The notes under the pieces were generated by a model that was given only the letters and a program-made list of their open reading frames with translations, searched no databases and was not told where the DNA came from. A stretch of 63,072 bases of DNA from Planctomycetaceae bacterium (lineage in GTDB: Bacteria; Planctomycetota; Planctomycetia; Pirellulales; Pirellulaceae): the NCBI GenBank assembly GCA_024638965.1, contig JAHEJI010000005.1:1-63072 (forward strand). Direction: 5' to 3'. Each line of letters starts with the position of its first letter. Position 1 is the first letter of the stretch. This document shows, in pieces, positions 1-63,072 of the stretch. A program made the translations under genes and the position numbers.

Positions 1-866
1 CGAATTCCGAGGAATCCGGGATGGATCCGTTCGCCCGCTTTCAACCGCTCGATCAGTTTTTCTGCTCCGTGCAGCGGGATCGCGAATCCGATACCTGAGT
101 CATACCATTCGACACCAGCCGCAATTGCATTCGACTGCGGATTGAGCGGAACGCAAATCCCGATCAAACGACCTTCAATGTCAATCAACGGACCTCCATA
201 GTTGGCGGGACTGATGTTGGCGTCGGTTTGAATCGCGCGGCCGCCAACGCGATTGGTTGCGCTGATGATTCCCATCGAAATGGCGGGGTTGGTATCGCCA
301 TATCCAACTCCAACGGAAATAGACCATTGCCCGACCTTGATGTCAGCCGGATCGATAAACTCCGGGACGGGCATGTTCTCAACGTTGTCGATTTTCAACA
401 AACAAATCTTGCGGATGTCGTCTCGGCCAAGCGGTTTTGCAAATCGTCTCTCGCCGTCACTTGTGATTACGGAGATGACCGGTGGTTGTTGAATGAAATT
501 AAATGTGCTCGTGATCACCAGTCCGTCGGGCGAAAGCATAATCCCGGTCGAGTTGCCTTCACCTTGGCTACGAATGCCGCCGATTTCTCCCTGGACCGCA
601 CTGACCCCACCAATCGATTCGATGGTAACCAGCGAGGGTTGGATTTTTTCGGCGGCTTCTCGAAATGCGCGTGACGTGAGCATCATGGCTTCGAGGATTT
701 CTGCTTGTGAAAGCTCGGTTATCTGTTTTTTGTTTTTTTGAGTATCTTGGCTCTTTGTTTCGGCGAATTCCTGCACTTCGGGTTGGACAGTCGCTCCGTC
801 GCGCCCCGGTTCCAGCGGAAGACAAGCGACAGCGAATAACAGAAATACAAAACTGAGGTGAGGCAT
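1..866 (-). CDS. HtrA-like pseudo-protease, 3' end beyond the window
   Basis: The frame opens at the ATG at 866 and is still open at the left edge, giving 288 codons. A hydrophobic N-terminal signal region is followed by a chymotrypsin-fold domain of the HtrA/S1C type. The catalytic residues are gone. The His position in the LTNNHV-like stretch is Phe122, in VITSTFNFI. The Asp position is Lys153, in KICLLKI. The Ser position is Tyr223, in SPANYGGP in place of the family's NPGNSGGP. The surrounding fold motifs and the final PGFLGI, where a PDZ domain would begin, are retained. The protein is probably a periplasmic, non-proteolytic binding or regulatory paralogue of the intact protease two genes upstream. 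It follows the previous gene by 14 bp, so co-transcription is likely. Confidence 0.85.
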   Translation of the reverse strand, partial: MPHLSFVFLLFAVACLPLEPGRDGATVQPEVQEFAETKSQDTQKNKKQITELSQAEILEAMMLTSRAFREAAEKIQPSLVTIESIGGVSAVQGEIGGIRSQGEGNSTGIMLSPDGLVITSTFNFIQQPPVISVITSDGERRFAKPLGRDDIRKICLLKIDNVENMPVPEFIDPADIKVGQWSISVGVGYGDTNPAISMGIISATNRVGGRAIQTDANISPANYGGPLIDIEGRLIGICVPLNPQSNAIAAGVEWYDSGIGFAIPLHGAEKLIERLKAGERIHPGFLGI

Positions 867-880
867 GAGTATTTCCTTGT

Positions 881-1906
881 CTATTCTTTTTCGCGCGGAA
901 TGATTGGTATGCGGAGCATTTCAACACCCCGTTTGACGATGATCAGAACTTCGTCACCTGGTGTAAGCGAACTGACAACTTCACTGTATTGATTGACGGT
1001 GCCAACCTTCTTGCCCGCAATTGTGATGATGAGGTCATCCGTCTTGAGTTTGGCTTGCGCCGCAGGACCTCCTCGAACGACCCGGTCGATATAGGCAGGT
1101 CCGCCGCGGCCGCCGTGTTTGAACAACTTGATTCCCAAATCAGCCTTACTTTCGACCGACGCTTGCACAGTTTCGGATTCCGTATCGCCTTTGACAAATT
1201 TGAACAGTTCCGCATTCGGAACCGCGTAATTCAGTCGCGTATTGGTATCGGAGCTGTTAATGATTTTGCCAATCATGCCGACCAACTGACCGTCCATTGT
1301 GACGACGGCGCCGCCTGCGGCGCCGGGGTTGCTTGTTATGGAATCGATCAATACCAAATCGCCACGATAAGCAACGGCTCGACGATTCAACTTGGCTTCG
1401 ATGCTGGTGCGAAGTGAAATTACACCAATCATCGCGGAAAGTGGTTCTGTTTTTTCAGCGACCTTGAAGGCGTTAGAAAGCGCGACGATCCAATCGCCCT
1501 TTTGTCCAACATCTTTTGCGCCAAGCTGGAAATAGTCAGGAGTTTCCGCGGGCACCTTGAGAAGTGCCAGCTGTCTGGTACGGTCTCTTTTCAAAATTGT
1601 TGCCTGATGTGAAGTTCCATCAGCCAGGACAACACGTACTTGCCGACCGTCCAGAAATACACCTTGGGACGTTATGACTTGTCCGTCGTCAGAAACCAGA
1701 ACGCCGGTTGCATATCCTTCAACGCGGCCTGCACCAGCCCCGTAAACTTTGACCAATTTGGGCTGACAACGCGTAATTAATTCGTGGAAGAATCCGTCGG
1801 TTTTCTTGTCTTGGCCGCAACTGGTGACGGGCTCGTTGCAGACGCAAGCCGCGAAGATCAGCATCCTGATAAGTCGTTGCGACCAATTTTTCAATCGTTT
1901 GTCCAT
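881..1906 (-). CDS. HtrA-like pseudo-protease with PDZ domain
   Basis: This 341-aa secreted protein has a hydrophobic stretch at about residues 11-24 and Cys residues nearby, so either a signal peptide or a lipoprotein signal is possible. It then has a trypsin-like domain at about 50-235 and a PDZ domain at about 255-338. The fold is recognisable (ATGVLVSDDGQVIT, RQLALLKV, SNPGAAGGA), but all three catalytic positions are replaced: His to Gly82, Asp to Gln112 and Ser to Ala197. It starts 2 bp after the stop of the active protease upstream and ends 14 bp before a second dead paralogue. The arrangement suggests an operon in which dead copies bind substrate or modulate the active enzyme; that role is inference. 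Confidence 0.88.
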   Translation of the reverse strand: MDKRLKNWSQRLIRMLIFAACVCNEPVTSCGQDKKTDGFFHELITRCQPKLVKVYGAGAGRVEGYATGVLVSDDGQVITSQGVFLDGRQVRVVLADGTSHQATILKRDRTRQLALLKVPAETPDYFQLGAKDVGQKGDWIVALSNAFKVAEKTEPLSAMIGVISLRTSIEAKLNRRAVAYRGDLVLIDSITSNPGAAGGAVVTMDGQLVGMIGKIINSSDTNTRLNYAVPNAELFKFVKGDTESETVQASVESKADLGIKLFKHGGRGGPAYIDRVVRGGPAAQAKLKTDDLIITIAGKKVGTVNQYSEVVSSLTPGDEVLIIVKRGVEMLRIPIIPREKE

Positions 1907-1908
1907 TT

Positions 1909-3744
1909 TCAGAACTCAAATTTGTCCGCTAACTCGTCCAACGGGATGGATTCCGCTTTGGTCGTCTTGGAAATCAGATGCACATCTTCACTCAAATTCG
2001 TGACATAGTGCCTCTCGAACGGCACCTGCCAACCATGGGCGTCGCCCCATTCATGGAAGTTAACACCGCCTTCTCTCCCTTCACGATCCAGATCGGGGCT
2101 GGCTGTCAACAATTCCATCGAGCGTTGGCCCCGTTCGTTATACATCGAGCACCAGAAATAAAACCAGTCTTCATCTTCATCCGTTGTTTTGAAACGAAAC
2201 GCAATACGACGCTGGACTTTATCGCTTCCGTCAATCAAGGCGTATCCAAAGCTCTCGAATGGAATTTCGGATCTAGCCGCGAGGATTCCCATTGCCTCGA
2301 GAATGGGCAACGTCAGCTTGGCTTCGGTTCGACTCAGTTCTTTTCGCTCATCTCGAATTTTTCGAAAGAACTTCTCTCCATCGAAAGTGAACTGAGCTGT
2401 TTTATTATTGACGGTTCGTTCGATTACGAATTTGTCCGCTGGCGAAATCCACATTTCCTGGTGACCAACGGTCTGATTTGCTGAATCCAAAATCTCGTCC
2501 GTAAGTTTCAGAGCGGCATCGCTGATGGAAAGCGTGTTTTTTCGATCGCCCCAGACCGACAATAGATATTCGGTATTTCGACGATTGACGTCACGATGTC
2601 GGACCGTGCCCGGCGGCGCAGATAACAACGCCATCATTTCTCGGACTCGTTCACGAGCCTGTTTTTCCTCTGGCGAATCGTCTTCCCCGCCGGGCTTTTT
2701 GCGCGGGGGCTTGGGCTTGGCGTAGGGCAGGCCGATTAATCGTGAGTGAAATGTACGTATTTGACCTTTCTCTGTTTTGACTTCCAGGTGGGCGGGCCAG
2801 TCCTCCGGGAGCGTGCAAATGAGATTGGTGAATTGATTGGCGTTATCAATTGGGATGCCTTCGAATTCCAAGAGTTCGTCACCCAGCCGCAATCCCATTT
2901 CGAAAATTGGTGCAAACTCGTTGATGGTCGAGCAAACGACTTTGCCGCCGCGATCCGAAAAGCTTGCGTCCAGCGTGCCATGCTCGACCAGTTTGGTCGC
3001 CAACAGTTCGGGGATAAAGTTCTTGATCTGGTTAGATGAAATGGCGTAGCCAAGGCCTACGTTGACCCGACCACGGTCTTGAAAACTGCCGCGGCCGTTG
3101 ATGCCGATGACTTCTCCATGCATGTTGAAAAGAGGTCCCCCCGAGTTACCTGGATTGATCGAACTGTCGACTTGAATACAGTTGCCGTAAACCAGCTGGT
3201 TTTTGCCTGCCCCGTATTGATATCTCTTTACGCCGCTGACGATTCCCAGCGTTACAGTGGGCTTCTGATCTTCTGTTAAAACGAAAGGGTTGCCCATCGC
3301 CAGAGCCCAATCGCCGACTCGCACGTGATCCGAATTGCCTAAGGGTGTGAACGGAAAGTCCTCTTTTCCTCTCATCTTGATGATTGAAACGTCGCCGCCA
3401 GGATCCGTACCGATAAGTTCCCAATGGTACATTTGACCATCCGCCAGTCCACCCCATCCTTTGACGCCTGACCCCATGATGACGTGATGATTCGTTAACG
3501 CGATTCCGGAAGGATCGATGATGACCCCTGAACCGCCTCCCTGGCGATTTTCGTCATAAATCGCAATGACACTGCCGATGACTTTTTCAATCGCGGCAAC
3601 GCGATTCTCTTCAACCGCTTTGACAAGTTTAAGTTGGTCCGGCGTTAGTGGTTGGGCCGAAACCGGTTTCGAATGCAGAAATAGACATGCTGCAAACAAC
3701 GCGACAGCAAGCGGACGCGTTTTTTTTGTTACGCTGATCACCAC
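1909..3744 (-). CDS. HtrA-type S1C serine protease, apparently active
   Basis: This is a secreted trypsin-like protease with an intact triad: His87 in ALTNHHVI, Asp118 in GGDVSIIK and Ser201 in INPGNSGGP. A PDZ-like segment follows at about residues 285-360. The C-terminal half (about 370-611) is unfamiliar and makes the protein longer than typical DegP/DegS (350-480 aa). I prefer the GTG at 3744 because GGGAG lies 7 bp upstream and the signal peptide (TKKTRPLAVALFAACLF) follows directly. An in-frame ATG at 3771 is the alternative. It would degrade or refold misfolded envelope proteins. It is the only one of three adjacent HtrA-like genes with catalytic residues. Confidence 0.92.
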   Translation of the reverse strand: MVISVTKKTRPLAVALFAACLFLHSKPVSAQPLTPDQLKLVKAVEENRVAAIEKVIGSVIAIYDENRQGGGSGVIIDPSGIALTNHHVIMGSGVKGWGGLADGQMYHWELIGTDPGGDVSIIKMRGKEDFPFTPLGNSDHVRVGDWALAMGNPFVLTEDQKPTVTLGIVSGVKRYQYGAGKNQLVYGNCIQVDSSINPGNSGGPLFNMHGEVIGINGRGSFQDRGRVNVGLGYAISSNQIKNFIPELLATKLVEHGTLDASFSDRGGKVVCSTINEFAPIFEMGLRLGDELLEFEGIPIDNANQFTNLICTLPEDWPAHLEVKTEKGQIRTFHSRLIGLPYAKPKPPRKKPGGEDDSPEEKQARERVREMMALLSAPPGTVRHRDVNRRNTEYLLSVWGDRKNTLSISDAALKLTDEILDSANQTVGHQEMWISPADKFVIERTVNNKTAQFTFDGEKFFRKIRDERKELSRTEAKLTLPILEAMGILAARSEIPFESFGYALIDGSDKVQRRIAFRFKTTDEDEDWFYFWCSMYNERGQRSMELLTASPDLDREGREGGVNFHEWGDAHGWQVPFERHYVTNLSEDVHLISKTTKAESIPLDELADKFEF

Positions 3745-3799
3745 GTCAAAACTCCCACATGATTCAATCATAAAACCCGTCCGTCAGTTAGCGTCGAAC

Positions 3800-5011
3800 T
3801 TAGTTTGACTTCGTAAACCTCGCCATTCCCCAATCCGCATGATCACTGAGATCGAATTGTTCGCCCGCGTCGACAACTAAGGCAATCTGCTTCATTCCAG
3901 AAATGTCCACCGAGACAGAAACTGGATCGTCACTTGCTCGGATTCGCTGTGACCAAAGTCGTACTCCGTCACCAACGACGGAAAACACACAATCGCCTCT
4001 CCCTTTCGTTTCGATGTCGATTCCAACGACAGCTCGAAACCGATCGAAATCGTTTTCATTTGCGAACACCAATCGTGAATACGACTGCGTTCCAAGCCCT
4101 TTCTCAAACTTGGCCGTGTTCTTTGTTGACCCGGAAAAGCCGATCGTCAAAGGTCCTCCTTTGATACTGCGATCCCGTTGCCAGGTTCGCTGAACAGCAA
4201 AGAGTGCTTTTTGTTGAACCTCAACTGGTTCCAGATCTGAAAGGAAGACCAGCTTATTCGACTTGATACTTAAATTGGCGATGTAGGACGTTTTCAGTTG
4301 AGTGTGGCTTCTGCCAGGCAATTCGATCCTGAGAATCTGTTTGGAAAGTTGATCGATTCGGCCTCTAATTTTCGAGCCATCGGTCAGATTAATGTCGGCA
4401 ATTGGGCCAGCCGGCGAAGGTAGATTAAGATCAGCGCTGATCACGGCGTTGACTATCGATAGCGAGATTCGACGCGACTTGCCCTTAAAGTTCAATGTAA
4501 CGTGAGTCCCGTCAATACTCTCCAAAAGACCATCGACTACCCGCTCGCCTTTTTCAGTCTCTACAATTACCTTGTCGGAATCGGGTGACGGATTTGCCAG
4601 GACTTCGCGCACGCGATCGGTTTCATTCCAAATGGTTCCCTGAACCATCTCAAGTTTCAGGTTCTCAAGACCAATCCGGGACTGAAAAGAGACAAGATCG
4701 TCCTGGACGGCAAGAGATTTCACCCAGAGAGATCCGCCTCCCACGATTCTGAGTTGATGATACGCAGGCGAATTGGATGTTACCTGGCGGTCGCTCTGCA
4801 GCCTGACAATTTGATCAAGTTTCAAATCGGTAGGGATATTCCGCCCGGATACATCGCCCTCTTGGTCGATCGTCTCAATGGAGCATCGTATGGACGAACC
4901 ATTGAGTAGCTGGACGCGAACATTGTCAAAATCTGCCGCAACCCAGCCATGGGTGGTCAGCACCGCTGCAACAAAAAATAACATGCTTTTCGTCGTGAAC
5001 AGATTTGGCAA
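3800..5011 (-). CDS. Secreted protein with C-terminal NPCBM-like domain
   Basis: This 403-aa protein has an N-terminal signal peptide (residues 1-26, ending near GWVAA). Two or three short beta modules of the form 'L.NGS.I...I.......I.L..I..L' follow at about 30-250. The C-terminal 140 residues resemble the NPCBM putative carbohydrate-binding module, with hallmarks FEKGLGTQSYSRL, FDRFRAVVGID, VVGDGVRLW, the LVVDAGE region and SDHADWGMARF. A role in binding envelope polysaccharide is inferred. It is the first gene of the HtrA operon, 55 bp upstream of the GTG start of the active protease. A terminator at 5122-5154 separates it from the operon upstream. The 669-aa protein at 21858 shares the same 'RNGSSL' opening module. 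Confidence 0.8.
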   Translation of the reverse strand: MPNLFTTKSMLFFVAAVLTTHGWVAADFDNVRVQLLNGSSIRCSIETIDQEGDVSGRNIPTDLKLDQIVRLQSDRQVTSNSPAYHQLRIVGGGSLWVKSLAVQDDLVSFQSRIGLENLKLEMVQGTIWNETDRVREVLANPSPDSDKVIVETEKGERVVDGLLESIDGTHVTLNFKGKSRRISLSIVNAVISADLNLPSPAGPIADINLTDGSKIRGRIDQLSKQILRIELPGRSHTQLKTSYIANLSIKSNKLVFLSDLEPVEVQQKALFAVQRTWQRDRSIKGGPLTIGFSGSTKNTAKFEKGLGTQSYSRLVFANENDFDRFRAVVGIDIETKGRGDCVFSVVGDGVRLWSQRIRASDDPVSVSVDISGMKQIALVVDAGEQFDLSDHADWGMARFTKSN

Positions 5012-5121
5012 TTTGGGGATCCTTGCGATTGTGAGATCGGCGATTTGAATTCATCGTAATGCGTTCAACGCACTTCAATAATGGAGCCTCGGTTAGTACC
5101 TGTTCATCTGAAGATATCGAA

Positions 5122-5154
5122 CAAAAAAACGACGTTGTGCGAAACAACGTCGTT
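5122..5154 (-). terminator. Intrinsic terminator of the moxR operon
   Basis: A perfect 11-bp stem AACGACGTTGT / ACAACGTCGTT (5128-5154) has a 5-nt loop. On the minus strand it runs straight into a T-rich tail (complement of 5122-5129). It lies downstream of the TPR gene ending at 5352 and upstream of the NPCBM-HtrA operon, separating the two transcription units. Confidence 0.85.
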
Positions 5155-5262
5155 GTTAGTGTCTACACATCTTTTCTAGTTGCCTAATACCCAAGTCATG
5201 CTGAGACGATTGGCTCGCTGCGATCCAGTGGAGCTTCAATCCAGAATTGAGTTGTTCGCAGT

Positions 5263-5299
5263 ACCGGCTTTAGCCGGAAAATTCCGCCTGAAGGCGGCA
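5263..5299. repeat. Dispersed double-hairpin repeat, family A, copy 1
   Basis: Two adjacent palindromes are joined by AAAATT-like sequence: CCGGCTTTAGCCGG (5264-5277) and CCGCCTGAAGGCGG (5284-5297). The reverse complement recurs at 8773-8804. Both copies lie just after the 3' ends of genes of the same operon, which fits an mRNA 3'-end stabiliser or REP-like element. Confidence 0.85.
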
Positions 5300-5351
5300 C
5301 TCCGAACATGCCTGTTCAGCTTTGACACTCCACTGGATTCGTCGCAAACTC

Positions 5352-6407
5352 CTATTTCTTCGACGTGCCGTTCGCTGCTTCGTAATATCGTTCGACGATA
5401 TCTCGATAACGAGCCGGTAACTTGTCTTTGATTGCATTGTTGGCCGGGTCACGACTTCGATCCCGCAAACGACTCCACGGGCTGGCCGGCGAATCGTCAT
5501 ATGACTTCTCAACGACTTTGCCATTTGCGTTTGCGCTTTTTCCGCCTTTTTGACTCTTACTGGGCTTAGGTTTTGGCTTTTTTTGAGCCTGTTGTTGGTC
5601 TTTTTGTTGCTGTTTTTTGCTTGAGTTTGAATTGCAGCTGCTGCACTCTTTTTTCTCTTGTTCCTTGATCAACTTGTTCAACATGAGAACAATTTTCTCT
5701 TGCTCTTCTTGAGTTGTCTCACCGGTATCAGAGATTTGCAACCGGCGTCGTGAAAAATCCATCCGTTGATGAACGTCCCGCAATTGACCTTCCTTGATCG
5801 CTTGTAACTGCTGAATCTGCCGCCAAGCGCTGACTCGCAATCGCTCCGCAGCCATCGGATTGAATTCAAGAAATTCCATAAAGGAATGGATTGCGTTCTT
5901 GTTATCCAGCATGCCTGCCTGCGCGACACCGATGAAATATTGAGCACTTGGGCCATGAATGGTAAAATCGTCCATGTCACTTTTGACCGCTTGCAGCATC
6001 GGGAGAGCCTGTTCAAAGCGTTCTTCGTTCATGAGTGTGCGGGCGAGATAGAAAGTCGCGTCTGCTGCCAGAAAATGGTCTTCAGCATTCGCTAATTGCT
6101 GGAGTAGTTCGATGCTGGATCCGGTTTCGGCGTTATCACTCGCTTCGACCGCTTTAGCGTAATCCGGATAGAGCTGCATCAGGCCTTCGGTAATCGCGTC
6201 TTCCGCAGATTCAGATTTGAGTTCTTCGATTGTTTTGATCGCTTCAGCTTTCCTGGCATCGGCAATCGCCAATCCTTTGACGTGTTTTTGGAAATCAGCC
6301 AAGACGGATTGATCGTCAGGGGCACCGAAAACAGGCATTGCAAAAGTCCACGTCACAAGAACTACGAGGCAACCAAAAGACCGGGCGATCTGCGTTAACG
6401 ATTTCAT
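5352..6407 (-). CDS. Secreted TPR-like protein with basic low-complexity tail
   Basis: This 351-aa protein has a signal peptide (about residues 1-29, ending VFGA). The helical, TPR-like region at about 80-215 includes FYLARTLMNEERFEQALPML and a second helix pair around AGMLDNKNAIHSFMEF. A Lys/Gln/Pro-rich linker with a CSSC motif spans about 250-300. The C-terminus contains a conserved-looking SPWSRLRDRSRDP block and LPARYRDIVERYY. The ending 'LPxRYRxxVExYY' is typical of planctomycete proteins encoded after DUF4175/VWA genes. It is the last gene of the long MoxR operon, 59 bp after the coiled-coil gene. Function is unknown; a periplasmic partner of the VWA proteins is plausible. Confidence 0.8.
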   Translation of the reverse strand: MKSLTQIARSFGCLVVLVTWTFAMPVFGAPDDQSVLADFQKHVKGLAIADARKAEAIKTIEELKSESAEDAITEGLMQLYPDYAKAVEASDNAETGSSIELLQQLANAEDHFLAADATFYLARTLMNEERFEQALPMLQAVKSDMDDFTIHGPSAQYFIGVAQAGMLDNKNAIHSFMEFLEFNPMAAERLRVSAWRQIQQLQAIKEGQLRDVHQRMDFSRRRLQISDTGETTQEEQEKIVLMLNKLIKEQEKKECSSCNSNSSKKQQQKDQQQAQKKPKPKPSKSQKGGKSANANGKVVEKSYDDSPASPWSRLRDRSRDPANNAIKDKLPARYRDIVERYYEAANGTSKK

Positions 6408-6466
6408 TTGCGTCCTCTTAAGGTTGGCGTCGCGTAATTGTGACGGTTGATAAAATCTATCCTGAG

Positions 6467-8602
6467 TTAATTGTCGTCCATGATGTCTTCTGTCAGCTCA
6501 AGAAGTTTAGCTTGCTCATCAGCGGTTTTTATGATTTCATCGTCCAATTGCGGATCGGCTGGCACCTGAGCTTGATCTTGTTCGTTGCGGATCCGATCAA
6601 GTTGCTTGGTGCGTCGGTTAATTCGCCGCTGACGAAGCTTTAATATTTTATATTCGTGTGACTTCTTGAGCAACGGTTGTTTACCCCCACTTTGGCCGCC
6701 TCCGCCGCCTCCGCCCGACTTCTTTGCGTCTTTTAGGGCCTCGAGCAGTTCTTCCAGAGCTCCTTCAATGTCCTTTTGTAACAATTGTGTAAGCTGGTCA
6801 GTCCGTTCGTCTTCTAACAAACTGGCGACTCGGTTGAGGTCTTCGCGGATGGCCTGAACCACTTCCGGGAACACATCGCTCGTTCCATCTTCGAGAAGCA
6901 GGTCGTAAGCCTGTTGTCCCAATTCGCTAATCTCCAATTCCTCGGTTGACAAGCGGAGCAAGACCAGCTGATCTCGGCGGCGAAGTCGACCGAGATTTTG
7001 CGATTTGTCATCGAGCTCAATTGTCTCGATACTCACCAATTGCTGACGTTCAAGCATTTCACGGAAACGACCTTCAAGTCGCGCAAGTTTTTCGGCACGT
7101 GTTTCTTCACGTAGCTGATTGAGCCGTTCTTCAATTTCATCCAACGCCTTTTGCATTTCTTTTTGAGCTTGCTTTTGTCTGTTTTCAGCATTTTGAGCTT
7201 GCTGGTTTTCAAGGTCTTCCGATGCACCCTTCATCGAATCGGACGCTTTTTGCATTTGCTTCTGACCAGGCTGCTGCTGGTTTTGCTGGCTGGCGTTTTG
7301 ATTGTCGCCATCCTGTGGCTTTCCTTTAGGCGCCTTTTCCATTTGGCGAGCAATGTCCAAAGCCTTGTCTCGCGTACGGCGCTGTTTCTCCGCCATTTGT
7401 TCAAATGCTTCCGGCGGCAAAGACGCAATTCGGCGACGCTCTTTCTTTAACTCCGTTTTCGCTTTTTCCATTTCAGCAATCGCCATTTGTTGTTGTCGCT
7501 CGGCATCTTTGGTTTTTGCACTGCCGAGTTTTTCCTCCGCACGACGTTGGTTTTTTGAAGCCTGTTCTAACGGTTTTTGGCCAGGCTGAGGCGGCTGCGA
7601 TTGTGATCCGGATTTGGATTCACCTGATTTGGATTCACCTGATTTGGATTCACCTGACTTGGATTCACCTGACTTGGATTCGCCCGATTTGGATTCGCCC
7701 GATTTGGATTCGCCCGATTTGGATTCGCCGGATTTTGGATCGCCCGATTTTGGATCGCCCGATTTTGGATCGCCCGATTTGGATTCGCCGGATTTTGGAT
7801 CACCCGATTTTGGGTCACCCGATTTTGGGTCATTCTTGTTTTTGGAGTCCCCTGCTTTGCCGATCTCCGCACTTGCGTCCGTTGCGATTTCTTTGGCGAG
7901 ATTGTCGGTTTCTTTTCGAATCTCATATTGCTTGTCCGCAAGGCGATCCAATTCGTGGAGTCCTGCACCGGCACTTGATTCTGTTTGATTGGCGACATCC
8001 TGCTGGTCTTTGATTAAGCCTTCAAGTTTCTTGATTTGGTTGTCAAGTCGATTGAGCGTTTCATCCTTGTTGGCAACCTTGTTCGTTTCGCGAGTTTGCT
8101 TCTGCTGTTCATTTTGAAGGGTCTGAATGGCTTTCTGCCATTTTTGCAAATTCTGAATTTCCTGCTGTTTCGTTGCAACTTCTGTTTTTTCATTCATCAA
8201 CAGGCGAATGAGATCAGCCAGATTCTCGATGACGGCGTTTAATCGATCCTCGGCCTCCGACAGTTTGTCTTCATCGAGCAGTTTGCTTACTTCAGCCATT
8301 TCCTGCGTGATCAGTTTCTCTTTCGCTTGTTGGTAGGCGTCGATCAAACGTTGAGCGCGTTTCGGTTCTTTTTCCTGAAGGCGTTCGGCGATCACAATGA
8401 GCTTTTCTTCAAGCTCCTGCATCTTCGTTTCAACCAAACGCTGGCGAGCACCCAATTCACTCCGCTGGGCGCGGTCGTCATTCGCAGCACGTCGTTCGCT
8501 ATTGCTTTCCTGAGCCAGCGAGAATTGCCCCGAAAGAAAAATAGTTGCGCCACAAAAAACGATGGCGGCAAACAACAGCCATGACGAGCTCGTCGGTTTC
8601 AT
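6467..8602 (-). CDS. Secreted coiled-coil protein with pentapeptide repeats
   Basis: This 711-aa protein has a signal peptide (about 1-30, ending FSLAQ). Long charged helices predicted as coiled coil (about 45-235) are followed by a low-complexity block of about 15 G-[DE]-[PS]-K-S pentapeptides (about 257-331). Further Gln/Glu/Lys-rich helices follow, then a Gly-rich hinge (about 633-642) and a basic C-terminal helix. No enzymatic motif is visible. It resembles the low-complexity partners encoded after DUF4175-like genes. It starts 248 bp after the preceding gene, a gap holding a dispersed repeat, so an internal promoter or processing site is possible. A structural or scaffold role in the periplasm is inference. 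Confidence 0.8.
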   Translation of the reverse strand: MKPTSSSWLLFAAIVFCGATIFLSGQFSLAQESNSERRAANDDRAQRSELGARQRLVETKMQELEEKLIVIAERLQEKEPKRAQRLIDAYQQAKEKLITQEMAEVSKLLDEDKLSEAEDRLNAVIENLADLIRLLMNEKTEVATKQQEIQNLQKWQKAIQTLQNEQQKQTRETNKVANKDETLNRLDNQIKKLEGLIKDQQDVANQTESSAGAGLHELDRLADKQYEIRKETDNLAKEIATDASAEIGKAGDSKNKNDPKSGDPKSGDPKSGESKSGDPKSGDPKSGDPKSGESKSGESKSGESKSGESKSGESKSGESKSGESKSGESKSGSQSQPPQPGQKPLEQASKNQRRAEEKLGSAKTKDAERQQQMAIAEMEKAKTELKKERRRIASLPPEAFEQMAEKQRRTRDKALDIARQMEKAPKGKPQDGDNQNASQQNQQQPGQKQMQKASDSMKGASEDLENQQAQNAENRQKQAQKEMQKALDEIEERLNQLREETRAEKLARLEGRFREMLERQQLVSIETIELDDKSQNLGRLRRRDQLVLLRLSTEELEISELGQQAYDLLLEDGTSDVFPEVVQAIREDLNRVASLLEDERTDQLTQLLQKDIEGALEELLEALKDAKKSGGGGGGGQSGGKQPLLKKSHEYKILKLRQRRINRRTKQLDRIRNEQDQAQVPADPQLDDEIIKTADEQAKLLELTEDIMDDN
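7610..7834. repeat. 15-bp tandem repeat encoding G(D/E)(P/S)KS pentapeptides
   Basis: About 15 in-frame copies of a 15-bp unit, on the plus strand gatttggattcacct and variants, lie inside the coiled-coil gene. Two variants alternate in blocks: GDPKS towards the N-terminal side and eight uninterrupted GESKS. Near-identical units suggest recent slippage or unequal crossover, so the copy number is probably strain-variable. Confidence 0.92.
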
Positions 8603-8772
8603 TGCATTTCTCCGAAAATGTTTCTTGGCACTGGATTAAACCCTGAATTCGGCCAGAAGTTTCCATGGACCGCCGTTTCCACAGTTTTTGTTGGGAACAC
8701 GGCAATCGCGTTCATGTTGGATCGAACTCAGCATGAATGGATGGTCAATGCCAAAACGACATGTTTGTAGCC

Positions 8773-8804
8773 CCGCCTTCAGGCGGAATTTTCCGGCTAA
8801 AGCC
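8773..8804. repeat. Dispersed double-hairpin repeat, family A, copy 2
   Basis: This is the reverse complement of the element at 5263-5299: CCGCCTTCAGGCGG (8773-8786), then AATTTT and a slightly degenerate CCGGCTAAAGCC. It sits in the 248-bp gap between the DUF4175-like gene and the coiled-coil gene of the same operon. Confidence 0.85.
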
Positions 8805-8850
8805 CGAACTACGAACTACTCAACTTTTCCAAAATCTGGCGTTAAAAAAT

Positions 8851-11142
8851 CTATTTATCGTCCTCGAAGATCCCTTCCGGATCGTCCGAATCAAAAATAT
8901 CGTCTGGTTTGTTGCGATTCAGGATTTCGCCTTTCAGGCGTTCTTCCAATCGCTTGATTTCCAATAGTTTGTTGACGGCCTTCTGGAAGTTTTCGGAATC
9001 GACCATCGAATCCAGAATTTGTCGCATTATGTCAAGGATGTGTTGTTGTACGACCACCGTTTGATCGACGGCTTCTGCAAATGAGCTGGATTCTCGAACC
9101 GTGCGACGACAGTTATCGAGGTTGCGTGTGGCCAACGACACAACATCAAGGTCGAGCTGACGAATAGGCTGAATGATTTTCTGATCGAATCGCCGTTCAA
9201 TCGTCTGCTCGATCGGGATATCTTTGTCTTCTTCGTCGAGTCGATTGTTTTTTACTTCAACGAGAAATTCTTCAAAACGAGTGGCGATCTGATCCAGACT
9301 GGTCCCAACCAGTTTTTGATCCCGGTAAAGACTAATCAATCGCGATTCCCGATCCGCATCAAATTTCTCAATTGATTTTCTTTCGGGTTTCATCGCGGCA
9401 ACGGCTTGAAGCTCCGAAGTTAATTCAAGTTGCGAATTGTAGGCTTGTTCAAACGCCTTCCGTTGTTCTTCTTCTCGACGCAGCAAATCCGCCCTGAGTT
9501 CCTCGTCGGTGACGATTCGGAGGAGGAATTCCTGGGATTTCCCGACGCCAGCCGGATCAGGCCGCGTATCAACTGCCCGGACGACTAACCGGAAACTGGT
9601 TCCCGGAGCCAACTTGAGCGGTTCGAGGTCGAGAACATTAACATCGTTCGCTTCACGTACGGGTTGGCCATCGGCAGATTTGAGCTTCGGAAAATCAATC
9701 GTCCTTTTCGCGGGCGGCGAGTTTTCGTCAACATCGCCTGAAACCGCGTTTTTCCAACTACAGTCAAAGTACAATTTGCGAAGCCCGTAGTCATCGACGG
9801 TGTCATAGCCAACCGGCAATATGGCTCGCGGGACAACCAGGCCGCTAATCCCAAGCAAATCGGCGCGAACCTTGGGAGGCATGTCTTCTTTGATCGTAAT
9901 CGAAAACTTCGATGGACGGTTACTGGCCAGCCCTGAATCGTCAATGAGTTCGAACTCGTATTCGCCTCCGGACAGCAGTTGATTATCTGTTTTGGGGATG
10001 ACGACTTTGAAGTCTTCCTTCTCGTTATCCACCGCGTCCATTTCGATGACGTCTTCGCCACGCACGAGATTACAGCGGCCGAGCCGTTTATTGGACTTAA
10101 TCGCAACGGCAAGTCTGCTGCCTGATAAAACGCTATGCGGCCCGCTTCCAACAAGTGGTAGCGATTCGATACCGGTGTACTTTGGAAGTAAGGCGTTGAT
10201 TTGCAAGTCTTCAATCGAGGGAGGTTCAACCAGTTCGACTTGAACCCAGTCGGTTATCTCATCGCCACCGGAGGCCCGAAAACGGAATTTGGACGAGACG
10301 TTATGAAACACGAACACGTGTTCGCGACCATCCAGTTTTCCTGTTGGTTTCATCCGATGGGTCGATCTTCCTGTGGGACCGTCAACTTCAAGCGAAACGT
10401 CGACGTTTGGATCACGGCTTTCCTCAGTGACCTGGACAAGTTGCCGTTGATCAGAACCACGTGGGACAATCAGTTGCCCGTCGACCGCTCCGACAATCTC
10501 CAAATAGGTAGCTTGGGGCCACTGATCGTTTGTCAGCAGAATGTTTCGGTTGAACCAGGTGCTCAAAAACCTGGTTTGATTGACACCAATGGCCAAAATT
10601 GCAAAAAGAAAAAGCCCCACTCCAAGAATCAGCCAATTAGTAAGACTTTTGGAGCCATCGAGCGATTTCGAAAAGTTGATTTTTTCGGCTTGTGCGACGC
10701 CTCTTCGAATCGTGGCATTGGCCAATTCAGCGGAAACTCCCGATGCAATCAAATTTTTTTCGCGAGCCAGCTGATAACTACTGATCAGGCTTTCGTTCAA
10801 CTCCGGATTCTTTTCTTCGATCTTGTAAATCAACGAATCGTCATTTGGACGGTTCGTGAGTGGGCGAATGACCCGCCACAAGAAGAAGAGGACCGCGACG
10901 ACCGATATGACCACCAGCATGATCAGACGCTGAGCAAAATCCATTTTGAAGGCCCGGTCCAGCACCATGTCAAATGCCAGAATGCTCAACAGCACCATCA
11001 GCCAGCGACCGAGTCCGTGAACGATAATCCAATTCAGCAGCTGCCGGCGCAAGCGACTTAGCCGCGACAAAACTGACTTTGGAATCGGTTCGATAGATGA
11101 AGCTGTTGCCATATTGCAGTCAAAACCTAAGTTGTTCGCCAT
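8851..11142 (-). CDS. DUF4175-like multi-domain membrane protein
   Basis: This is an inner-membrane protein of about 763 aa. Three transmembrane segments lie at about residues 38-60, 70-93 and 168-190. A large extracytoplasmic region follows, with Ig-like beta domains at about 215-520 (for example the EPPSIEDLQINALLPKYTG and YEFELIDDSGLASNRPSKF stretches), then charged helices to an Asp/Glu-rich tail. The layout matches DUF4175-like proteins that accompany VWA and DUF58 genes; the assignment is by architecture. ATG at 11142 is preferred over an in-frame TTG 3 bp earlier. It starts 5 bp after the stop of the VWA/GATase-like gene. It may act with the neighbouring VWA proteins in the envelope. 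Confidence 0.82.
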   Translation of the reverse strand: MANNLGFDCNMATASSIEPIPKSVLSRLSRLRRQLLNWIIVHGLGRWLMVLLSILAFDMVLDRAFKMDFAQRLIMLVVISVVAVLFFLWRVIRPLTNRPNDDSLIYKIEEKNPELNESLISSYQLAREKNLIASGVSAELANATIRRGVAQAEKINFSKSLDGSKSLTNWLILGVGLFLFAILAIGVNQTRFLSTWFNRNILLTNDQWPQATYLEIVGAVDGQLIVPRGSDQRQLVQVTEESRDPNVDVSLEVDGPTGRSTHRMKPTGKLDGREHVFVFHNVSSKFRFRASGGDEITDWVQVELVEPPSIEDLQINALLPKYTGIESLPLVGSGPHSVLSGSRLAVAIKSNKRLGRCNLVRGEDVIEMDAVDNEKEDFKVVIPKTDNQLLSGGEYEFELIDDSGLASNRPSKFSITIKEDMPPKVRADLLGISGLVVPRAILPVGYDTVDDYGLRKLYFDCSWKNAVSGDVDENSPPAKRTIDFPKLKSADGQPVREANDVNVLDLEPLKLAPGTSFRLVVRAVDTRPDPAGVGKSQEFLLRIVTDEELRADLLRREEEQRKAFEQAYNSQLELTSELQAVAAMKPERKSIEKFDADRESRLISLYRDQKLVGTSLDQIATRFEEFLVEVKNNRLDEEDKDIPIEQTIERRFDQKIIQPIRQLDLDVVSLATRNLDNCRRTVRESSSFAEAVDQTVVVQQHILDIMRQILDSMVDSENFQKAVNKLLEIKRLEERLKGEILNRNKPDDIFDSDDPEGIFEDDK

Positions 11143-11147
11143 CAATT

Positions 11148-13700
11148 CTATAAAAGCTTAAACCATTTTCGCGTTGCCCATTCAATCGAAAGTAGCAAGA
11201 CAGGCAGTAAAAACGCGAAGAAACGGAAATATTTGTTCAAATCCCAAATCGGTTCGGGAGGACTGTTAAATTCGGCTCGCGTTACCAGGGTGGGCAAAGC
11301 GCCCACCAGTTTGTCGAGCTCGTCGAGACGAAACGTCCGTCCACCCGACTGAGCCGCAATCTCGCGCATCATTTTTTCGTTCAGCCAATACGCTCCTGAC
11401 TCGGCGCTGGGTGGTACCACGCGGAAGTCAATGGGTTCGACAAGCTCTTCATTTCCATCGACGCCGCCTACGTTCAGCGTGGCGGAAAAGTTGCCGGTTC
11501 GCTGCGCGACAAAGGTCCCTTCATAGCGACCCTCTTGCTGCGGCAGGATTTTCATTTGAATTTTCTGAATGCGACCCTCACCCGTTTTCACCAAAGCCTC
11601 TACCGAGGGTTGGGTCGAAGGCTGGAACTGCTGATCAAGTAACCGCGCGATCATCGTGACTCGGTCACCCAATTCGTATTCCGTTTTGTCCGTGTCGACA
11701 AATCCGCGTCGCGAACCCTGGAGCGAACGAGTTTCCACAAGGTAACGAATTACCTGAATCCAGAATCGGTCAAAGTATTGAGCCTGCAAGCCAATCGGCC
11801 GCCAGGTCCAGGTGCCATCAAAGCCAATGTACAAAACGGAGCCGGCACCGTACCGTCCCGTCACCATCAGCGGTTGGTTGCCTTCCGCATTCACCTGTTC
11901 ACCGCGCTCCATGAGCACGCGTGCGGTCGGTTTTGCTGACAACGTCGGAAAGTTCCAGGGGATTCCGGGCATTAATTCCCAGATTTTTTGAGTCTCGGCC
12001 GGATCGCTGCGAAAGCTCATTACCGGATGATCGAGGTTATGATTAACCAGCAGCATTCGTCCGGGGCGATCATCGATGGCTTCAGCAAGCGCTTCGGTTG
12101 TATCGATATATTCGATATCACCGAAATTGACTGGCAGAATCTCTCGAATCTTTTTCAGTCGATTCATCGTAACGAATTCACTGGTGAATTGCCGGCCTGC
12201 CATGAACATCAGGCCACCCGCTTTGTACCGACAAAATGCTTCCAGTTGATCCATCCAGTCTTGATCAAACTCTTGCGGATTCGGGTCGATCATGAGGATC
12301 ACATTGAACCTTCCCAGCTCTTCAATCGTCCGCGGCAGACGCGAAATCGGCTCGTTACCTTCCTGGGCGCTGGTTTCGTCCTTCGACTGCAACCAGCAGC
12401 TCAATGAGATATTTGGGTCGCGTCTCAACAGCCATTGAACATGTAGATAGTCCCAGTTGGGCAAACCAGAGATCAGCAGGACTTTAACTTTTTCATCGAC
12501 CACTTCGAGTACCGAAGAAAGCTTGGCATTATCGTTGCTTTCGATCTCGTCTTCCAGGATATCCGTTTGCACCGTGAATACGTAGTCTCCCGGTTGGTTG
12601 AGTACATGATCGAAATCGACACGAATACGACCACCATTTTCCGGGACGTCGACATTCTTTGATTTAATTTCTTTGGCGCTACCAGGCTTTCCAGTACGCG
12701 GGTCAACCATCTGCTCGACAAGCGTGACCTTCACCTGATCGGGCAAGCCCGCTTCGCCGCGTTGAGTGGTTTGCAGCAGCGCCTCAACTTCAAACGGCTC
12801 GTCCGGATAGGCCTTGTTGCGAACATAGACTTCATTGACGGCAAGATTTTTTGGTGGATTCGGATCACCGATTCCAATGGTATAAATCGGAATCTCCAAT
12901 TCCGCGGCTTTGCGTGCAAGTTCAAGAGGATCTTCGGAGCCGTTATGTTGAAAATCGCCGGCAAGGACGATTGCCGACAAGCGATTGGAGTCATCGAGGG
13001 TTTCCCGGAGGGCCTGCCAAATGTCCGTTCCCAATCCCGATGGGTTGAGGTCAGGCATCGTTTCCCGGATCAGTCCCAAATTTGCATCGTCTGGAGTGTC
13101 TTTCTTTGCTTCTTCCGGGTCCTCTGTATCCTTGCGAGTAATTGCGGGAATTACGGCGACCGGGGTAACTCCGTCCGAAAAATTGATGACCCGCACGGCG
13201 CCTTTGTCGCGGAGTTTGAGCAGCAGGTCCTGATTCTTGTTGATCGCTCCGTTGAGCAATTCAGACCGGACGATTTGGCCTGAACGAATGCCGTTTACGT
13301 CTAGTCCTGAGGCTGCTGCCAGTTGATTCGCCTGGTCTTCACTGCGATAACGATCTCCGCGACCGAACGAAAGCGATGCGTCTCGCAAGAACGCAATGGT
13401 AGGTTTGATTTCGTTGACCTGTTGATAAAACACGGACGGTTTTAAAAACAAGGCGACCAAGCTGAGCAAGACGGCCAATCTCAGCCCCGCCATAAATAGC
13501 TTAACGGGCATTGGACACGTGTTTATTTCTCGTCGATAGAGCCAGAAGACGCCGAATGCGATTGCCGCCAGAACCGCAAGTAACACGAATACTCCCCAGG
13601 ATTCGGGCAGGTTGGCCCATTGCAGTTTGGGAGTCCCAGCGCGTGTTGGGTCGTCGCCCATGATCCACTGGAGAAATCCGCCTTCGCCAATCAGTTGCAC
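11148..13700 (-). CDS. VWA/GATase-like membrane protein
   Basis: This 850-aa protein starts at GTG (GAAGAG 7 bp upstream). Transmembrane segments lie at about residues 35-54 and 67-88. A VWA-like domain follows at about 100-280 (FLRDASLSF as a degenerate MIDAS, AIVLAGDFQHNGS). An Ig-like region comes next, then a GATase1-like flavodoxin-fold domain at about 405-610 (VLLISGLPNWDYLHVQWLL, GGLMFMAGRQF). A final TM lies near the C-terminus (about 828-845). The combination of two N-terminal helices, VWA, class-I amidotransferase-like domain and a C-terminal helix is typical of large planctomycete Bat-cluster proteins. No enzymatic activity is expected. It lies between the PQQ gene and the DUF4175-like gene. 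Confidence 0.82.
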   Translation of the reverse strand: MQLIGEGGFLQWIMGDDPTRAGTPKLQWANLPESWGVFVLLAVLAAIAFGVFWLYRREINTCPMPVKLFMAGLRLAVLLSLVALFLKPSVFYQQVNEIKPTIAFLRDASLSFGRGDRYRSEDQANQLAAASGLDVNGIRSGQIVRSELLNGAINKNQDLLLKLRDKGAVRVINFSDGVTPVAVIPAITRKDTEDPEEAKKDTPDDANLGLIRETMPDLNPSGLGTDIWQALRETLDDSNRLSAIVLAGDFQHNGSEDPLELARKAAELEIPIYTIGIGDPNPPKNLAVNEVYVRNKAYPDEPFEVEALLQTTQRGEAGLPDQVKVTLVEQMVDPRTGKPGSAKEIKSKNVDVPENGGRIRVDFDHVLNQPGDYVFTVQTDILEDEIESNDNAKLSSVLEVVDEKVKVLLISGLPNWDYLHVQWLLRRDPNISLSCWLQSKDETSAQEGNEPISRLPRTIEELGRFNVILMIDPNPQEFDQDWMDQLEAFCRYKAGGLMFMAGRQFTSEFVTMNRLKKIREILPVNFGDIEYIDTTEALAEAIDDRPGRMLLVNHNLDHPVMSFRSDPAETQKIWELMPGIPWNFPTLSAKPTARVLMERGEQVNAEGNQPLMVTGRYGAGSVLYIGFDGTWTWRPIGLQAQYFDRFWIQVIRYLVETRSLQGSRRGFVDTDKTEYELGDRVTMIARLLDQQFQPSTQPSVEALVKTGEGRIQKIQMKILPQQEGRYEGTFVAQRTGNFSATLNVGGVDGNEELVEPIDFRVVPPSAESGAYWLNEKMMREIAAQSGGRTFRLDELDKLVGALPTLVTRAEFNSPPEPIWDLNKYFRFFAFLLPVLLLSIEWATRKWFKLL

Positions 13701-13724
13701 TTGTGTCTCTTCGTCTGAAAAATT

Positions 13725-16184
13725 TTAGTTGGTTGATTCTGTTTTCGATTCAGCTGGCCATAACGCGTATACCCGATTCCCACCGTGAACCCAGATTTGT
13801 TTGCCATCGCTGTAGAGATTGCCGACCGGAGCGTCGGTTCCCAGATCGACGTCAACGACGGCGAGTTTTTTGGCGTCGACGCCATCACCATCTAGATCAA
13901 ACTTGTAAATCGAATCGGCCACTGGAATGTAGATGCCATTGGGAGTCAGCATTCCGCGTCCATAGGATGTTTTTCCGTCGAATACCTGTTCGCCACCCCA
14001 CACCATTCGGCCTTCTTCATTCAGATTAAAGGCCACCACGGTTTCGCGACCCGCCGCGTAAAGAACTCCATCGTAAACACCCAACAAGTAGTCTACTTTC
14101 TTGCTGCGTGGATCGTTGGGATTCTGCCAGATGATTTCACCGGTGTTTCGATCAAACGAATTTACGCGGTTGGTATCAGACGAAAAACAAATCATCTGCC
14201 GACCAAAAGGAATGACGACGTCATTTGACCAGCCGTCGAAATTAGTTTTCGGATTGCTCCAGTTGAGGCGGCGAAAGGTTTTGTCGATTGTACCGTCGCG
14301 TTGATAGCGACGAGCGAATCGAACCATCCCGGTTGATGGATCAAGAATATAGACAACGCCCATTCCACAAGAAACGAACAAGTCGCTGCCATCGAGAGAC
14401 AGATTAATGGCCGGCCAGGCAGCAGCTCCAGTTTCCGGTTCGTCACCAAGAAAGGATTTCCAAACCGTTTTACCTTCCTGGGCAGGGTCGATTGCATAAA
14501 TCCAAATCGCCCCGGCATGATTAACGGCTGCCAGAAGTAAATTCCCGTAACCGATCGGGGCCGACATGAACCCACCGGTGTGCAACCATGGGCTTTCATG
14601 GTCGAGATGGGTTATCTCGTCCTCCTGCTTCGGAAGTGTCCACAATGTCATTCCAGATTTTACGTCGTAGGCGGTCAGGAAATTCGAACGCGTGCGGCGA
14701 AAACTGGCATTCCACTGCGCGGTTGGCAATTTGTCAAAAGATCTGTTTTCGTTGTCGAATCGCCGACCTTCGATCGAATACAAGTTTCCGTCGTGAATCG
14801 AGGCCTGGAGGAAGATCTCGTCGCCAAATAACTGAACTTCGTACGGCTGCGTCGGGTCACTGGTTTCGAAGTTGGCTCCTCGCCGACGTCCATAGTTTCC
14901 AAAACTTCGTCGTACCGACTGGAGGTTCTTGGTCGCGTCGTCCATCATGAAACTGTTCCGCCACAACGACCGCCAGTCTGGAAGGACCTCGTGCCCATTG
15001 TCGCTGTTACGAGCCGCTTTTCGAATCTGCTCGGTATCCCACACCGACATGTCGGCGGCCGACTTGAAAAAGACTCTGCCGGAATCGAACAAGAGGTGGC
15101 CGGTCGGGCGCCAGTTTTTGTCCTTCCAGGCTTTGACGATTTTGTCTTCTTCCAAGTTCATCGTGTCGCGGGCGATTTTGCCGAAAGAACGCTCACCTGA
15201 AAGGGTACCGCCGGTGATATCTATTGAGTTGCTATATTTGCGTTTGGGTTCGTAATAGAACTGCCAAATTGCCACCAAATCTGACTTCATCATTTGTTCA
15301 GGAACGTTGGGCATAACGCCAAACCGTTTGGAATTACCAAGCCGGCAGGTCCAGGACGTGTTGACGACGGAATTGTTCTTTTCTGTGATCTGGCCAAGGG
15401 ACTGCCGCACCATTTTGACTTGATCGTATACCGAATCGTCGCCAGCATCGGTCGCCATCGCCAGTGAAGCCTCTGCCAGTTCGGGTTCGCCCAAAAACGA
15501 CTGGCAGAGTGCAATCCGCGCGTAGACTTGTGCGATCGAAATCGAGGGGTCCGGGTATTGAGTTACGATTTTCTCGAACATTCGTCGAGCACCGATAAAA
15601 TCGTATTCATCCAGGTAGATGCACCCGAGTTTGAAGGCCGCGTCATCGCCCAGCGAACTGAGGAAATACTGGCGTACGACCTGGTTCAGACTGGTGGTCG
15701 GATTGTATGGATCGGCCTGAGCCATGATTTCTTTGGCGCTGGCATCAGCCGTAATCCGATAATTTTTCAACCCCTCCGGAGGCAGCGCGGCAATGATTTT
15801 CTCGACTTGTTGGACGAGCGAGAAATAGGTGGTATCGTCTTGGGAGAATAATGCATCTCCACTTTGCAGCAGAACCGCTTGCCAGAGCTGCGACGCAAAT
15901 CGATAGTTTCCGTCTTTGCGGAAGCGGTCGGCTTTCTCAAGAATTGATTCAAGTCGAGGGTCGGTTTTCAGCGTCGCTCCTGTTTCGGGAAAGGGTTCTT
16001 GAGCGGATTGCGGTCGGCCCCCGAAAACAATCAGCGGAATATTGTTTCTGATTGGTTGATCGATTCGTATTTGAATAGGATTCGGTGGATCGATAACTCG
16101 TTGAGCCAAAATGATGTTGACCTGAGCCCAAACGACGATCAGCGCAACGAATGATATGCTGGACGAGTTCGTAAAAATCTTCAT
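13725..16184 (-). CDS. PQQ/BamB-type beta-propeller protein with TPR-like N-terminus
   Basis: This is an exported protein of 819 aa. I start it at the ATG at 16184, which has AGGAG 9 bp upstream overlapping the end of the batA-like gene and is followed by a clear signal peptide (MKIFTNSSSISFVALIV). An earlier in-frame start exists but is buried in batA. Residues about 55-290 are helical and TPR-like (FRKDGNYRFASQLWQAVL, YDFIGARRMFEKI). From about 330 onward come PQQ-like propeller blades (ERSFGKIARDTM, AYDVKSGMTLWTLP, WIYAIDPAQEGKTVWKSF, FDRNTGEIIWQNP). A BamB-like scaffold role is inferred; the enzymatic PQQ-binding residues of quinoprotein dehydrogenases were not seen. Confidence 0.85.
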   Translation of the reverse strand: MKIFTNSSSISFVALIVVWAQVNIILAQRVIDPPNPIQIRIDQPIRNNIPLIVFGGRPQSAQEPFPETGATLKTDPRLESILEKADRFRKDGNYRFASQLWQAVLLQSGDALFSQDDTTYFSLVQQVEKIIAALPPEGLKNYRITADASAKEIMAQADPYNPTTSLNQVVRQYFLSSLGDDAAFKLGCIYLDEYDFIGARRMFEKIVTQYPDPSISIAQVYARIALCQSFLGEPELAEASLAMATDAGDDSVYDQVKMVRQSLGQITEKNNSVVNTSWTCRLGNSKRFGVMPNVPEQMMKSDLVAIWQFYYEPKRKYSNSIDITGGTLSGERSFGKIARDTMNLEEDKIVKAWKDKNWRPTGHLLFDSGRVFFKSAADMSVWDTEQIRKAARNSDNGHEVLPDWRSLWRNSFMMDDATKNLQSVRRSFGNYGRRRGANFETSDPTQPYEVQLFGDEIFLQASIHDGNLYSIEGRRFDNENRSFDKLPTAQWNASFRRTRSNFLTAYDVKSGMTLWTLPKQEDEITHLDHESPWLHTGGFMSAPIGYGNLLLAAVNHAGAIWIYAIDPAQEGKTVWKSFLGDEPETGAAAWPAINLSLDGSDLFVSCGMGVVYILDPSTGMVRFARRYQRDGTIDKTFRRLNWSNPKTNFDGWSNDVVIPFGRQMICFSSDTNRVNSFDRNTGEIIWQNPNDPRSKKVDYLLGVYDGVLYAAGRETVVAFNLNEEGRMVWGGEQVFDGKTSYGRGMLTPNGIYIPVADSIYKFDLDGDGVDAKKLAVVDVDLGTDAPVGNLYSDGKQIWVHGGNRVYALWPAESKTESTN

Positions 16185-16188
16185 CGGA

Positions 16189-18486
16189 TTATCTCCTGCG
16201 ACCGAACCACCAACCCAGAAACTGTTCGACGACCAGGACGGCAAACAGCAGAAACAGGACTTGGAGCCAGATCTCCGTGTTTCCGCCACTAACAGTCTGC
16301 TTATTCAGCTCTTCGGCCGTTACGAGTGTTACCTTGTCTCCGAAAAAGTCACCTTCCAGATTGGACTTTGGGATCCTTTTTAGCTGACTTTCCCGTGGAT
16401 CCAGGTTTGACGCAAACAGCACACTTTCAGTTTCGCCCGAATGCCGTTTTAGTCCAAGTTCATAAAATCCGCGGCGCTGAACGCTATCAAATTGGACGCG
16501 ATAAAGCTCGCTTTCGCGGCTTGCTTCGGTGTCATCGAGCGGTCGGGCCACGGCCTCGACTTTCTCGTTGTTCGGGTCACGTAAGGAAACACGGTTGTCG
16601 TAAACGGACAGATCTACGGGATAGCTGACTGGGCTGCCGATCTCCACCGACGACATTTCGCCCGTTGAGCCAATCAAGTAATCCATCAAATCCAGCATCA
16701 CTGGCGCGAATGTTGGACTGCTTGGCCACATCGTCCAGTCACCGTCACCCGGAATTGAGAACACAATCACTCGTCCATTTCCCCAGCTCCGATCGACCAT
16801 CGCTGGAGAATTGTCGCGATCGTTCAGTCGCAACGGAATTTGGAATGTGCGGCCAACTTGTTGCGAATCGAACCTGGATGTCCACCAACTGAAAATATCG
16901 ACGCGCGCGAGACTTGTTGCATCGCTGTCAACGATCAACTGCAGGGCCGGGTGAATCTGCGGGTCGACTTCAAAATTCACCCACTTCGACATCGTTGGAT
17001 CGCCTGCCATGTCGACGAGCCCGATGGGGGACAAACCTTTTCCGTCTTTGTAAAAGGACTCGTTGAAAGTCGAAGCGCGAACCTGATTACCCGGCATAAT
17101 CACCAATGCCCCGCCATCGCTGATCCATTGGCCAAGCGAGTTGATTCGATCGCTTGAAGCTTCGTCGACGTTGCACAGAAAGATAACTCGATATTTCGAA
17201 AGCGAAACGGTCTCCAGTTGGCTTACGGTGACGATATCCATCGCCAGTCCGGTTCCAAGCACGTCCAAACTGCGCAGGTAATGCGTTTCGCTTCGCTCGG
17301 AAACAGAAAATGGGTCGCCATCGACCAGCAAGACGGGCACACCATTTAGCACTCGCGACGCGTAAACGGCCGAGCTATCGTCGATCAGTTGATCATTGGC
17401 AAGCCCGTCTGGTCCCAGCGCCTGCCGATCAATTTCGGCTTTCACCCGATAATTTGCGAATTGAGGCCGATTCGATTCTTCGCTGAAATCAAGCGGACGT
17501 TGTTCCGGTTGATTGAACATGTAACGAAACGCAACTTGTTCGGTCTGACCGGGTGCGATCGAGGGGATGACCTCATATTGCGGAGTTTCGTCGTTGATCT
17601 GAAACGACACCCGAATTTCGCTGGCTGTTTGCGCGCCGTAATTCGCCACGGAGACGTTAAAGCGAATGACCTTATCGGCGACTTGTAAATCTTCGGGGCG
17701 GATTTCCGTGATTGCCAGGTTTTGATCGGCATCGCCTGCGACATCAATCACAAAACAACCAACCGTGTCTTGCGAAATTTCGTTGACGATTTTGTTGGGT
17801 GCCGACGACGCGTCTGTTTCACCCGAGCCAATCCAATCTCGCTGCCGCATATCGGAATATAGATAAGCGACTCGTCCGACATTTTCCCGCACGCCACTGA
17901 TGTACTTCTTCAATTCATCGAGAGAAATCGGATAATCAGCCGGCTGATCAGAACACTCAACCTCATCAATGATCTCGGAGAGCACGGAAATGGTGTTTTT
18001 CGTTAATGGCTCATTGGCAAGTAACGGCTGAGTTGGCTGACTGGTGAGCATTACGGTTAACCAGTCCTCCGTGTCAGCGGACTCTGCCAGATTCGTCATC
18101 ATTTCCTTGAGCGAGTCTTTACTGACCTGGAGCGATGGCACGGTTCCATTGATGACTCGCTGACTGAGCGAGTCGTCCAGGAGGATAACGCGTTCGAATT
18201 GTTGAGTTTGCTGCATGACATTCGCCACCGACGATGGCAAGAACGGGCGAGCCAGTAACAGGCCGATCAGGAGCATCGCCAAACAGCGAAGCAAAAGCAG
18301 AATAAAATTTTCCAGTTGAACGCGGCGTCGGTTTTTTTTGTCCGCTTCAAGAAGGAAATCCATCGCCGCCCAGTCGACGATTTTGAAACGGCGCTTGTTG
18401 AGCAAATGAATCAGGATGGGAGACGCAATCGCAATCGCCCCTAATCCTAACATCGCCGGATTCATCAAAAAGCCCAACCAAGGCAT
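16189..18486 (-). CDS. BatA-type VWA membrane protein
   Basis: The N-terminus of this 765-aa protein has the aerotolerance-regulator/BatA signature. One membrane helix is followed by PILIHLLNKRRFKIVDWAAM and a second helix around LLLLRCLAMLLIGLLLARP. A degenerate VWA domain lies at about 95-250 (VILLDDSLSQRV), then CARDB-like and GATase-like regions (VPVLLVDGDPF, GGALVIMPG). One C-terminal TM follows (about 741-758), ending with an Arg-rich tail. AGGAG precedes the ATG by 11 bp. It sits between DUF58 and the propeller gene in a MoxR operon. It is much larger than classic BatA (about 330 aa). Interaction with the MoxR ATPase is expected from the family. Confidence 0.86.
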   Translation of the reverse strand: MPWLGFLMNPAMLGLGAIAIASPILIHLLNKRRFKIVDWAAMDFLLEADKKNRRRVQLENFILLLLRCLAMLLIGLLLARPFLPSSVANVMQQTQQFERVILLDDSLSQRVINGTVPSLQVSKDSLKEMMTNLAESADTEDWLTVMLTSQPTQPLLANEPLTKNTISVLSEIIDEVECSDQPADYPISLDELKKYISGVRENVGRVAYLYSDMRQRDWIGSGETDASSAPNKIVNEISQDTVGCFVIDVAGDADQNLAITEIRPEDLQVADKVIRFNVSVANYGAQTASEIRVSFQINDETPQYEVIPSIAPGQTEQVAFRYMFNQPEQRPLDFSEESNRPQFANYRVKAEIDRQALGPDGLANDQLIDDSSAVYASRVLNGVPVLLVDGDPFSVSERSETHYLRSLDVLGTGLAMDIVTVSQLETVSLSKYRVIFLCNVDEASSDRINSLGQWISDGGALVIMPGNQVRASTFNESFYKDGKGLSPIGLVDMAGDPTMSKWVNFEVDPQIHPALQLIVDSDATSLARVDIFSWWTSRFDSQQVGRTFQIPLRLNDRDNSPAMVDRSWGNGRVIVFSIPGDGDWTMWPSSPTFAPVMLDLMDYLIGSTGEMSSVEIGSPVSYPVDLSVYDNRVSLRDPNNEKVEAVARPLDDTEASRESELYRVQFDSVQRRGFYELGLKRHSGETESVLFASNLDPRESQLKRIPKSNLEGDFFGDKVTLVTAEELNKQTVSGGNTEIWLQVLFLLFAVLVVEQFLGWWFGRRR

Positions 18487-18506
18487 CGTTCAAAACACTC
18501 CTGTAA

Positions 18507-19430
18507 CTAAACCAGCTTGCGACGGGATTTTGCCCGGAAATGCAAATAGCTGGACAGAGCCGCGGACAGCGGCTTGGAGGTATCCAGCAAGACGTAATCA
18601 ATACCGGCCGTGGAACAGACTTTCTTCACGCGGTTGAGATGATTCTCAACCGCTTCGAGGTAGGATTTTCGAAGGGCACGAGGTTCGGTGTGCAGTTGAG
18701 CATCCGTTTCGATACCCTTGAAAAGCGTGTTGTCGTCGAAAGGAAACGTTAGCTCGTCACTGTGCATCACATTAAACACCACGACTTCATGACGTCGCAA
18801 CCGAAATTGGCTGAGCGATTCTGCCAGTTCTTCAGGATCAAGGAACAGGTCCGAAAACAAAACGACCAGTCCGCGGAGTCTGATTTTTGCCGCGAGCGCC
18901 AGAAAAGGATCACTCACATCGGTTGTGTTATCGGGTTCGGTCGTTTCGAGTTCGTGAAACAGCTTTTTGATATGTGAAGGATGAGAGCTGGGCTTGAGCG
19001 TCTTGTCGATCTTGTTGCTGAACAGCACCAGCCCTACTGCGTCCTGTTGCTGTTGCATCATAAAACCAAGACTTGCGGCACATGTTGCCGCGTAATCGAA
19101 CTTACTCCAGCCGGTGGTCTCCCCGTAACGCATCGACTTGCTGCAATCGACCAGCAGATGGCATTTCAAGTTCGTCTCTTCTTCGTATTCTTTAATGTAC
19201 AAGCGATCCGTCTTTGACCAGACTTTCCAGTCGATGTGTCGCAAGTCGTCACCCGGAGCGTATTCGCGATGCGTTGCAAACTCGACCGCGAAACCATTGT
19301 AAGGGCTGCGATGCTGCCCCGAGATGAAGCCTTCCACGACCAGTCGGGCACGCAAATCGATCCGCTTGATTTGTTCGAGCGTTTTTGCGTCGAGGTAGTT
19401 TTTAGGTTCAGCTTTTTGCAGGCTTGCCAT
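18507..19430 (-). CDS. DUF58 domain protein
   Basis: This is a cytoplasmic protein of 307 aa. The DUF58 core is clear, with FAVEFATHREYAPGDDLRHIDW, KVWSKTDRLYIKEYEEE and a VWA-like strand with DCSKSM. The family is almost always encoded beside MoxR ATPases and BatA-type proteins, as here, and is thought to act as an adaptor or client of MoxR. I use the ATG at 19430; an in-frame TTG lies 6 bp upstream. It follows the MoxR gene by 55 bp and precedes batA by 20 bp. Confidence 0.93.
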   Translation of the reverse strand: MASLQKAEPKNYLDAKTLEQIKRIDLRARLVVEGFISGQHRSPYNGFAVEFATHREYAPGDDLRHIDWKVWSKTDRLYIKEYEEETNLKCHLLVDCSKSMRYGETTGWSKFDYAATCAASLGFMMQQQQDAVGLVLFSNKIDKTLKPSSHPSHIKKLFHELETTEPDNTTDVSDPFLALAAKIRLRGLVVLFSDLFLDPEELAESLSQFRLRRHEVVVFNVMHSDELTFPFDDNTLFKGIETDAQLHTEPRALRKSYLEAVENHLNRVKKVCSTAGIDYVLLDTSKPLSAALSSYLHFRAKSRRKLV

Positions 19431-19485
19431 TAACAAATCACGATTGAAGAAGTATTACGCGCACTGAGTTAGTCGATTTGATGTC

Positions 19486-20556
19486 TTACCCGAATGCCCG
19501 GGCCAGTTCCGGAGCCAGTTTGTCTCCTTCGCTGCGTTCGGGGAGTTCAGCCAGCAGCCGGTCAATCACGTCATCGGAAGTGACACCAGACGATTCAGCC
19601 GAGAAATTCGTGAGGACCCGGTGGCGCAAAACGGGTCGGGCAACGGCTCGAACATCTTCCGTGGTTGCGTACGTGCGGCCTTCAAGCACAGCACGGGCCT
19701 TGGCACCCAACAGTAAATATTGAACGCCACGAGGTCCGGCACCCCAGCTGACTTGTTCTGTTACGAACTCGGGACAATCCTCTTCCATAACTCGTGTTGA
19801 TCGAACCAACCGCAGCGCGAAATGAATCACGTGCGGAGCAATCGGGACCCGGCGAACCAAGTGTTGCAACCGCAAAATATCTTCGCCCGTCAAGACTTCA
19901 TCGACCGAAGCGGTTATGTCCGCGGTCGTCGTCTCGGCAATCCGGTATTCTTCGTCGTAGCTGGGATAATTCACAAAGACTTTGAACATGAATCGGTCTT
20001 GTTGTGCTTCCGGAAGCGTGTAGGTTCCTTCCTGCTCGATCGGATTCTGAGTCGCCAGCACAAAAAAAGGACTTGGGAGCGCATGTCGCTCGCCACCGAT
20101 CGTGACTTGTTTTTCCTGCATGGATTCCAACAAAGCGGCCTGTGTTTTGGGCGGGGTTCGGTTAATCTCATCCGCGAGAATAATATTTGCAAAAACAGGG
20201 CCTTTGAGGAATTTGAATTCGCGCGCACCGGAAGTCTTGTCTTCCTGGATCACCTCGGTGCCGACGATGTCGCTCGGCATCAAGTCCGGGGTGAACTGAA
20301 TTCGACTAAAGTCAAGACTTAGCGTTTCTGCCAGGGTGCTTACCATCAGCGTTTTGGCAAGTCCCGGTACACCTTCCAACAGGCAATGGCCTTGAGCAAA
20401 AATTGCGATCATGAGTTGTTCGATGACTTCGGTTTGGCCAACGATCACCTTACCCAATTCGCCTCGGACGGCTGCGTAAGCGGCACTCAGCTTTTCAAGC
20501 GACTTTACATCATCGCCACTCAGATCGGCTTGATTGCCTGAGACGCGTTCATTCAT
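19486..20556 (-). CDS. MoxR-family AAA+ ATPase
   Basis: This AAA+ chaperone-like ATPase has Walker [10 protein letters not shown], Walker [22 protein letters not shown], a sensor-1/arginine region [22 protein letters not shown] and a C-terminal lid ([19 protein letters not shown]). The start is uncertain. I choose the ATG at 20556 (356 aa, GAGAG 7 bp upstream) because the residues before it are low-complexity. In-frame ATG 20613 and TTG 20637 would add 19 or 27 residues. It heads an eight-gene operon reading leftward and is divergent from a VWA protein gene. It is inferred to remodel or activate VWA partners encoded downstream. Confidence 0.94.
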
Positions 20557-20826
20557 ATTTTGGCTCTCACTATTTTGTTCTATTTGAGTGTTGTCCGCTG
20601 CATTAAACACCATCGTCGCCCGGATAGACCGCTTCAATCATCGTGATGGCTCTTTCCCCACCTCTCAATTTTAACCGACGATCCCATTTATGTGCAGTTT
20701 AGGTAAACTTCCATACCCTCTGCGCCCAACATTGTTCACAGGAAATAACGGGAAAACGTCGAATTCGGGGGAAACTTTGTTTGTTTCAGGTCTTCGCTGA
20801 GAAAGTCAATCTGGAATAATAGACGT

Positions 20827-21837
20827 ATGAGCCAAGCCACCAATCAACCAGTTCATCGCGAAAACTGGCGTCCGCTGCTGCTGTCTCTGCTGACCCACAC
20901 GTTGTTGTTGACCCTGTTGCTCTTTGTTTTGCGCCCCGTCGGAGCCGGTGGAAAAGGCCAACCGGATCGCCGCATCGAAGTTGTCCTGTCTGTCGCGGAC
21001 TCGAAAACCAAAGAATATTTAACCGAGACAGATGTCACCGAATCGATCGAACAAACGAACAAATCGGCCGCATCTCAGTCGTCTGCTGCCGATCTTGAGC
21101 CTCCTCCCATCGCGTTTCCAGAGCTTGAAGATTTGGCTGGCCCGATTGTACCTACGGAAACTGGACAGTTGGATGCAAATCAAATGGCGGAAGCACCCAC
21201 TTCCGACGGCCTGAACATTGAATTCGAATTGTCAAACGAAGATCTCAAGCTGATTGCGGATGATCAACGACGATTGAAGGCTCAACAACCCGTCGGCAAT
21301 CCGGCCTCCATCAGCCTCTTCGGCAGTGGAAAACTGGAGGGGCGGCGGTTCGTGTTTGTGATTGATCGTTCGCAAAGTATGGGGACTGCCGGGCTAGGCG
21401 TTCTTGATCGCGCGAGAACGGAACTGACCAATGCCATTAATCGGTTGGAATCCAATCACTCCTTCCAGATAGTTGCGTACCACGATCGTACTGTTACGAT
21501 TGAACGCAGACAATTGCTCCCAGCCACGGCCGGGAACAAAGCGTTGGTGCCCGAGTTTATCGGTAATCTTGCCGCATACGGGTCAACCCGCCACGAAAAT
21601 GGACTGACGGCAGCGCTTGCATTTCGACCCGATGTCATCGTCTTCATGACGGACGGTGGCTTGCCAACACTCAACGGTGGTCAACTCGAAACCGTCAAGT
21701 TGATGGCCGGCAGAAAAACACAGATTCACTGCTTTCAATTTGGATCAGGACCGTTGCAAAAGAAAGTAAATTTCATGACACGCATGGCCAGCCAGAACAA
21801 GGGAACGTTCCAGTACATCGACGTTAACAAATGGTAG
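20827..21837 (+). CDS. Membrane-anchored VWA domain protein
   Basis: This 336-aa protein has one N-terminal TM (about residues 18-38). A TonB-like, Pro/Glu-rich periplasmic spacer spans about 45-150, followed by a VWA domain at about 170-336. The MIDAS motif is intact: FVIDRSQSMG, a mid-domain Thr in AYGSTRHE and VIVFMTDGG. Unlike the two operon VWA proteins on the other strand, this one looks competent to bind metal. It is divergent from moxR across a 189-bp control region, so shared regulation is plausible. It overlaps or abuts the following large secreted-protein gene. Confidence 0.87.
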   Translation: MSQATNQPVHRENWRPLLLSLLTHTLLLTLLLFVLRPVGAGGKGQPDRRIEVVLSVADSKTKEYLTETDVTESIEQTNKSAASQSSAADLEPPPIAFPELEDLAGPIVPTETGQLDANQMAEAPTSDGLNIEFELSNEDLKLIADDQRRLKAQQPVGNPASISLFGSGKLEGRRFVFVIDRSQSMGTAGLGVLDRARTELTNAINRLESNHSFQIVAYHDRTVTIERRQLLPATAGNKALVPEFIGNLAAYGSTRHENGLTAALAFRPDVIVFMTDGGLPTLNGGQLETVKLMAGRKTQIHCFQFGSGPLQKKVNFMTRMASQNKGTFQYIDVNKW

Positions 21838-21857
21838 ACGGCATCAGGAGAATGAGA

Positions 21858-23867
21858 ATGAAAACGATGTCTGCATCTTGGCCAATGCACTTAGCTTGGC
21901 GTTTGATCTGCGTCAGCTTGCTCGTTGGCGTGACTGGAATCGTCAATGATGAAAATGCCCTGGCTTTTGACGAACTGGATATTCAGTTGCGGAATGGTTC
22001 TTCGTTGACGGTTGAGGTTGAGTCTCAGATTGTGAGTTGGACAAACGTTCATGACGATGGCCAGATGACGACCGAGAGAATTGACCTTGGAAACATCGAA
22101 CGGCTTTGGATTACGAATGAACCCGCCAGTCAACAGGTCGCCACGGTCCGCAAATTGCTTTCTCAGCTGAACAGTCCAATCTATCGTGAGCGGGAAGCAG
22201 CCGAGCAACAGCTCTCAGATGTCGACATTGGAGGACCGTATCGAAATCTCATCGAACTCCAACAGAATCATAAAGTGTTCGAAGTTCGGTATCGCGTGAC
22301 TCGTATTCTGGATGCGCTCGAACAAATCAGGTCCAAAGCCGCCAAACCAACGAAGTTCGATCGAATGTTGCTAAAGAGCGGCAAAGTTCTAGATGGCGAC
22401 ATCGGTGATTTCACACTCAAGTTCAAATACGCCAATCGAACGGCCGAACTAGGCCGCGAACATCTACAAGCTCTCGGAGCGGTCAAAAGGGCCATTCTGC
22501 CGAAGAAAGAACCCGAACACGTTGCCGTACAACTTATCCACGAATACGAGGGTGAGTTTTACCTGCCACAGCAAACAACGATTAATTTCGAAGTTGACAC
22601 GGACGGGGAAGAAATGAAAAAGAATTTCGACGTCTCGGATGCTTTTACGAAACTGGGTGTCAGGTTTGCCACGGAGGCACAAGGATTTGTGGGGATCTCA
22701 GGATATGAATTCCGGTTTGCTCCTGAAAAACCAGCGGAAGGTAATTCGGTTTGTGTTTTCGAAACGTCCAACAGCTTTCCAAAGAGGTTTAAGGGTGTAT
22801 TAGAACTCAGGTTTTGCGTGCCAGGTCAACCTCACGTTCCCGCGGGTGTCAACGAATGCGGGTTGATTCTGGCCAGAGTAAATCACAATCGCGATTTCTT
22901 GATGGAGGCCTATAGCGCAGATGGCCATTTGCTGGCTTCGGTTGAAGCGGTAGACGATCAATGCGTTTTCCTGGGAGTGAAATCCAACGAATTGATCGCC
23001 TTTATTCGAGTCTTGTCGAACCCATATTTGCATCGTGTCTCTCGCAAGGTGGATGAAGATTACGCTGTGGACGACGTTTGCTTTTCCACACCGCAACCAC
23101 TTGCGATTGGAAATTCGAATGACGCGAATCAAATTCGGCTCCGGAACGGAGATCGACTTGTCGCGGCAAATCTCAAGTTTACCAACAACGAAAGAGTGCA
23201 ATTGGAAGGTGCCTCAATCGATACACCATTCGAATTCGCTCTTTCGGATGTGAAAGAAATCAGATTGGCAAACGACTTGACGAATACTTCAAACGACTGG
23301 CTGGCAATGCTCGCGGACCGTAGTGTGATCAGAATTGAAACCGGCAAAAACAATGCGTCGGTTTCGTTTTCGGGAGAAGTTGTCGACCAGGACCAGATCG
23401 TCGGGATGACGATGACTCAGAATGGCTTTCGTTTTCCAACTGCGGGCGATTTCGATTCTGGCCAAAACGTTCTCGTGTTTCCGACGTGTCGAATTGCAGG
23501 AACCTCCGTCGAATTCCAGGACGAAAGTCTTGTGTGGGACGAGAACGCAACCAAGATCATTCAGCCGATTTATACTAGCTCCGCGGCGGACGAGGACGAT
23601 GATCCGACACCGCAAACGAATCAAATTGACCTGGGCGAAGGAATTCCCTCTGACATTCCGACGATCTGGTTTTCAATACCCAAAAGCCGAAGTCCTGCAA
23701 CGGGCTTGATTCAACTCGTCGATGGACAACAGTTTGTGCTAGGTTCTCAGCAACAATTTGAAATTAGCAACATAGCAACAAAAGGTTTGACCATCAGTTG
23801 GCGTGGAAAAACGTTTGACGTTCCCTGGATCAAGGTCAGAACCATTCAATTTCCTGCCGGTGATTAG
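21858..23867 (+). CDS. Large secreted protein of unknown function
   Basis: This 669-aa protein has a signal peptide (about residues 1-38, ending ENALAF). I start at the ATG at 21858, with AGGAG 7 bp upstream; an in-frame ATG at 21831 overlaps the previous gene. Short beta modules ('LRNGSSLTVEVES', 'LKSGKVLDGDIGD', 'LRNGDRLVAANLKF', 'LVDGQQFVLGS') recur four times and match the modules of the NPCBM protein at 3800-5011. A helical stretch at about 92-160 resembles a HEAT-like repeat (PIYREREAAEQQL). No catalytic motif is visible. Translational coupling to the VWA gene upstream is likely. A surface or periplasmic structural role is inference. Confidence 0.78.
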   Translation: MKTMSASWPMHLAWRLICVSLLVGVTGIVNDENALAFDELDIQLRNGSSLTVEVESQIVSWTNVHDDGQMTTERIDLGNIERLWITNEPASQQVATVRKLLSQLNSPIYREREAAEQQLSDVDIGGPYRNLIELQQNHKVFEVRYRVTRILDALEQIRSKAAKPTKFDRMLLKSGKVLDGDIGDFTLKFKYANRTAELGREHLQALGAVKRAILPKKEPEHVAVQLIHEYEGEFYLPQQTTINFEVDTDGEEMKKNFDVSDAFTKLGVRFATEAQGFVGISGYEFRFAPEKPAEGNSVCVFETSNSFPKRFKGVLELRFCVPGQPHVPAGVNECGLILARVNHNRDFLMEAYSADGHLLASVEAVDDQCVFLGVKSNELIAFIRVLSNPYLHRVSRKVDEDYAVDDVCFSTPQPLAIGNSNDANQIRLRNGDRLVAANLKFTNNERVQLEGASIDTPFEFALSDVKEIRLANDLTNTSNDWLAMLADRSVIRIETGKNNASVSFSGEVVDQDQIVGMTMTQNGFRFPTAGDFDSGQNVLVFPTCRIAGTSVEFQDESLVWDENATKIIQPIYTSSAADEDDDPTPQTNQIDLGEGIPSDIPTIWFSIPKSRSPATGLIQLVDGQQFVLGSQQQFEISNIATKGLTISWRGKTFDVPWIKVRTIQFPAGD

Positions 23868-23952
23868 CCCGGCGTAGCACAAGACATGACTTGTTGCGTA
23901 GAATTTGGTTGTGTGACTGTCGTGCCTCATCGAATCTCAAACGGCTTGAATC

Positions 23953-24678
23953 ATGGACGAACAAGAAAGAATGGATGTGATTGCGGTCGGGGCTCATCCT
24001 GACGATGTTGAGATTGGGTGTGGTGGCACGCTGGCCGCGCTGGTTAAGCAAGGACTCCGAGTCGGAATCATCGATCTGACGAACGGCGAACCGACTCCGC
24101 TGAGCCCTGACGTTGAAACACGACTGGCCGAAGCACAAAAAGCCTCCGCAATCCTTGGCGTCCACCAGCGGATCATTCTGGATCTTCCTAACCGCCGACT
24201 GTTTGACGATTTTGAATCGCGGATCGAACTCGCAAAACAGTTTCGTATCTTTCGCCCCAGAGTCGTGTTGTCGATCGGTGCAAAAACGCCAATGGCCTCT
24301 CCCGATCATTGGCAAGCCTGCCAGATTACCGACGCCGCCGTTTTTTACAGTCGCTTGACCAAGTGGGATCAGTACTTCGACGACCTGCCCGTACATAAAA
24401 TCGAAAGCCAGATTTATTATTCGTTTTTCTTTGAAACGGAATGGGTGGGATCGGGAGCGAATCAGTTTGTTTATGATATTTCGGAAACGCTGGAATCTAA
24501 ACTTGACTCGATTCGATGTTACGCAACACAATTTCCGCCAGAGAAAGACTATATCTTTCGACGTGTGGAAGCAGTGGCGATCGCGCGTGGTGCCTCAGCC
24601 GGTTTTGACGCAGGAGAGGTTTTCACGACCACCCGCGCGATCGGCTCAAAAGACTTGATGGGCACGTTGTTCCCGTGA
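23953..24678 (+). CDS. PIG-L (LmbE/BshB-like) deacetylase
   Basis: This 241-aa zinc-dependent N-acetylglucosaminyl deacetylase-type enzyme has the metal motif [13 protein letters not shown] at the N-terminus and a second metal-site motif SPDHWQA, where most members have HPDH. It resembles BshB1 of bacillithiol synthesis, with [17 protein letters not shown] and a C-terminal FDAGEVF, but the substrate cannot be assigned from sequence. No bshA or bshC is in the window. It lies 85 bp after the large secreted protein and converges on the response regulator with a 12-bp gap. Confidence 0.88.
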
Positions 24679-24690
24679 GATGAAATCCGT

Positions 24691-25335
24691 TTAACCGTTT
24701 TCCAAGACCCAGCGAGTTGCTTCTCGCGTGAGTTCGGACATATATTTGACGCCGATTTTTTCTTTGATTCTGGCCCGGTAAGTTTCCACCGTTTTGGGAC
24801 TTAAATGCATTTTGGTGGCAATGTCACTCGTATTGAGACCGTGTCCAATCAGCCGAAAAGTTTCCAGTTCACGATCGGACAGCGTGTCGACCGGTGCCTG
24901 GTCGATCCGGTGTTTTCCGGAGACCATTCGTTGCAGGACTTTGGCTGACATGTCAGGGCTGAGGAATACATCGCCGCCGAGGACCGTTCTAATGGCGTCG
25001 ATGATTGTGTCGGTGACATTTACCTTGTTGATATAGCCGAGTGCTCCTGCGCGAAGTGCTCTTTCGGCGTAGAGTGATTCGTCGTACATGGACCAGACGA
25101 GCATGCGGACGTTCCGAAACTTGTCCTTGACCTGTTTGATCAGGTCAATTCCATTTCCGGTTTTCAACGAGATATCGATGATGGCCAAGTCCGGTAGTTT
25201 CTGCTTAATCAGCTCTAGACCTCCAATGATATCGTCCGCTTCGCCGCAAACCTGCAAATCGGGTTCCAAGGCAATTCTCGTAGACAGCCCTTCGCGGGTG
25301 GATGGATGGTCATCAATAATTACGATTTTTGCCAT
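24691..25335 (-). CDS. NarL/FixJ-family response regulator
   Basis: This 214-aa regulator has a receiver domain (acidic pocket Asp8/Asp9, phospho-acceptor Asp54 in AIIDIS, conserved Lys in YINKVN). A LuxR/NarL HTH follows in the last 65 residues (LSDRELETFRLIGHGLNTSDIA, SPKTVETYRARI). It starts 3 bp after the histidine kinase gene ends, making a clear two-component pair. It probably activates or represses stress or sensory genes; its targets are unknown. Confidence 0.95.
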   Translation of the reverse strand: MAKIVIIDDHPSTREGLSTRIALEPDLQVCGEADDIIGGLELIKQKLPDLAIIDISLKTGNGIDLIKQVKDKFRNVRMLVWSMYDESLYAERALRAGALGYINKVNVTDTIIDAIRTVLGGDVFLSPDMSAKVLQRMVSGKHRIDQAPVDTLSDRELETFRLIGHGLNTSDIATKMHLSPKTVETYRARIKEKIGVKYMSELTREATRWVLENG

Positions 25336-25338
25336 GGT

Positions 25339-28143
25339 CTATTCTGAATCTGGGTCTGAAACTGTAGCGAAATGCGGTTCCGACGGTACCTTTTGAGTTG
25401 GGGATGACAAATGGGGTTGCCGTTTGTGCCGACCAGGATCCATGCCCAAAGGGTCCGAGTTTGTTAGCGTAATTTTGCAAATGACTTCGGTGCCTCCGCA
25501 CTCGCGTCGACCAATTTGCAGGTGGCCACCGATCGCATTGGCACGATAATTCATTGTTCGCAGCCCCATCCCCCGGCTTTCCTCGACAGCCGGGTGAATT
25601 CCAATTCCATCATCGGTCACCGATAAGATGATTTCCTGTTTCGAATCAACAAGGCTGATGGACACGTTTTTCGCATGGCCATGTTTGGCGGCATTCGTGG
25701 TAGCTTCCTGGGCGATGCGGAAAAGCTGCGTAGCGATTTGATTGTCCTGCAGTTTGACGTTCGAATCGCAGATAAAACGGCAATTGATGCAGTATAAATC
25801 CTCAACATGCTCAGCCATCTGGGTTAACGCTGACATCAGACCTTCGCTGGAAATATCGACGGGATTCAAACCGCGCGCAAGCGACCTGATCTGGTGCAAT
25901 GTCCTTTTGATTCCCCGCGCCAATTTTACGGCGATGGGCTGTTCAGCTGCGCCCTTCCTAGACAATGAAAGCAAAAGCGCATCGGCAATCATTCCCAATC
26001 CCGTCAACTCTTGACCTGTTCCATCGTGCAGATCCTGTCCAATCCGACGATGTTCTTCAGCAGCGATGTTCAAGACTTCTTTTTCAAGAGCTTGACGTTT
26101 GGTGATGTCGTCGATCAGCGTATACACTCCGACCACGACGCCTTCAGCGTTTCTGTCAGGAAGCAAGCGGACCTCGTTGATCTGTGATTGGCCATTTGGA
26201 ACTTCGATTCGCTGTTGGTAGGTCGTTGCAATGCCTCGAAATGCGGAATCGAAATGATGTTTGACTTTCTGAAACACGGTTTCGCCGAGGAGCTCGCTGA
26301 CGTGTCGCCCGATGATGTCGCTTCGTCGTTTTTTGTAAAGCAGTTCATACATGGCGTTGTTGAATTGGTAGCGGTAGTTCGTATCGATGTAGGCAATCAT
26401 CACCGGCAACGAATCCGTAATGGTCCGCATTTGTCGCTCGCTTTGACGTAGAGCTTGCTCAGTCTTCCTTAGATCAGTCACATCGAGCACGGTTCCAATC
26501 AATCCGCTATTATTTCCGAGTTCATCTTTTTCGAATTTCGTTTTCGACAAAACGGTTCTCATCGAACCGTCATGTCGAAGAATCCGGTATTCCATCGGCG
26601 AGGTAGCGCCGGTTTCAAGCGTGTGTTGGATCGATTTGCGTATCTTGGTACGATCACCAATAAAGACTGTTTTCATCAAAGTATTGAAATCGCCTTTTCG
26701 ATCGTTAAGGTCGAATCCATGAAGGCGGCAGAATTCGTCTGTCCACTGAACTCGATCGGATTCGAAATCCCAGACCCAGCTTCCCAAATGGGCAACTTTT
26801 TGAGCCTGCTTCAGAATGGCCCTGCTACGAACAAGACTGTTTTCCGCGATCTTGCGATTGTGCACGTCGGTCGTAGAGCCGACCCATTCGATGACCTGGT
26901 TGTTTCTGATGATGGGAACCGCATGGACCTCAAAATAACGGTAGCAACTACTCTGGGCGTGCCACATGCGGCCATGCGACTCAAATGGTCCTGGTTTTTT
27001 TATTGCTTCTGTCCATTCAAAGACGAGCCGGGCTCGATCATCAACATGAAACATTTCGGACCAGCCGAATCCCTTGTGTTCTTCCCACGGTTGCCCCGTG
27101 TATGATTCCCAGCTTTCCTGGCGGTCAACGAAATCTCCCTGAGGGGATGACGTCCAGACGGTGGCCGCCGAGGATTGAATGAGCGAACGATTTCTCAGTT
27201 CATTCTTAAGGAGTTGTTCGTTTTTTCGTGCCCGCTCGATCGCGATCCCCGCTAGTAGTGCCAGGGTCTTCATCAACTCCTTGTCGTGATCAGTCGGAAC
27301 CTGTGGATCCAGAAAGTACATCGCCATCGTTCCCAGGACTTTGTTCCGAGCTGAGAAAATTGGTTGAGACCAGCAGGCCTTCACCCCTGCAATCTCGGCC
27401 AGTTTAAGGTAGGACTCCCAGATTGGGTTCTGGGGAAATTCAGCCAGCGATACACCTGTTTGATTAAACACGACAGAACGAAATAAACCGACGTTAGGTC
27501 CCGGTTTGCTTCCGTCGATTTGTTCGCAGAAGGCTCTCGGGAGCCGTGTCGCGGCGGCATGACGAAAACAACCCGATTCGTCCACTAACAATATGGAGCC
27601 GAGCATCCGGTTCCGGGTTTTTTCGGCGAGTTGAACAATCAACGTCAAGATTTCCGAAAGCGGCATTCCTGTCGCAAGCGCTTCGAGTACTTGGTTGCGC
27701 AGCTGTCTTTCCAAATCAATTTCACGAGAAAACGTACACAAGTAGACTCGGTCATCAAACACCAATCGAGTGACCGTGAGTTCCATTGTCACATGCTTGC
27801 CGTCTTTGCGACGCGGTTGCGTCTGAAATGTTACCGAGGGATGCTGAGAAAGTTTTCGCAACAGATCTTGATGGCTATCGACCGTGATCTGCGAATCGAT
27901 GTCAGCGACCACCATCTGTGTTAGTTCGTCTCGCGAATAGCCGAGTAGGTCACAAATGGAGTCATTGCAGCCCAGAATCCGGCCGTTTTCGTCCGTCCAA
28001 TAAATGCCCTGTTTGGTATTACGAACAAGGAATTGGAAGATTTGATCGTTGTCCTGGTGTGCTAAACGCCCCTGAGTGGCATGGCGATTTCCAAAACCAA
28101 GATGGAACGAATTCTCAAATACCGTGCGAAGCTTTCGAAGCAT
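25339..28143 (-). CDS. Multi-PAS/GAF sensor histidine kinase (HisKA_3)
   Basis: This 934-aa protein has no transmembrane segment. The domain order is PAS (about 32-145), GAF (about 150-300), PAS (about 320-430), PAS (about 440-560), PAS (about 570-690), HisKA_3 dimerisation domain with RRIGQDLHDGTGQEL (phospho-His in the DLHDG core) and HATPase_c (TNAAKHGHAKNV, VTDDGIGI, GMGLRTMNYRA). It is a cytoplasmic sensor of the NarX/DegS type, paired with the NarL-type regulator that follows. Four PAS domains plus a GAF imply integration of several small-molecule or redox inputs. Its 5' region faces the divergent PAS-LuxR regulator. Confidence 0.95.
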   Translation of the reverse strand: MLRKLRTVFENSFHLGFGNRHATQGRLAHQDNDQIFQFLVRNTKQGIYWTDENGRILGCNDSICDLLGYSRDELTQMVVADIDSQITVDSHQDLLRKLSQHPSVTFQTQPRRKDGKHVTMELTVTRLVFDDRVYLCTFSREIDLERQLRNQVLEALATGMPLSEILTLIVQLAEKTRNRMLGSILLVDESGCFRHAAATRLPRAFCEQIDGSKPGPNVGLFRSVVFNQTGVSLAEFPQNPIWESYLKLAEIAGVKACWSQPIFSARNKVLGTMAMYFLDPQVPTDHDKELMKTLALLAGIAIERARKNEQLLKNELRNRSLIQSSAATVWTSSPQGDFVDRQESWESYTGQPWEEHKGFGWSEMFHVDDRARLVFEWTEAIKKPGPFESHGRMWHAQSSCYRYFEVHAVPIIRNNQVIEWVGSTTDVHNRKIAENSLVRSRAILKQAQKVAHLGSWVWDFESDRVQWTDEFCRLHGFDLNDRKGDFNTLMKTVFIGDRTKIRKSIQHTLETGATSPMEYRILRHDGSMRTVLSKTKFEKDELGNNSGLIGTVLDVTDLRKTEQALRQSERQMRTITDSLPVMIAYIDTNYRYQFNNAMYELLYKKRRSDIIGRHVSELLGETVFQKVKHHFDSAFRGIATTYQQRIEVPNGQSQINEVRLLPDRNAEGVVVGVYTLIDDITKRQALEKEVLNIAAEEHRRIGQDLHDGTGQELTGLGMIADALLLSLSRKGAAEQPIAVKLARGIKRTLHQIRSLARGLNPVDISSEGLMSALTQMAEHVEDLYCINCRFICDSNVKLQDNQIATQLFRIAQEATTNAAKHGHAKNVSISLVDSKQEIILSVTDDGIGIHPAVEESRGMGLRTMNYRANAIGGHLQIGRRECGGTEVICKITLTNSDPLGMDPGRHKRQPHLSSPTQKVPSEPHFATVSDPDSE

Positions 28144-28632
28144 CAGATCATCACGATCATTTCAGTGCGGTATTTCGTATCTGCGCGAATTTGGACAAAG
28201 AGTAGAAAACGATCATTCTGCAAACACGGTAACCAGGATTAGACGTTGGTTTCCAAGTAAAAGATTTTATCGAAGAGCTAGAAATCAAAAGGCGTATTGT
28301 TCTAACGATATCTGTTTTTTTAGTGCAAGTCCACTTATTGTATCGTTTACCTGGTCTTCGTATCAGGAAATTCCTTACTTCGCGAGCAGGGGTTTCATGA
28401 CATCGAGTCCGTGAAAATGAGACTGAACCTGTATTCTCTAATTCGATATGCTTCTATTGTCTCATCCGAGTTGCATTGAATCCAAGCGAATTGACGGCTC
28501 GCAAAATAAGAGTTTGATTCAGCGCACCGCAAGACGGTCGGTATTTTTTTAGCCTTTCCGACAAGCCCAACTCTCTATCTATACTGATCCGTTGCGGCGG
28601 CAGTTCTATAGAACTATTGAGAAAGGCTTGCC
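28144..28632. other. Divergent control region, AT-rich
   Basis: These 489 bp separate the histidine kinase from the PAS-LuxR gene. I see no credible gene. The right end carries a candidate -10 (TATACT, 28580-28585) and a 14-bp perfect palindrome (28602-28615) before the PAS-LuxR start. The rest is AT-rich without clear structure. Confidence 0.55.
28602..28615. promoter_or_regulatory. 14-bp palindrome upstream of the PAS-LuxR gene
   Basis: AGTTCTATAGAACT is a perfect palindrome 17 bp upstream of the ATG at 28633 and about 17 bp downstream of a TATACT -10-like box. The position suits an operator, possibly for autoregulation. Confidence 0.45.
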
Positions 28633-29337
28633 ATGAGCGTCGTAACAATGAGTTCATTCTCAAAACATTCGGTACCCAATCTGGATTGCTTTTCAGCACC
28701 CTTCGTTTTCTTTTCCATTTCGAAATGTGGCGAGCTAACCTATTTCAGTCCCTCATCGCAAGAAGTCCTGGGGTTGCGGCCCGACGAAGAGATTGGCAAA
28801 AAGTACACCGATTTTCTCGACTTGAATAATCCCATCAATGCAGAATTTCAACGGCGTACGGATGAGAGGTTTGCATTAAGCATGACGTCTTCGTCGACCA
28901 TGCATGCCGTCTTTGATACGAACAAAGGAAAGAAGATTCTCCGTATCCAATCGTATGGAGAAGCCAACTCTACGGGTGAAGTCATCCTCAATCATGGCAT
29001 TGCACAGGACATCACGGATTCGCTTGTGCTCGGTTCTGACTTGCATCGACGATGGCATGTGCTGCAGTCGGTCCGCAACGAGCTTTCCAAAAGGGAAAAA
29101 CAAGTCCTGGAGCGAGTTCTGAACGGTCGCCTGAATAAGTCGATTGCCAGAGAACTCGACGTTACCCAAAGAACCGTTGAAAGCGCTCGCTCCCGCTTGA
29201 TCAAAAAGTTTGGGGCCAAAACGACGGCGGAATTGGTCCGCTTGGCGACAGAATTAACCATGCTCACGAACATCATTGAATCTCTGGATGAGGAAGTCCT
29301 TCCGCAAGCGACTAACATCGATGGATTTCTTGGTTAA
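28633..29337 (+). CDS. PAS-LuxR transcriptional regulator
   Basis: This 234-aa protein has an N-terminal PAS domain at about residues 25-140 (YFSPSSQEVLGLRPDEEIGK, ending in GIAQDITD). A LuxR-type HTH follows at about 155-215 (LSKREKQVLERVLNGRLN, VTQRTVESARSRLI). It lacks a receiver domain, so it probably senses its signal directly through PAS. GAGAAAGG lies 8 bp upstream of the ATG. It is divergent from the multi-PAS kinase; both have PAS input and LuxR-family output, suggesting a linked regulatory circuit. Confidence 0.88.
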   Translation: MSVVTMSSFSKHSVPNLDCFSAPFVFFSISKCGELTYFSPSSQEVLGLRPDEEIGKKYTDFLDLNNPINAEFQRRTDERFALSMTSSSTMHAVFDTNKGKKILRIQSYGEANSTGEVILNHGIAQDITDSLVLGSDLHRRWHVLQSVRNELSKREKQVLERVLNGRLNKSIARELDVTQRTVESARSRLIKKFGAKTTAELVRLATELTMLTNIIESLDEEVLPQATNIDGFLG

Positions 29338-29744
29338 ACGGTGTCATATCAGATCAAGCAAAGTTTCCTTATTCAGGGTGGGTGGAAAAACGAGGCTTCT
29401 CTCCTGACCGGGATGCCATATTTTGAAATGACACGATGTCGTTTCAGATGTCAGTTCGTATCCCGGGTAAGGCTTGTTGGGTCATGGAAGTGATTCCGGG
29501 CATGGACGCCCATTTATTGAGACCAAGATTATTATAAGCGCATCTTTCAACCGTGTGGGCAACGCCCCGTGCGATTGGATAGAAAAACGTGGCCCGATGG
29601 GCACGCGGTTAAACGAAACAACCTGCGGAAGCGCCTTTTGTCAATCCGGATTCAATCAACTGCGGAATCGTCGTAATGGATAAAAGAGCAGTTTCAATGG
29701 ATCGAGTTTTGATTCTGAATTCTCGCGAATCAAATCACAACGCG
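29338..29744. other. Intergenic region with dispersed repeat
   Basis: These 407 bp lie between the convergent PAS-LuxR and hrpA-like genes. The region holds one copy of dispersed repeat family B (29549-29615, with similarity continuing to about 29660). A weak 8-bp inverted repeat TTTGATTC/GAATCAAA near 29711-29738 lacks a proper T-tail. Otherwise nothing is recognised. Confidence 0.6.
29549..29615. repeat. Dispersed palindromic repeat, family B, copy 1
   Basis: The element begins AACCGTGTGGGCAACGCCCC and ends GGCCCGATGGGCACGCGGTT plus AAACG. The two ends are near-inverted repeats of each other. A second copy at 59296-59368 is about 85% identical over the arms, and a shared 'TCAAT(T)CCGGATTCAAT' tail follows both. 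This looks like a MITE/REP-type element rather than a gene. Confidence 0.8.
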
Positions 29745-32700
29745 CTACACTTGACGTATTTTCTTCCATTGTTTCTCCAACCGTTTGGCGGAAATGGTAA
29801 TGCAGGTACCCAGTTGTTGGGCAAAAAGTGAAACGCGGTATTCCTCAATCATCCAGCGAAACTGGGTTAGTTCAGGATCGACGATGGCTTGCGAGGTATG
29901 TTTTTCCGCTGCCGCTTCATACTTTTGCCACCATTTAGCCAACTCTTCTCTCGCCTGTTGATCCTGTTTTGGTGGTGTGGAAGGTAGCTTGTCAATCCTG
30001 GCGGCAACGGCATTGAAGTAACGTGGATAATGTTCGAGCCAGAGCCAAGGTGTCGTCGAAAGAAAGTCGCGGGTTGTAAGTCCCTTGATCTGGGCGCGGA
30101 TATCGCCCTTGGCTGAGCTAAACTGTGCCCCAATTCCTTCGAGCTTTAATAATGCGGCATGCGCTTGAGTGGCCCATTTGAGCAGCCATTTGGCTACGGC
30201 TTGGGTTGCAACCGAAATCCGCTCAACTGCATTGGCATTAAGCGCTTCAAAGCTGGCTAAATCGCGCGGTATCTTTTCCCGATCCACAAACGCGATTCGA
30301 GTAATCAAATCCGCCAGTTGAGTTTTCAATTCGGCTGAAGGAATCACGCGGGATAATTTCACGGCGTGTTCGTTAAAGTTAGGAAGCCAGTTGACTTGTG
30401 AACGCAGCGACTTGCGATGTCGGATCTGAAACAGTCGCACCAATCCTTGTCGTGAAACCTGGTCGGCAGCCTGCTTTGAATCAAAGAGCCGTAAGCCGAT
30501 CGAATCCAATTGGTCGACGATTGCCGGAAACGCGGCCAATTCAGTCGCGCCTCGACGAATCATGACCTCTCTGGGAAGTTCTCGCCAGATCCACTCACGC
30601 AAACCGTCTTGATTCCAGGTTGCGTCATCAACCTGAACCACATTCGTTGCGTGCTCCGGACCAAGTTGACTTCGAATATCGGCCAACGATCGACCCTCCG
30701 CTAGAACTTCGCCTTCGTGGTCGACGACTCGAATATTTACATTCAAAAACGGATCAATTTGATCGGATTGAAAATCTTCCGGTTCGATTGGCTCTTCAGA
30801 AATGATACTGAGTTCGTTTGCCACCGCTGACAGGAATGACCCACTCCCGAACGTAATTCGCTCGGCAACCCGTTGTGCCGTCTCCGGAGCGGGAACGAGT
30901 TTTCGGCGAATCGGTTTTGGCAGGCTGCGAATCAGCGACACAATACGCGAATGCATCAAACCTGGAATCAGCCAGCCTGCCTGCGTCTCGTCAATTTGTC
31001 CGACACCTTCAATGGGCAATACGATGGTTGCTCCGTCATCTTTGGCTCCCGGTTTGAAAGCGTAATTGACGGATACGTTCATCGAGCCAATTTGCACATC
31101 GTCCGGGAACAGATTCGCGTCCTGCAATTCGTCTTCGCTGAGCAGATCGATGCGCGACATTTTGAGCGTTTCGTCCAACTCTGGATCTGACTTAATGAGT
31201 TTTCGAAGGCTGGCAAGATCAACTGCGTTTTCCGGTAATCGTTGCTGATAGAATTGAACGATTCGATATTCGTCGATCACAAGTTCGCGATTTCTGGTTT
31301 TGGCAGCTTCAGCTTTGATCGTTTCCAAAAGCGACAAATTGTGTTGGTAAAACTTCAGATTGCCGGTGAACTCGCCTTCGGTCGCCAATCCCTTCTCAAT
31401 AAACAGTTCTCGTGACTGTTCCGGGTTAATCCGGGAAAAATTGACCTGGCGGTTCGCGATCACGGGTAACCCAAATAAAGAGACCCGTTCGTGAGCCAAA
31501 ACTGATTGTTGTTTGCGGCTCCAAAAAGGATCTGAGTGGTGTTTCTTGATCAAGTGGCCCCCGATCGGCTCAATCCATTCGGGGGCGATTTTGCCGACGG
31601 TCCGACCATATCGACGAGTGGTTTCAACAATTTCACCAACGACGATCCATTTTGGCTTTGACTCAAAAACTCCCGAGCCAGGCCAAAGATGAAACTTCAC
31701 GCCGCCGGCACCGGTATATTCGTGTTTGTCGCTGAGCATGGCGACACCCGAAAGGAGCCCGGTCAGTAGACTCCGATGAATCGCGTTGAAATCATCTTTG
31801 CGATCACCCCAGGACAGCCCCGATTGCGCAACCATCGACTTAAGTTGCCGGTGAATATCCTGCCACTGCCTGATCAGCACGTAAGACAGAAAATTCTGTT
31901 CACAAGCCTTGCGCAGTTTGCTGCGGGACAAATTTTCTTTTTGCTTCTCAAAGAAGTCCCACACATTTAAGAAGGCAAAGAAATCAGACTTTGCGTTTGC
32001 AAACTTTGCGTGTTGTGCATCCGCCGCCTGTTTTTTCTCGGCGGGGCGAATCCGGGGATCCTGGATCTCCAGAGCGGCCGCAATGATCAGGATTTCGTTG
32101 AGACATCCCTCCTCGTCAGCGGCAAAAATCATTCGCCCGATCCGCGGATCGACTGGCAACTTCGCCAGTTTTCGGCCGAGCTTCGTCAACCGCCGGCGTT
32201 CGTCGACAGCACCAATTTCGAAAAGCGTCTTGTAGCCATCTCGAATCGCCTCAGCACTTGGCGGATCGATAAAAGGAAACTCGGTAATTTCGCCCAATTT
32301 CAGCGAAAGCGTCTGGAGTATAACGGATGCCAAGTTGGTTCGACGGATTTCGGGCGTCGTGAATTCCGGGCGGCCGCGGTAATCGTCTTCGCTGAAAAGC
32401 CGAATGCAGACGCCCGGTCCAATCCGTCCGCAACGCCCCGCCCTTTGGTTAGCAGAGGCCTGCGAAATGGATTCGATGGGAAGTCTTTGGACTTTGGAAC
32501 GCGGCGCATAACGACTTATTCTGGCCGTTCCCGTATCGACGACGCAGCGAATCCCGGGGACCGTAATCGACGACTCCGCAACGTTTGTCGCCAGGATGAT
32601 ATGGCGATTCTTGTGCGATTGAAAAATCCGGTTTTGCTGATCGGTGGATAGTCGAGCATAGAGCGGCAGGATTTCGGTGGTCCGGCCGACAAAGTTGACC

Positions 32701-33725
32701 GCCCGCAATTTCTTGCTGAGTGTGCGAATATCGTTTTCCGTAGGAAGGAAAACGAGGATGTCCCCATCGTCTTTGCAGGTCAGTTCTCGGCACGCTTCGA
32801 CGACACCGGCTTCGACGTCTCCGTCAACGTCACCTTCATGAGCGGGCTGGTACCGAATTTCGACCGGATAGGTGCGGCCTTGAACGTTGATGATCGGAAC
32901 AGGATTGGCGGGCTCAACTGTAAAATGTTCAGCGAACTTCGCGGTGTCGATTGTTGCCGACGTAATGATCAGTCGTAGGTTTTTGCGCCGGGAAAGTATT
33001 TTACGAAGGTATCCTAATAGAAAATCAATGTTCAACGATCTTTCATGAGCCTCATCGACGATCAGCAAATCGTAGGCGTCCAGAAATCGGTCACTTTGGG
33101 TTTCCGCAAGTAAAATTCCATCGGTCATCAATTTAATGTAGGTCTTTTCGTCATTGGTCTTGTCGGCGAATCGAATCTTGTATCCCACTTCGGATCCGAG
33201 TGGCGAACCTAATTGGCTGGCAATTCGTGCCGCGACGCCGCGAGCCGCAATTCGTCGAGGCTGAGTGTGACCGATCAGACCGCTCGCACCATATCCCATT
33301 TCGAGCGCCATCAAAGGCAACTGGGTTGATTTCCCACTTCCCGTTTCGCCACTGATGATGACAATCTGGTTGTCTTGAATCGCTTGGCAAATTTCTTCTT
33401 TGCGATCAAAAATGGGAAGTTCCGTATCGAACTTGGGAGTGGGGGCGTTTTCATTGCGCTTGGACCTGAGGGCGATCGAATGCTTGGCGGATACCTTCCA
33501 GTTGAGGAGCTGTTCGGATTTCCGCGCCGGGCTTTTGTCGGCTCGCAGCCGTCGGAGTTGTTTGCGCAGTCGAAAGCGGTCTCGCTGCATCGCAAGGGCC
33601 AATTGGTCTTCGAGTTGTTGGATATCTTCAGCCAAAGGAGTGTTTAGGTGGACAGCGCCTTGCCGCTCACAGGTCGAATATGGCACTGTCCAATTAGGTA
33701 GTTTTGCAATTCTTCGAAATGGCAA
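29745..33725 (-). CDS. hrpA: HrpA-type DEAH-box RNA helicase
   Basis: This ATP-dependent RNA helicase of about 1326 aa matches the length of E. coli HrpA (1300). Motif I is SGETGSGKST, motif II DEAH in LLIVDEAHERSL, motif III SATID, and motif VI region QRAGRCGR. HA2, OB-fold and DUF3418-type regions fill the C-terminal half (GLLSGVAMLSDKHEY, WLIPGLMH). The start is uncertain. The longest frame begins at a TTG at 33725 and a GTG 36 bp further in is also possible, since the first 50 residues are poorly conserved. A terminator at 33761-33790 lies just upstream, so it probably has its own promoter or relies on read-through. Confidence 0.95.
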   Translation of the reverse strand: MPFRRIAKLPNWTVPYSTCERQGAVHLNTPLAEDIQQLEDQLALAMQRDRFRLRKQLRRLRADKSPARKSEQLLNWKVSAKHSIALRSKRNENAPTPKFDTELPIFDRKEEICQAIQDNQIVIISGETGSGKSTQLPLMALEMGYGASGLIGHTQPRRIAARGVAARIASQLGSPLGSEVGYKIRFADKTNDEKTYIKLMTDGILLAETQSDRFLDAYDLLIVDEAHERSLNIDFLLGYLRKILSRRKNLRLIITSATIDTAKFAEHFTVEPANPVPIINVQGRTYPVEIRYQPAHEGDVDGDVEAGVVEACRELTCKDDGDILVFLPTENDIRTLSKKLRAVNFVGRTTEILPLYARLSTDQQNRIFQSHKNRHIILATNVAESSITVPGIRCVVDTGTARISRYAPRSKVQRLPIESISQASANQRAGRCGRIGPGVCIRLFSEDDYRGRPEFTTPEIRRTNLASVILQTLSLKLGEITEFPFIDPPSAEAIRDGYKTLFEIGAVDERRRLTKLGRKLAKLPVDPRIGRMIFAADEEGCLNEILIIAAALEIQDPRIRPAEKKQAADAQHAKFANAKSDFFAFLNVWDFFEKQKENLSRSKLRKACEQNFLSYVLIRQWQDIHRQLKSMVAQSGLSWGDRKDDFNAIHRSLLTGLLSGVAMLSDKHEYTGAGGVKFHLWPGSGVFESKPKWIVVGEIVETTRRYGRTVGKIAPEWIEPIGGHLIKKHHSDPFWSRKQQSVLAHERVSLFGLPVIANRQVNFSRINPEQSRELFIEKGLATEGEFTGNLKFYQHNLSLLETIKAEAAKTRNRELVIDEYRIVQFYQQRLPENAVDLASLRKLIKSDPELDETLKMSRIDLLSEDELQDANLFPDDVQIGSMNVSVNYAFKPGAKDDGATIVLPIEGVGQIDETQAGWLIPGLMHSRIVSLIRSLPKPIRRKLVPAPETAQRVAERITFGSGSFLSAVANELSIISEEPIEPEDFQSDQIDPFLNVNIRVVDHEGEVLAEGRSLADIRSQLGPEHATNVVQVDDATWNQDGLREWIWRELPREVMIRRGATELAAFPAIVDQLDSIGLRLFDSKQAADQVSRQGLVRLFQIRHRKSLRSQVNWLPNFNEHAVKLSRVIPSAELKTQLADLITRIAFVDREKIPRDLASFEALNANAVERISVATQAVAKWLLKWATQAHAALLKLEGIGAQFSSAKGDIRAQIKGLTTRDFLSTTPWLWLEHYPRYFNAVAARIDKLPSTPPKQDQQAREELAKWWQKYEAAAEKHTSQAIVDPELTQFRWMIEEYRVSLFAQQLGTCITISAKRLEKQWKKIRQV

Positions 33726-33760
33726 GTCTTACGGTCGGAACCCGTCTCAACAACCGTCAA

Positions 33761-33790
33761 ATAAAAAAGGATACGTGAATTCACGTATCC
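33761..33790 (-). terminator. Intrinsic terminator after the DUF11-like gene
   Basis: A perfect palindrome occupies 33769-33790 (arms GGATACGTGA / TCACGTATCC). On the minus strand it is followed by TTTTTTATTT (complement of 33759-33768). It lies 28 bp after the stop of the DUF11-like gene. Confidence 0.85.
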
Positions 33791-33817
33791 GATCGTTATG
33801 ATAGCCCACAGGTTCGG

Positions 33818-34894
33818 TTATTTTGGTTGTTGATGGTAATTTTGGATCGGTTTTTTGGCGATTCGGTGGTTTGGGATGTGGTTTGTAATTTCAGGCTTGG
33901 GTTTCCCTACTACCTCGGTTTCCAAGGTTGACTCACCCTGAGGCTGTTCACCCATAAAAACGACCACTTTAGCTAACTGTTGGCCCTTGCTTGTCGCTTG
34001 CGCCTTGAATCGAATGACTTCATGACGGTTGTTTTTTATGACGGGGACGTGCCAGGTGATTGAACGCTGCTTAGGATTCGGTTTGGAGACCCGATCCAGA
34101 ATCGTAACTTCAAGTCCACGGGGAATTTGAAGTGTTGCGCGGACATTGTGCACAGGGCGTTCGCTTGTATTGATGATTTTTATTGCGTATTCGGCCTCCG
34201 TGCCGATGTGCAGTAGACTTGGACCACTAAGTTCAGCCTCGGCAGGTGGACTCACGACTTGGACGCGGTGAAAAGTGGAAACGGAAATCCCCGGAGTGTC
34301 CGTTTGATTTTGTATCAACGTGTTTTTGGTGCGCGTGACGGCAAACTTACCGCTTGCGACGAATTCCAGATCCGCAATCCCGGGTTTTTCCGCCGTCAAG
34401 TTGAATTCAAATCTCGCTCTAAAATGCGGATCAAGCTCCGCAAGATAAAGCGTTAGTTGTGAATTCGGGGCTGGCGCGAACCGGGAGTCGGGGCTTAGCG
34501 AGATCTGCAAGTCTTTGAACACGGTGGAAGTTGGATTTTCAAGCGTGGCCACGAATTTACATGCCCTCCCCTTCACCAATTCTTTGGGCCCTGTGACTCC
34601 AATTTTTACCGTTTGTGTCTGTATTTCGCGGGAGTTGTCTTTTCTTTGCGCCTCAAAGTCCGGGCGAGTTCGGATCGCTGAAAATATCGACGGCGCGTCG
34701 CCGGGTTGATTCATGGCGATTCGGTCGAATTTCGGGCGACCTGAACCATGCCCCAGTTCGTCGTTTAATCGGGCGAGGCGATCATCAGGGGGTGAGGTCT
34801 CAGTTTCAACGACTGATTGAAGTTGAGCAAAACTAGGTTGAGCAAACAAAGCGGCCATCGAAACGAGTAAGGCAATTTCTAATTTGAATTTCAT
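33818..34894 (-). CDS. Secreted DUF11/OmcB-like beta-domain protein
   Basis: This 358-aa exported protein starts at the ATG at 34894, directly followed by a signal peptide (MKFKLEIALLVSMAALFA). An in-frame ATG 27 bp upstream would blur the signal. Two Ig-like domains of the DUF11 'conserved repeat' type are visible. One lies at about 95-210 (KFVATLENPTSTVFKDLQISL) and one at about 215-330 (EYAIKIINTSERPVHNVRATL, then IPRGLEVTIL). Such domains occur in Chlamydia OmcB and in planctomycete envelope proteins. It is monocistronic by appearance, with a strong terminator downstream. Confidence 0.8.
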   Translation of the reverse strand: MKFKLEIALLVSMAALFAQPSFAQLQSVVETETSPPDDRLARLNDELGHGSGRPKFDRIAMNQPGDAPSIFSAIRTRPDFEAQRKDNSREIQTQTVKIGVTGPKELVKGRACKFVATLENPTSTVFKDLQISLSPDSRFAPAPNSQLTLYLAELDPHFRARFEFNLTAEKPGIADLEFVASGKFAVTRTKNTLIQNQTDTPGISVSTFHRVQVVSPPAEAELSGPSLLHIGTEAEYAIKIINTSERPVHNVRATLQIPRGLEVTILDRVSKPNPKQRSITWHVPVIKNNRHEVIRFKAQATSKGQQLAKVVVFMGEQPQGESTLETEVVGKPKPEITNHIPNHRIAKKPIQNYHQQPK

Positions 34895-35448
34895 GGATGC
34901 TCCGAAATAGGTCCCGCTCATGGGCGGGAGGGGCGCGGAATTGGGGCCACTGGATGGCGGGCCTCTGGTTCGTCCTTTAGCACTAATAATCGGAAAAGCC
35001 GTTGCGATGCGTCGCCCGAATCAAAGTCGCCTTGCCATCTTCCGGGCTGACCCTCCAACCGATTCGCATTACCGGCAAAGTCTAGTCGTATCGCTAGCAA
35101 CCTGAAGTGGCAGCAAATTTAAGATATCACTAAGCATGCTTCAGACGGCCGAAGTCAATGAATCTCATGAAAAGCAAAAGCAGCGATGAGTTTCGCGAAT
35201 CTAGCCACCAACCGTGCACGAATCTCGTCGAGTGGTCCAGGAAAACTCAAATTATCTTTGATTTTTGCATCCCATGGAACAACGAAAATCCGCTTCTGAC
35301 AGTAGTCGGCGTTATTTTTTGAGATTTTTCTCTCGAATGACCCAATGTGTCACAAGTACCGCGAAAAGTATTACAGCCCTGGACGGCACCGATCGTCAAT
35401 CAATCGGACGCAGGAAGCACTTCGAAAACTTTCAAGGAGCAAGAAAAC
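34895..35448. other. Intergenic region before csrA
   Basis: These 554 bp separate the divergent DUF11-like and csrA genes. The left part (34918-35100, minus strand) contains a closed 60-codon frame starting at TTG whose TGA overlaps an upstream ATG of the DUF11-like frame. I do not accept it as a gene. The right part carries two GGA motifs close to the csrA start (in CAGGAAG and CAAGGAGC). No other structure was recognised. Confidence 0.5.
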
Positions 35449-35676
35449 ATGTTAGTTCTATCACGCAAGAAAAACGAATCCATCATCATCGACGGTCAAA
35501 TCAAGATTGAAGTTCTAAAGGTCAAAGGTAACACCATTCGACTTGGTATTTCGGCCCCCCAAGACGTCAAAGTTCTCCGGGGAGAGTTGGCACCATTTGG
35601 CAAGACATCACATGAAGTCGTCGTGGACGATGATTTAGATGGGCCGGGATCATTAGTAATCGCTCACGCATCATAA
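35449..35676 (+). CDS. csrA: Carbon storage regulator CsrA
   Basis: This 75-aa RNA-binding translational regulator has the canonical N-terminus (MLVLSRKKNESIIID) and the core IKIEVLKVKGNTIRLGI and APQDVKVLRGEL. AAGGAG lies 9 bp before the ATG, and the SD itself contains the GGA that CsrA binds, so autoregulation is possible. The C-terminal tail (after about residue 50) is acidic and variable, as usual. No flagellar genes or fliW are adjacent. A terminator follows at 35740-35767. Confidence 0.96.
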   Translation: MLVLSRKKNESIIIDGQIKIEVLKVKGNTIRLGISAPQDVKVLRGELAPFGKTSHEVVVDDDLDGPGSLVIAHAS

Positions 35677-35739
35677 CAAACCAATGGGACGAAGTTCGAC
35701 TCCAGTGTAGGTGGTGCCTTGAACAATTCCCCATACGAC

Positions 35740-35767
35740 AAAAGCCCCAACGTTCGGGGGGCTTTTT
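35740..35767 (+). terminator. Intrinsic terminator after csrA
   Basis: AAAAGCCCC pairs with GGGGGCTTTT across a short loop and is followed by T-rich sequence. It lies 63 bp after csrA. The A-rich left flank means it could also stop minus-strand transcripts from sucCD. Confidence 0.85.
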
Positions 35768-35775
35768 CTGATGCT

Positions 35776-35916
35776 CATAGTCGTAGTCGTAGTCCCAGTC
35801 GTAGTCCCAGTCGTAGTCGTACTCTTGCTAAAGACTACGTCTAGGATTAAGACTACGACGAGGATTAAGACTACGACGAGGATTAAGACTACGACGAGGA
35901 TTAAGACTACTAGGAT
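35776..35916. repeat. Tandem and inverted GTAGTC/GACTAC repeat
   Basis: The left half is made of GTAGTC-rich 6- and 12-bp units (35776-35822). The right half has four 18-bp units AGGATTAAGACTACGACG starting at 35843, 35861, 35879 and 35897. GTAGTC and GACTAC are complementary, so the two halves can fold on each other. Three TTGGTCATT-like copies follow at about 35924-35951. It lies between the convergent csrA and sucD. Confidence 0.85.
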
Positions 35917-35947
35917 TGAGCATTGGTCATTTGGATTTGGTCATTGG

Positions 35948-36823
35948 TCATTGATTCGCGATGGCGCGTTCCATCGCGGTTCCCATATCTGCCGGACTTT
36001 GCGCAACTTCAATTCCGGCGTCCATCAAGGCGGCTTGCTTTTCGGCGGCGGTTCCTTTGCCGCCGCTGATGATGGCACCGGCGTGGCCCATTCGTTTTCC
36101 CGGAGGGGCCGTTTTACCGGCGATAAATGCCGCGACCGGTTTTGTGATGAAGTCCTTAATGTAAGCGGCCGCTTCTTCTTCGGCCGTTCCACCGATTTCG
36201 CCGATCATCAAAATCGCTTCGGTTTCGTCATCTTCCTGTAAGAATTTCAGTACGTCGATGAAAGAAGTTCCCACAATTGGATCGCCACCGAGCCCCACGC
36301 AAGTGGTTTGGCCCAAGCCGAGGTTGGAAGTCTGCCAGACAGCTTCGTAAGTCAACGTACCTGAGCGGCTCATGATTCCAACTTTACCTTTTTGGTGAAT
36401 ATAGCCCGGCATGATTCCGATTTTGCATTCATCCGCTGTGATCACGCCTGGACAATTCGGGCCCACCAATACGCAATTGGATTTTTGGGCTGCTTCGTAA
36501 ACTCTTACCATATCGAGAACCGGGATGCCTTCGGTAACTGCGATGACAACGGGAATCTCTGCATCAATAGCTTCCAGAATCGCGTCAGCCGCGAACGGTG
36601 GAGGCACAAAAATCATGGTTGCATTGGCGCCTGTTTCGGCGACGGCCTCGATACAGGTGTCGAAAACAGGTAACCCCAGAACGGTTTGACCTCCTTTACC
36701 GGGAGTCACGCCGCCGACCATTTTAGTGCCATATTCCAAACAGCCTTTTGTGTGAAACTCACCGACGTTTCCGGTGATGCCTTGGCAAATGACTCGGGTA
36801 TCGGAATTAATGAGAATGCTCAT
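35948..36823 (-). CDS. sucD: Succinyl-CoA synthetase alpha subunit
   Basis: This 291-aa subunit binds CoA and carries the phospho-histidine. The active-site motif is [14 protein letters not shown], with CoA-binding region [13 protein letters not shown] and PNCPGVI. It catalyses succinyl-CoA to succinate with nucleotide triphosphate formation in the TCA cycle, as a heterotetramer with SucC. It lies 59 bp downstream of sucC in the usual operon order. Confidence 0.97.
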
Positions 36824-36882
36824 CGAGATTTGTCTTTTCGGGTTAGAGTTGTTTGTGACCGCAGAGTTGTCGCCGGTATTTT

Positions 36883-38076
36883 TTAGACGGTCTGAGTCAG
36901 TGTCGCGACAACCTTTTCTGCAGCATCGGTCAAGTCAGTTGCCGTAATTACAGCGACATCGGAATCCTCAAGGATTTTGCGACCCTGTTCAACTTGGGTG
37001 CCCTCCAGTCGCACGACGAGTGGGACGGTAAAGCCCACCGAGGTAGCGGCAATGACAATGGCTTCGGCGATTGTCGTGCATTTCATGATTCCGCCAAAGA
37101 TATTGACAAGCACCGCTTTCACATTCGGATCGGAGAGGATGATTCGGAATGCCTCGGTTACTTGTTCAGCGTCTGCGCCGCCTCCCACGTCAAGGAAATT
37201 TGCGGGCTCGCCACCATGTAGTTTGATGATGTCCATGGTGCTCATCGCCAGCCCGGCTCCGTTGACGAGACAGCCGATGTTTCCTTCGAGATTGACATAG
37301 CTGAGTCCAGCGGCGGAAGCACGAACTTCAGATTCATCTTCTTCACTCAAGTCACGCATCTCGGCCCATTCTTTATGGCGGAACGAAGCGTTGGAGTCGA
37401 AGTTGATTTTTGAATCGAGCGCAATCACATCACCATCACCCGTGATGACCAGCGGATTGATTTCCAGCAAAGTGCAATCGAGGTCCACGTAAAGCCGGCA
37501 TAAGGCCTTCATAAACCTGTCAGCCGCGCGAACGGATTTGCCTTTGATGTTGAGCTTTTGGCAGAGCTTTCTCACCTGGTAACTTTCGATTCCCTGGGCT
37601 GGATCAAAATGTTCTTTGAAAATTTTCTCTGGCGTCTCGTGAGCCACCTTTTCGATGTCCACGCCGCCTTCTTGAGAACACATGATCACTGGCATTTTGA
37701 TAGCCCGGTCAAGCACGATGCCGAGATAAAGTTCGCGAGCGATATCGCAGCCGGCCTCCACGATGACCTGATTGACGGCTTTGCCCTCAGGCCCAGTTTG
37801 AATAGTAACGAGATGGTTGCCCAACATGTTGGCCGCCGCCGCTCTTGCCTCTTCGGCGGATTTGACCAGTTGAACACCATGTTGTTCGGGAATTTCCGCA
37901 AAGGTTCCCTTCCCGCGACCTCCAGCGTGAATCTGAGCTTTGACCACGGCAATTGGGCCACCCAAATCCGCGAACGCGGCTGCAGCTTCGTCGGCAGTAC
38001 GAGCGACTCGGTTTTGCAAAACAGCGACGCCAAATTTCTCAAACAGCTGTTTACCTTGATATTCGTGGATTTTCAT
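36883..38076 (-). CDS. sucC: Succinyl-CoA synthetase beta subunit (ADP/GDP-forming)
   Basis: This 397-aa subunit has an N-terminal ATP-grasp ([28 protein letters not shown]) and a C-terminal ligase domain ([23 protein letters not shown]). Length and motifs match the family fully. It is the first gene of sucCD. A terminator of the blaR1-like operon lies upstream at 38257-38283, so the sucCD promoter must fall between 38077 and about 38256. Confidence 0.97.
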
Positions 38077-38256
38077 TGATTTTCACATCGGATTAACGGG
38101 CGAATAAGAACGCGATTATAGAAAGCCGCATTTTGAGGGGTCAACCGGCTATCACGATCTAGAAACGACGCACAAATGACCCGAAACCTTATCAGACGTC
38201 CGATCATTGAACGAATTTTGCAATGTACAGTAGCTTTGCGACAGAGCTTCGTATGG

Positions 38257-38283
38257 AAAAAACAACGGCCTGAATTAGGCCGT
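38257..38283 (-). terminator. Intrinsic terminator of the blaI-blaR1-like operon
   Basis: The stem ACGGCCT/AGGCCGT (7 bp, loop GAATT) at 38265-38283 is followed on the minus strand by TGTTTTTT (complement of 38257-38264). It lies about 85 bp after the stop of the M56 fusion gene. Confidence 0.82.
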
Positions 38284-38368
38284 CACACCAAAACAAATCC
38301 TCAAAGTGCGTTAGAACAACGCCTACGCAGCTTTTTGATTGCGCCGACGATGGCACCCCGATGTATTG

Positions 38369-41300
38369 TCACCTGTGTTCTCTTGTCGCGGTACGAATTT
38401 CGTCGGTGGCCGGATTCCACTCGATTTTGTCGCCGAAGATGTTGATTGGCTTGGAATCTCCATTTTTTCGAACTAGCTTTGAACCGCCCTCAAGGTAAGC
38501 GACCTGGTCGTCGGTATTAAATTTGATGCGCTCAGCTCTTAATTCATATTCGTCATCGATTAGCGTTGCTGAACCTTCGAGGTCCAGGCCCCACCCGACA
38601 CCGCAGACAGCATATTTCACCTGGTCTGCCGTGACGCACATCGCACTTAAGCGGCACCGCACATTGCCCGAAAAGCGAAGGTCAAAGTCCTTCAGCTCAT
38701 CTTGCAATCGAATCTCGATTTCACCCGAGGCTCCGGTGATTTGGAGTTCATGATCGTCTGTCTTGACCGATAAAGTAAGTTGTTCGCCGCGTATGAGAAT
38801 CCGGCTATTGTCAATCTCATATTGCAGCTTGCCGTCGATTTCGAGATTAAGCTTCATGATTCGAAGGGCATCGATTAGCGGTTGCAGACTTTTTCCAGAT
38901 TCCGGCTTTTTTTCGGAGCGAATCGTCAAATGCGCGTCAATTTGCGATTCCTGTTTGGCCGGTGGCGCGGCAGTTTTCGCCTTGTTTTCCGTTTTCCCAG
39001 GCAATGTACGCGATGTGGTTTCAAGGCGATGTTTTACCTCATCCAAATCGTGGACCGGTGGCAATCGCGATGAGCCCGTCACGACAGCTCTCGTTTTGCG
39101 GTTTGGTTTTTCAGGTGTGTAAATAGCGCCGGGAGTTTCTGGAAATACCGAAGTGCACTTCAGCATTACCAGCAGAGCTCCTTGTTCGCGTTTCGAGTTT
39201 TCGTGGAAACTCCCCAATACCAAAGTCTGTCCATTTGGAACGTCTAACGACGATCGAATCTGACTGGTGGAGACCTCAGGAATCTGAATCTTCGCCGTCT
39301 CCTCCCCGACCTCCACTGGAACCCCGGCCGTGTCAACAGACAAGATTTGAGAAAGCTCGACTTGGCAATCGAGATTAATCAAATCAGCATCCTTCGCAGT
39401 TGCACGCAAATTGACTCGAGTGCCTTCATTTATTACGCGAACAATTGGCTGAAACTTGTCGGTAAGTTGTCCTTGCGGATCCTTTATTCGAGTTAGCCCA
39501 ACCACAAACGGACGTTGTTCACCATCAATTACTGAGGCTTCTTGTCCACTGAACATCGTGACCGTAGGCGCCTGGATGATGTCAAATTCGATGCGTCCTT
39601 TTGCTTTTTGGACCACCGCGTCGATTAAATCTTGTTCGATAACAGCGTAGAGAACCGGAGACGTTTTCTCGACGAACGAAGTAACACTTACATTCGAGCT
39701 TGGTCTTGCATCAAAAGGGTACGTCAATGGTAGCAGCTTAGCATCCTCGACGTTTTTCGGTTGACCAGAATTCCCACTGGAGAGTGGAACCGTGGTGGAA
39801 GCCTGAACAACCTTGTGATTTGTTTTGGTTTCAAGTTTTCCCAGAGTCGCAACGTTGGAAGGGGCAACCGACCATTCGAAGCCGACATTTTTCAACTCCG
39901 CCCGTGGCATAAAAATAAATTTCGATTCCACGATAATTTGATTTACTCCATATTCACGCATGCACTGAATTCGATTCGAAACCGTTTCCAGTACTTCTTT
40001 CGTGTCGTAGACGAAGAGTCTGTCATTCAGGATCTTCATCGTCGGCTCTTGATCACCAAGCCGAATGATGCCATCCTCGCGTGCAAGTTGAATGTCCCGA
40101 GCCAGCGGTGTCGAGCTTTCCCCGTTTGGGCCAGGGTAACGGCAAGGCAGTTCGAGGATTAGCCGTTTCTCCGGCGAATGAGTTTTGAGATTTTCTTGAC
40201 GAATTTTTTGCAAGATCGAAGCGACTTCAAAAATTTGGAAGCTCCATTCCGATTTATTATTTCGCCCGTCAACTCGAGGCTTTGCCGGAACCAGAGGTTG
40301 GTTTGCCAGAATGGGTCGTTTCAGCCCCGGATCCTGAGCGAAAACCAAAGCCGCGCCAGGTAAAACAAACGCGCCGCAAATCAATATGACCAACCATACC
40401 CAAACTGGCGTTCGGCGATGATTTCCATTTCCTAAATTCATAACTCTCTCCAATCGAGCTGAGGTGATGTCCACGGCGCGGACGCCCGGCAACGCCGGAG
40501 CCACGCGGAGACGGTGTTTGTGTTCCAGAACTTCCAGCAATCCACGGGCGTAAGTCGCGGGCTGACAACCGAGGCACATGACTGTTTCTTCATCGCAACT
40601 TCGTTCGGATTCACAAGTGACCATGCGGACTGCGAACCAAACCAGGGGGTGGAACCAAAACAGGCTTTTGGCGATCGTTTGGACCAGCGCCCACCACAAG
40701 TCACCGCGTCGAATGTGGATCAGTTCGTGCGCCAGCAAAGGTTCCAACTCAGCGTTCGACTTGTTTTTCACAATCGAAGCGGGCAACAAAACCGTAGGAC
40801 GGATTAAACCAAGAACCGCAGGACCGAGAGGACCTTCCAAAACTCGTAATCGCACGCGACGATTAACGCCAAGCTGTCTAGCCAGACGCTGAAGCGTGGC
40901 ATTGAGCCCAGGTATGTCGACAAGTGAAAGCTCGCCTCCTACGGCCAACTCGCTGCGTCGTGAACGAATGCGGTAAAGAAACAAACCAAATCGCACTATT
41001 GTCACGAGAAAGCCAATTCCAACTCCGAACATCCAAATCCAAACAACCGCAGATAACCGGCGGTTTGCGATGGTCATTTTTGATTCGGAAGAATCGAGGG
41101 ACTGCATGCTTGCTGACGTCGCGGCCGGAGAGTGGGGCCGGGATTCAATTTTGCGAAACTCTCGGCTCGCCGTGTCGCGCTGGGTGTGAACAACGATTCG
41201 ATCGGCTATGAATCCTGATTTGGGAGAATCGGTGGATCTCGAGTCGAGCGGTGTTTCGCGAGCGACGACAGAAGCATCTTGAGCGGTCAACCAGCTGAAT

Positions 41301-41482
41301 GGGCTAACGGGGCTACTCCAGATCGGTGGAGTGATGCACTTGATCAACACCAGCACCCAAAGTGCATGGGCCAAGTGCGGACGATCCTTGGCAAAAAGTC
41401 GAACGGCAAACCAAACGGCGGCGATCAACAAAGTGACTTGGCATGTTTGTGTGGTCAGAAGAGAAAGCAATTCTTGAGTCAT
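38369..41482 (-). CDS. M56 (BlaR1-like) peptidase fused to secretin-like and LptA/OstA-like domains
   Basis: This 1037-aa protein has TM helices at about residues 11-30, 36-50, 145-170 and 357-382 (four in all), as in BlaR1/MecR1. The zinc-protease motif HELIH is at 253-257, and the downstream SCDEE is at 295-299. The extracytoplasmic part is unusual. At about 500-785 it resembles a secretin-type C-terminal beta domain (IEFDIIQAPTVTMFSGQEAS, VSTSQIRSSLDVPNGQTLVLG). At about 850-1037 it resembles LptA/OstA (LQYEIDNSRILIRGEQL, LRAERIKFNTDDQVAYLEGG). BlaR1 normally has a beta-lactam-binding domain there; none is visible. It overlaps the blaI-like gene by 4 bp (ATGA). Inferred role: it senses an envelope signal and cleaves or inactivates BlaI. 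Confidence 0.88.
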   Translation of the reverse strand: MTQELLSLLTTQTCQVTLLIAAVWFAVRLFAKDRPHLAHALWVLVLIKCITPPIWSSPVSPFSWLTAQDASVVARETPLDSRSTDSPKSGFIADRIVVHTQRDTASREFRKIESRPHSPAATSASMQSLDSSESKMTIANRRLSAVVWIWMFGVGIGFLVTIVRFGLFLYRIRSRRSELAVGGELSLVDIPGLNATLQRLARQLGVNRRVRLRVLEGPLGPAVLGLIRPTVLLPASIVKNKSNAELEPLLAHELIHIRRGDLWWALVQTIAKSLFWFHPLVWFAVRMVTCESERSCDEETVMCLGCQPATYARGLLEVLEHKHRLRVAPALPGVRAVDITSARLERVMNLGNGNHRRTPVWVWLVILICGAFVLPGAALVFAQDPGLKRPILANQPLVPAKPRVDGRNNKSEWSFQIFEVASILQKIRQENLKTHSPEKRLILELPCRYPGPNGESSTPLARDIQLAREDGIIRLGDQEPTMKILNDRLFVYDTKEVLETVSNRIQCMREYGVNQIIVESKFIFMPRAELKNVGFEWSVAPSNVATLGKLETKTNHKVVQASTTVPLSSGNSGQPKNVEDAKLLPLTYPFDARPSSNVSVTSFVEKTSPVLYAVIEQDLIDAVVQKAKGRIEFDIIQAPTVTMFSGQEASVIDGEQRPFVVGLTRIKDPQGQLTDKFQPIVRVINEGTRVNLRATAKDADLINLDCQVELSQILSVDTAGVPVEVGEETAKIQIPEVSTSQIRSSLDVPNGQTLVLGSFHENSKREQGALLVMLKCTSVFPETPGAIYTPEKPNRKTRAVVTGSSRLPPVHDLDEVKHRLETTSRTLPGKTENKAKTAAPPAKQESQIDAHLTIRSEKKPESGKSLQPLIDALRIMKLNLEIDGKLQYEIDNSRILIRGEQLTLSVKTDDHELQITGASGEIEIRLQDELKDFDLRFSGNVRCRLSAMCVTADQVKYAVCGVGWGLDLEGSATLIDDEYELRAERIKFNTDDQVAYLEGGSKLVRKNGDSKPINIFGDKIEWNPATDEIRTATREHR

Positions 41483-41868
41483 TGTTTCTTTCCCCCTTGA
41501 TCTAGTTGGTCAATCAAGTCACGAAGTTCGGCGATACCTTCTTTGGTAATCTCGCGTTCTTCGATCAGATGTCGGACGAGTGGCATGGTTTCGCCAGCGA
41601 AAAGTCGCTGCACGAGATCGTCGACCGTTTCTCGAATTACGGTTCGGCGTTTCGTACGGGCAGAATAGATCCGCACACGGCCGTCGAGTTTTGAGTTGGC
41701 GTGGCCTTTGGATTCCAGACGACGGAGGTAAGTCTGCACGGTGGAGAAATCCATTTTTCTTGAGTCGGGTAATGCCTCGAATACGCCCCGAACCGTAGCT
41801 GGACCGACTTCCCAAAGTGCTCGGGCCACTTCCATTTCACCCTTTGATAACGCAGGACGATCAACCAT
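41479..41868 (-). CDS. BlaI/MecI-family repressor
   Basis: This 129-aa winged-helix repressor has an N-terminal wHTH (LSKGEMEVARALWEVGPATV, DFSTVQTYLRRLESKGHA) and a C-terminal dimerisation helix pair ending KEGIAELRDLIDQL. I start at the ATG at 41868 because AAGGAG lies 6 bp upstream; longer in-frame starts run into the control region. It is co-transcribed and translationally coupled with the M56 fusion. Family knowledge: the paired M56 peptidase removes BlaI by proteolysis. Two matching dyads upstream (41934-41975) are candidate operators. Confidence 0.93.
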   Translation of the reverse strand: MVDRPALSKGEMEVARALWEVGPATVRGVFEALPDSRKMDFSTVQTYLRRLESKGHANSKLDGRVRIYSARTKRRTVIRETVDDLVQRLFAGETMPLVRHLIEEREITKEGIAELRDLIDQLDQGGKKQ

Positions 41869-41933
41869 CCTTCTCTCCTTGCATGTTGTGAATGGGCCGT
41901 GTTCGCCCACAGCTGCAAACATATCTGGCTCAT

Positions 41934-41949
41934 GCGTACGCTTGTACGC
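41934..41949. promoter_or_regulatory. Candidate BlaI operator, site 1
   Basis: GCGTAC-N4-GTACGC is a perfect 6-bp dyad in the 226-bp region between the divergent blaI-like and S9 peptidase genes. The core CGTAC-N4-GTACG is repeated in site 2, with centres 27 bp apart. Dyads built on TAC/GTA are typical of BlaI/MecI operators. Confidence 0.7.
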
Positions 41950-41961
41950 CAAAAGATTACA

Positions 41962-41975
41962 CGTACATCCGTACG
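41962..41975. promoter_or_regulatory. Candidate BlaI operator, site 2
   Basis: CGTAC-N4-GTACG is a perfect 5-bp dyad sharing its core and 4-bp spacer with site 1. Two dimers could bind side by side and control both divergent genes. Confidence 0.7.
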
Positions 41976-42094
41976 CGAGGCAAGAGGGATTTTTGAATGT
42001 GCCAGCATTCGTGACGGGAAGTGACTACTTGAGTGATTTTGCAGGCACGATATGTTTGAGGCATTCGTTCACTACGGCAAAAAGGAGACTTTCG

Positions 42095-44047
42095 TTGGCT
42101 GGTCGAGAATTAATTCCACGTGAAGTGTTGTTTGGCAATCCGGAACGGACGTCGGTTCGCATCAGCCCCGACGGGAAGATGCTTGGTTTTCTTGCGCCTC
42201 GTGAAGGCGTAATGAATGTGCACGTCTGTCCAATCCATGACATCGACGCGGCGACGCCCGTTACCGATGATAAAACGACGGGTATCTCGCAATTCTTCTG
42301 GTGTTACACGAACAAGCATCTGCTTTTTCTTCAAGACGACAATGGCGACGAAGATTTTCACCTTTATTCTGTCGACCTCGAATCCGACAAGACGATCGAC
42401 TTGACTCCATTCGACCAGATTTCCGCCCAAGTCGTGCACCAAAGTCATCGCCATCCAGAAGAGATTTTAGTTGGAATCAATGATCGTGGCGAACATTGGT
42501 TTCACGACGTCCATCGAGTGAATGTGGCGACCGGCGAACGCCAGCTGCTGGTTCAAAACGACTCGTTCATAGGGTTTGTTTCTGACAATGACTACAACGT
42601 TCGAGTTGCAGTGACTTATTCCGCCGAAGCCGAACTGTTGATGTTCAAATCGGATTCTGACGCCGAAGGCGGATGGGTGCCGTGGATAACCGTTGGCGTA
42701 GAGGACACCCTAACGACCGCGCCGTTTGCTTTCGACAAAACCGGAAGCAAGTTGTTCTTTATCGATAGTCGAAATCGTAACACCGCTTCGTTGAAATCGA
42801 TCGACGTAGAATCGGAGACACAAGAAACACTGTTTGCAACCGATCAGGCCGACATTAACGGGGCGATGATTCACCCGACCGAAGCCAACATCGAGGCGGT
42901 AACCTACACCTATCAACGCGAGAAATGGGAAATCCTGGATGATTCGATTCGTTCTGATATTGACTATTTGAAGAAGGTCGAATCTGGCGAGTTACAAATC
43001 ACCAGTCGAACGCTGGATGACAGGAAATGGACCGTCGCCTACACACTCGACGACGGCCCGGTCAAATACTATCTGTACGATCGAGACGCTCAGAACGCCG
43101 ATTTTCTTTTTTGCCACCGACCGGAACTCGAGCGGTTGGAACTCTGTAAAATGCATTCAATGATTATCAAGTCCCGGGATGGTCTCGATCTAGTCAGTTA
43201 TTTGACTTTGCCGATCGATAGTGATCCAGACAATGGCGGTCGGCCGCAGACGGCGTTGCCAATGGTCTTGCTGGTTCATGGCGGCCCTTGGCACCGCGAT
43301 ACCTGGGGATACGATCCTATGCATCAAATGTTGGCAAATCGGGGCTATGCCGTGCTGGCGGTAAACTTTCGAGGAAGCACGGGATTTGGAAAAAACTTCA
43401 TTAACGCGGCCAACCTTGAGTGGGCTGGCAAAATGCATGACGACTTGATCGACGCGGTTAACTGGGCCGTCAACGAAGGCATCGCAATCAAAGACCGAAT
43501 CGCAGTCATGGGGGGAAGTTACGGAGGTTACGCCGCCCTGGTGGGACTGACTTTTACGCCCGACGTGTTTGCTTGTGGGATCGACATCGTGGGTCCAAGC
43601 AACTTGATCACGCTGATGCAAAACCCGCCCCCGTACTGGATGCCGATCATGCCCATGATGCAGACGCGAGTCGGTGACTTTATGACCGAAGCAGGGGGAG
43701 AGTTTTTGGAGTCCCGTTCGCCGCTTTTTCACGTCGACAAAATCTCGCGACCCTTGTTGATCGGTCAAGGCGCAACGGATCCGCGGGTCAAACAAGAGGA
43801 ATCGGACCAAATCGTCGAGGCAATGACGGCGAAGAACATTCCCGTTACCTATGTGCTGTTTCCCGAAGAGGGACACGGATTCAGCCGGCCGGAAAACGAT
43901 ATCTCATTCAATGCAATTACCGAGGCGTTTTTGGCTGAGCATCTCGGCGGGCGTTACGAACCGATTGGCGACGCTTTTAAGGGGGCAAAATTCGAAGTGC
44001 CATCTGGCGCTGAGGGAGTACCTGGATTGGCCGCGGTGGTGAGCTGA
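42095..44047 (+). CDS. S9 prolyl-oligopeptidase-family serine peptidase
   Basis: This is a cytoplasmic peptidase of about 650 aa. The N-terminal half is a beta-propeller (SVRISPDGKMLGFLAP, FFWCYTNKHLLFLQDDNGDED). The C-terminal half is an alpha/beta hydrolase with nucleophile in GGSYGGY (about residue 475), Asp in GATDPRVKQEES and His in EEGHGFSRP. No signal peptide is seen. I use the TTG at 42095 because AAGGAG lies 7 bp upstream and homology-like sequence begins there (REVLFGNPERTSV). The open frame extends further upstream into the operator region but has no good start. It is divergent from blaI and may belong to the BlaI regulon. Confidence 0.92.
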   Translation: MAGRELIPREVLFGNPERTSVRISPDGKMLGFLAPREGVMNVHVCPIHDIDAATPVTDDKTTGISQFFWCYTNKHLLFLQDDNGDEDFHLYSVDLESDKTIDLTPFDQISAQVVHQSHRHPEEILVGINDRGEHWFHDVHRVNVATGERQLLVQNDSFIGFVSDNDYNVRVAVTYSAEAELLMFKSDSDAEGGWVPWITVGVEDTLTTAPFAFDKTGSKLFFIDSRNRNTASLKSIDVESETQETLFATDQADINGAMIHPTEANIEAVTYTYQREKWEILDDSIRSDIDYLKKVESGELQITSRTLDDRKWTVAYTLDDGPVKYYLYDRDAQNADFLFCHRPELERLELCKMHSMIIKSRDGLDLVSYLTLPIDSDPDNGGRPQTALPMVLLVHGGPWHRDTWGYDPMHQMLANRGYAVLAVNFRGSTGFGKNFINAANLEWAGKMHDDLIDAVNWAVNEGIAIKDRIAVMGGSYGGYAALVGLTFTPDVFACGIDIVGPSNLITLMQNPPPYWMPIMPMMQTRVGDFMTEAGGEFLESRSPLFHVDKISRPLLIGQGATDPRVKQEESDQIVEAMTAKNIPVTYVLFPEEGHGFSRPENDISFNAITEAFLAEHLGGRYEPIGDAFKGAKFEVPSGAEGVPGLAAVVS

Positions 44048-44070
44048 AGACGAATCTGGTGATCTAAGCG

Positions 44071-44520
44071 TTACCATTCCTCTTCGCCGTTGATGATGAT
44101 CTCCGTATATTTCGGCAAGTTCTCATAATCTTTTAGGTACCCCTCCTCGATCTGCAACTCGTCGGTCAAAAACAAAGTGTACACATTTTGCTTTTTCAAC
44201 GGTCCAAAATCATCTAAACGGTAACGCATCCTGAATCGTTGTCCGGGTTTCAAATCCAAAAGCTTTTTCTGATTCAACTTTTCGATCAAGCACAAGAAAT
44301 CAAAATATTCAGAAGTGCCATCAGCCGTTACCCGGGAGTATCGATAGCCCAATTGACCGTGCACTAATCCTTGATCATCGAGTTGCAGATTATTATTCGT
44401 GATTTCGAAATTTGCCGTTACCAAGTCGTCCGGTTTGGCGATCCAAATTGCAATCGCCGCGGCGAAAACCAGAATCAACAGCCATTTCAGGCTGAACTGG
44501 AATGACTTGGATGACTTCAA
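44071..44520 (-). CDS. Small membrane-anchored protein of unknown function
   Basis: This 149-aa protein has a single N-terminal helix introduced by FQFSLKWLLILVFAAAI, a type of anchor sequence common in planctomycete proteins. A small, probably beta-rich periplasmic domain follows with GDxx-like acidic tail (EIIINGEEEW). It contains a repeated pattern of aromatic/acidic residues but no motif I can name. It overlaps the ZnuA-fold lipoprotein gene by 4 bp (ATGA), so it belongs functionally with the ABC operon. GDYXXLXY-type or accessory subunit functions cannot be assigned. Confidence 0.75.
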   Translation of the reverse strand: MKSSKSFQFSLKWLLILVFAAAIAIWIAKPDDLVTANFEITNNNLQLDDQGLVHGQLGYRYSRVTADGTSEYFDFLCLIEKLNQKKLLDLKPGQRFRMRYRLDDFGPLKKQNVYTLFLTDELQIEEGYLKDYENLPKYTEIIINGEEEW

Positions 44521-45524
44521 GGTCTCTGCTCAACAGCGGATTGATGAAGCTTCATGTTTAAGTTGTCAATGTTGGTTTTCATGACAGTAAGGTAATCGCC
44601 GGTATCGGGATTCTGATCTAGCGTATCCAGTAAACAGGGCGATAAGTTAAGTTCCACCGCATAGTTTTTGCCCAGAGATTTTTCTAACCCGTAGGCCCCG
44701 TTGGCGGGAATTAGGAAAACAAGCTTGGAATTCGAGGCGCCCCGGATGTCCTCCAGCTTTTTTTCGAGCTGTTGTCTTCGAGTTCCATCGTCATCATTAC
44801 CCAGCCACAACAAGTGATGATCGGTGATGCTGGCCGCTCGAGTCATAAATTTGAATAGTGGGTTAATCGACACAACCTGTTTTTCGTCGTCTGCTCCCAC
44901 GCTCGTTAACAATTCTGACAGGTCATCCAAATCATTTGCCAGCGCTTGGTAGTTCGAATCAAATTCCTCTGCCCGTTCTGGATAAGTCTTAGCAAGGTCT
45001 TTGACGATTTTCTTCGCTTGCTTTTTTGCGATTGCAGGATCGAGCCATGTGTAGGCAACCATGTACGGATGCGAATGTTCGCCTTCCGGGCCGTGCCGAT
45101 GCACGATTTTGTGGTCCTCAACCATAACGAAGTCTCGAATCGCCAGGTCGGCACAAGAATTACAAACCCTGGAGTCGGAAACAGAAACTCGCGAAAGCCA
45201 ATCGGCGTAAACAGCTCCGGGTCCGTTCACGACGACAAGATCAGCTTGCTGCAAGATGGCAACGTCTTCTTCCGTAGGCTGCCAATTTTGATCCGTAGGC
45301 CGATGGCCAACCGTAAAATCAACCTTGATATCGCTGCCCACAATTCGTTGAGTCAGATACTGCAACGGATAACTAACCGTTGCGACATGGTTCGTCAGTT
45401 TAGGTTTGAGGGCCTGATGAATGGCTGAAGACTTGTCTTCGACGGCAACTGGATCGGTTCCGCAGCCCGCGATCCCGGTGGCAACGATTAGTAAGAACAG
45501 AATCTGATGAATGCGAACAAACAC
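44517..45524 (-). CDS. ZnuA-fold (cluster A-I) substrate-binding lipoprotein
   Basis: This 335-aa lipoprotein starts at the GTG at 45524, which overlaps the permease stop by one base, followed by a type II signal peptide with lipobox IAGC. The fold follows ZnuA/TroA (VATVSYPLQYLTQRIVG, AIAKKQAKKIVKDLAKTYPERAE). A His-rich loop HRHGPEGEHSH is present. The usual ligand motifs are altered: 'DPHxYEPT' reads TDQNWQPT, 'HxWLDP' reads YTWLDP and 'SHxxF' reads INPLF. Metal binding by the canonical site is therefore doubtful. It lies between an FtsX-type permease and a small membrane protein. Confidence 0.85.
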   Translation of the reverse strand: MFVRIHQILFLLIVATGIAGCGTDPVAVEDKSSAIHQALKPKLTNHVATVSYPLQYLTQRIVGSDIKVDFTVGHRPTDQNWQPTEEDVAILQQADLVVVNGPGAVYADWLSRVSVSDSRVCNSCADLAIRDFVMVEDHKIVHRHGPEGEHSHPYMVAYTWLDPAIAKKQAKKIVKDLAKTYPERAEEFDSNYQALANDLDDLSELLTSVGADDEKQVVSINPLFKFMTRAASITDHHLLWLGNDDDGTRRQQLEKKLEDIRGASNSKLVFLIPANGAYGLEKSLGKNYAVELNLSPCLLDTLDQNPDTGDYLTVMKTNIDNLNMKLHQSAVEQRP

Positions 45525-46717
45525 TAGGAACCCAGCAACAGGGCTTGGACAATATCTCCAGAAAATCGCCAGACAACCCAAACGGCAGCGGCAAGCAGAA
45601 TTCCGGCAAACGTGAAGATAAAACCTAGCTCACCGATTTGCAACATCGCCAGCGTTCCACGGTTACATCCGATTTTTGACATGGTTTGCATTTCACGATG
45701 CCTCAGTTTGAGCGAAAGCAGGATCACCAAAAACAGCAAAAGCGATGTTGAAACGGCAATCAAGACCGCGTTAGCATCAAAGAACTTTTTGACTTGAAAC
45801 ACGATGCTCATCAACTCGCGGACAACAATGCTCGGCTTCGCGAACTGGGCGTTTGGTTTTTCTGTTTCATAATAACCTTGCAGGATCGTTTCGTTTTTGA
45901 CGTCCGGGGCAACGGCAATAATCGCCGTGATTGGGAAATCCCCTAAATCACCATGAAAATGAAACGAACCGATGTTTTCGGGTGTGATTTCGGTGAAGGG
46001 TAACACAGCGGCATTTGCAACAATGGTATCATCATTGCTTTGGAGAAGTTTTTCCGAGTCTCCTTTTTCCCGTTCTTTCGTTAGATCCTGGTGGCCGTGG
46101 CCAAAACCATCGATGATCCAGGCAGTTTTCAGATCGACGAACACGGCCCAGTCGTCGGGGGAGTTTGATTCCTTCAGCACTCCACGGACTTTCATTTTGA
46201 GCGGATATCGCCCGCCAATATCGAGCACGTTTTCGCGTTCGGAAAGAAGCTCACCGCCTGAAAAAAGATCAAGTTTTTTCGCAACTTGTGATCCAACCAG
46301 GCAATCGCCCAACGTATTCAGCATCTCACCTTCGCTGACCGTCAGCTTGCGAAAGCGAAAATAGTCCAGCGACGTGGCCACAATTGGAAAACCACCTGCC
46401 TTCGTCGTGGAGTAAACCGGAATTGGTATCGCCCATCCCTTTTCCTGAATTTCCTTCACTTGCCCGTAGTCGATCGTCTCAGGCGCTTCGTTTTTGAAAT
46501 ACAGCGCATGCAACGTCAGATCGAGATTGCTGCCTTTGGCTCCAATCAGTGCGGGAGTGGAATCGGCTCGGGCAACAATCTTTTGGTTGAATTGTCGGAG
46601 CAATAGCCCAATCACGATGGGCAAAAACGCGGTCAGAAAAATGCAGCCAATCATGGTTAGCGTTTTCAACCGGTGATACATGATGTATCGCCAAGCAAGA
46701 ATCAGCGGACCCATCAT
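45524..46717 (-). CDS. FtsX/LolC-type ABC transporter permease
   Basis: This 397-aa membrane protein has an N-terminal TM (about residues 18-42) and a large periplasmic MacB-PCD-like domain (about 50-295). The C-terminal TMs start at about 315 (VLIAVSTSLLLFLVILLSL) and 361 (FIFTFAGILLAAAVWVVW). The cytoplasmic loop REMQTMSKIGCNRGTLA is typical of the coupling helix region of FtsX-like permeases. These systems extrude or mechanically act on lipoproteins or peptides rather than import solutes. It overlaps the ATPase gene by 4 bp. Confidence 0.9.
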   Translation of the reverse strand: MMGPLILAWRYIMYHRLKTLTMIGCIFLTAFLPIVIGLLLRQFNQKIVARADSTPALIGAKGSNLDLTLHALYFKNEAPETIDYGQVKEIQEKGWAIPIPVYSTTKAGGFPIVATSLDYFRFRKLTVSEGEMLNTLGDCLVGSQVAKKLDLFSGGELLSERENVLDIGGRYPLKMKVRGVLKESNSPDDWAVFVDLKTAWIIDGFGHGHQDLTKEREKGDSEKLLQSNDDTIVANAAVLPFTEITPENIGSFHFHGDLGDFPITAIIAVAPDVKNETILQGYYETEKPNAQFAKPSIVVRELMSIVFQVKKFFDANAVLIAVSTSLLLFLVILLSLKLRHREMQTMSKIGCNRGTLAMLQIGELGFIFTFAGILLAAAVWVVWRFSGDIVQALLLGS

Positions 46718-47400
46718 TTTGTGGCTCCGCTCGGGTTGTGACTGGATTGGCGAAACTGCTCAAAGTCAATCGTGCGATCAAAACCGTCAAGGATGGCCAT
46801 GTCGTGGGTAACAACGACGAGCGTTTGTTGGTTGGCTTTGCATTCGTTGAAAAGGATTTCGAGAATTTTGCGCTTGTTCGCTGGATCCAGGTTGCCCGTC
46901 GGTTCATCAGCCAACAGCAGTTTGGGTCCGGTAATCAGTGCTCGGCAAATCGCGACTCGTTGTTGTTCCCCTTGCGAAAGCTGGTTTGGATATCGGTTGA
47001 GTTTGTCCTCCAATCCGACTCGGTTGGCCAGATTTTCTGCATGTTGTTGGACGTTGCGACTTAGTTGCAGCGAAGAATTAATCAGATAGGGGAGCAGGAT
47101 GTTCTCGCGAGCCCTCAGGTATTCGACAAGTTCAAACTGTTGGAACACCATTCCGATGTGGTTGATGCGAAAATCGCGGCGTTGCGAATCCGACATTGCG
47201 GCCACGTTTTTTTGGGCGACCGTCAATTCACCGGCTTGCGGCGCTATGATTCCAGAAATCAGATTCAACAAAGTCGTTTTGCCACTGCCACTGGGCCCAA
47301 CAACAGCCACTTTTTCACCGATCCCCAGCGAGAGATGAGCGATCGACAAGACAAAGTCAGATCCGGGGTACTGAAAGCTGAGCCGAGCAATATCGATCAT
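46714..47400 (-). CDS. LolD/MacB-type ABC transporter ATPase
   Basis: This 228-aa ATPase has Walker A GPSGSGKTT, Q-loop MVFQQFELVEYL, signature LSQGEQQR, Walker B LLLADEPTGNLD and H-loop VVTHD. Spacing matches LolD/MacB-type exporters. It pairs with the FtsX-type permease that follows (4-bp overlap). It starts 16 bp after the mini secretin-like gene. Confidence 0.95.
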   Translation of the reverse strand: MIDIARLSFQYPGSDFVLSIAHLSLGIGEKVAVVGPSGSGKTTLLNLISGIIAPQAGELTVAQKNVAAMSDSQRRDFRINHIGMVFQQFELVEYLRARENILLPYLINSSLQLSRNVQQHAENLANRVGLEDKLNRYPNQLSQGEQQRVAICRALITGPKLLLADEPTGNLDPANKRKILEILFNECKANQQTLVVVTHDMAILDGFDRTIDFEQFRQSSHNPSGATK

Positions 47401-47416
47401 GAAGCGAAATAGGCCT

Positions 47417-47929
47417 TCATCGCCTCTTTCTTGTCGAGCGACCGATGTTTCGGGACAGGAAGTCTGCTTTTTTCTGCACGTCGACTGTGCCGTTGGGGTC
47501 GCTCCTTCGTCGGAAGGCGGCCCGGTCCTGAGCCTCCTTCGTCACGGCCGCTTCCATTTCCTCGAGGATAATGATCCGCGTCGTGACGGAAGCGTTGCTG
47601 GAGGACGTGTTATAGCCAATTCCCTGGTTTCGAAAGGGGCGGTTCAAAAAGGGGATACTCGAAAGTCCAGGGACTCCGCGACTTGAGCGGCCGGCCGCGA
47701 ATCCCGAGTTGCCACCAAGCAGCATTGTTCCACCATCCGGCACGCTGACCACGGTTTGCACACCAAACGTGCTAATACTCGGGAGCTGAATCGTGACACC
47801 CGTATTCGGCGTAAAGTTGCCTTGTCCTGTGCCTTGCCCAGATGCCGGCGATTCAACACCAACCAAAATAACGCCAAATAGCAAGATGAATCCAGTTACT
47901 GGGCGCAAGATAGAATGCCAAGCGTTCAT
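47417..47929 (-). CDS. Short secreted secretin-like protein
   Basis: This 170-aa exported protein starts at the ATG at 47929 (GAGG 6 bp upstream); a signal peptide spans about 1-30. The middle matches the C-terminal signature of type II/III secretins: VVSVPDGGTMLLGG, a disordered loop, VPGLSSIPFLNRPFRNQ and TTRIIILEE. The N0/N1 domains and the rest of the beta-barrel are missing, so it cannot form a secretin ring as such. The C-terminus is basic. It heads the ABC operon. The M56 fusion at 38369 contains a similar domain. Its role, perhaps an assembly or docking subunit, is unknown. Confidence 0.78.
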   Translation of the reverse strand: MNAWHSILRPVTGFILLFGVILVGVESPASGQGTGQGNFTPNTGVTIQLPSISTFGVQTVVSVPDGGTMLLGGNSGFAAGRSSRGVPGLSSIPFLNRPFRNQGIGYNTSSSNASVTTRIIILEEMEAAVTKEAQDRAAFRRRSDPNGTVDVQKKADFLSRNIGRSTRKRR

Positions 47930-48156
47930 GTTAAGCCTCAACTAAATCGGATGCCCCAATTTCTTTTATCGTAACGAATTGGCCGTCGATTTCAAACATT
48001 TTGGACTGGTTTTGAAGGGTGGTTAATTTTTGGTCATTTGCGGTTGACGATAGCATCTGCAGGCCATAACTTAACGTGCTTCCCCCGAGGTTGGTTTTTG
48101 GGGAAACGGTGAATCTGCGCCGATTCGCGCGGACATTCAATGTGGAGTTTAAACTG

Positions 48157-48483
48157 GTGGCTGGGTCGATTCACGAGATAATTCGTATTCGTATGGAAGC
48201 GTACGATCACTCGATCCTTGATCAGAGCGCACAGGAGATCGTCGACACGGCTAAGAGAACTCACTCGGAAGTTCATGGCCCGATTCCTCTTCCAACTCGC
48301 ATCGAACGATACACCGTGTTGTCGAGCCCTTTTGTAAATAAGAAGGCTCGCCAGCAATTTGAGATTCGGACGCACAAGCGTTTGATTGATATTGTTCAGG
48401 CAACCGCCAAGACGATTGAAGCGTTAAACAAGCTCAGTCTTCCGGCGGGTGTTGAGATCAAGATCAAGGCTTCAACAAAATAA
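48157..48483 (+). CDS. rpsJ: 30S ribosomal protein S10
   Basis: This 108-aa protein has [30 protein letters not shown] and the C-terminal KIKAS end. I start at the GTG at 48157, with GGAG 9 bp upstream; longer in-frame starts add unrelated sequence. It is the first gene of the S10-spc cluster; no str operon precedes it. The 227-bp leader upstream contains a TTCCCC...GGGGAA inverted repeat near 48078-48105 that might serve control. Confidence 0.95.
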
Positions 48484-48648
48484 TCAGGCAAAAGGAAAAC
48501 GCGGTTCGTGCCGCTTTTTTTGTTTTTGCTTTAGTTCGCAGGTAACGAATATATCGTATGGGCGGAAGTCCAGTGGATAAGGCAGTCGCCTGATTGTGCT
48601 TCCGCTGGGCAAATCCAATTGAACAAGTAGGCAGTCAAGGCGAAAGTC

Positions 48649-49368
48649 ATGAGTAAAGGTATACTCGGCCGTAAGGTCGGGATGACGCAAGTTTTTCATC
48701 CTGAGACCGGGGTGGCCACACCCGTAACGGTGATCGAAGCAGGCCCATGTACTGTGCTACAGGTAAAAACCGAAGAGCGAGATGGCTATTCGGCTGTTCA
48801 ATTGGGTTTTCTTAATAAAGTCCGCCCTGCAAAGGAACGTCGCTCACGTTCGAGTCAGGCAAGCCGATCTGAACGAGGCCACGTAGCGGATATCAGGAGC
48901 AAACGATCGAAGAGTCTGGCAGCCGCTGGAGTTGAGGCTGTTCCCAAGGCGGGTTGTGAACCGAAAAAGTTCATTCGCGAATTGCGAGGTGACGCGGCTG
49001 GTGCCGAGGTTGGGCAGGAGGTCAAAGTCGACGCGCTGCAGGAAGTCGGTCGTGTTGACGTGGTTGGGGTCGCCAAGGGTCGTGGTTTTTCAGGCGTAAT
49101 GCGACGACATAACTTCCATGGTCAGCGAGCTTCCCACGGTGTGAAGAAGTGCCACCGGCACGCAGGAGGCACGGGCATGAGTGCCTCTCCCAGCCGTTTG
49201 TTCAAAGGCAAACGGATGGCGGGCCAGTACGGTGCCAAGCGCATCACGGCGCGAAACTTGAATGTAGTGAAAGTTGACGCAGAGAATAATCTGCTGTTGG
49301 TGGAGGGTTCCGTGCCTGGGCCAACCGGCGGTTACTTGGTGATCAAAGAAACGAATAAAGTGGGTTAG
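48649..49368 (+). CDS. rplC: 50S ribosomal protein L3
   Basis: This 239-aa protein is about 30 residues longer than E. coli L3. The core is conserved (GILGRKVGMTQVFHPETG, RHNFHGQRASHGVKKCHRH, HAGGTGMSASPSRLFKGKRM). The extra length is a basic, Ser/Arg/Lys-rich insertion at about residues 64-106. It lies 165 bp after rpsJ. Confidence 0.97.
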   Translation: MSKGILGRKVGMTQVFHPETGVATPVTVIEAGPCTVLQVKTEERDGYSAVQLGFLNKVRPAKERRSRSSQASRSERGHVADIRSKRSKSLAAAGVEAVPKAGCEPKKFIRELRGDAAGAEVGQEVKVDALQEVGRVDVVGVAKGRGFSGVMRRHNFHGQRASHGVKKCHRHAGGTGMSASPSRLFKGKRMAGQYGAKRITARNLNVVKVDAENNLLLVEGSVPGPTGGYLVIKETNKVG

Positions 49369-49409
49369 GTTGCCGCGTTTGCGGTATTGAAAATATAAGT
49401 GGGTTAATC

Positions 49410-50051
49410 ATGGCTAGTTTGCCTGTTTACGACAAAACTGGAAAAAAGGTCGGCAATTACGATGTTGATCCGGCGGATTTTGCGCCCACGGTCAACAAGC
49501 AATTGTTGCACGACGTCGTGGTGATGTATCAGGCCAGTGCACGGCAAGGAACACACAAGACCAAAAGTCGTTCAGAAGTTGCGGGTTCAACCAAGAAGTT
49601 GTATCGCCAAAAAGGTACCGGTAACGCCCGAGCGGGGTCGCGTCGAGCAAATATTCGTCGCGGCGGTGGTCAAGCATTCGCAATTCGTCCGCGTGATTAT
49701 TCGTATCGTCTGCCGCGGAAGGCGGTTCGACTGGCGACGCGAATGGCCATGGCGGGCAAGATTCAAGATGAGCAAGTGGTCGTTGTGGAAGGCTTGAGTT
49801 TTGATGAGCCGAAAACAAAAGAAGTGGCCGGGATGCTGGATGGGATGGGTCTTGCCGGTAAGAGTGCATTGATTGCAACGGCGGGATATGAACCAGCGAT
49901 ATACAAAAGCGCGCGAAACATTCAGGGCGTCAAGGTTTCGAACGTCGAAGATTTGAACGCGTTGGAAATCTTGCGTCCGGATCGTCTGGTGATCTCTCGT
50001 GAGGCGATCGATCAAATGAAAGAAAAGGCTGCTGCGGCTGCCAAGAAATAA
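49410..50051 (+). CDS. rplD: 50S ribosomal protein L4
   Basis: This 213-aa protein has the extended loop KLYRQKGTGNARAGSRRANIRRGGG and a C-terminal globular domain with EDLNALEILRPDRLVISREA. In E. coli, L4 binds the S10 leader; whether that holds here is unknown. It follows rplC by 41 bp. Confidence 0.97.
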   Translation: MASLPVYDKTGKKVGNYDVDPADFAPTVNKQLLHDVVVMYQASARQGTHKTKSRSEVAGSTKKLYRQKGTGNARAGSRRANIRRGGGQAFAIRPRDYSYRLPRKAVRLATRMAMAGKIQDEQVVVVEGLSFDEPKTKEVAGMLDGMGLAGKSALIATAGYEPAIYKSARNIQGVKVSNVEDLNALEILRPDRLVISREAIDQMKEKAAAAAKK

Positions 50052-50067
50052 ATAGTTGGAGTTTGAC

Positions 50068-50433
50068 ATGCCCAAGGCAACGGCAAAGAGAAAGATTTAC
50101 GCGAAAAAACACGAAAAAGGCAAGGTCGCTGCACCACGCCGGCGTGGTTTGACGTTAGAGCCGCACCAGGTGATTCAAAAGCCAATGGTGACGGAGAAGG
50201 GTGTGTTTCAGGCAAACAGTTTTAACCAGTACACCTTTCAGGTAAATCCTGAAGCAACGAAAACCGAGATCAAAAACGCGATCGAAACGCTGTTTGAGGT
50301 TTCGGTCGACAAGGTTGCGACTCAAACCCGAAAAGGGAAACCTCGCCGGTACAAATTTACCTACGGAAAAACCAAGTCATGGAAAAAAGCGGTTGTGAAA
50401 CTCAAGGGTGATGACAAAATCGACTTCTTCTAA
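50068..50433 (+). CDS. rplW: 50S ribosomal protein L23
   Basis: This 121-aa protein starts at the ATG at 50068 (TTGGAG 6 bp upstream). It has a basic N-terminal extension of about 30 residues before the normal core (VIQKPMVTEKG, NAIETLFEVSVDKVATQ). It forms part of the exit-tunnel rim near SecY and SRP docking. Confidence 0.96.
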   Translation: MPKATAKRKIYAKKHEKGKVAAPRRRGLTLEPHQVIQKPMVTEKGVFQANSFNQYTFQVNPEATKTEIKNAIETLFEVSVDKVATQTRKGKPRRYKFTYGKTKSWKKAVVKLKGDDKIDFF

Positions 50434-50518
50434 GAAAGCAACAGTCAACCAGGAATCGCACCTGCGAAACTTGGAGTTGGATTCGTGAGAATTCATTTGC
50501 GAAAGTTGGAAACAAACA

Positions 50519-51376
50519 ATGGGAATTAGAAAATATAAACCGACTTCTGCAGGCCGCCGCGACGCGAGCGTCAGCGACTTTAAAGAGCTGACTAAAGGCG
50601 CGAAGCCTGAAAAAAGTCTGTTGCGCCCGCTTCGAAAGAAAGGTGGCCGGAACAATCAAGGCAAGATTACTTGTCGGCACCGGGGTGGCGGACACAAGCG
50701 GATGTATCGGGTGATCGATTTTCGACGCGCAAAAGACGGTGTCAAAGCAACGGTGCATTCGATTCAGTATGATCCGAACCGAAGTGCCAGGATTGCGCTG
50801 CTTTACTACTCCGACGGAGAGAAGCGGTACATTATTGCGCCCGAGAAACTCGCAAAAGGCGCAGTTGTTGAAAGTGGTCCCGACGCCCCTCCCGCAGTCG
50901 GCAATTGTCTGCCTCTGAGGAATATTCCGTTGGCGACCGTGATTCACAATATTGAATTGCGACCCGGCCAGGGGGCCGTTCTGTGTCGCAGTGCGGGAAC
51001 AAGTGCGACGTTGATGGCTCGTGATGCAGATTGGGCGCAAATTTCATTGCCGAGCGGTGAGATCCGACGTATTCCCGCGGCTTGCCGAGCGACGATCGGC
51101 AAAGTGGGCAACGACTCACACAGTAGCGTGGTGCTGGGGAAGGCCGGTCGCAGCCGTTGGCTGGGACGTCGTCCACATGTTCGTGGTACGGCCATGAACC
51201 CGGTTGACCACCCGCACGGCGGCGGCGAGGGCCGAACCAAAGGTGGACGTCATCCGGTCAGTCCTTCGGGGGTTCCGGCGAAGGGTGGTTCCACACGTCA
51301 GCGAAAGAAAGCCTCAAACGCGGCGATTGTTCGGCGGCGGCGGTCGAGACGTTATGGTCAGTTGAGAGTTAAATAG
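50519..51376 (+). CDS. rplB: 50S ribosomal protein L2
   Basis: This 285-aa protein has the N-terminal [15 protein letters not shown], core [19 protein letters not shown] and the peptidyl-transferase-near loop [15 protein letters not shown]. It is slightly longer than the usual 276 aa. The ATG follows rplW by 85 bp. Confidence 0.98.
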
Positions 51377-51402
51377 CAACCCATTCATAAGTTTCAAACA
51401 AT

Positions 51403-51666
51403 ATGAGCAGATCACAGAAAAAAGGCCCGTTTGTCGACGAAAAGCTTTTCCGCAAAGTGCAGAAAGCGGCAGACGCCGGTAGTCGGGAGCCAATTAAGAC
51501 TTGGGCGCGAGCCTGTACGGTCGTCCCAGAGTTCATTGGCTTCACCTTTATGGTCCACAACGGTCGTCAGCACATGAAAGTGCAGATCACCGATGACATG
51601 GTGGGACATAAGTTGGGCGAATTTGCACCGACGAGAACCTTTAAGGGTCACTCGGGCAGGAAATAG
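51403..51666 (+). CDS. rpsS: 30S ribosomal protein S19
   Basis: This 87-aa protein has [18 protein letters not shown], the conserved [17 protein letters not shown] and the GHSG end. Length is typical. It lies 26 bp after rplB. Confidence 0.97.
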
Positions 51667-51732
51667 CAGCAAGGTGCCGGGGATAGTCCGGCAATCAAAT
51701 CACAAACGAAAAAATTCAACGCAGTTAATCAA

Positions 51733-52080
51733 ATGTCTTTTCATTCAACACACCGATACGCTCGAATCAGCGCACGAAAAGTGAGGCCTCTGGCTGACAT
51801 GGTCCGTGGGAAGTTTGTCGACGAAGCGCTCGATATTCTTCGTTTTCAGCCCCAGCGTGGTGCTCGAATGCTGGAGAAAGTCATTCAAACCGCGTTGGCC
51901 AACGCTCAAGATCCCGATCAGAACCCGGGGCGAATTGTGGATGAACACAGTCTGTTCATCACCGACGCCCGGGTGGATGGTGGGCCGATGTTCAAGCGGA
52001 TTCGACCTCGGGCTCGTGGGATGTCGTTCATGATCAAAAAACGGACGTCCCACATAAGCGTTGAGATCGACGAGATTTGA
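51733..52080 (+). CDS. rplV: 50S ribosomal protein L22
   Basis: This 115-aa protein has RYARISARKVRPLADMVRGK, the tunnel loop PMFKRIRPRARGMSFMIKK and the SHISVEIDE end. Ordinary length; it lies 66 bp after rpsS. Confidence 0.97.
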   Translation: MSFHSTHRYARISARKVRPLADMVRGKFVDEALDILRFQPQRGARMLEKVIQTALANAQDPDQNPGRIVDEHSLFITDARVDGGPMFKRIRPRARGMSFMIKKRTSHISVEIDEI

Positions 52081-52131
52081 CACCCGTTTGCATAGAAACA
52101 CAAGGTTAGACAAAACATTGAAGGTTGATTC

Positions 52132-52836
52132 ATGGGTCAAAAAGTAAATCCAATTGGTTTTCGCGTCGGCGTGATGGAAGGCTGGAAGAGCCGTTGGTAC
52201 GCGTCGAAAGGCGAATTTGCTTCGCTGTTGGTTGAAGACAAGAAAATTCGCGAGTTTATGGCGAAGCATCCAGCCAACTACAAAGCCGCCGGAATCGATC
52301 GGATTGAAATCGAGCGAACGCGTGACGAGGTCAAGGTGGTGTTGTTTGTGGCTCGTCCCGGTCTGATCATCGGCAAAAAGGGTAAGGAAATCGAGAACCT
52401 GCAAGACGAATTGCAGAATCTAGTCGGGCGGAAGATCAATTTGAAAGTAGAAGAAGTCGGTCGACCCGAATTGCAAGGGCAGTTGGTCGCCGAAAAGATT
52501 GCAGAACAATTGTCCAAGCGATCCAGTTTCCGCCGCACGATGAAGAAAGCGATGGAAGAAACGATGGATGCGGGGGCGAAAGGCATCAAAATCCAGTTGG
52601 CTGGCCGACTGGGGGGTGCCGAAATGGCTCGTCGTGAGAAACAGATCTCCGGATCGATTCCGCTGAGTACTATTCGGGCGAACATCAACTACGGCTTCAC
52701 GGAAGCCAAGACCGCCCAAGGTCACATCGGAGTGCAGGTTTGGATTAACAAAGGTAATTACGGAGAAGAGATCGATGGCGCTGATGCCAAAAAGGGTCAA
52801 GCATCGAAAAGTCCAAAGAGGTCATATAAAAGGTAA
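52132..52836 (+). CDS. rpsC: 30S ribosomal protein S3
   Basis: This 234-aa protein has GQKVNPIGFRVGVMEGWKS, the KH-domain GLIIGKKGKEIENLQDEL and a C-terminal domain with GRLGGAEMARREKQ. A basic tail (KKGQASKSPKR) ends the protein and overlaps the start of rplP by 62 bp. Confidence 0.97.
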   Translation: MGQKVNPIGFRVGVMEGWKSRWYASKGEFASLLVEDKKIREFMAKHPANYKAAGIDRIEIERTRDEVKVVLFVARPGLIIGKKGKEIENLQDELQNLVGRKINLKVEEVGRPELQGQLVAEKIAEQLSKRSSFRRTMKKAMEETMDAGAKGIKIQLAGRLGGAEMARREKQISGSIPLSTIRANINYGFTEAKTAQGHIGVQVWINKGNYGEEIDGADAKKGQASKSPKRSYKR

Positions 52837-53191
52837 GGCCACGCGAGGCAACAAGGTTGTCTTTGGTGACTTTGGACTGCAATCGCTTGAGCCAGGTTGG
52901 CTCAAAGCGCAAACGATTGAGGCTGGACGGATTGCTGCTCAGCAATACATCCGGGGTGAAGGTAAATTGTACATCCGCGTATTCCCGCATCGGTCGATCA
53001 CGTCGACTCCGTTGGAAACGAGGATGGGAAAAGGTAAAGGTGAACCGGAGTGGTGGGTTGCCACGATTCGTCCGGGAACGATTCTCTTTGAGTTGTCCGG
53101 GGTGACTGAGGCACAAGCGAAAATCTGCTTCGCGCGTTTGGCTCACAAGATGCCTTTCAAGGTTCGCATGGTCCACCGTCGGTCCATGTAA
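52775..53191 (+). CDS. rplP: 50S ribosomal protein L16
   Basis: This 138-aa protein has MALMPKRVKHRKVQRG, KVVFGDFGLQSLEPGW and GKGKGEPEWWVATIRPG. The preferred start (52775) lies inside rpsC, a 62-bp overlap in a different frame, suggesting tight translational coupling; an in-frame ATG 9 bp on is the alternative. Confidence 0.96.
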   Translation: MALMPKRVKHRKVQRGHIKGKATRGNKVVFGDFGLQSLEPGWLKAQTIEAGRIAAQQYIRGEGKLYIRVFPHRSITSTPLETRMGKGKGEPEWWVATIRPGTILFELSGVTEAQAKICFARLAHKMPFKVRMVHRRSM

Positions 53192-53252
53192 TACGTGGTT
53201 TGAGTTTGTGGTCGGATTTTCAGTCCGACAAATGATATTTTGAGGTTATGCG

Positions 53253-53468
53253 ATGGCGACGATCAAAGAACTGCGTGAAATGAGTAACGAGCAGATGGAG
53301 GCGCTGACCAAAGAGGCTCAGCAGAATCTGTTCCGGATGCGAGTTCAGGCTCAAACTGAACGTCTGGACGCCCCTTCCGAATTGAAGCGAAATCGCCGGC
53401 TCATCGCGCAAATCAAAACCATTCAAACCGAACGGGCAACTGCGGCCAGGGCGGAAAACCCCTCTTAG
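53253..53468 (+). CDS. rpmC: 50S ribosomal protein L29
   Basis: This 71-aa two-helix protein has IKELREMSNEQMEALTKEA, NLFRMRVQAQ and RRLIAQIKTIQTERA. Ordinary family length. It lies 61 bp after rplP. Confidence 0.95.
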   Translation: MATIKELREMSNEQMEALTKEAQQNLFRMRVQAQTERLDAPSELKRNRRLIAQIKTIQTERATAARAENPS

Positions 53469-53513
53469 TTGCAAAATCTGGACACGAAAAAGAGATATTA
53501 AACGAGAATTAGC

Positions 53514-53831
53514 ATGCCAAAACGTGAAGCCGTTGGGCGAGTAACAAGTGACAAGATGAACAAGACTCGAGTCGTCGAGATCCCGCGTCTTGTTCGGCAT
53601 CCAAAATACGGAAAGTTCATCCGTAAACGAACGATCTGTTACGTCCACGATGAGAATAACGAGTCGTCACAGGGTGACGAGGTAAAGATCGTCGAGTCCG
53701 CGCCAACTTCGAAGAAGAAGCGTTGGACGCTGGTCGAAGTGGTCGAAAAAAGCCGCGAGGTGGATGTGGCTGCCATGCGTGCCGCACGCAAGTCGGAAGA
53801 AGCGTCAGCCGCTGAGAATGCGGAAGGTTAG
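53514..53831 (+). CDS. rpsQ: 30S ribosomal protein S17
   Basis: This 105-aa protein has a typical core ([21 protein letters not shown], the [20 protein letters not shown] region). A C-terminal extension of about 20 Ala/Glu-rich residues makes it longer than the usual 80-90 aa. Confidence 0.95.
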
Positions 53832-53899
53832 AAAACTGGAACGGGTTTGGTCGCAAACAATTCGTTGCCTGAGTGGCAAACAGACAAGACAGAATAATC

Positions 53900-54268
53900 A
53901 TGATTCAATCAGAAACACGACTCCAAGTTGCCGACAACACAGGTGCCCGAGAGGTGATGTGCATTAAGGTTTTGGGCGGTTCACGTCGACGAACGGCTGG
54001 CTTGGGTGACGTCATCGTTTGTAGCGTCAAGAGCGTCATTCCAGGAAGTGACATCAAGAAAAAAACGATTGTCCAAGCCGTCATTGTGCGGACGAAGTTT
54101 CCCACTCGCCGGTCGGACGGTAGCTATATCAGGTTTGATTCCAACGCGGCGGTAATTATCGACACTGACAAGAACCCTCGGGGGACGCGTATTTTTGGTG
54201 CGGTGGCCCGCGAGCTTCGCGAAAAGAACTACATGAAAATCATTAGTCTCGCCAACGAAGTGATTTAG
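53900..54268 (+). CDS. rplN: 50S ribosomal protein L14
   Basis: This 122-aa protein starts at the ATG at 53900: [18 protein letters not shown], then [17 protein letters not shown] and the C-terminal [20 protein letters not shown]. Length is exact for the family. In most bacteria rplX follows immediately; here a 114-bp gap with a REP-like hairpin leads straight to rplE. Confidence 0.97.
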
Positions 54269-54281
54269 GAAACACGAAGTT

Positions 54282-54314
54282 CCCTCTCCCTCAGGGAGAG
54301 GGTTAGGGTGAGGG
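54282..54314. repeat. REP-like palindrome in the rplX position
   Basis: CCCTCTCCC-TCA-GGGAGAGGG (9-bp stem, 54282-54302) is followed by TTAGGGTGAGGG. Similar 'CCCTCTCCCTCAGGGAGAGGG' elements are widely dispersed in bacterial genomes as extragenic palindromes. It sits in the gap between rplN and rplE where rplX (L24) is normally encoded. Confidence 0.85.
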
Positions 54315-54382
54315 CAAAAACCTTCCCAACGAAACAACAAAGACAATTAAAACCAATCCCATTTGGGGGGAGATAGCGGCAC

Positions 54383-54943
54383 ATGGCTGCTCGATTAAAA
54401 ACACTATACAACGAAACGATTCGTCCGGGCTTGGTTGAACAGTTCGGTCGTAAGAACATTTTGTCGTTGCCACGACTCGAAAAGATCGTGATCAACATGG
54501 GCGTTGGGTCGGCAATACAGGACAAAAAGCATCTTGAAGATGCCAACGCAGCTCTTGAGTTGATTGCGGGTCAAAAACCTGTCATCACCAAGGCACGAAA
54601 GTCAGTTGCGAACTTTCGTTTGCGAGAAGGTCAGTCGATCGGTTGCAAAGTAACTTTGCGGGGCGATCGAATGTACGAGTTTCTGGATCGCCTGCTCACG
54701 CTGGCGCTTCCTCGAGTTCGCGACTTTCGCGGTGTCAACGCCAAAGCATTCGATGGCCGCGGAAACTACAGTCTGGGCATCACGGAATACGTAGTGTTTC
54801 CAGAACTCAATCCTGACAAGTTCACGCGCCAACAGGGCATGAATATTGTCTTTGTCACTTCGACAGACGACGACGCCGAAGGTCGAGAGCTGTTGAGGAT
54901 GTTTGGTATGCCGTTCAATGACAAGAAACAAGAAGCGGCTTAA
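54383..54943 (+). CDS. rplE: 50S ribosomal protein L5
   Basis: This 186-aa protein has KIVINMGVGSAIQDKK, ITKARKSVANFRLREGQSIG and the 5S-contact region LPRVRDFRGVNAKAFDGRGN. GGGGGGAGA lies upstream of the ATG. It directly follows rplN because rplX is missing here. Confidence 0.97.
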   Translation: MAARLKTLYNETIRPGLVEQFGRKNILSLPRLEKIVINMGVGSAIQDKKHLEDANAALELIAGQKPVITKARKSVANFRLREGQSIGCKVTLRGDRMYEFLDRLLTLALPRVRDFRGVNAKAFDGRGNYSLGITEYVVFPELNPDKFTRQQGMNIVFVTSTDDDAEGRELLRMFGMPFNDKKQEAA

Positions 54944-54972
54944 TTAACTAAATTTTTTTACAGGCTTTTGCT

Positions 54973-55158
54973 GTGGCACGAAAATCGAAAATCGCCAAGG
55001 CGAATCGTGAACCGAAATTTCCTGTGCGTCGCGAGCGACGTTGCAAGATGTGTGGTCGACCACGTGCGGTCTATCGCAAGTTTGGGATTTGCCGAATTTG
55101 CTTCCGTAATCTGGCCGACCGAGGTTTGATTCCAGGTGTTCGTAAATCCAGCTGGTAG
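54973..55158 (+). CDS. rpsN: 30S ribosomal protein S14, zinc-binding type
   Basis: This 61-aa protein starts at GTG. It is the short, zinc-binding form with two CxxC pairs (CKMCGRP and CRICF) and the conserved [19 protein letters not shown]. It lies 29 bp after rplE. Confidence 0.95.
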
Positions 55159-55240
55159 GTTGACCACTGATTGTCGGTGGGCGTTCCCCGGCAAGAAACA
55201 ACGACATTAAGGCGACGCGAGTTTTAAGGAAACACGCAAC

Positions 55241-55636
55241 ATGATGACAGACCCGATTGCCGACATGCTTACCCGCATTCGTAATGCGGTAAGCGTTGAA
55301 CGGCCGAATGTAGAAATGCCCGTTTCGAAAGTAAAACGAGGTGTGGCTGAAGTTCTCAAACGAGAGGGCTTCATCTGGGACTATTCGACTGAACAAGCCG
55401 AACCCGTGAACCAGCTGCATATCGACTTGAAATACGGACCAAGTGGGGAGCAGATTATTCGCCACATCAAACGCGTCAGTAAACCTGGCTGTCGCGTTTA
55501 CTCAAGTGCTAAAGATCTGCGTCCGATCCTTAACGGCCTTGGCATTTCCATCCTCAGTACTTCCCGCGGCGTGATGAGCGACCGTGAAGCTCGACAACAA
55601 AAAGTGGGCGGTGAAGTGCTTTGTGAAGTTTGGTAA
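55241..55636 (+). CDS. rpsH: 30S ribosomal protein S8
   Basis: This 131-aa protein has MTDPIADMLTRIRNA, RVYSSAKDLRPILNGLGI and ISILSTSRGVMSDREARQ. A second ATG (MTDP) one codon in is an equal alternative. Ordinary length. Confidence 0.97.
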   Translation: MMTDPIADMLTRIRNAVSVERPNVEMPVSKVKRGVAEVLKREGFIWDYSTEQAEPVNQLHIDLKYGPSGEQIIRHIKRVSKPGCRVYSSAKDLRPILNGLGISILSTSRGVMSDREARQQKVGGEVLCEVW

Positions 55637-55686
55637 CCTCAGCAATTCGAAAAAGAAGAATACCCGAAGTTTGGAATACACCAGTC

Positions 55687-56229
55687 ATGTCCAGAATTGG
55701 CAATAAACCTGTAAAAATCCTTGACGGCGTCAAAGTCAACGTCGCTGATGGTGCGATTGCGGTTGAAGGTCCTCAAGGGAAACTCAGCTACGAATTGCGT
55801 CCCGAAGTCGACGTCAAAATTGACGATGACAACAAGGAAATCGTCGTCACCCGAAAATCGGATGCGCGAACCTCCCGAGCTTTTCACGGGCTCACGCGGG
55901 CGTTGATCCACAATATGGTTGACGGCGTCAAGCAAGGGTACGAAAAGAAGCTCGAGTTGCAGGGAGTCGGTTACGTCTGCAGCTTACAGGGTAAAACCCT
56001 CTCATTGCGCGTCGGACTTGCCAACGAATTAAAAAAAGAAATCCCGGATGGTTTGGACGTCGCCTGTCCCGATCAGACGCACATCCACGTCAAGGGTTGC
56101 GACAAGCAAAAAGTTGGCCAGTTTGCCGCAGAAGTAAGAGCCCTTCGCAAGCCCGAACCTTACAAAGGCAAGGGCATCCGTTACGAAGGCGAACAAATCA
56201 AGATCAAACCTGGTAAAGCTGCGACATAA
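55687..56229 (+). CDS. rplF: 50S ribosomal protein L6
   Basis: This 180-aa protein starts at the ATG at 55687 (MSRIGNKPVKILDGVKV). It has GPQGKLSYELRPEV, YEKKLELQGVGYVCSLQG and the C-terminal RKPEPYKGKGIRYEGEQI. An in-frame GTG-like opening 57 bp upstream lies in the rpsH end and is rejected. Confidence 0.97.
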   Translation: MSRIGNKPVKILDGVKVNVADGAIAVEGPQGKLSYELRPEVDVKIDDDNKEIVVTRKSDARTSRAFHGLTRALIHNMVDGVKQGYEKKLELQGVGYVCSLQGKTLSLRVGLANELKKEIPDGLDVACPDQTHIHVKGCDKQKVGQFAAEVRALRKPEPYKGKGIRYEGEQIKIKPGKAAT

Positions 56230-56278
56230 TCCAGCGGTTTCAGGCCGAAATAAATTCAGCGATTAGTGAGATAGTCCG

Positions 56279-56647
56279 GTGAAACAACAAAAAGCATTAA
56301 ACGTTCAACGTTGGCGGCGAAAGAATCGCGTTCGCAAGAAACTGCGTGGCAGCGCTGATCAACCGCGTTTGTGCGTTAACCGCACCAACAAGCATTTGTA
56401 TTGTCAATTGATCGATGACGAGATTGGCAAAACTTTGGCTGCCGCAAGTACGCGAGACAAAGATCTGGCCGGGCAGATCAAGTATGGAGGCAACTGCGAT
56501 GCGGCCAAGATTGTCGGTCAGGCAATTGCCGAACGGGCGAAAGCGGCGGGCGTAAGCCGGATCAAGTTTGATCGCGGATCTTTCAAGTACCACGGTCGCG
56601 TCGCCGAACTCGCCAACGCAGCACGTGAAGCTGGACTTGAGTTTTAA
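56279..56647 (+). CDS. rplR: 50S ribosomal protein L18
   Basis: This 122-aa protein starts at GTG. It has [39 protein letters not shown] and [20 protein letters not shown]. Typical length; it binds 5S rRNA with L5. Confidence 0.96.
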
Positions 56648-56670
56648 CAACGATTCACAGGGAAACTGAC

Positions 56671-57153
56671 GTGGCACAAGACACACAACATTCAACTAAC
56701 GTCGAACATACCGTCAAAATCAAGCGCTGTGCAGCGGTTGTGAAAGGTGGTCGCCGTTTCAGCTTCGCCGCCATGGTGGTCGTCGGCGACGGTAACGGCA
56801 AAGTCGGCTGGGGTTACGGGAAAGCAAATGAAGTTCCGCCCAGCGTTGAAAAAGCAAACAAACAAGCCAACCGCAGCATGATCAAGGTTCCGATCGTCAA
56901 TGATTCGATTCCGCACCGTGTCGACGGTCGGTTTGGGGCGGCTCGCGTCGTCCTCCTGCCAGCCGGACCCGGTACGGGTGTGATTGCTGGATCTGCGGTG
57001 CGCGCCGTCTGCGAAGCGACTGGCATCAAAAACATTTTGACCAAGAGCTTTGGTTCCAATAATCCGGTGACGCTCGTCAAAGCGACCATTGAAGCGCTCA
57101 AGCAATTGCGAACCAAAGAAGATATTGAACGACTACGAGGAGTCGAGCTGTGA
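56671..57153 (+). CDS. rpsE: 30S ribosomal protein S5
   Basis: This 160-aa protein starts at GTG. It has [41 protein letters not shown] and [18 protein letters not shown]. It overlaps rplO by 4 bp, with no rpmD (L30) between. Confidence 0.97.
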
Positions 57154-57647
57154 AAATTCATGACGTCCATGAGGGCATCACAAAATTCAAACGCAAAAAA
57201 CGATTGGGACGCGGTACCGGTTCCGGGGTTGGTAAGACATCCGCCCGCGGACATAAGGGTCAGTATTCCCGGGCCGGTCATTCAACGACATTGAACTTCC
57301 AGGGTGGTGCGATGCAAATGTTTCGCCGTATCCCGAAACGAGGTTTCTTTAATAAATGGGCCCCCATCGTCGGCTCGGTCAATGTATCGGATCTGGAAGC
57401 GAATTTTGAGGCCGGAGAAGAAGTCAATCCAGAATCGTTGCGAGCCAAAAACCTGGCGAAATATCGCTATGACACGCTCAAAATCCTGGGGGACGGTGAA
57501 CTCAATAAGGCTCTGAAAGTGTCCGCTCACCAATTTAGCAAATCTGCCAAAGAGAAAATAGAAAAAGCCGGTGGCCAGGCGATTGAGTTGCCAGGCAAAA
57601 AACCGGTCGTAAAAAACAAGATGAAATCCGCCGTGAAGGCCAAGTGA
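57150..57647 (+). CDS. rplO: 50S ribosomal protein L15
   Basis: This 165-aa protein starts at a GTG overlapping the rpsE stop (GTGA). It has [39 protein letters not shown] and a C-terminal [13 protein letters not shown] basic tail extends it beyond the usual 145 aa. Confidence 0.96.
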
Positions 57648-57667
57648 ATTCTGAGGTAACAGAAATG

Positions 57668-57694
57668 GCGATCAGAAAATGTTGTTCTGATCGC
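57668..57694 (+). terminator. Hairpin between rplO and secY
   Basis: A perfect 10-bp stem GCGATCAGAA / TTCTGATCGC has a 7-nt loop. It is followed by ATTGTCATTTT, a weak U-run. It may attenuate rather than stop transcription into secY, which starts about 100 bp downstream. Confidence 0.5.
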
Positions 57695-57798
57695 TATTGT
57701 CATTTTGGCCTAAAGCGCCGAAAATCAGGCGAGATCAATCTTTCGCCCCTCCGCTCTTGGCTCAAGACGCTGCCGCGTAAATTTCAGGGACGCCAAAC

Positions 57799-59184
57799 AT
57801 GTTAGAGAAGCTTCGCATTATTTTTACGATTCCGGAACTTCGTCAGAAGATCATGTTGACGCTGTTCCTGCTGGCCATCTACCGGATTGGCTGGCAAATT
57901 CCCTTGCCCATGATCGATCAAGAGGCGATGAACCAGTTTGCCACCAATATGGCAAATACGGGCCTCGGTGACTTTCTGGCTAAAGTCTCGGTATTTAGCG
58001 CGAGCCAGTTGAATCAGGCGACGATTTTTGGCCTCGGCATCATGCCCTACATTTCGGCCGCGATTATTTTGCAGTTGCTCGGTTCGGTTTACGCACCGCT
58101 GGAAGCGCTTCGCAAAGAAGGCGAAGCTGGCCGCAAAAAAATTAATGAATACACTCGATACCTGACCGTAGTCTTGTGCTTGATTCAGAGTGCTGCTTTT
58201 CTCAAAGTCGTCATCATGGCTGACCCCTCAGGTACGGGTGCCAGTAATATGACGGCGGATTTGTTCGAAAATGAATCCGGCAATCTGACTTTCCTCTGGC
58301 AAATTGTCGCAATTCTGATCATGACTTGCGGCAGTGTGTTTTTGATGTGGCTGGGTGAGCAGATTGACGAATACGGTATCGGGAACGGAATCAGTTTGTT
58401 GATTATGGCCGGTATCGTCGCGATGATGCCCGGTGCGTTGATGAGCCTGCTCACCGATGCAAAATTTGAATTGACCAGCCTTACCTCTGGCACGGTGGGC
58501 ATCGAAAAAATGATTGCTCTGATTCTGGTGTTTGTCGGGGTCGTTGTCGGGGTGGTGTTTATTACGCTGGCTCAACGTCGGATTCCCACCCAAAGTGCCA
58601 AACACGTTCGCGGTCGCCGTGTTTATGGCGGTACTCGCCAGTACATGCCATTGCGTATCAATCAGGCCGGGGTCATGCCGATCATTTTCGCCAGTAGCCT
58701 TTTGATGTTGCCTCCGTTTCTGCTTTCCTACCTGGGAAAGACAATGGGCAACAACTGGTTCGCAAACCTCCTGGGCACGACGGGCCAGGTTTTGCAGAAT
58801 CCATTGTCCATGGTTTATAACCTGATTTACGTGGCGATGATTTACTTCTTCTGTTACTTTTGGACTGCGATCACGTTTAATCCGAAAGAAATTTCCGACA
58901 ACCTCAAAGACAATGGAACCTTTATTCCAGGCTACCGTCCGGGCCGTCGCACTGAGGATTATCTCGAGAAAGTGATCGAACGAATTACCTACGTTGGAGC
59001 CGGTTTCCTCGCCTTGGTGGCCGTGATTCCGACGATCATTTCGGAGCTGCTGAGCGTCAACTTCATGGTTGCCAGTTTCTATGGTGGTACCGGTCTGCTA
59101 ATTGCGGTCAGTGTGGCTTTTGATCTGGTTCAGAAGATTGATAGCCACTTGATCATGCGAAACTACAAAGGGCTGTTAGAGTAG
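57799..59184 (+). CDS. secY: Preprotein translocase subunit SecY
   Basis: This 461-aa, ten-TM channel protein has the plug/TM2 region IFGLGIMPYISAAIILQLLG, RIPTQSAKHVRGRRVYGG and PLRINQAGVMPIIFASSLL. The C-terminal loops carry FIPGYRPGRRTEDYLEKV. Length matches the family. It closes the cluster; adk, map, infA and the alpha operon are not downstream. A terminator follows at 59228-59260. Confidence 0.97.
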   Translation: MLEKLRIIFTIPELRQKIMLTLFLLAIYRIGWQIPLPMIDQEAMNQFATNMANTGLGDFLAKVSVFSASQLNQATIFGLGIMPYISAAIILQLLGSVYAPLEALRKEGEAGRKKINEYTRYLTVVLCLIQSAAFLKVVIMADPSGTGASNMTADLFENESGNLTFLWQIVAILIMTCGSVFLMWLGEQIDEYGIGNGISLLIMAGIVAMMPGALMSLLTDAKFELTSLTSGTVGIEKMIALILVFVGVVVGVVFITLAQRRIPTQSAKHVRGRRVYGGTRQYMPLRINQAGVMPIIFASSLLMLPPFLLSYLGKTMGNNWFANLLGTTGQVLQNPLSMVYNLIYVAMIYFFCYFWTAITFNPKEISDNLKDNGTFIPGYRPGRRTEDYLEKVIERITYVGAGFLALVAVIPTIISELLSVNFMVASFYGGTGLLIAVSVAFDLVQKIDSHLIMRNYKGLLE

Positions 59185-59227
59185 CCGTTGGTTCGTCTGC
59201 TACGTTGATCACGATTACACGAACATC

Positions 59228-59260
59228 ATGGCTGAGTCAGTTTTGGCTCAGTCATTTTTT
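59228..59260 (+). terminator. Intrinsic terminator of the S10-spc-secY operon
   Basis: ATGGCTGAGTCA pairs with TGGCTCAGTCAT (12 bp with two G-T pairs, loop GTTT) and runs into TTTTT. It lies 44 bp after secY. Confidence 0.88.
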
Positions 59261-59295
59261 GTGATTGAAATCAAGATTGATAAAAACAAACGGAT

Positions 59296-59368
59296 CGTTT
59301 AACCGTGTGGGCAACGCCCCGCGCGTTTAGACTGGTAAAACATGGCCCGCTGGGCACGCGGTTAAACG
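59296..59368. repeat. Dispersed palindromic repeat, family B, copy 2
   Basis: Perfect terminal inverted repeats CGTTTAACCG / CGGTTAAACG enclose imperfectly paired arms (GTGTGGGCAACGCCCC and GGCCCGCTGGGCAC). It matches the copy at 29549-29615, including a shared tail to about 59408. It lies between secY and the end of the convergent tatD gene. Confidence 0.82.
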
Positions 59369-59435
59369 AAGCAGGGATAGGTCTCTATCAATTCCGGATT
59401 CAATTATCGCAAGCTGAGCAAGATAGTTTCCCAGC

Positions 59436-60209
59436 TCAAACACAAAACAACCGTTTTGCGTTATCCGTCGTCAACTTCGCGAGTTCTTCTAGCGAACATT
59501 CACGCACATCCGCAAGGCATTGGGCCGTGTGTTTTACCAGCGCCGGTTGATTCGGTCGTTGTCCACGTTTCGGATGAGGAGAAAGGTAGGGAGAATCCGT
59601 TTCGATTAAAAGTCGATCATTCGGAACCATTTTTGCCACTTCCCGAAGCTCGACCGATTTCTTAAACGTGACCATCCCGGCAAAGCTGATATGCATTCCC
59701 CACTCCAGGCATTGTTGAGCCGTTTCCTGAGCGCCAGTGAAGGAATGCATGATCCCGTTGACCGATTGCGTTTTCGCAAACGGCCGCAGGCGATCGAGGA
59801 TGTCCTGTTCACAATCCCGCATGTGAATTACAAGCGGTTTACCCGTCTCGTTGGAAAGTTCGATGTGGCGATCAAACCAGGCGAGTTGGGTTGCAAACGG
59901 ACAATAGTCCCAATAACGATCGAGTCCCGTTTCACCGAGTGCAACAGCCTTCGGGTGTTTGATTAGTTTTTTGATCTGGCCCCAATCAGTTTCGTTGGCA
60001 GTCGCACACTGGTTCGGATGGATGCCTACGGCAGCCCACACAACTTCGTGCTGCTCGGCAATCTCGATGCAAGCGTAGCTGGAGGCAACCGTTGTTCCGA
60101 TCGCTACCATGCCGGTCAAACCTGCCTCCAAGGCATTCGTGACGACTTGATCGAGAATGGGTCTTAGCTGTTTATCATCAAGATGAGCGTGCGTGTCAAA
60201 TAATTCCAT
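59436..60209 (-). CDS. tatD: TatD-family metal-dependent hydrolase/DNase
   Basis: This 257-aa TIM-barrel hydrolase has metal ligands in FDTHAHLD, GETGLDRYW, LVIHMRDCE, GIMHSFTG and LIETDSPYL. TatD proteins are 3'-5' DNases/RNases. It converges on secY across a 251-bp region containing the secY terminator and repeat family B. Which TatD/YcfH subgroup it belongs to cannot be told from sequence alone. Confidence 0.95.
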   Translation of the reverse strand: MELFDTHAHLDDKQLRPILDQVVTNALEAGLTGMVAIGTTVASSYACIEIAEQHEVVWAAVGIHPNQCATANETDWGQIKKLIKHPKAVALGETGLDRYWDYCPFATQLAWFDRHIELSNETGKPLVIHMRDCEQDILDRLRPFAKTQSVNGIMHSFTGAQETAQQCLEWGMHISFAGMVTFKKSVELREVAKMVPNDRLLIETDSPYLSPHPKRGQRPNQPALVKHTAQCLADVRECSLEELAKLTTDNAKRLFCV

Positions 60210-60332
60210 AGGATAAACTTTGTCGCGTTAACAATGTGACTTTAGAGTAGATTAAACCGCAACGGCTACCTCGCGTATTATCAAAACTGAATTGCGTTTA
60301 TGATATGCCCCTGCACAACTACGGGGAACAAA

Positions 60333-61199
60333 ATGACCAAAATCGACCAGTTTGAGAGTATCTTTCGGGCGGCTGCAAAGGATAAGTTTGAACCCGAAGA
60401 TGTCCGAGTTGACAAAGTGCTGATCGTAACCGACAAGGACGCGACCGGTAGTCAACCGTTTATCGAGGAGGTTCAGGCCTTTCTGAAGGTCTTCTCTGAA
60501 GAGTACAACCCCAAGTGGGAACAAGTTAATGGAGATGCATTCTCCTGCGTCAATGAATTGCTCGAACTGGTAAACCAGCAGAAACCCGATTTGATTTGCA
60601 CTTATCGCAATCTGCACACTCCAGCAACCGAGTTTCCCTACAGCCTGGGAGTCTATGTCGATGTGTTAACTCAGGCGACAACCGTTCCAATCCTGCTAAT
60701 GCCGCGGATGGAACTTCAAACGGACTCTGAAACAAGGAAATTGATCCAAACAGGAACGGCGAAAGTGATGGCCATCACTGACCATCTTGCCGGTGATCAC
60801 CGGCTGGTCAATGTTGCCGCCAAACTGGTTCGGACGGGAGGCAAACTGTTGTTGACGCACGTCGAAGATCAATATTACTTTGAGCGTTTTCTTTCGGTCA
60901 TCGACAAGATCGCCGACATCGATTCGGAAATCGCCAAAGAATCGATCATGGAACAGCTGCTTGCCGAACCGCGAGATTACATCGAATCGTGTCGGCAAGT
61001 CATTGAGGAATCGGGAAACGTAGAAGTCGAATCGATTGTGACCGTCGGTCACTTGATGAAAGATCATCTCCGGATCATCGAAGACAACCATGTTGACTTG
61101 CTGATTTTGCATACCAAAGACGACGACCAATTGGCGATGCACGGGTTGGCTTATCCGTTGGCAGTTGAGATGCGAACGATTCCGATGCTGATGATTTAA
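60333..61199 (+). CDS. Tandem universal-stress-protein (UspA) domain protein
   Basis: This protein of about 288 aa starts at the ATG at 60333 (GGGGAA 6 bp upstream). It has two UspA-like halves. The first (about residues 20-140) contains KPDLICTYRNLHTP and TQATTVPILLMP. The second (about 145-288) contains AKVMAITDHLAGDHRLVNVA, DLLILHTKDDDQ and the ending RTIPMLMI. The usual ATP-binding glycine loop (G-x2-G-x9-GS) is not evident in either half. It precedes a transporter gene by 140 bp and may regulate it; USP-transporter pairs are common. Confidence 0.85.
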   Translation: MTKIDQFESIFRAAAKDKFEPEDVRVDKVLIVTDKDATGSQPFIEEVQAFLKVFSEEYNPKWEQVNGDAFSCVNELLELVNQQKPDLICTYRNLHTPATEFPYSLGVYVDVLTQATTVPILLMPRMELQTDSETRKLIQTGTAKVMAITDHLAGDHRLVNVAAKLVRTGGKLLLTHVEDQYYFERFLSVIDKIADIDSEIAKESIMEQLLAEPRDYIESCRQVIEESGNVEVESIVTVGHLMKDHLRIIEDNHVDLLILHTKDDDQLAMHGLAYPLAVEMRTIPMLMI

Positions 61200-61339
61200 C
61201 ACCGATTTATTCGACTGCCACCGCAAGCGCTTTTTCGATCCGCTGATTCGAAGAACTAACGCCGGCGTGTTGCGTTGAACGAGCCGACTGCATTGACGGC
61301 AAAGACGAAACTAAACCAAGGATTGAGAAGCCAGGTACC

Positions 61340-62935
61340 ATGTCCACCATTTCACTGATTGCGGAAGCGGGAAAAGTCAGCTGGCCAATCACGGTTATGT
61401 TTGCGATGTTGTTGGTTGGCTTGATCGTTGCGCTCGCAGTGGAAGAAAAGATCCATGCCAAGAAGTCGATCATTGCGGGGAGCTTTGCGATCGTTTGCCT
61501 GTTGCTGGCGACGTTTACCGGTATCCTGAGTTTTGAGCAGATCGTTGTGGGTTCGCATCGCGTGGTGGTTCCCGGAGGCGAAGTTGATGTCGAATTTTCA
61601 GCACCTGTCGATATCGAGTTTTATCCAGAAGGCAGCACGGAAAAAACCGACGAGATCGCGCTGGATGACGAAGAGGGCGGACCGGATCCCGCCGCAGTCG
61701 ACCATAATCACCATTCTTCACTGCACGTCGACGGTGAACGGCTGAAAACACCAGTCTACATTCCCGGGATCGATTGGTCTGTGATTGCAATCATCCTTGG
61801 TTCGAGCCTGTTTGTAGACGTGACAAGCAAATCCGGGCTGTTCACCTGGATTGCGATCAAAGTCACGAAGGCTTCGAAGGGTGATCCGTTCTTGTTGCTT
61901 TTTTTTTACGGGTTCATGACGGTCGTCTTTTCGGCCGTATTGAATAACGTCACTGCGATGATCATTGTCGGTTCGTTAACGGTCGTTTCCCTGGAAAAAC
62001 TTGATCAAAGAAAACTGCTCCTCGGGTTCCTGTTGATTGAAGGGCTGCTTACCAACATTGGCGGTTTGTTGACGCTGATCAGTAGTGTCCCCAACATCAT
62101 TATCGGGACCGCAGCCGATATCAGTTTCACCACCTTCTTAATCAAGTCCTCACCGTTTGTCCTGGTTTCGACGTTGCTGACGCTGTGGATGGGATCGGCT
62201 CTTTTCAAGATTAAGCGTTTGAAGACGGCTGATGAAAAATCAGTCGCAAAGCAATTGGTGGAGAGTTTTGATGAAAACGATGGCGTCAAGAGTTGGGGCT
62301 TTTTCAAATTTGCGGCCGTGATGCTGGTTTTATTCATTCTCGTGATCGCCACGACATCTGCACTGCCCGGAATTAGCAATCTTGGGATGGGTTTCGTCGC
62401 AATGTCGTTTGCCACGATCATGCTTTGGCGGTTTAAATCGGAAGTGAATCGTTTTTACAGCGCGATCGATTGGGACTTGATCGGCTTCTTTATGGCACTA
62501 TTTGTCGTGATTTACGTAATGGAACACGCTATGGTTTTGCACGCCATCGGCGAAGGGCTACAAGCCGTCGTGCATGACATCAAACAAGTTCCTCCCAGTC
62601 GGATGGATGCAACGACATTGCTGTGTGGATCTGCTGTTTTCAGTAGCGTGACGGACAACATTCCACTCGCGGCCATGTTTGGCAACATCCTTCACGATCT
62701 GGGAACGCCAAACGATTCCACGCTGTGGTGGTCCGTCATTTTCGGAGCTAACTTGGGTGGCAATCTTACTCCGATAGGCTCCGCGTCGACCTTGGTCGCC
62801 GTTACGATCATGCACAAGCACAAATTGCCGATGACATTTATGGGCTTCGTTAAAGCGGCGGTGCCTTACGCGATCGTACAAATCGCTTTGGCGATTCTGT
62901 ACGTGTTGTACGTTTTGCCGTACATGAATTTCTGA
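61340..62935 (+). CDS. NhaD/ArsB/SLC13-superfamily ion transporter
   Basis: This 531-aa membrane protein has about 11-13 predicted TM helices. Superfamily motifs are VLNNVTAMIIVGSLTVVS, TNIGGLLTLISSVPNIIIG and, in the second half, DNIPLAAMFGNIL with FGANLGGNLTPIGSASTLV. They form two inverted repeats. A charged, His/Asp/Glu-rich extracytoplasmic loop (about residues 70-130) separates TM2 from TM3. Substrate could be Na+/H+ (NhaD-like) or an oxyanion/dicarboxylate; the sequence does not decide. It lies downstream of the USP gene. Confidence 0.88.
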   Translation: MSTISLIAEAGKVSWPITVMFAMLLVGLIVALAVEEKIHAKKSIIAGSFAIVCLLLATFTGILSFEQIVVGSHRVVVPGGEVDVEFSAPVDIEFYPEGSTEKTDEIALDDEEGGPDPAAVDHNHHSSLHVDGERLKTPVYIPGIDWSVIAIILGSSLFVDVTSKSGLFTWIAIKVTKASKGDPFLLLFFYGFMTVVFSAVLNNVTAMIIVGSLTVVSLEKLDQRKLLLGFLLIEGLLTNIGGLLTLISSVPNIIIGTAADISFTTFLIKSSPFVLVSTLLTLWMGSALFKIKRLKTADEKSVAKQLVESFDENDGVKSWGFFKFAAVMLVLFILVIATTSALPGISNLGMGFVAMSFATIMLWRFKSEVNRFYSAIDWDLIGFFMALFVVIYVMEHAMVLHAIGEGLQAVVHDIKQVPPSRMDATTLLCGSAVFSSVTDNIPLAAMFGNILHDLGTPNDSTLWWSVIFGANLGGNLTPIGSASTLVAVTIMHKHKLPMTFMGFVKAAVPYAIVQIALAILYVLYVLPYMNF

Positions 62936-62952
62936 CGGTTCGCAATTCCTTA

Positions 62953-63072
62953 GCAGTAGCCGAGTCTGTCCCAGACTCGTGTCAGAGTAGCCGAGCAGTA
63001 GCCGAGTCTGTCCCAGACTCGTGTCAGAGTAGCCGAGCAGTAGCCGAGTCTGTCCCAGACTCGTGTCAGAGT
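62953..63072. repeat. 42-bp tandem repeat, continuing beyond the window
   Basis: Units start at 62953, 62995 and 63037; the third is cut by the window edge. Each contains the hairpin GAGTCTG-TCC-CAGACTC followed by GTGTCAGAGTAGCCGA. The copies are identical where visible. It lies just after the transporter gene stop. Confidence 0.93.

Follow-up and report, generated by a model that had tools for sequence, protein, structure and literature searches.

Antibiotic sensing is the task for which BlaR1-type relays are chiefly known; the one in Staphylococcus senses penicillin. A protease with a periplasmic sensor is also found among envelope-stress systems: DegS, an envelope-stress serine protease with a PDZ domain as its periplasmic sensor, controls transcription (PMC7593790). 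Here we analyse a window of 63,072 nucleotides from a Planctomycetaceae bacterium, the source genome being a 5.7 Mb draft in 292 contigs. The window carries a gene pair encoding a BlaI-type repressor and an M56 sensor-protease, and the construction of the sensor from outer-membrane export parts suggests surveillance of the outer membrane instead of antibiotic detection. The pair, its domains and its divergent neighbour are as follows:

38369..41482, minus strand: M56 sensor-protease gene with a secretin-like and LptA-like ectodomain (1037 aa, frame open)
40499..41443, minus strand: Peptidase_M56 domain, residues 14-328 (Pfam E 2.3e-37), with HELIH at 252-256 and ESERSCDEE from 291
39158..40252, minus strand: secretin module and preceding alpha/beta region, residues about 411-775 (alignment A3, A3 profile against the PDB, AlphaFold model)
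39182..39586, minus strand: Secretin PF00263 match, residues 633-767, covering profile positions 8-130 of 169, without the lip segment
38375..38959, minus strand: LptA/OstA-like beta-jellyroll, residues 842-1036 (family profile against the PDB, AlphaFold model)
41479..41867, minus strand: blaI-type repressor gene (Pfam Penicillinase_R, E 2.8e-27)
42095..44047, plus strand: divergent gene of the S9 prolyl-oligopeptidase type (TTG suggested as start, by eye)

The original prediction likened the N-terminal part of the 1037-residue protein to BlaR1, and this likeness holds: besides the M56 match and the HELIH and ESERSCDEE motifs, hydropathy identifies four hydrophobic segments (residues 5-32, 37-55, 142-172 and 356-385) and a marginal fifth (220-238), and H252, E253 and H256 of the HExxH motif are invariant in all six rows of our alignment A1. 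The blaI-type gene lies directly upstream, and its stop overlaps the M56 ATG by 4 bases; its likely start is the ATG at 41867, the mechanical ORF extending to 41952. A blaI-type gene is upstream of M56 in 45 of 47 loci of the clade described below, and in one of these (L092) it is fused in frame. That the protein is a component of a BlaR1-type M56 relay, as homology would predict, is supported. Could it be an ordinary beta-lactam sensor, orthologous to BlaR1 or MecR1? The M56 domain, BlaI and paired operators are all present, but Pfam, searched up to E 1, reports no penicillin-binding domain, just as had been predicted for the sensor half, and the protein falls far under the NCBIfam cut-offs for BlaR1 (66 bits, cut-off 400) and MecR1 (41.9 bits, cut-off 1200); we consider this identity very improbable. 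Beyond blaI-M56, no conserved flanking genes that look real were found among the clade loci: the S9 peptidase neighbour of the window locus is shared with L087 alone, L057, given as a third member, being apparently spurious.

The secretin-type domain foreseen in the sensor half is borne out by Pfam (PF00263, E 3.2e-10; 40.3 bits against a cut-off of 27.5), and all 19 PDB hits of the A3 secretin-module profile at E<=0.1 are secretins. Every one of 23 fused Pfam secretin matches ends at or before position 132 of 169 (the window match at 130); six free-standing matches in the window genome are full-length, reaching 168-169 of 169, and these six secretins are possible partners of the sensor. When the lip was read from the sequences, it was visible in L184, one true secretin, and missing in the fused copies examined, so that the fused secretin probably forms no pore. 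AlphaFold modelling of the whole protein from its single sequence was useless (pLDDT 37.3). The sensor half modelled with a 20-row alignment reached a mean pLDDT of 70.5, with 206 of 658 residues below 50; Foldseek E-values link its secretin part to secretins, yet with TM scores (by target) of only 0.14-0.41 and an rmsd of 16 to 34. Against a viral fold library, no more than weak matches emerged (3 at E<=0.001).

For the C-terminal jellyroll, a profile (A2) built from nine homologous domains found 12 PDB sequences at E<=1, the 10 best of which are LptA, LptH or LptD (best E 1.4e-6); the remaining pair, at E 0.02 and E 0.43, are unrelated. Furthermore, the AlphaFold model of the C-terminal part aligns with LptA (2r19) at a TM score of 0.73 by target length (rmsd 3.4, 135 columns). 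The predicted OstA/LptA-like jellyroll is thus upheld by family profile and by fold, while PF03968 is silent: Pfam detects no LptA part in the window protein taken alone, and the NCBIfam LptC model scores under its cut-off (E 0.007; 15.9 of 38 bits). The evidence for an Lpt system in this genome is weak. PF03968 matches nothing there at E<=1, but this model also misses the window's own LptA-like domain; the best match to PF04453 (E 0.019) is below the cut-off; the A2 profile finds the window's own domain alone; and a 1098-aa frame (L194) appears LptD-like by eye.

We also surveyed related loci. With the lone protein as query against genome contigs, no relative was confirmed; with alignment A1 (six rows), 44 loci were obtained. 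The order M56, secretin, LptA-like recurs in separate genome records: L053, L056, L057, L058, L060 and L061. A draft in 292 contigs might in principle have merged separate genes through an assembly or frame error, but the identical fusion occurs in independent planctomycete genomes and is therefore no artefact; we put the chance of such an error as negligible.

In this M56 clade, the sensor halves often hold outer-membrane export modules. A secretin, Secretin_N, STN, POTRA or Poly_export match at E<=0.01 (Pfam) is present in 25 of 38 clade proteins, or 21 of 32 when the six A1 rows that seeded the search are left out, and the LptA-like part in 9 of 39. Thirteen of the 38 have no listed Pfam module at E<=0.01; among them, in-house profiles recognise a secretin or LptA-like part in L057, L061 and L131. 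These counts exclude PQQ_2 (L089), OEP (L092) and LptD_N at E 0.02-0.04 (L056, L058, L061). Among other M56 proteins, such export modules number 0 of 21; excluded here is CooC_C ('CS1-pili formation') in L132, L133 and L143, which is above cut-off in L132 and sits amid carboxypeptidase-regulatory and Ig-like repeats in all three. L094 is counted as a clade protein without module; it groups with two controls on the M56 tree and therefore may not belong to the clade. L081 and L038 are absent from that tree. On the tree, L072 (POTRA) neighbours L073 (secretin; fork 99), and L085 (Poly_export) neighbours L063 (secretin; fork 81); the ectodomain is the fast-changing, exchanged part of the clade proteins.

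These modules bear on another explanation, in which Planctomycetota use the lip-less secretin fold as a general-purpose module of the periplasm and the relay senses something unrelated to outer-membrane assembly, such as a peptide, a polysaccharide or an antibiotic. Lip-less secretin-module proteins do exist in free form, both in the window genome (L052, exported according to its N-terminus as read by eye) and in the genus (L027 and others, 461-471 aa), and the secretin module is also present in another, distant group of M56 proteins. Against this, POTRA, Poly_export, STN and LptA-like parts accompany the secretin in the same clade, with the count of zero among the 21 other M56 proteins. We hold this explanation to be rather doubtful, although it is the strongest of the competitors.

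The blaI and S9 peptidase genes have a common intergenic region, in which the -10 of the upstream blaI is flanked by paired palindromic CGTACANNTGTACG-type predicted operators:

41978..41983, minus strand: putative -35 TTGCCT of the blaI promoter (read by eye; spacer 18 bases)
41962..41975, no strand assigned: predicted operator 1, CGTACATCCGTACG, in the spacer between the putative -35 and -10
41954..41959, minus strand: putative -10 TAATCT of the blaI promoter (read by eye)
41935..41948, no strand assigned: predicted operator 2, CGTACGCTTGTACG, immediately downstream of the putative -10

Of 45 blaI genes, 35 have a TACANNTGTA pair (<=1 mismatch, 18-34 bases from start to start) upstream; 100 shuffled sets gave a mean of 0.03 and never more than 1. 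The 5.7 Mb genome has a single instance of the pattern GTACNNNNGTAC-N6-34-GTACNNNNGTAC, at the blaI promoter (reversed control, 0), and the predicted circuit would therefore be self-regulating. Across 100 genomes of the family, the pair pattern is present in 17 genomes and the reversed pattern in 10, so only the position beside blaI supports the pair; 17 loci were fetched, of which 5 are short tandem repeats and the remaining 12 all have blaI and M56 adjoining. Single operator-like sites are not commoner than the reversed control in four of six carriers, and the outside sites in the window genome are in reading frames, so that no outer-membrane output gene is predicted. A wider regulon in the window genome was accordingly rejected: five one-mismatch sites compare with 11 for the reversed pattern; two of these sites belong to the operon itself, and the other three lie inside reading frames. 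The single-site pattern GTACANNTGTAC was likewise discarded (one in the genome, control 5), and was too strict because the operon's own sites differ from it. Separately, one-mismatch sites are in excess in G094 (16 versus 6 in the control), and operator sites slightly so in G001 (9 versus 7).

Confinement of the pair to its own promoter, together with the size of the ectodomain (about 650 of 1037 residues), would also suit a protein whose ectodomain is the output, a periplasmic scaffold or assembly factor, with BlaI and M56 merely holding its own level constant. We judge this distinctly unlikely: the invariance of HExxH in the six A1 rows and the retention of blaI at 45 of 47 loci are as for a sensor, and it is the ectodomain that is exchanged.

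The explanation that we prefer, and to which we give about even chances, is a BlaI/M56 relay in which the ectodomain imitates export parts of the outer membrane and conveys the state of their assembly or of their substrates. What can be read from sequence is the domain content, the gene pair, the predicted operators and the clade's preference for such modules; for topology, protease activity, BlaI cleavage, ligand and output beyond self-induction, we infer the following scheme for this two-gene signalling operon. The BlaI-type repressor would occupy the two palindromic operators around the -10 and shut its own promoter. The M56 protein would cross the inner membrane, with its protease domain in the cytoplasm and its C-terminal half, the lip-less secretin module followed by the LptA-type jellyroll, in the periplasm. 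There, the ectodomain may bind the usual partners of the parts that it mimics: unassembled secretin or a secretin's partners or, alternatively, the edge of an Lpt-type jellyroll bridge or a lipid in transit. A change in assembly or flux of the export parts would activate the protease; this would in turn inactivate BlaI, and the operon would be derepressed.

The original prediction that the relay reads the state of the outer membrane or of LPS transport stands in part. The BlaR1-type relay and the three-part architecture are upheld, and the frequent use of export modules in the clade fits such a role; on the other hand, the fused secretin is lip-less, a free lip-less module protein exists in the genome, and no Lpt component is above cut-off. 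Clade sensors made from secretin, POTRA, polysaccharide-exporter and LPS-bridge parts point to the monitoring of outer-membrane machinery. The envelope biology of Planctomycetota is little understood. We tentatively raise the possibility, less probable than the reading for this one locus, that Planctomycetota have a whole family of envelope-stress relays of the BlaI/M56 type, with mimicry as their means of sensing: on each M56 protease, a disarmed copy of a machine part (lip-less secretin, POTRA, Wza-type export domain or LptA jellyroll) would engage the real machine's partners or substrates and so report its assembly state across the periplasm. If true, mimicry relays would form a new class of sensors for outer-membrane quality control, the relay staying constant while its sensor part is exchanged; M56/BlaI would take a place among envelope-stress relays, and the use of a disarmed machine part as a sensor would be worth seeking elsewhere. 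With predicted operators, a self-regulating circuit and exchangeable sensor modules, the idea is directly testable with a reporter.

We found no description of an M56-secretin fusion among the matches listed in open-licence literature; one candidate paper, PMC12578637, was set aside, the M56 matches in its retrieved text being reagent numbers, with no BlaI gene there. Comparison with known systems is instructive nonetheless. With BlaR1/MecR1-BlaI/MecI, the locus shares an M56 protease with HExxH, hydrophobic segments on either side of the protease domain, an adjoining blaI-type gene and a palindromic operator pair around the -10. It differs in that the window protein has, in place of a detected penicillin-binding, class D beta-lactamase-like ectodomain, one of secretin plus LptA type; in that blaI comes first in the operon, with the 4-base overlap; and in that the operator pair in the window genome is only at its own promoter. 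The secretin core, recognised by Pfam and by family profile against the PDB, resembles that of PilQ and GspD (PF00263), whereas the fused copies examined have no lip, are predicted to be tethered to an inner-membrane protease and are improbable as pores. The C-terminal domain resembles LptA, LptC and LptD_N (OstA) by family-profile hits and predicted fold, but it is a C-terminal appendix of a sensor protease and, as a single sequence, scores below curated cut-offs. Finally, like DegS, the window protein would couple a protease and a periplasmic sensor domain to the control of transcription (predicted for M56); DegS is a serine protease with a PDZ sensor, whereas the window protein is a family M56 metalloprotease with a repressor partner and machine parts as its sensor.

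The sensor protease of the window is encoded by a single frame:

38369-41482, minus strand: M56 sensor-protease frame, 1037 aa, open

In this protein Pfam recognizes Peptidase_M56 over residues 14-328 (E 2.3e-37) and Secretin over residues 633-767 (E 3.2e-10); the NCBIfam models BlaR1, MecR1, MshL and PilQ all match below their own cut-offs, and LptC matches faintly (residues 978-1032, E 0.007). The 3' end of a blaI-type gene (Pfam, E 2.8e-27) overlaps the M56 start by 4 bases. The parts of the BlaR1-type relay named in the original prediction are thus present, and the relay itself is predicted; the sequence also bears out that the sensor half is not of the beta-lactam type, and we reject a beta-lactam sensor.

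Relatives were sought with the sensor half in 99 genomes, the window's own included, and some loci were read. Two sets of M56-secretin proteins emerged: a near set of six (L037, L038, L039, L040, L042 and L047), whose M56 parts share 43-76% identity with the window's in BLAST (the L038 alignment covers just 160 residues), and a distant set of five (L041 and L043-L046). Five of the six near-set loci have an upstream blaI 64-75% identical to the window's (the frame of the sixth, L038, starts near a contig end); for the distant set, blaI identity is 26-30%. Genome contigs were searched with an alignment of six members of the clade (M56 proteins akin to the window's), which returned 44 loci, L053-L096; L053, L054, L055, L057 and L061 are apparently the same records as L037, L040, L039, L047 and L042, respectively, their contigs and proteins being of equal length. 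The titles of 43 of the 44 (the exception is L074) name groups that belong to Planctomycetota. Two further members, L131 and L136, surfaced among proteins picked as controls. Of the resulting 47 loci, window included, 45 have a blaI-type gene upstream; none was found at the other two, L063 and L096. Together with Pfam and the profiles, these relatives in other genomes establish the M56-secretin-LptA-like fusion as real, conserved and broader than was originally seen.

Two loci vary the arrangement. At L092 (1207-4881), a Phycisphaerales record, blaI and the M56 part make up a single in-frame fusion of 1225 aa that also has carboxypeptidase-regulatory-like domains. At L055, positions 3-3961 hold a second M56 frame (1185 aa) and a probable blaI (by place and cluster), adjoining the fusion operon on the opposite strand.

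Pfam matches to Secretin, Secretin_N, STN, POTRA and Poly_export were counted in 38 clade proteins: the window's, L131, L136 and those of 35 of the 44 loci. The other nine loci, with frames that are short, interrupted or truncated at a contig end, were left out. At least one of these modules is present in 22 of 38 at E<=1e-3 and in 25 at E<=0.01 (21/32 without the six members used to find the clade), and none in the other 13 at E<=0.01; the curated cut-off is passed by 15 proteins (12 Secretin, two POTRA, L069 and L072, and one Poly_export, L085). As controls, 20 M56 proteins were hand-picked, spread among the matches listed with known clade members skipped, and fetched before their domains were inspected; two proved to be clade members, and the window's genome contributed three more M56 proteins, for a set of 21. 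None of the 21 contains a counted module at E<=0.01; they bear CarboxypepD_reg, WD40, ankyrin, S41 and other domains, and three have CooC_C matches amid Ig-like repeats. A secretin profile built here likewise matched 0/21 controls; in the clade, with L038 added to the 38, it matched 23 of 39 at E<1e-6, its 16 seed rows among them. It also matched all five distant-set proteins, a set itself found via the secretin module, and secretin fusion is therefore not confined to the window's clade. Among the relatives compared, a conserved relay goes with a divergent ectodomain: in a quick M56 tree, L072 (POTRA) stands next to L073 (secretin; fork support 99), and L085 (Poly_export) next to L063 (secretin; fork support 81).

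The secretin-type domain of the original prediction holds up in the Pfam match and in a 16-row profile of the module, for which all 19 matches to PDB sequences at E<=0.1 are secretins (best, PilQ, E 2.7e-16). In Foldseek the predicted model has BfpB, a secretin, as its top match (E 1.4e-8); TM values against secretins are low (0.14-0.41 by target) and rmsd is 16-34, so that the model backs the fold locally rather than over a full superposition. The 20 clade and three distant-set Pfam secretin matches all end, in their best stretch, at or before position 132 of 169, and six secretin matches of the window's genome extend to 168-169. In one of these six, a true secretin picked up by the motif used (L184), GQTVVISGL is followed by RGTPILSDLPVIGPLF and then LLIILTP; at the matching place the window protein reads GQTLVLGSF, a short turn and LLVMLKC, and the other readable fused rows resemble it. 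Because a short turn replaces the L184 segment while the last strand stays, the lip (the segment before that strand) seems to have been cut out of the fused modules. A secretin in the full sense is rejected on sequence, the lip being seemingly missing from the window's module.

A free 388-aa secretin-module protein in the same genome (L052, 7279-8445, minus strand, contig C256) is lip-less by eye and shares its RPFVVG signature with the M56 fusions. That such a module also occurs on its own weakens the case for its necessarily being a secretion sensor. The query that matched this protein also picked up 461-471-aa frames in several genomes of the genus. Elsewhere in the window lies a protein that is little beyond a secretin end, the piece that the M56 fusion is without, preceding ABC-transporter, MacB-like and ZnuA-like genes:

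47420-47941, minus strand: small secretin-end protein, lip included (VPGLSSIPFLNRPF), read by eye

An iterated profile finds the LptA-like domain in nine of 39 clade proteins (window, L053, L038, L060, L061, L056, L057, L058 and L131), in 0/21 controls and in 0/5 of the distant set; the eight carriers placed in the M56 tree all fall in one supported 12-row group. The ten best of its 12 PDB matches at E<=1, spanning part of its 190 positions, are LptA, LptH and LptD (best E 1.4e-6), and the remaining two are unrelated. The sensor half was modelled with AlphaFold from 20 rows (mean pLDDT 70.5); block means are 79-94 over most of this domain, and the model aligns with LptA 2r19 over 135 columns, with a TM of 0.73 by target and an rmsd of 3.4. 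Family profile and model fold thus both support the proposed OstA/LptA-like beta-jellyroll.

Profile searches of the window's genome for Lpt components gave nothing above cut-off. Its contig C66 (L194) holds a 1098-aa frame, LptD-like by eye and barely picked up by Pfam (1794-5087; PF04453 E 0.019, PF03968 E 0.056), and a small lipoprotein-like frame (7288-7800, minus strand) with the motifs DDIQYFP and GPEFKL, found also in the linkers of L061 and L057, respectively.

Upstream of the blaI genes we observed paired palindromes with the consensus CGTACANNTGTACG, which may be operators; in the window the promoter region reads:

41935-41948: putative operator, one mismatch to consensus
41954-41959: putative -10, TAATCT, between the two palindromes
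41962-41975: putative operator, one mismatch to consensus
41978-41983: putative -35, TTGCCT, upstream of blaI

A pair with at most one mismatch in TACANNTGTA, 18-34 bases start to start, occurs in 35 of 45 blaI upstream regions, whereas 100 shuffled sets averaged 0.03 and never exceeded 1; seven of the 45 have a pair with no mismatch. In the window's genome (5.7 Mb, 88.6% complete) a looser pair pattern is matched just once, and its reversed control not at all. The pattern is present in 17 of 100 family genomes, a count that by itself says little, since the reversed control occurs in 10. Of 17 loci retrieved with the pattern, 12, the window's included, all bear blaI and M56, and five (L149, L157, L161, L163 and L164) were judged by eye to be short tandem repeats; one additional match (G113, C43) lies outside these 17 loci. 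L083, L089 and L136, loci with more divergent BlaI, have the half-site CGTTCA instead of CGTACA, and offer a natural test of repressor-operator co-variation.

The window's genome has five single sites with one mismatch, fewer than the 11 of the reversed control; the operon accounts for two, and the other three fall within reading frames. In the other carriers G010, G015, G001, G035 and G094 there are 5, 3, 9, 7 and 16, against controls of 8, 5, 7, 11 and 6. No gene family is truly conserved beside the operon among the clade loci compared. With single sites few, those outside the operon within frames, and no conserved neighbours, the predicted circuit is self-regulation, perhaps plus the divergent S9 peptidase gene of the window. 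The excess in G094 makes a wider regulon possible there.

We favour a reading in which the ectodomain would sense by mimicking outer-membrane machines, because the relay is constant, the ectodomain is divergent and exchanged between near relatives, and the exchanged parts belong to such machines; ligand, output and Lpt system are its weakest links. In the BlaR1 paradigm, as set out in a review (PMC7593790), the sensor lies outside the cytosol, a zinc protease is activated and the repressor is degraded. The same parts are present here except the sensor: by its parts the window's system is a predicted BlaR1-type relay, and by its sensor a new variant.
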